5,950 nucleotides of DNA, taken from the NCBI GenBank assembly GCA_004562975.1, contig SFQP01000168.1:1-5950 (forward strand), given 5' to 3'. This DNA is from a bacterium. Lineage in GTDB: Bacteria > Bacteroidota > Bacteroidia > Bacteroidales > Bacteroidaceae. The notes beneath the pieces are model-generated. The model did not search any database. It was not told where the DNA came from and was given only the letters and a program-made list of their open reading frames with translations. A program made the translations under genes and the position numbers. Shown in pieces: positions 1 through 5,950 of this stretch (position 1 is its first letter; each line of letters starts with the position of its first letter).

Positions 1-1
1 C

Positions 2-301
2 GAAGCAGATCCCGCAGGCACTGGCAAGTATGCATTGGTCTGCAAGGCAAAGCCTGGAGGTTCCGTTAATCCCAATCCTACGTCAAATGACATTTTTGGG
101 CGTTGGAATTATGATGATGCTGTTAAGAATTACAAGTTTGTCTTGGGCTCAGGTGCAAGCGGCAAGGTGGGCGACAACTATTTCTACACCATCTCCACCA
201 GTGACCAACCTGCCAACTATTTAAACTCGTCCATGAATGGCCAAGGGTATGCTGTAAACATTTATAGCCTCGATGCCAGCACAAAGTGGGAATTTGCTCC
301 C
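2..301 (+). repeat. Internal protein repeat, copy A (partial)
   Basis: This is the first copy of the lectin-like module in the secreted protein, cut by the window edge. It runs from EADPAGTGKYALVCKA through GRWNYDD and FYTIST to WEFAP. It aligns with copy B at an offset of 549 nt at its start and 585 nt at its end, so copy B carries about 12 extra codons. The start of the next full unit (YPKANTAEKKYYYRIVSN) lies at about 341. Confidence 0.75.
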
Positions 302-2293
302 ATGGCTGTTGCCGAGCCCGAACCGCCTACTGTCATCTATCCCAAAGCCAATACGGCGGAGAAGAAGTATTATTATCGCATTGTGAGCAATTACAATGGA
401 GATGATAGCAAACGAATAGGCAAGTGTATAGAGCTTATCCATGAGGGCTCTCCATTGGCAAGCAAGGAATCTGCTAAGGTCAATCGTTTGTGGCCCAATG
501 ATGTGGCAACAGAAGGAGCCGATAATTACGATTACCAATGGTGGAGTGTGGAGGCAGACCCGGAAGGAAGTGGCAGATTTGCATTGGTGTGCAAAGCATT
601 CCCTGATGGTTCGGTCAAGAGTACGCCTGTTCACAAAACATCGGGCGATGCTTCTGCATCAGCAGAAGGACGTTGGGACTACGACACCGAGAATAAGTAT
701 TACGACTTCATCTTGGGCGGTTTAGGTTCTGTAAATGGCAACTACTACTATACCATTCACACTCCGCAGTCTGAAAATGGTAGTGTTACGTGGTATATGA
801 ATAATGCAGGTTCAGGACAACAATATTCCATCAATCTTTGGAGCGATGCAAGTAATACCAGAGCCGGCTACTGGGAATTCGTCCCTGCCGAAAACTACTA
901 CGACCTCAACTTTACGCCCTTGACCTACGGCGAGACCTACATGTTCAGCAATGCCGTGGAGGGCTTCAACGCCACGGCACTGTCTGCAGCAAGCGACAAC
1001 ACAAGTTTGCTCCACAGCACCGACCCGTTTGCCGCCAACGCCTGGACCGTTACTTCCTCCGAGGTTTCAGAGTTCTACGGCGTGCAGAAGCTCAACTTGC
1101 AGAACGCTGTAACGCGCCAGTACATCAGCGGTGCAGCTACTTCTTACAGCGATCGCATGGGCTATCCTGTATCAGTCAATGCCAGCACCAAGGCCACGGT
1201 TTCCTTGGCCTATGACGAAAGCTGTGGCGAATACCGCTTGCAAATCAACGACCGCAGCTTCTTCCCCTTGGTAGAGGCCGGTACCGTAAGTAGCGGCAGC
1301 ACCATGAGCGGCGCCACCTACGATGCACCGCGCATCCAGGGCGCTACGTGGAACGTGACGCGCGTCAAGCCCGTTACCTTCAACTGCGTAGATACCGAGA
1401 GCAACGACAAGGGCAGCTTCACGCGCTACGTCGATGCCGAGTTGTCTGAAGTGCCTATCAGCATGACACCCGAAATCGAGGACTACTCCGTGCAGTCGAT
1501 GACGGAGACCGCCGAGAACGTCTATACCGTGGTCTACGCCGACGCTACGAATGTGGAAATCCTCGACAGCAAGGAAACCTATGAGGTGGCACGCGCCTTC
1601 ACCGCCGACCAACTCACCTACACCCGTACCTTCAACACCACCAACTGGCAGGCTTGGTACATGCCTTTTGCCATGAGCTATGAAAACTGGAAGGACGACT
1701 TCGACGTGGCCCGTCTGAACGATGTACACCAGTACGACGACAACGAAGACGGCGTGGCCGACCGCACCGAGTTGGAAATCATGTTCGTCAAGAGCGGAAG
1801 CATCGCGGCCAACACGCCGTACCTTATCCGCGCCAAGGAGACCGGAACGAAGTACATCAGCCTCCAGAATGTCGTGATGCAACCCACGGAGGAGAAGCAG
1901 TTTGATGTTACGTCCTGGTCCAACCGCTACGTCTTCGGCGGTACCTACACGCAAATCCCCGGTTCCACCATGGTCAGCGAAGGCTACTACGCCCTGGCCG
2001 GAGGAGCTTTGCAGCAGGCCGGCAGTTATTCGGCTTCGCTCGGTGCTTTCCGCTGGTACTTGCAGGTGCTCGACCGTTCGGCCCAGGTGGCAGCAGCTCC
2101 CAGGGTTATCAGCCTGCGCCTCGTTGGCGATGAGGGCGAGGTAACCGGCATCCGTCCGTTGCAGCCCATGGAACAGCAGGAACCCGCCGATGTTTACGAC
2201 CTCAACGGCCGCCTCGTGCGCAAGGCCGCCCGCAGTCTCGACAACCTGCCCCAAGGCGTATATATCGTGAATGGTAAAAAGTATATCCGTTAA
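2..2293 (+). CDS. Large secreted modular protein, 3' part (5'-truncated by window edge)
   Basis: The frame is open from base 2 to the TAA at 2291-2293 and gives 763 visible residues; the true start is upstream. Two copies of a lectin-like module come first. They align at the Glu codons at 2 and 551 (EADPAGTGKYALVCKA against EADPEGSGRFALVCKA) and both end in a WEF motif (287 and 872). Phrases such as YYYRIVSN, ALVCKA and WWSVEADP resemble ricin-type beta-trefoil modules, but this is tentative. A middle region follows, then a domain common in secreted Bacteroidales proteins (about 1600-2130, with YTRTFNTTNWQAWYMPFAM and NTPYLIRAK). An EF-hand-like loop, DDNEDGVADRTE, lies at 1736-1771. The last 50 residues (GIRPLQ, VYDLNGRLV, LPQGVYIVNGKKYIR) look like a type IX secretion (Por) C-terminal sorting tail, so the protein is probably exported and perhaps surface-attached. 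No catalytic motif is visible, so the enzymatic or binding role is unknown. Base composition changes near 870, where the repeated modules end. Confidence 0.85.
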   Translation, partial: EADPAGTGKYALVCKAKPGGSVNPNPTSNDIFGRWNYDDAVKNYKFVLGSGASGKVGDNYFYTISTSDQPANYLNSSMNGQGYAVNIYSLDASTKWEFAPMAVAEPEPPTVIYPKANTAEKKYYYRIVSNYNGDDSKRIGKCIELIHEGSPLASKESAKVNRLWPNDVATEGADNYDYQWWSVEADPEGSGRFALVCKAFPDGSVKSTPVHKTSGDASASAEGRWDYDTENKYYDFILGGLGSVNGNYYYTIHTPQSENGSVTWYMNNAGSGQQYSINLWSDASNTRAGYWEFVPAENYYDLNFTPLTYGETYMFSNAVEGFNATALSAASDNTSLLHSTDPFAANAWTVTSSEVSEFYGVQKLNLQNAVTRQYISGAATSYSDRMGYPVSVNASTKATVSLAYDESCGEYRLQINDRSFFPLVEAGTVSSGSTMSGATYDAPRIQGATWNVTRVKPVTFNCVDTESNDKGSFTRYVDAELSEVPISMTPEIEDYSVQSMTETAENVYTVVYADATNVEILDSKETYEVARAFTADQLTYTRTFNTTNWQAWYMPFAMSYENWKDDFDVARLNDVHQYDDNEDGVADRTELEIMFVKSGSIAANTPYLIRAKETGTKYISLQNVVMQPTEEKQFDVTSWSNRYVFGGTYTQIPGSTMVSEGYYALAGGALQQAGSYSASLGAFRWYLQVLDRSAQVAAAPRVISLRLVGDEGEVTGIRPLQPMEQQEPADVYDLNGRLVRKAARSLDNLPQGVYIVNGKKYIR
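551..886 (+). repeat. Internal protein repeat, copy B
   Basis: This is the second copy of the module, from EADPEGSGRFALVCKA through GRWDYDT and YYTIHT to WEFVP. The full unit probably begins at about 341 (YYYRIVSNYNGDD), giving about 180 residues per unit. Copies A and B clearly match in protein sequence but are diverged at the DNA level, so the duplication is not recent. Confidence 0.75.
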
Positions 2294-2317
2294 TCTTTTC
2301 GCCCGGAAAATCAGCTT

Positions 2318-2485
2318 ATGAGAAAAGTATATCAACAACCGCGCTCTTCGGCCATCCAGTTCCGGCCTGAAGCGCACCTGATGGAGACCTCCCGCATCCC
2401 CATCGGCGGAACTACGGACAGCTTCGACAGCAACCGGCGCGAACAGCCTTCCATCTGGACCGAATGGGACGAAGAAGAGGAATAG
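2318..2485 (+). CDS. Small 55-aa Bacteroidales protein with acidic tail
   Basis: The ORF runs from ATG at 2318 to TAG at 2483-2485 and starts 24 nt after the stop of the secreted protein, so the two are probably co-transcribed. A weak purine-rich stretch (GGAAAA, 2305-2310) precedes the start. The protein begins MRKVYQQPRS, has a central RIPIGGTTDSFDSNRRE segment and ends WTEWDEEEE. It has no signal peptide or membrane segment. Its layout (a basic Met-Lys/Arg-Lys start with a Tyr and Pro, a central IP-GG-T-D-FD motif, and an acidic Trp-rich end) resembles small uncharacterised Bacteroides/Prevotella proteins as I remember them. No function is known to me. The strong terminator 46 nt after the stop supports a real end of transcription here. 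Confidence 0.7.
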   Translation: MRKVYQQPRSSAIQFRPEAHLMETSRIPIGGTTDSFDSNRREQPSIWTEWDEEEE

Positions 2486-2502
2486 CTTTCGGAAATACCA
2501 CC

Positions 2503-2518
2503 CGCCCTGATGAGGGCG
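2503..2518 (+). other. Short hairpin after the 55-aa gene
   Basis: CGCCCT (2503-2508) pairs with AGGGCG (2513-2518) around a GATG loop, giving a perfect 6-bp stem. No T-tract follows, so it is not a terminator by itself. It may protect the mRNA 3' end or assist the terminator 13 nt downstream. Confidence 0.4.
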
Positions 2519-2530
2519 TATAGCAAGCAA

Positions 2531-2578
2531 GCGGCGCGAAAGGCCACCCGGAGGGGGGCACTTCGCGCCGCTTCTTTT
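2531..2578 (+). terminator. Rho-independent terminator
   Basis: GCGGCGCGAA (2531-2540) is perfectly complementary to TTCGCGCCGC (2562-2571), a 10-bp GC-rich stem with a 21-nt loop, followed at once by TTCTTTT (2572-2578). It closes the transcription unit of the secreted protein and the 55-aa gene. It also insulates the repeat-flanked cassette that starts seven bases later. Confidence 0.85.
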
Positions 2579-2584
2579 GAAGGG

Positions 2585-2690
2585 CTATAGAAAACTATAG
2601 ATAACTATAGAAATCCTATGGAAAACTATAGAAATCTATAGAAATCTATAAAATCCTATAGAAATCTATCCCCTTCTATAAAAGCTATAG
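2585..2690 (+). repeat. Left 10-bp CTATAG array
   Basis: Eleven copies of CTATAG or a one- to two-base variant start at 2585, 2595, 2605, 2616, 2626, 2636, 2646, 2656, 2666, 2676 and 2685. The period is thus almost exactly one DNA helical turn. The spacer is mostly AAAT or AAAA, which gives the otherwise palindromic unit a direction: CTATAGAAAT on the + strand. The variants are CTATGG (2616), CTATAA (2646, 2676) and CTATCC (2666). The same unit occurs reversed at 3462-3537. I found no CTATAG arrays elsewhere in the window. Confidence 0.95.
2595..2615 (+). repeat. Perfect 21-bp inverted repeat, left arm
   Basis: These 21 bases are exactly the reverse complement of 3487-3507, across two repeat units including the non-palindromic ATAA and AAAT spacers. 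Pairing extends imperfectly over about 57 bp (2585-2641 with 3462-3517), with 28 of the first 30 positions complementary. That is more than chance similarity between two arrays of the same short unit needs. Confidence 0.9.
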
Positions 2691-2701
2691 CTTGATTGCG
2701 C

Positions 2702-2709
2702 TAAATTTG
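2702..2709 (+). promoter_or_regulatory. Candidate Bacteroidetes -7 element for the four-helix gene
   Basis: TAAATTTG matches the Bacteroidetes -7 consensus TAnnTTTG exactly and lies 32 nt upstream of the ATG at 2742. No good TTG-type -33 element sits at the usual distance, because that position falls inside the last units of the left array. The cassette would therefore carry its own promoter, with the array in the place of the upstream promoter region. Confidence 0.5.
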
Positions 2710-2728
2710 CCGCTGAACCCTTAAATCC

Positions 2729-2734
2729 GGAAAG
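2729..2734 (+). promoter_or_regulatory. Ribosome binding site candidate
   Basis: GGAAAG lies seven bases before the ATG at 2742. It is a modest Shine-Dalgarno-like sequence that supports this start over later in-frame ATGs. Confidence 0.4.
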
Positions 2735-2741
2735 ACAGCCT

Positions 2742-3458
2742 ATGACAGAAAAGAATGTGGAGTCTTTGCACGTGATGCGCACCGGCAGCCGCTGGCAGGA
2801 TTTGCACCTTTACCAGGCGGCACGGTCCGGAAAGCAGAACATCGTGGAGGGTTCGGAGAACGGCAAGACCTCTACCGAGATGGAGCTCAAGCTGTTGAAC
2901 GTGGCGCGCTCCAGTATCAGCGAACTGCGGGAGGACTATAAGGACCACCTCACCGCACGCGGCATGGAGCAGTGGGACGCGCAACATCCACGCTATGCCA
3001 AGTTGCGGGAGTTCACCCGGAAACGCAATTCCTGGGAGGACTATCGCGACTTTGCCAACCGCTGTACCGAGGAGGAGCTGTCTAACCTGGGGCTCACGCT
3101 CTGCTACCAAATGGACTCGATGCTCAATCGCTACCTGAAGTCGGTGGAGCAGCATTTCATCACCGAGGGCGGCCTGAAGGAGCGTATGCACAAAATGCGC
3201 ACCGGCTACCGACAGCAACAAGACGAGGAGTTCCGGCAACTGCAACAGGAGAACGAAGCCCTGCGGCAGGAATGCCAGACGTTGCGGCAGTCACTTGCCT
3301 CCGCCAATGCCCGCTACAACGACCTCCGAGCCCGCGCCCTGAAAGCCTACAACGGGCAGAAGGCGCAGATTGAAGAGCTTCAAGCGAAGATTGGAGCGCT
3401 TGCCGCGCAGTTGGAGCGGCGCAAAGGCGCAGGTTCGCCCGAGGCGGAGCCGCGATAG
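2742..3458 (+). CDS. Four-helix-bundle suffix-domain protein with C-terminal coiled coil
   Basis: The 238-aa product belongs, by recognition, to the Bacteroidetes proteins that pair an S23/Avd-like four-helix bundle with a 'suffix' domain. Key stretches are SRWQDLHLY (16-24), QAARSGKQNIVEGS (25-38), EMELKLLNVARSSISELREDY (46-66), RGMEQWDAQHPRYAKL (73-88) and FITEGGLKERMHKMR (139-153). Relatives include the proteins encoded in 23S rRNA intervening sequences and the accessory protein of diversity-generating retroelements, which bind nucleic acid. The function of this branch is not established to my knowledge. Two oddities stand out. About 30 residues expected between LHLY and QAARSG (most of helix 1 and the start of helix 2) are missing. 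Residues about 157-228 form a long Gln/Glu/Leu-rich heptad region predicted to be a coiled coil. There is no signal peptide, so the protein is cytoplasmic. The gene sits alone between inverted CTATAG arrays, with its own candidate -7 element. Confidence 0.85.
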   Translation: MTEKNVESLHVMRTGSRWQDLHLYQAARSGKQNIVEGSENGKTSTEMELKLLNVARSSISELREDYKDHLTARGMEQWDAQHPRYAKLREFTRKRNSWEDYRDFANRCTEEELSNLGLTLCYQMDSMLNRYLKSVEQHFITEGGLKERMHKMRTGYRQQQDEEFRQLQQENEALRQECQTLRQSLASANARYNDLRARALKAYNGQKAQIEELQAKIGALAAQLERRKGAGSPEAEPR

Positions 3459-3461
3459 CCG

Positions 3462-3537
3462 CTATTGGAAATTATAGGTTTCTATAGATTTCTATAGTTA
3501 TCTATAGGCTTCTATAGCTATCTATAGCTTCCTATCT
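3462..3537 (-). repeat. Right 10-bp CTATAG array, inverted
   Basis: Eight copies of CTATAG or a variant start at 3462, 3472, 3482, 3492, 3502, 3512, 3522 and 3532, with an exact 10-bp period. The variants are CTATTG (3462), TTATAG (3472) and CTATCT (3532). Spacers such as ATTT and TTAT are the complement of those on the left, so the array is in opposite orientation. It begins three bases after the stop of the four-helix gene and ends 21 bases before the sulfatase ATG. Confidence 0.95.
3487..3507 (-). repeat. Perfect 21-bp inverted repeat, right arm
   Basis: Exact reverse complement of 2595-2615. In single-stranded DNA or a read-through transcript, the two arms would place the four-helix gene in the loop of a long stem, as the end repeats of rRNA intervening sequences do. 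Confidence 0.9.
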
Positions 3538-3540
3538 TTT
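3533..3540 (+). promoter_or_regulatory. Weak candidate -7 element for the sulfatase
   Basis: TATCTTTT matches TAnnTTTG except for the last base. It overlaps the final unit of the right array and lies 18 nt before the sulfatase ATG, implying a very short leader. No -33 element is recognisable. If no other promoter exists, the array itself forms the upstream region of the sulfatase. Confidence 0.2.
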
Positions 3541-3558
3541 ACTTTATCCTTTACCACT

Positions 3559-4995
3559 ATGCTCAACCGAATTGTTTTCAGCGGCTGTGCCGGTTTGACG
3601 GCTTTGGCCGCTGGGGCGCAATCGCGGCCCAATATCCTTTACATCATGTGCGACGACATGGGTTATGGCGACCTCGCTTGCTACGGCCAGCAGTTAATTG
3701 CCACGCCCCACATCGACCGCCTTGCCGCCGAAGGGATGCGCTTCACCCAGGCGTATGCCGGCAGCCCCGTGTCGGCCCCGTCGCGCGCCACTTTCATGAC
3801 AGGCCAGCACACCGGCCACACCCATGTCCGGGCCAACAAAGAATATTGGAGCGGCAGCGTCCGCTATGGCGACAATACCGACTATGCCGTCGTGGGCCAA
3901 GAACCATACGACACCGCCCACATCATCCTGCCCGAAATCTTCCGCGACAACGGCTACACCACCGGTATGTTCGGCAAATGGGCCGGCGGCTACGAAGGAT
4001 CCCCCTCCACGCCCGACCGTCGTGGCATCGACGAGTTCTACGGCTACATCTGCCAGTTTCAGGCCCACCTCTATTTCCCCAACTTCCTCAACAGCTACAG
4101 CCGTGCGGCGGGCGATGCCGGAGTGAAGCGTGAGGTGTTGGAACAGAACATCCCATATCCCATGTTCGGCCCTGACTACAAGCAGCGTGCACAGTACTCC
4201 GCCGACCTCATCCACCGCCGTGCGTTGGAATGGCTTGACCGCCAGACCCCCGACCGCCCCTTCCTCGGCATCTTCACCTACACTCTGCCACACGCCGAAC
4301 TGGCGCAGCCCGAGGATTCCCTCCTCTTGGCCTATAAAGGCCGTTTTTGCCAGGAGCGCACCTATGCCGGCAGCGCAGGTTCCCGTTACAACCCCACCGA
4401 CTGCGGCCATGCCGAGTTTGCCGCCATGATTTCTCGTCTTGATGCCCAGGTGGGCGAAATCATGGCCAAGCTGCGCGAAAAAGGGCTCGACTCCACCACC
4501 GTCGTCATCTTTACCTCCGACAACGGCCCCCATGAGGAAGGCGGAGCCGACCCCACCTTCTTCAACCGCGACGGCCTGTTGCGCGGCATCAAGCGCAGCA
4601 CCTACGAAGGCGGCATCCGCATCCCCTTCATCGTCCGTTGGCCCGGCCACGTCCCTGCCGGCACCGTCAACCCCCACCAGCTCGCCTTCTACGACCTCAT
4701 GCCCACCTTCTGCGACCTCGCCGGCATCACCCGTTACGAAGAGCGTTACCGCAACACCTCCCTTGCCGCCGACCCCTTCGACGGCCTCTCCTTCCTGCCC
4801 ACCCTCTTGGGGCGTTCCGGCCAGCCCGAGCACGAATACCTCTACTGGGAGTTCTCCGAAACCGACATGATGGCCGTGCGCATGGGCAATTGGAAACTCG
4901 TGGTCAAGCAGGGCAACACACCGACAGTCCCCTATTCCCCGTCACGTTGCCTGAGTGAGGTTATCCGTGTTCCTAATTTTTTTCACCCTTGTTAA
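3559..4995 (+). CDS. Secreted S1-family sulfatase, serine-type, C-terminus frameshifted
   Basis: The 478-aa product is a formylglycine-dependent sulfatase that would hydrolyse sulfate esters, probably on host or dietary glycans. A signal peptide ends near ALAAGA (cleavage after about residue 20). Metal-site residues include D32-D33 (CDDMGYGD) and D321-N322 (TSDNGPH). The signature PVSAPSRATFMTG spans 70-82, with Ser72 as the nucleophile to be converted to formylglycine; because this is Ser rather than Cys, an anaerobic radical-SAM maturase is expected elsewhere. Other expected residues are K140 (FGKW), H245 (LPHAEL) and K345 (LRGIKR). The usual His after GKW is Ala142. Homology runs to about residue 452 (NWKLVVKQG). 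The last 26 residues are out of frame, while the expected end QHTDSPLFPVTLPE is encoded in another frame at 4914-4958. Most of the C-terminal subdomain (roughly 30-40 residues) is missing, so activity is doubtful. The exact substrate cannot be told from sequence. Confidence 0.9.
   Translation: MLNRIVFSGCAGLTALAAGAQSRPNILYIMCDDMGYGDLACYGQQLIATPHIDRLAAEGMRFTQAYAGSPVSAPSRATFMTGQHTGHTHVRANKEYWSGSVRYGDNTDYAVVGQEPYDTAHIILPEIFRDNGYTTGMFGKWAGGYEGSPSTPDRRGIDEFYGYICQFQAHLYFPNFLNSYSRAAGDAGVKREVLEQNIPYPMFGPDYKQRAQYSADLIHRRALEWLDRQTPDRPFLGIFTYTLPHAELAQPEDSLLLAYKGRFCQERTYAGSAGSRYNPTDCGHAEFAAMISRLDAQVGEIMAKLREKGLDSTTVVIFTSDNGPHEEGGADPTFFNRDGLLRGIKRSTYEGGIRIPFIVRWPGHVPAGTVNPHQLAFYDLMPTFCDLAGITRYEERYRNTSLAADPFDGLSFLPTLLGRSGQPEHEYLYWEFSETDMMAVRMGNWKLVVKQGNTPTVPYSPSRCLSEVIRVPNFFHPC
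4914..4958 (+). pseudogene. Remnant of the original sulfatase C-terminus, out of frame
   Basis: This stretch reads QHTDSPLFPVTLPE and then TGA in the frame shifted +2 relative to the sulfatase. Sulfatases of this group commonly end in an (H)T-S-x-F-x-VTLP tail as I remember them, so this is the native end of the gene. The junction with the upstream homologous part lies at about 4906-4917. A deletion that was not a multiple of three explains both the missing segment and the frame change. Confidence 0.8.
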
Positions 4996-5037
4996 GACCT
5001 TATCCCCCTGAAACCCCTCCATTTTAAAAATAATCTC

Positions 5038-5045
5038 TACTTTTG
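5038..5045 (+). promoter_or_regulatory. Candidate Bacteroidetes -7 element for the methyltransferase gene
   Basis: TACTTTTG matches TAnnTTTG exactly. Transcription would start near 5052 and give a leader of about 150 nt before the ATG at 5201. No clear TTG-type -33 element is present at the expected spacing. Confidence 0.5.
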
Positions 5046-5146
5046 CTTCGCAATGTCCGCACCGCTCCTCCCGTAGGCTTTAAATTCTGTTACCGACAGC
5101 CTTTCGGCGCGCGCTCTTGTGCGTTGATTCTTTCAGGTGCGACAGT

Positions 5147-5176
5147 GGTCCGCAGCGTGTGCTTTACGGACTTTTT
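5147..5176 (+). terminator. Possible attenuator hairpin in the methyltransferase leader
   Basis: GTCCG (5148-5152) pairs with CGGAC (5167-5171), plus a G-T pair outside (5147/5172), and TTTTT (5172-5176) follows. An upstream GTCCG at 5055-5059 could pair with the same CGGAC, giving two alternative structures. The stem is short and termination is not certain. Confidence 0.3.
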
Positions 5177-5200
5177 CACCCTCCTTTCTCATTACAGGAA

Positions 5201-5950
5201 ATGCAAGAATTTGAACTTATTGCCAAAACCTTTCAGGGCTTAGAAGAGGTGTTGGCACAGGAAATCACCGAACTGGGAGCCGACAACGTGCAGATAGGTC
5301 GCCGCATGGTATCCTTCACCGGTGACAAGGCCATGATGTACCGTGCCAACTTCTGTCTGCGTACCGCCGTGCGCATCCTCAAACCCATCAAGCACTTCCG
5401 CGCCAAGGATGCCGACGAGGTGTACGATGCGGTGCGCAAGATTGACTGGAGCCAGTACCTCAGCGTCGACACTACCTTTGCCGTCGACACCGTCATCTTC
5501 TCTCCCGAGTTCCGCCACTCCAAGTTCGTGGCTTATAAGGTGAAGGATGCCATCGTCGACTACTTCCGCGACACCACAGGCGAGCGTCCCAACATCCGCA
5601 TCACCAACCCCGACGTCAAGCTCAACATCCACATTGCCGAAGAAGACTGCACCCTCTCGCTTGACAGCTCCGGCGAGAGCCTCCACCTGCGCGGTTACCG
5701 CACAGCCACCGTTGAGGCACCCATCAACGAGGTGCTGGCCGCCGGACTCATCAAGCTCACCGGTTGGCAGGCCGACTGCGACTTCATCGACCCCTTCTGC
5801 GGTTCCGGTACCTTCCTGGTCGAGGCCGCCCTCATGGCCCGCAACATCTATCCCGGCGTGTTCCGCAAAGAGTTCGGTTTTGAGAAATGGAAAGACTTCG
5901 ACCCCGACCTCCTGCAAGCCATCTATGAGGACGACTCCCAGGAGCGCGAG
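5201..5950 (+). CDS. THUMP-domain class I SAM-dependent RNA methyltransferase, 5' part
   Basis: The frame is open from ATG 5201 to the window edge (250 codons) and continues beyond it. The N-terminal part (residues 1-60, starting MQEFELIAKTFQGLEEVLAQ) is the ferredoxin-like region. Residues about 60-170 form a THUMP RNA-binding domain (FRAKDADEVYDAV, HSKFVAYKVKDAIVDYF, LSLDSSGESLHLRGYR). The methyltransferase domain then begins with the SAM-binding motif DPFCGSGTFLVEAA (197-210). This order matches the RlmL N-terminal half and its stand-alone Bacteroidetes homologues, which methylate guanine N2 in 23S rRNA. The rRNA target is inferred by family only, and the catalytic NPPY motif would lie past the edge. 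AGGAA directly abuts the ATG, too close for a classical ribosome site. Nothing is broken or missing in the visible part. Confidence 0.92.
   Translation, partial: MQEFELIAKTFQGLEEVLAQEITELGADNVQIGRRMVSFTGDKAMMYRANFCLRTAVRILKPIKHFRAKDADEVYDAVRKIDWSQYLSVDTTFAVDTVIFSPEFRHSKFVAYKVKDAIVDYFRDTTGERPNIRITNPDVKLNIHIAEEDCTLSLDSSGESLHLRGYRTATVEAPINEVLAAGLIKLTGWQADCDFIDPFCGSGTFLVEAALMARNIYPGVFRKEFGFEKWKDFDPDLLQAIYEDDSQERE

What the first reader, a model, noticed from the sequence alone, without database searches (positions are those of the whole stretch)
2585..3537. Four-helix-bundle gene enclosed by inverted 10-bp repeat arrays
Eleven CTATAG units on the left and eight on the right lie in opposite orientation and share a perfect 21-bp inverted match (2595-2615/3487-3507) within a roughly 57-bp imperfect one. 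The enclosed gene belongs to the S23/Avd-like superfamily, whose relatives live in rRNA intervening sequences that are also bounded by inverted repeats. No transposase is present. This could be a new class of non-autonomous element, or an RNA-processed cassette in which the protein binds its own flanking repeats.
Basis: partly seen in the sequence, partly recalled or inferred. Interest (0 to 1): 0.8.

Follow-up and report, generated by a model that had tools for sequence, protein, structure and literature searches.

The report
Repeat arrays paired with four-helix proteins
The window holds a gene for a four-helix-bundle protein of unknown function, bracketed by short tandem DNA repeats; many relatives of this gene are bracketed by repeats with motifs of their own, which suggests that protein and repeats are working partners and makes a function for the family testable.

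Summary
The arrays are real: 11 CTATAG-type units (7 exact) left and 8 (5 exact) right, with a perfect 21-bp inverted match. The gene is a four-helix-bundle-suffix gene with an S23/Avd fold. In 59 of 80 homologous loci a 4-mer recurs five or more times at 8-12 bp within 200 bp of the gene, against 23 of 3,285 control windows. The motif tends to follow the protein tree: 34 changes, shuffled mean 79. Arrays of matching motif are scattered through the same genomes, even in loops of coding genes. Plain four-helix (S23-type) genes of Bacteroidota, Cyanobacteria and others often have inverted arrays, mostly of 7-mers: score 20 or more in 19 of 24 and 11 of 17, against 0 of 334 control ORFs. Best reading: each protein recognises its own repeat and the pair evolves together. 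Binding and transposition are not shown. An RNA stem is possible for the window, not for directly oriented relatives with non-palindromic cores. In an order-wide draw only 12 of 29 suffix genes had a detectable array, and some genomes hold arrays without a matching gene.

The parts
2529..2573 (+). Terminator-like hairpin of the upstream gene, just before the left array
   Evidence: Inverted repeat I11, arms 2529-2549 and 2553-2573
2585..2690 (.). Left array, 11 CTATAG-type units, period about 10 (7 exact, 4 variants)
2595..2615 (+). Left arm of the perfect 21-bp inverted match
2742..3458 (+). Four-helix-bundle-suffix protein gene (238 aa)
   Evidence: TIGR04258 59.9 bits, cut-off 40; 5,734 homologues at E<=1e-3 among 6,583 candidates
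2811..2816 (+). Point at which 30 residues (helix 1) present in P0001 and P0002 are missing
   Evidence: alignment A1
3072..3215 (+). Suffix domain (residues 111-158): last bundle helix, GG, start of the basic helix
   Evidence: model of P0001: H140-172, GG, H175-260
3168..3212 (+). Conserved basic segment GGLKERMHKMRTGYR (residues 143-157), candidate recognition helix (inference)
   Evidence: invariant residues; variants of the segment listed beside cores
3216..3428 (+). Coiled-coil tail
   Evidence: single 86-residue helix in the model of P0001
3462..3537 (.). Right array, 8 CTATAG-type units, period 10 (5 exact, 3 variants), starting 3 bp after the stop codon
3487..3507 (-). Right arm of the perfect 21-bp inverted match

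Best explanation
The gene and its arrays are a cognate pair. The protein is an oligomer of S23/Avd-type four-helix bundles with an added recognition part (here a basic helix running into a coiled coil, in some paralogues a zinc ribbon). It binds tandem copies of one short core, here CTATAG every 10 bp, about one helical turn, so that neighbouring copies bind side by side. The core sits beside its own gene and at other sites of the genome. Protein and core change together along lineages, and paralogues in one genome have different cores. SHOWN (for part of the family): arrays at the gene, core clustering on the protein tree, dispersed arrays of the same core, cores kept while spacers change, presence or absence at an orthologous site, unit-wise length change. 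INFERRED: oligomer, physical binding, DNA rather than RNA as the target in the suffix family, and that binding drives array spread or upkeep, making the pair semi-selfish, rather than serving a host regulon.
For: Arrays at 59 of 80 loci against 23 of 3,285 control windows. Core label (16 cores plus 'none', assigned by eye) needs 34 changes on the protein tree, shuffled mean 79.1, 0 of 200 as low. Paralogues in one genome differ: G009 has CTATAG, CCTAGG and ACTAG, G006 has CTATAG, ACTAG, ATCGAT and AACGTT. CTATAG arrays in 3 of 295 genomes of the order, all 3 among the 35 with the gene. AGAGGA arrays in 5 of 23 gene-bearing genomes: three picked because their gene has such an array, a fourth (G011) because its gene is of the same clade, and G008, not expected, whose copy proved to have the clade's motif GGMKERMYRVRTGYR and a GAGGA array; 0 of the 18 others. 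Cores 602 of 675 identical, spacers 421 of 708, in 13 aligned array pairs. Unit-sized indels between close relatives. Array absent at the same site in G315. Of 6 zinc-ribbon copies read, 2 have 10 or more units. Plain four-helix genes: inverted score 20 or more in 19 of 24 and 11 of 17 against 0 of 334 ORFs.
Against: No binding data. In the order-wide draw only 12 of 29 suffix genes had a chain of 4 or more, against 53 of 334 control ORFs. Of the 119 tree rows 27 had no assigned core; the TCTAGA label (8 changes for 8 rows) and TGGGG (2 for 2) do not cluster. Arrays without a matching gene: G208 has 41 CTAG hits and no TIGR04258, G230 has CTATAG arrays but its gene has a TCTAGA-type array, G392 has a CTCACCT array and no TIGR02436 match (genomes may be incomplete); 11 of the 20 genomes with CTAG hits lack the gene, several with identical-unit repeats. 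4 of 6 zinc-ribbon copies have short arrays or none. The basic segment is nearly invariant while cores differ, so which residues set specificity is unclear. The resemblance to a bZIP is not significant.
Confidence: 0.6

Rival explanations
1. Mobile element: gene plus arrays moves as a unit, arrays act as ends, and solo arrays are its non-autonomous copies, as with REP sequences and RAYT; strand-transfer chemistry comes from the host.
For: In 9 of 17 pairs of related loci compared, matches were confined to gene and arrays (L016/L019, L009/L013, L053/L075, L006/L014, L054/L079, L018/L026, L058/L062, L082/L083, L003/L017; gene identity 73-85%, some loci with short flanks). Inverted arrays at plain four-helix genes. 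One to six copies per genome. Array-free orthologous site.
Against: No catalytic domain found. Suffix arrays often one-sided (19 of 80 with both sides at 5 or more) and often direct. The AGE loop of G374 has four CTAG without length change. Copies within G006, G008 and G009 are distant paralogues with different cores, not fresh duplicates. No relative of the suffix protein in viral contigs or phage records.
Confidence: 0.35
2. RNA-processed cassette: the inverted arrays pair in the transcript and enclose the ORF in a loop, as in 23S rRNA intervening sequences, cut by RNase III; the protein binds the stem.
For: Predicted fold of the window pairs 62 of 106 left-array bases with the right array; five plain four-helix loci pair 29 to 57 of 80. 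Inverted in 23 of 24 plain four-helix genes. The Coxiella IVS is bounded by inverted repeats and holds an S23 ORF (PMC4990558, passages).
Against: Four directly oriented suffix loci pair 0 to 8 left-array bases with the right array (L003, L016, L052, L110), although L022 with a self-complementary core pairs 59. Solo arrays have no gene. No rRNA in the window.
Confidence: 0.12
3. Host regulon: arrays are operators or RNA sites of a global regulator, kept by selection for gene control.
For: Core conservation; 16 of 25 scattered arrays read lie within 50 bp of the end of an ORF of 80 codons or more. MacGregor 2015 proposed post-transcriptional control for TAACTGA repeats (PMC4679880, abstract, passages and sections 15 and 24).
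Against: The two arrays at L161 are absent at the same places of G315; cores differ between paralogues and close clades; some arrays lie inside enzyme loops.
Confidence: 0.3
4. Unrelated minisatellites: these genomes are full of short repeats made by slippage and the gene is next to them by chance.
For: Short tandem repeats of many motifs occur in these genomes; control ORFs have a chain of 4 or more in 53 of 334.
Against: Enrichment at the gene, core clustering on the protein tree, AGAGGA test, variable spacers with kept cores.
Confidence: 0.05

Closest known systems
S23 / 23S rRNA intervening-sequence protein (PF05635, TIGR02436)
   Different: Not in an rRNA gene; boundaries are tandem arrays; extra suffix and coiled coil; sub-threshold PF05635 score even for the full-length relative (27.8 against 33.8), although PF05635 is the precomputed label of most homologues listed
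Avd of diversity-generating retroelements
   Different: No reverse transcriptase found in the window; template and variable repeats were not searched for
Cyanobacterial STRR and TAACTGA or GGGAATC heptamer repeats (PMC4679880; PMC4692102; PMC2670836)
   Same: Short tandem arrays scattered mainly between genes; heptamers were found here flanking four-helix genes on plasmids of Nostoc, Euhalothece, Planktothrix and others
   Different: Window unit is 10 bp with a palindromic core; 'four helix' occurs 0 times in PMC4679880 and PMC4692102
REP sequences with RAYT transposase
   Same: A gene next to the repeats that it appears to serve, repeats scattered between genes (PMC2817692, PMC3116915 and PMC3733652: listing and start of abstract only)
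   Different: RAYT is a tyrosine transposase; no such domain here; tandem 7-11 bp units instead of 20-40 bp palindromes

Membership tests
TIGR04258 four-helix-bundle suffix | Score above curated cut-off | tested here: met
   59.9 against 40 bits
S23/IVP superfamily (PF05635) | Score above gathering threshold | tested here: not met
   Window protein no match at 1e-3; P0001 27.8 against 33.8; the window copy lacks helix 1
S23/IVP superfamily (PF05635) | Four-helix-bundle fold | tested here: met
23S rRNA intervening sequence | Lies within a 23S rRNA gene | tested here: not met
   0 Rfam matches at gathering score in the window
Diversity-generating retroelement (Avd) | Reverse transcriptase beside the gene | tested here: not met
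   5 window ORFs scanned, none matches a reverse transcriptase; only 5,950 bases held
RAYT/REP | Tyrosine transposase domain in the gene | tested here: not met
DNA transposon / MITE | Target-site duplication and clean empty site | tested here: inconclusive
   Array-free ortholog of a solo-array locus in G315 at 79% identity; junctions too diverged
STRR-type arrays | Tandem 7-bp units | tested here: not met
   Window units are 10 bp; many plain four-helix relatives meet it
Cognate repeat-binding protein | Binds its own array | not testable with these tools
   needs a binding assay

The most novel reading that the evidence does not exclude
The whole S23/IVP/four-helix-bundle superfamily is a class of repeat-partner proteins. 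Each member recognises, maintains and spreads its own short tandem repeat, a core of about 4-7 bp in units of 7 to 11 bp, so that the scattered short repeats of Bacteroidota, Cyanobacteria and others (STRRs) are made or kept by these proteins, without a transposase, and rRNA intervening sequences are one specialised case.
Probability: 0.4. Interest if true: 0.95.

Novelty: categorically new. Interest (0 to 1): 0.85.

Why it matters
S23-type four-helix proteins have no known function (stated in PMC4990558, passages), and were found here in 13 of 14 chosen genomes. Heptamer repeats have been described without a known binding protein; [quoted passage not shown] A cognate pairing would answer both questions, offer a large natural set of matched proteins and short DNA motifs for specificity work, and explain how short repeats settle in intergenic regions and enzyme loops.

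Tried and rejected
Chance or compositional artefact: rejected. Simple minisatellites: rejected on core clustering and the AGAGGA test. Phage or viral cargo: for the suffix protein the viral-contig scan gave no relative, phage records no match, plasmids 1 record. Known RNA family: 0 Rfam matches. Known defence gene: PADLOC gave only a weak match for the window protein, HEC-07, E 3.7e-4, and none for P0001 and P0003. bZIP relationship: profile search gave JunD at E 0.52, not significant. An inverted layout as the general rule: rejected for the suffix family. Conserved solo arrays at L161: array-free in G315, whose own gene content was not tested; G329 and G332 lack the enclosed 3.6-kb ORF altogether. 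Upstream array of L030 against L032: not usable as an empty site, because the homology break falls inside the gene start. A first strand error (minus-strand loci read on the wrong strand) was corrected. Core labels for the tree were assigned by eye; 119 rows were used; rows under 150 aa or identical were dropped; leaving out the 27 'none' rows the labels need 26 changes, for which no shuffle was run. In some searches, 24 of the 30 fetched TIGR02436 loci were kept; the six dropped had the wrong ORF at the locus centre (L278, L279, L291), failed a motif filter although one search shows arrays there (L284, L290), or are of the suffix type (L299). Of 25 plasmid records with a four-helix match 17 were fetched; in one (L310) the gene is not annotated and its ends were guessed from the match. 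The counts depend on alignments that can slip by one unit. The Fisher value for AGAGGA overstates the case, since 4 of the 5 genomes were picked beforehand. That nothing is in print rests, an open-licence library only; of the papers listed I opened five (abstract, passages or sections), and PMC5524665 was seen as a listing only. Early STRR papers are recalled, not read.

Full report
WHAT IS THERE. The window holds two arrays of 10-bp units with core CTATAG on either side of a 238-codon gene (2742-3458). Left 2585-2690: 11 units, 7 exact. Right 3462-3537: 8 units, 5 exact. A 21-bp match is perfect in inverted orientation, and the inverted score of 52 stands far outside 1,000 shuffles (maximum 25). 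The protein is a four-helix-bundle-suffix protein (TIGR04258). Its copy in the window lacks 30 residues, helix 1, which its nearest relatives (P0001, P0002; 96-97% identical where aligned) have.

THE ASSOCIATION IS WIDE. In 59 of 80 a 4-mer recurs at least five times at 8-12 bp spacing within 200 bp of the gene (19 on both sides; 66 of 80 at four or more), against 23 of 3,285 single control windows of the same loci. The cores differ: CTATAG, CCTAGG, ACTAGT, TCTAGA, GCTAGC, and non-palindromic ones such as AGAGGA, AAGAGAC, ATGGAGG and CCGGA. Against this, in an order-wide draw 35 of 295 genomes had the family at E <= 1e-3 (32 over the cut-off), and of the 29 new loci read from it only 12 had a chain of four or more, with 53 of 334 control ORFs: the signal is strongest in the clade around the window.

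THE CORE TENDS TO FOLLOW THE PROTEIN. On a tree of 119 proteins 16 core labels plus 'none' need 34 changes (shuffled mean 79.1, 0 of 200 as low); shuffles ask only for clustering, and TCTAGA and TGGGG do not cluster. Paralogues within a genome have different cores (G009, G006).

ARRAYS OF THE SAME CORE ARE SCATTERED. In 19 genomes with the gene, three-unit CTATAG arrays occur in 10, up to 151 matches, and CTAG arrays in 16; counts include arrays beside the gene; G011 and G018, whose genes have other cores, have none of either. Among 295 genomes of the order CTATAG arrays occur in 3, all with the gene; in two of them they lie beside it, in G230 they do not. CTAG arrays occur in 20, of which 9 have the gene and 11 do not; several of the 11 are identical-unit repeats, but G208 has 41 matches and no gene. 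The AGAGGA pattern was then searched in 23 gene-bearing genomes: found in the four of that protein clade, which had been picked for it, and in G008; the G008 copy, read afterwards, has the clade's motif GGMKERMYRVRTGYR and a GAGGA array. The other 18 had none.

HOW ARRAYS SIT AND CHANGE. Of 25 scattered arrays read, 16 lie within 50 bp of an ORF end. In G374, 5 of 20 lie in a long open reading frame. In one, an IspG linker, relatives carry other arrays at the same place: ACTAGT in G392 and G424, heptamers in others, none in the short forms. In another, an epimerase loop, G374 has four CTAG at 9, 9 and 10 bp with no change of length against most relatives, so that array seems to have arisen by substitutions in place, while five other species have heptamers inserted there. 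In 13 aligned array pairs core positions are identical in 602 of 675 cells and spacers in 421 of 708. Between L030, L032 and L106 (about 92-94% identical) the downstream arrays differ by whole units. At one locus G315 (79% identical) has neither of two solo arrays of G002.

BEYOND THE SUFFIX FAMILY. Of 14 chosen genomes of the genus of G374, 13 had TIGR02436 matches. Of 24 loci kept, 23 have flanks more alike inverted than direct, and 19 score 20 or more, against 0 of 334 control ORFs; the arrays are mostly 7-mers. In G393 the 7-mer beside a four-helix gene (L276) is of the kind found in its epimerase loop (L269); but the CTCACCT arrays of G392, G407, G414 and G430 have no such gene among the loci read. 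Of 17 plasmid-borne four-helix genes from Cyanobacteria, Chloroflexota, Spirochaetota, Bacillota and Bacteroidota, 11 score 20 or more inverted, 12 score higher inverted than direct, and 16 have a chain of four or more. Six copies read carry a zinc ribbon (two checked with Pfam, above cut-off; the others by eye) instead of the coiled coil; two of them have long arrays (L341, L342).

MECHANISM. The simplest reading is that each protein is an oligomer that recognises tandem copies of its own core, one copy per helical turn or less, and that protein and core evolve together. DNA is the likelier target in the suffix family, because non-palindromic arrays may be direct (L016, L101, L110) and L016 and L110 show almost no pairing between the arrays. 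In plain four-helix genes the inverted layout leaves an RNA stem possible. Whether the pair is selfish or serves the host is open: changing cores and settlement at permissive places speak for selfish spread, kept cores for use. All steps from binding onward are inferred.

AGAINST. No binding data; 27 of 119 rows without a core; arrays without a matching gene in G208, G230, G392 and others; nearly invariant basic segment; no mechanism of spread; patterns and labels were partly chosen after seeing the loci; many genomes are metagenome bins and may be incomplete.

KNOWN AND NEW. Heptamer repeats (MacGregor 2015, PMC4679880: abstract, passages, sections 15 and 24; Rehm 2015, PMC4692102: passages) and S23 proteins in rRNA intervening sequences (PMC4990558: passages) are known separately. 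Neither heptamer paper mentions a four-helix protein (0 occurrences). Ten searches of an open-licence library gave no paper seen to link the two; most listed papers were seen as listings only.

Noticed in passing
window 2811-2816: The window gene lacks exactly 30 codons (helix 1) present in its 96-97% identical relatives P0001 and P0002; assembly error or real loss not decided.
   Followed up: partly
window 4900-4995: The sulfatase ORF ends in a tail that does not look like its family (by eye); possibly truncated or rearranged.
   Followed up: no
window 2318-2485; L001 upstream of 5974: A small acidic ORF upstream of the left array has a recognisable counterpart upstream of the L001 gene: left context shared, right context different (by eye).
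   Followed up: no
L310, L317, L318, L319, L320, L321; L030, L032, L041, L050, L106: Four-helix genes sit inside or next to defence operons: HsdS/HsdR, helicase/N6 methylase, DUF1156/Swt1 HEPN, cas2/cas1 (record annotation); the L030 group lies after an HsdS-like end (by eye).
   Followed up: no
L282, L287, L289, L293, L294, L296; L301, L304: Plain four-helix cassettes seem to have further inner inverted repeats next to the arrays: ATGATTAC/GTAATCAT, or TTTGCTACCGCC and its complement (by eye).
   Followed up: no
L161 3022-3072 and 6753-6803: Two CTATAG arrays enclose a 3.6-kb ORF in G002 that is absent from G329 and G332.
   Followed up: partly
L169-L171 (G208): CTAG arrays lie within heptamer-like repeats in a genome without a TIGR04258 match.
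   Followed up: no
L215-L244 linker of IspG; L245-L274 loop of an AGE-type epimerase: Protein loops that collect different short repeats in different species; gene names by eye.
   Followed up: partly
L332, L334, L338, L341, L342, L346: Four-helix proteins with a topoisomerase-type zinc ribbon instead of the suffix coiled coil, two of the six with long arrays.
   Followed up: partly
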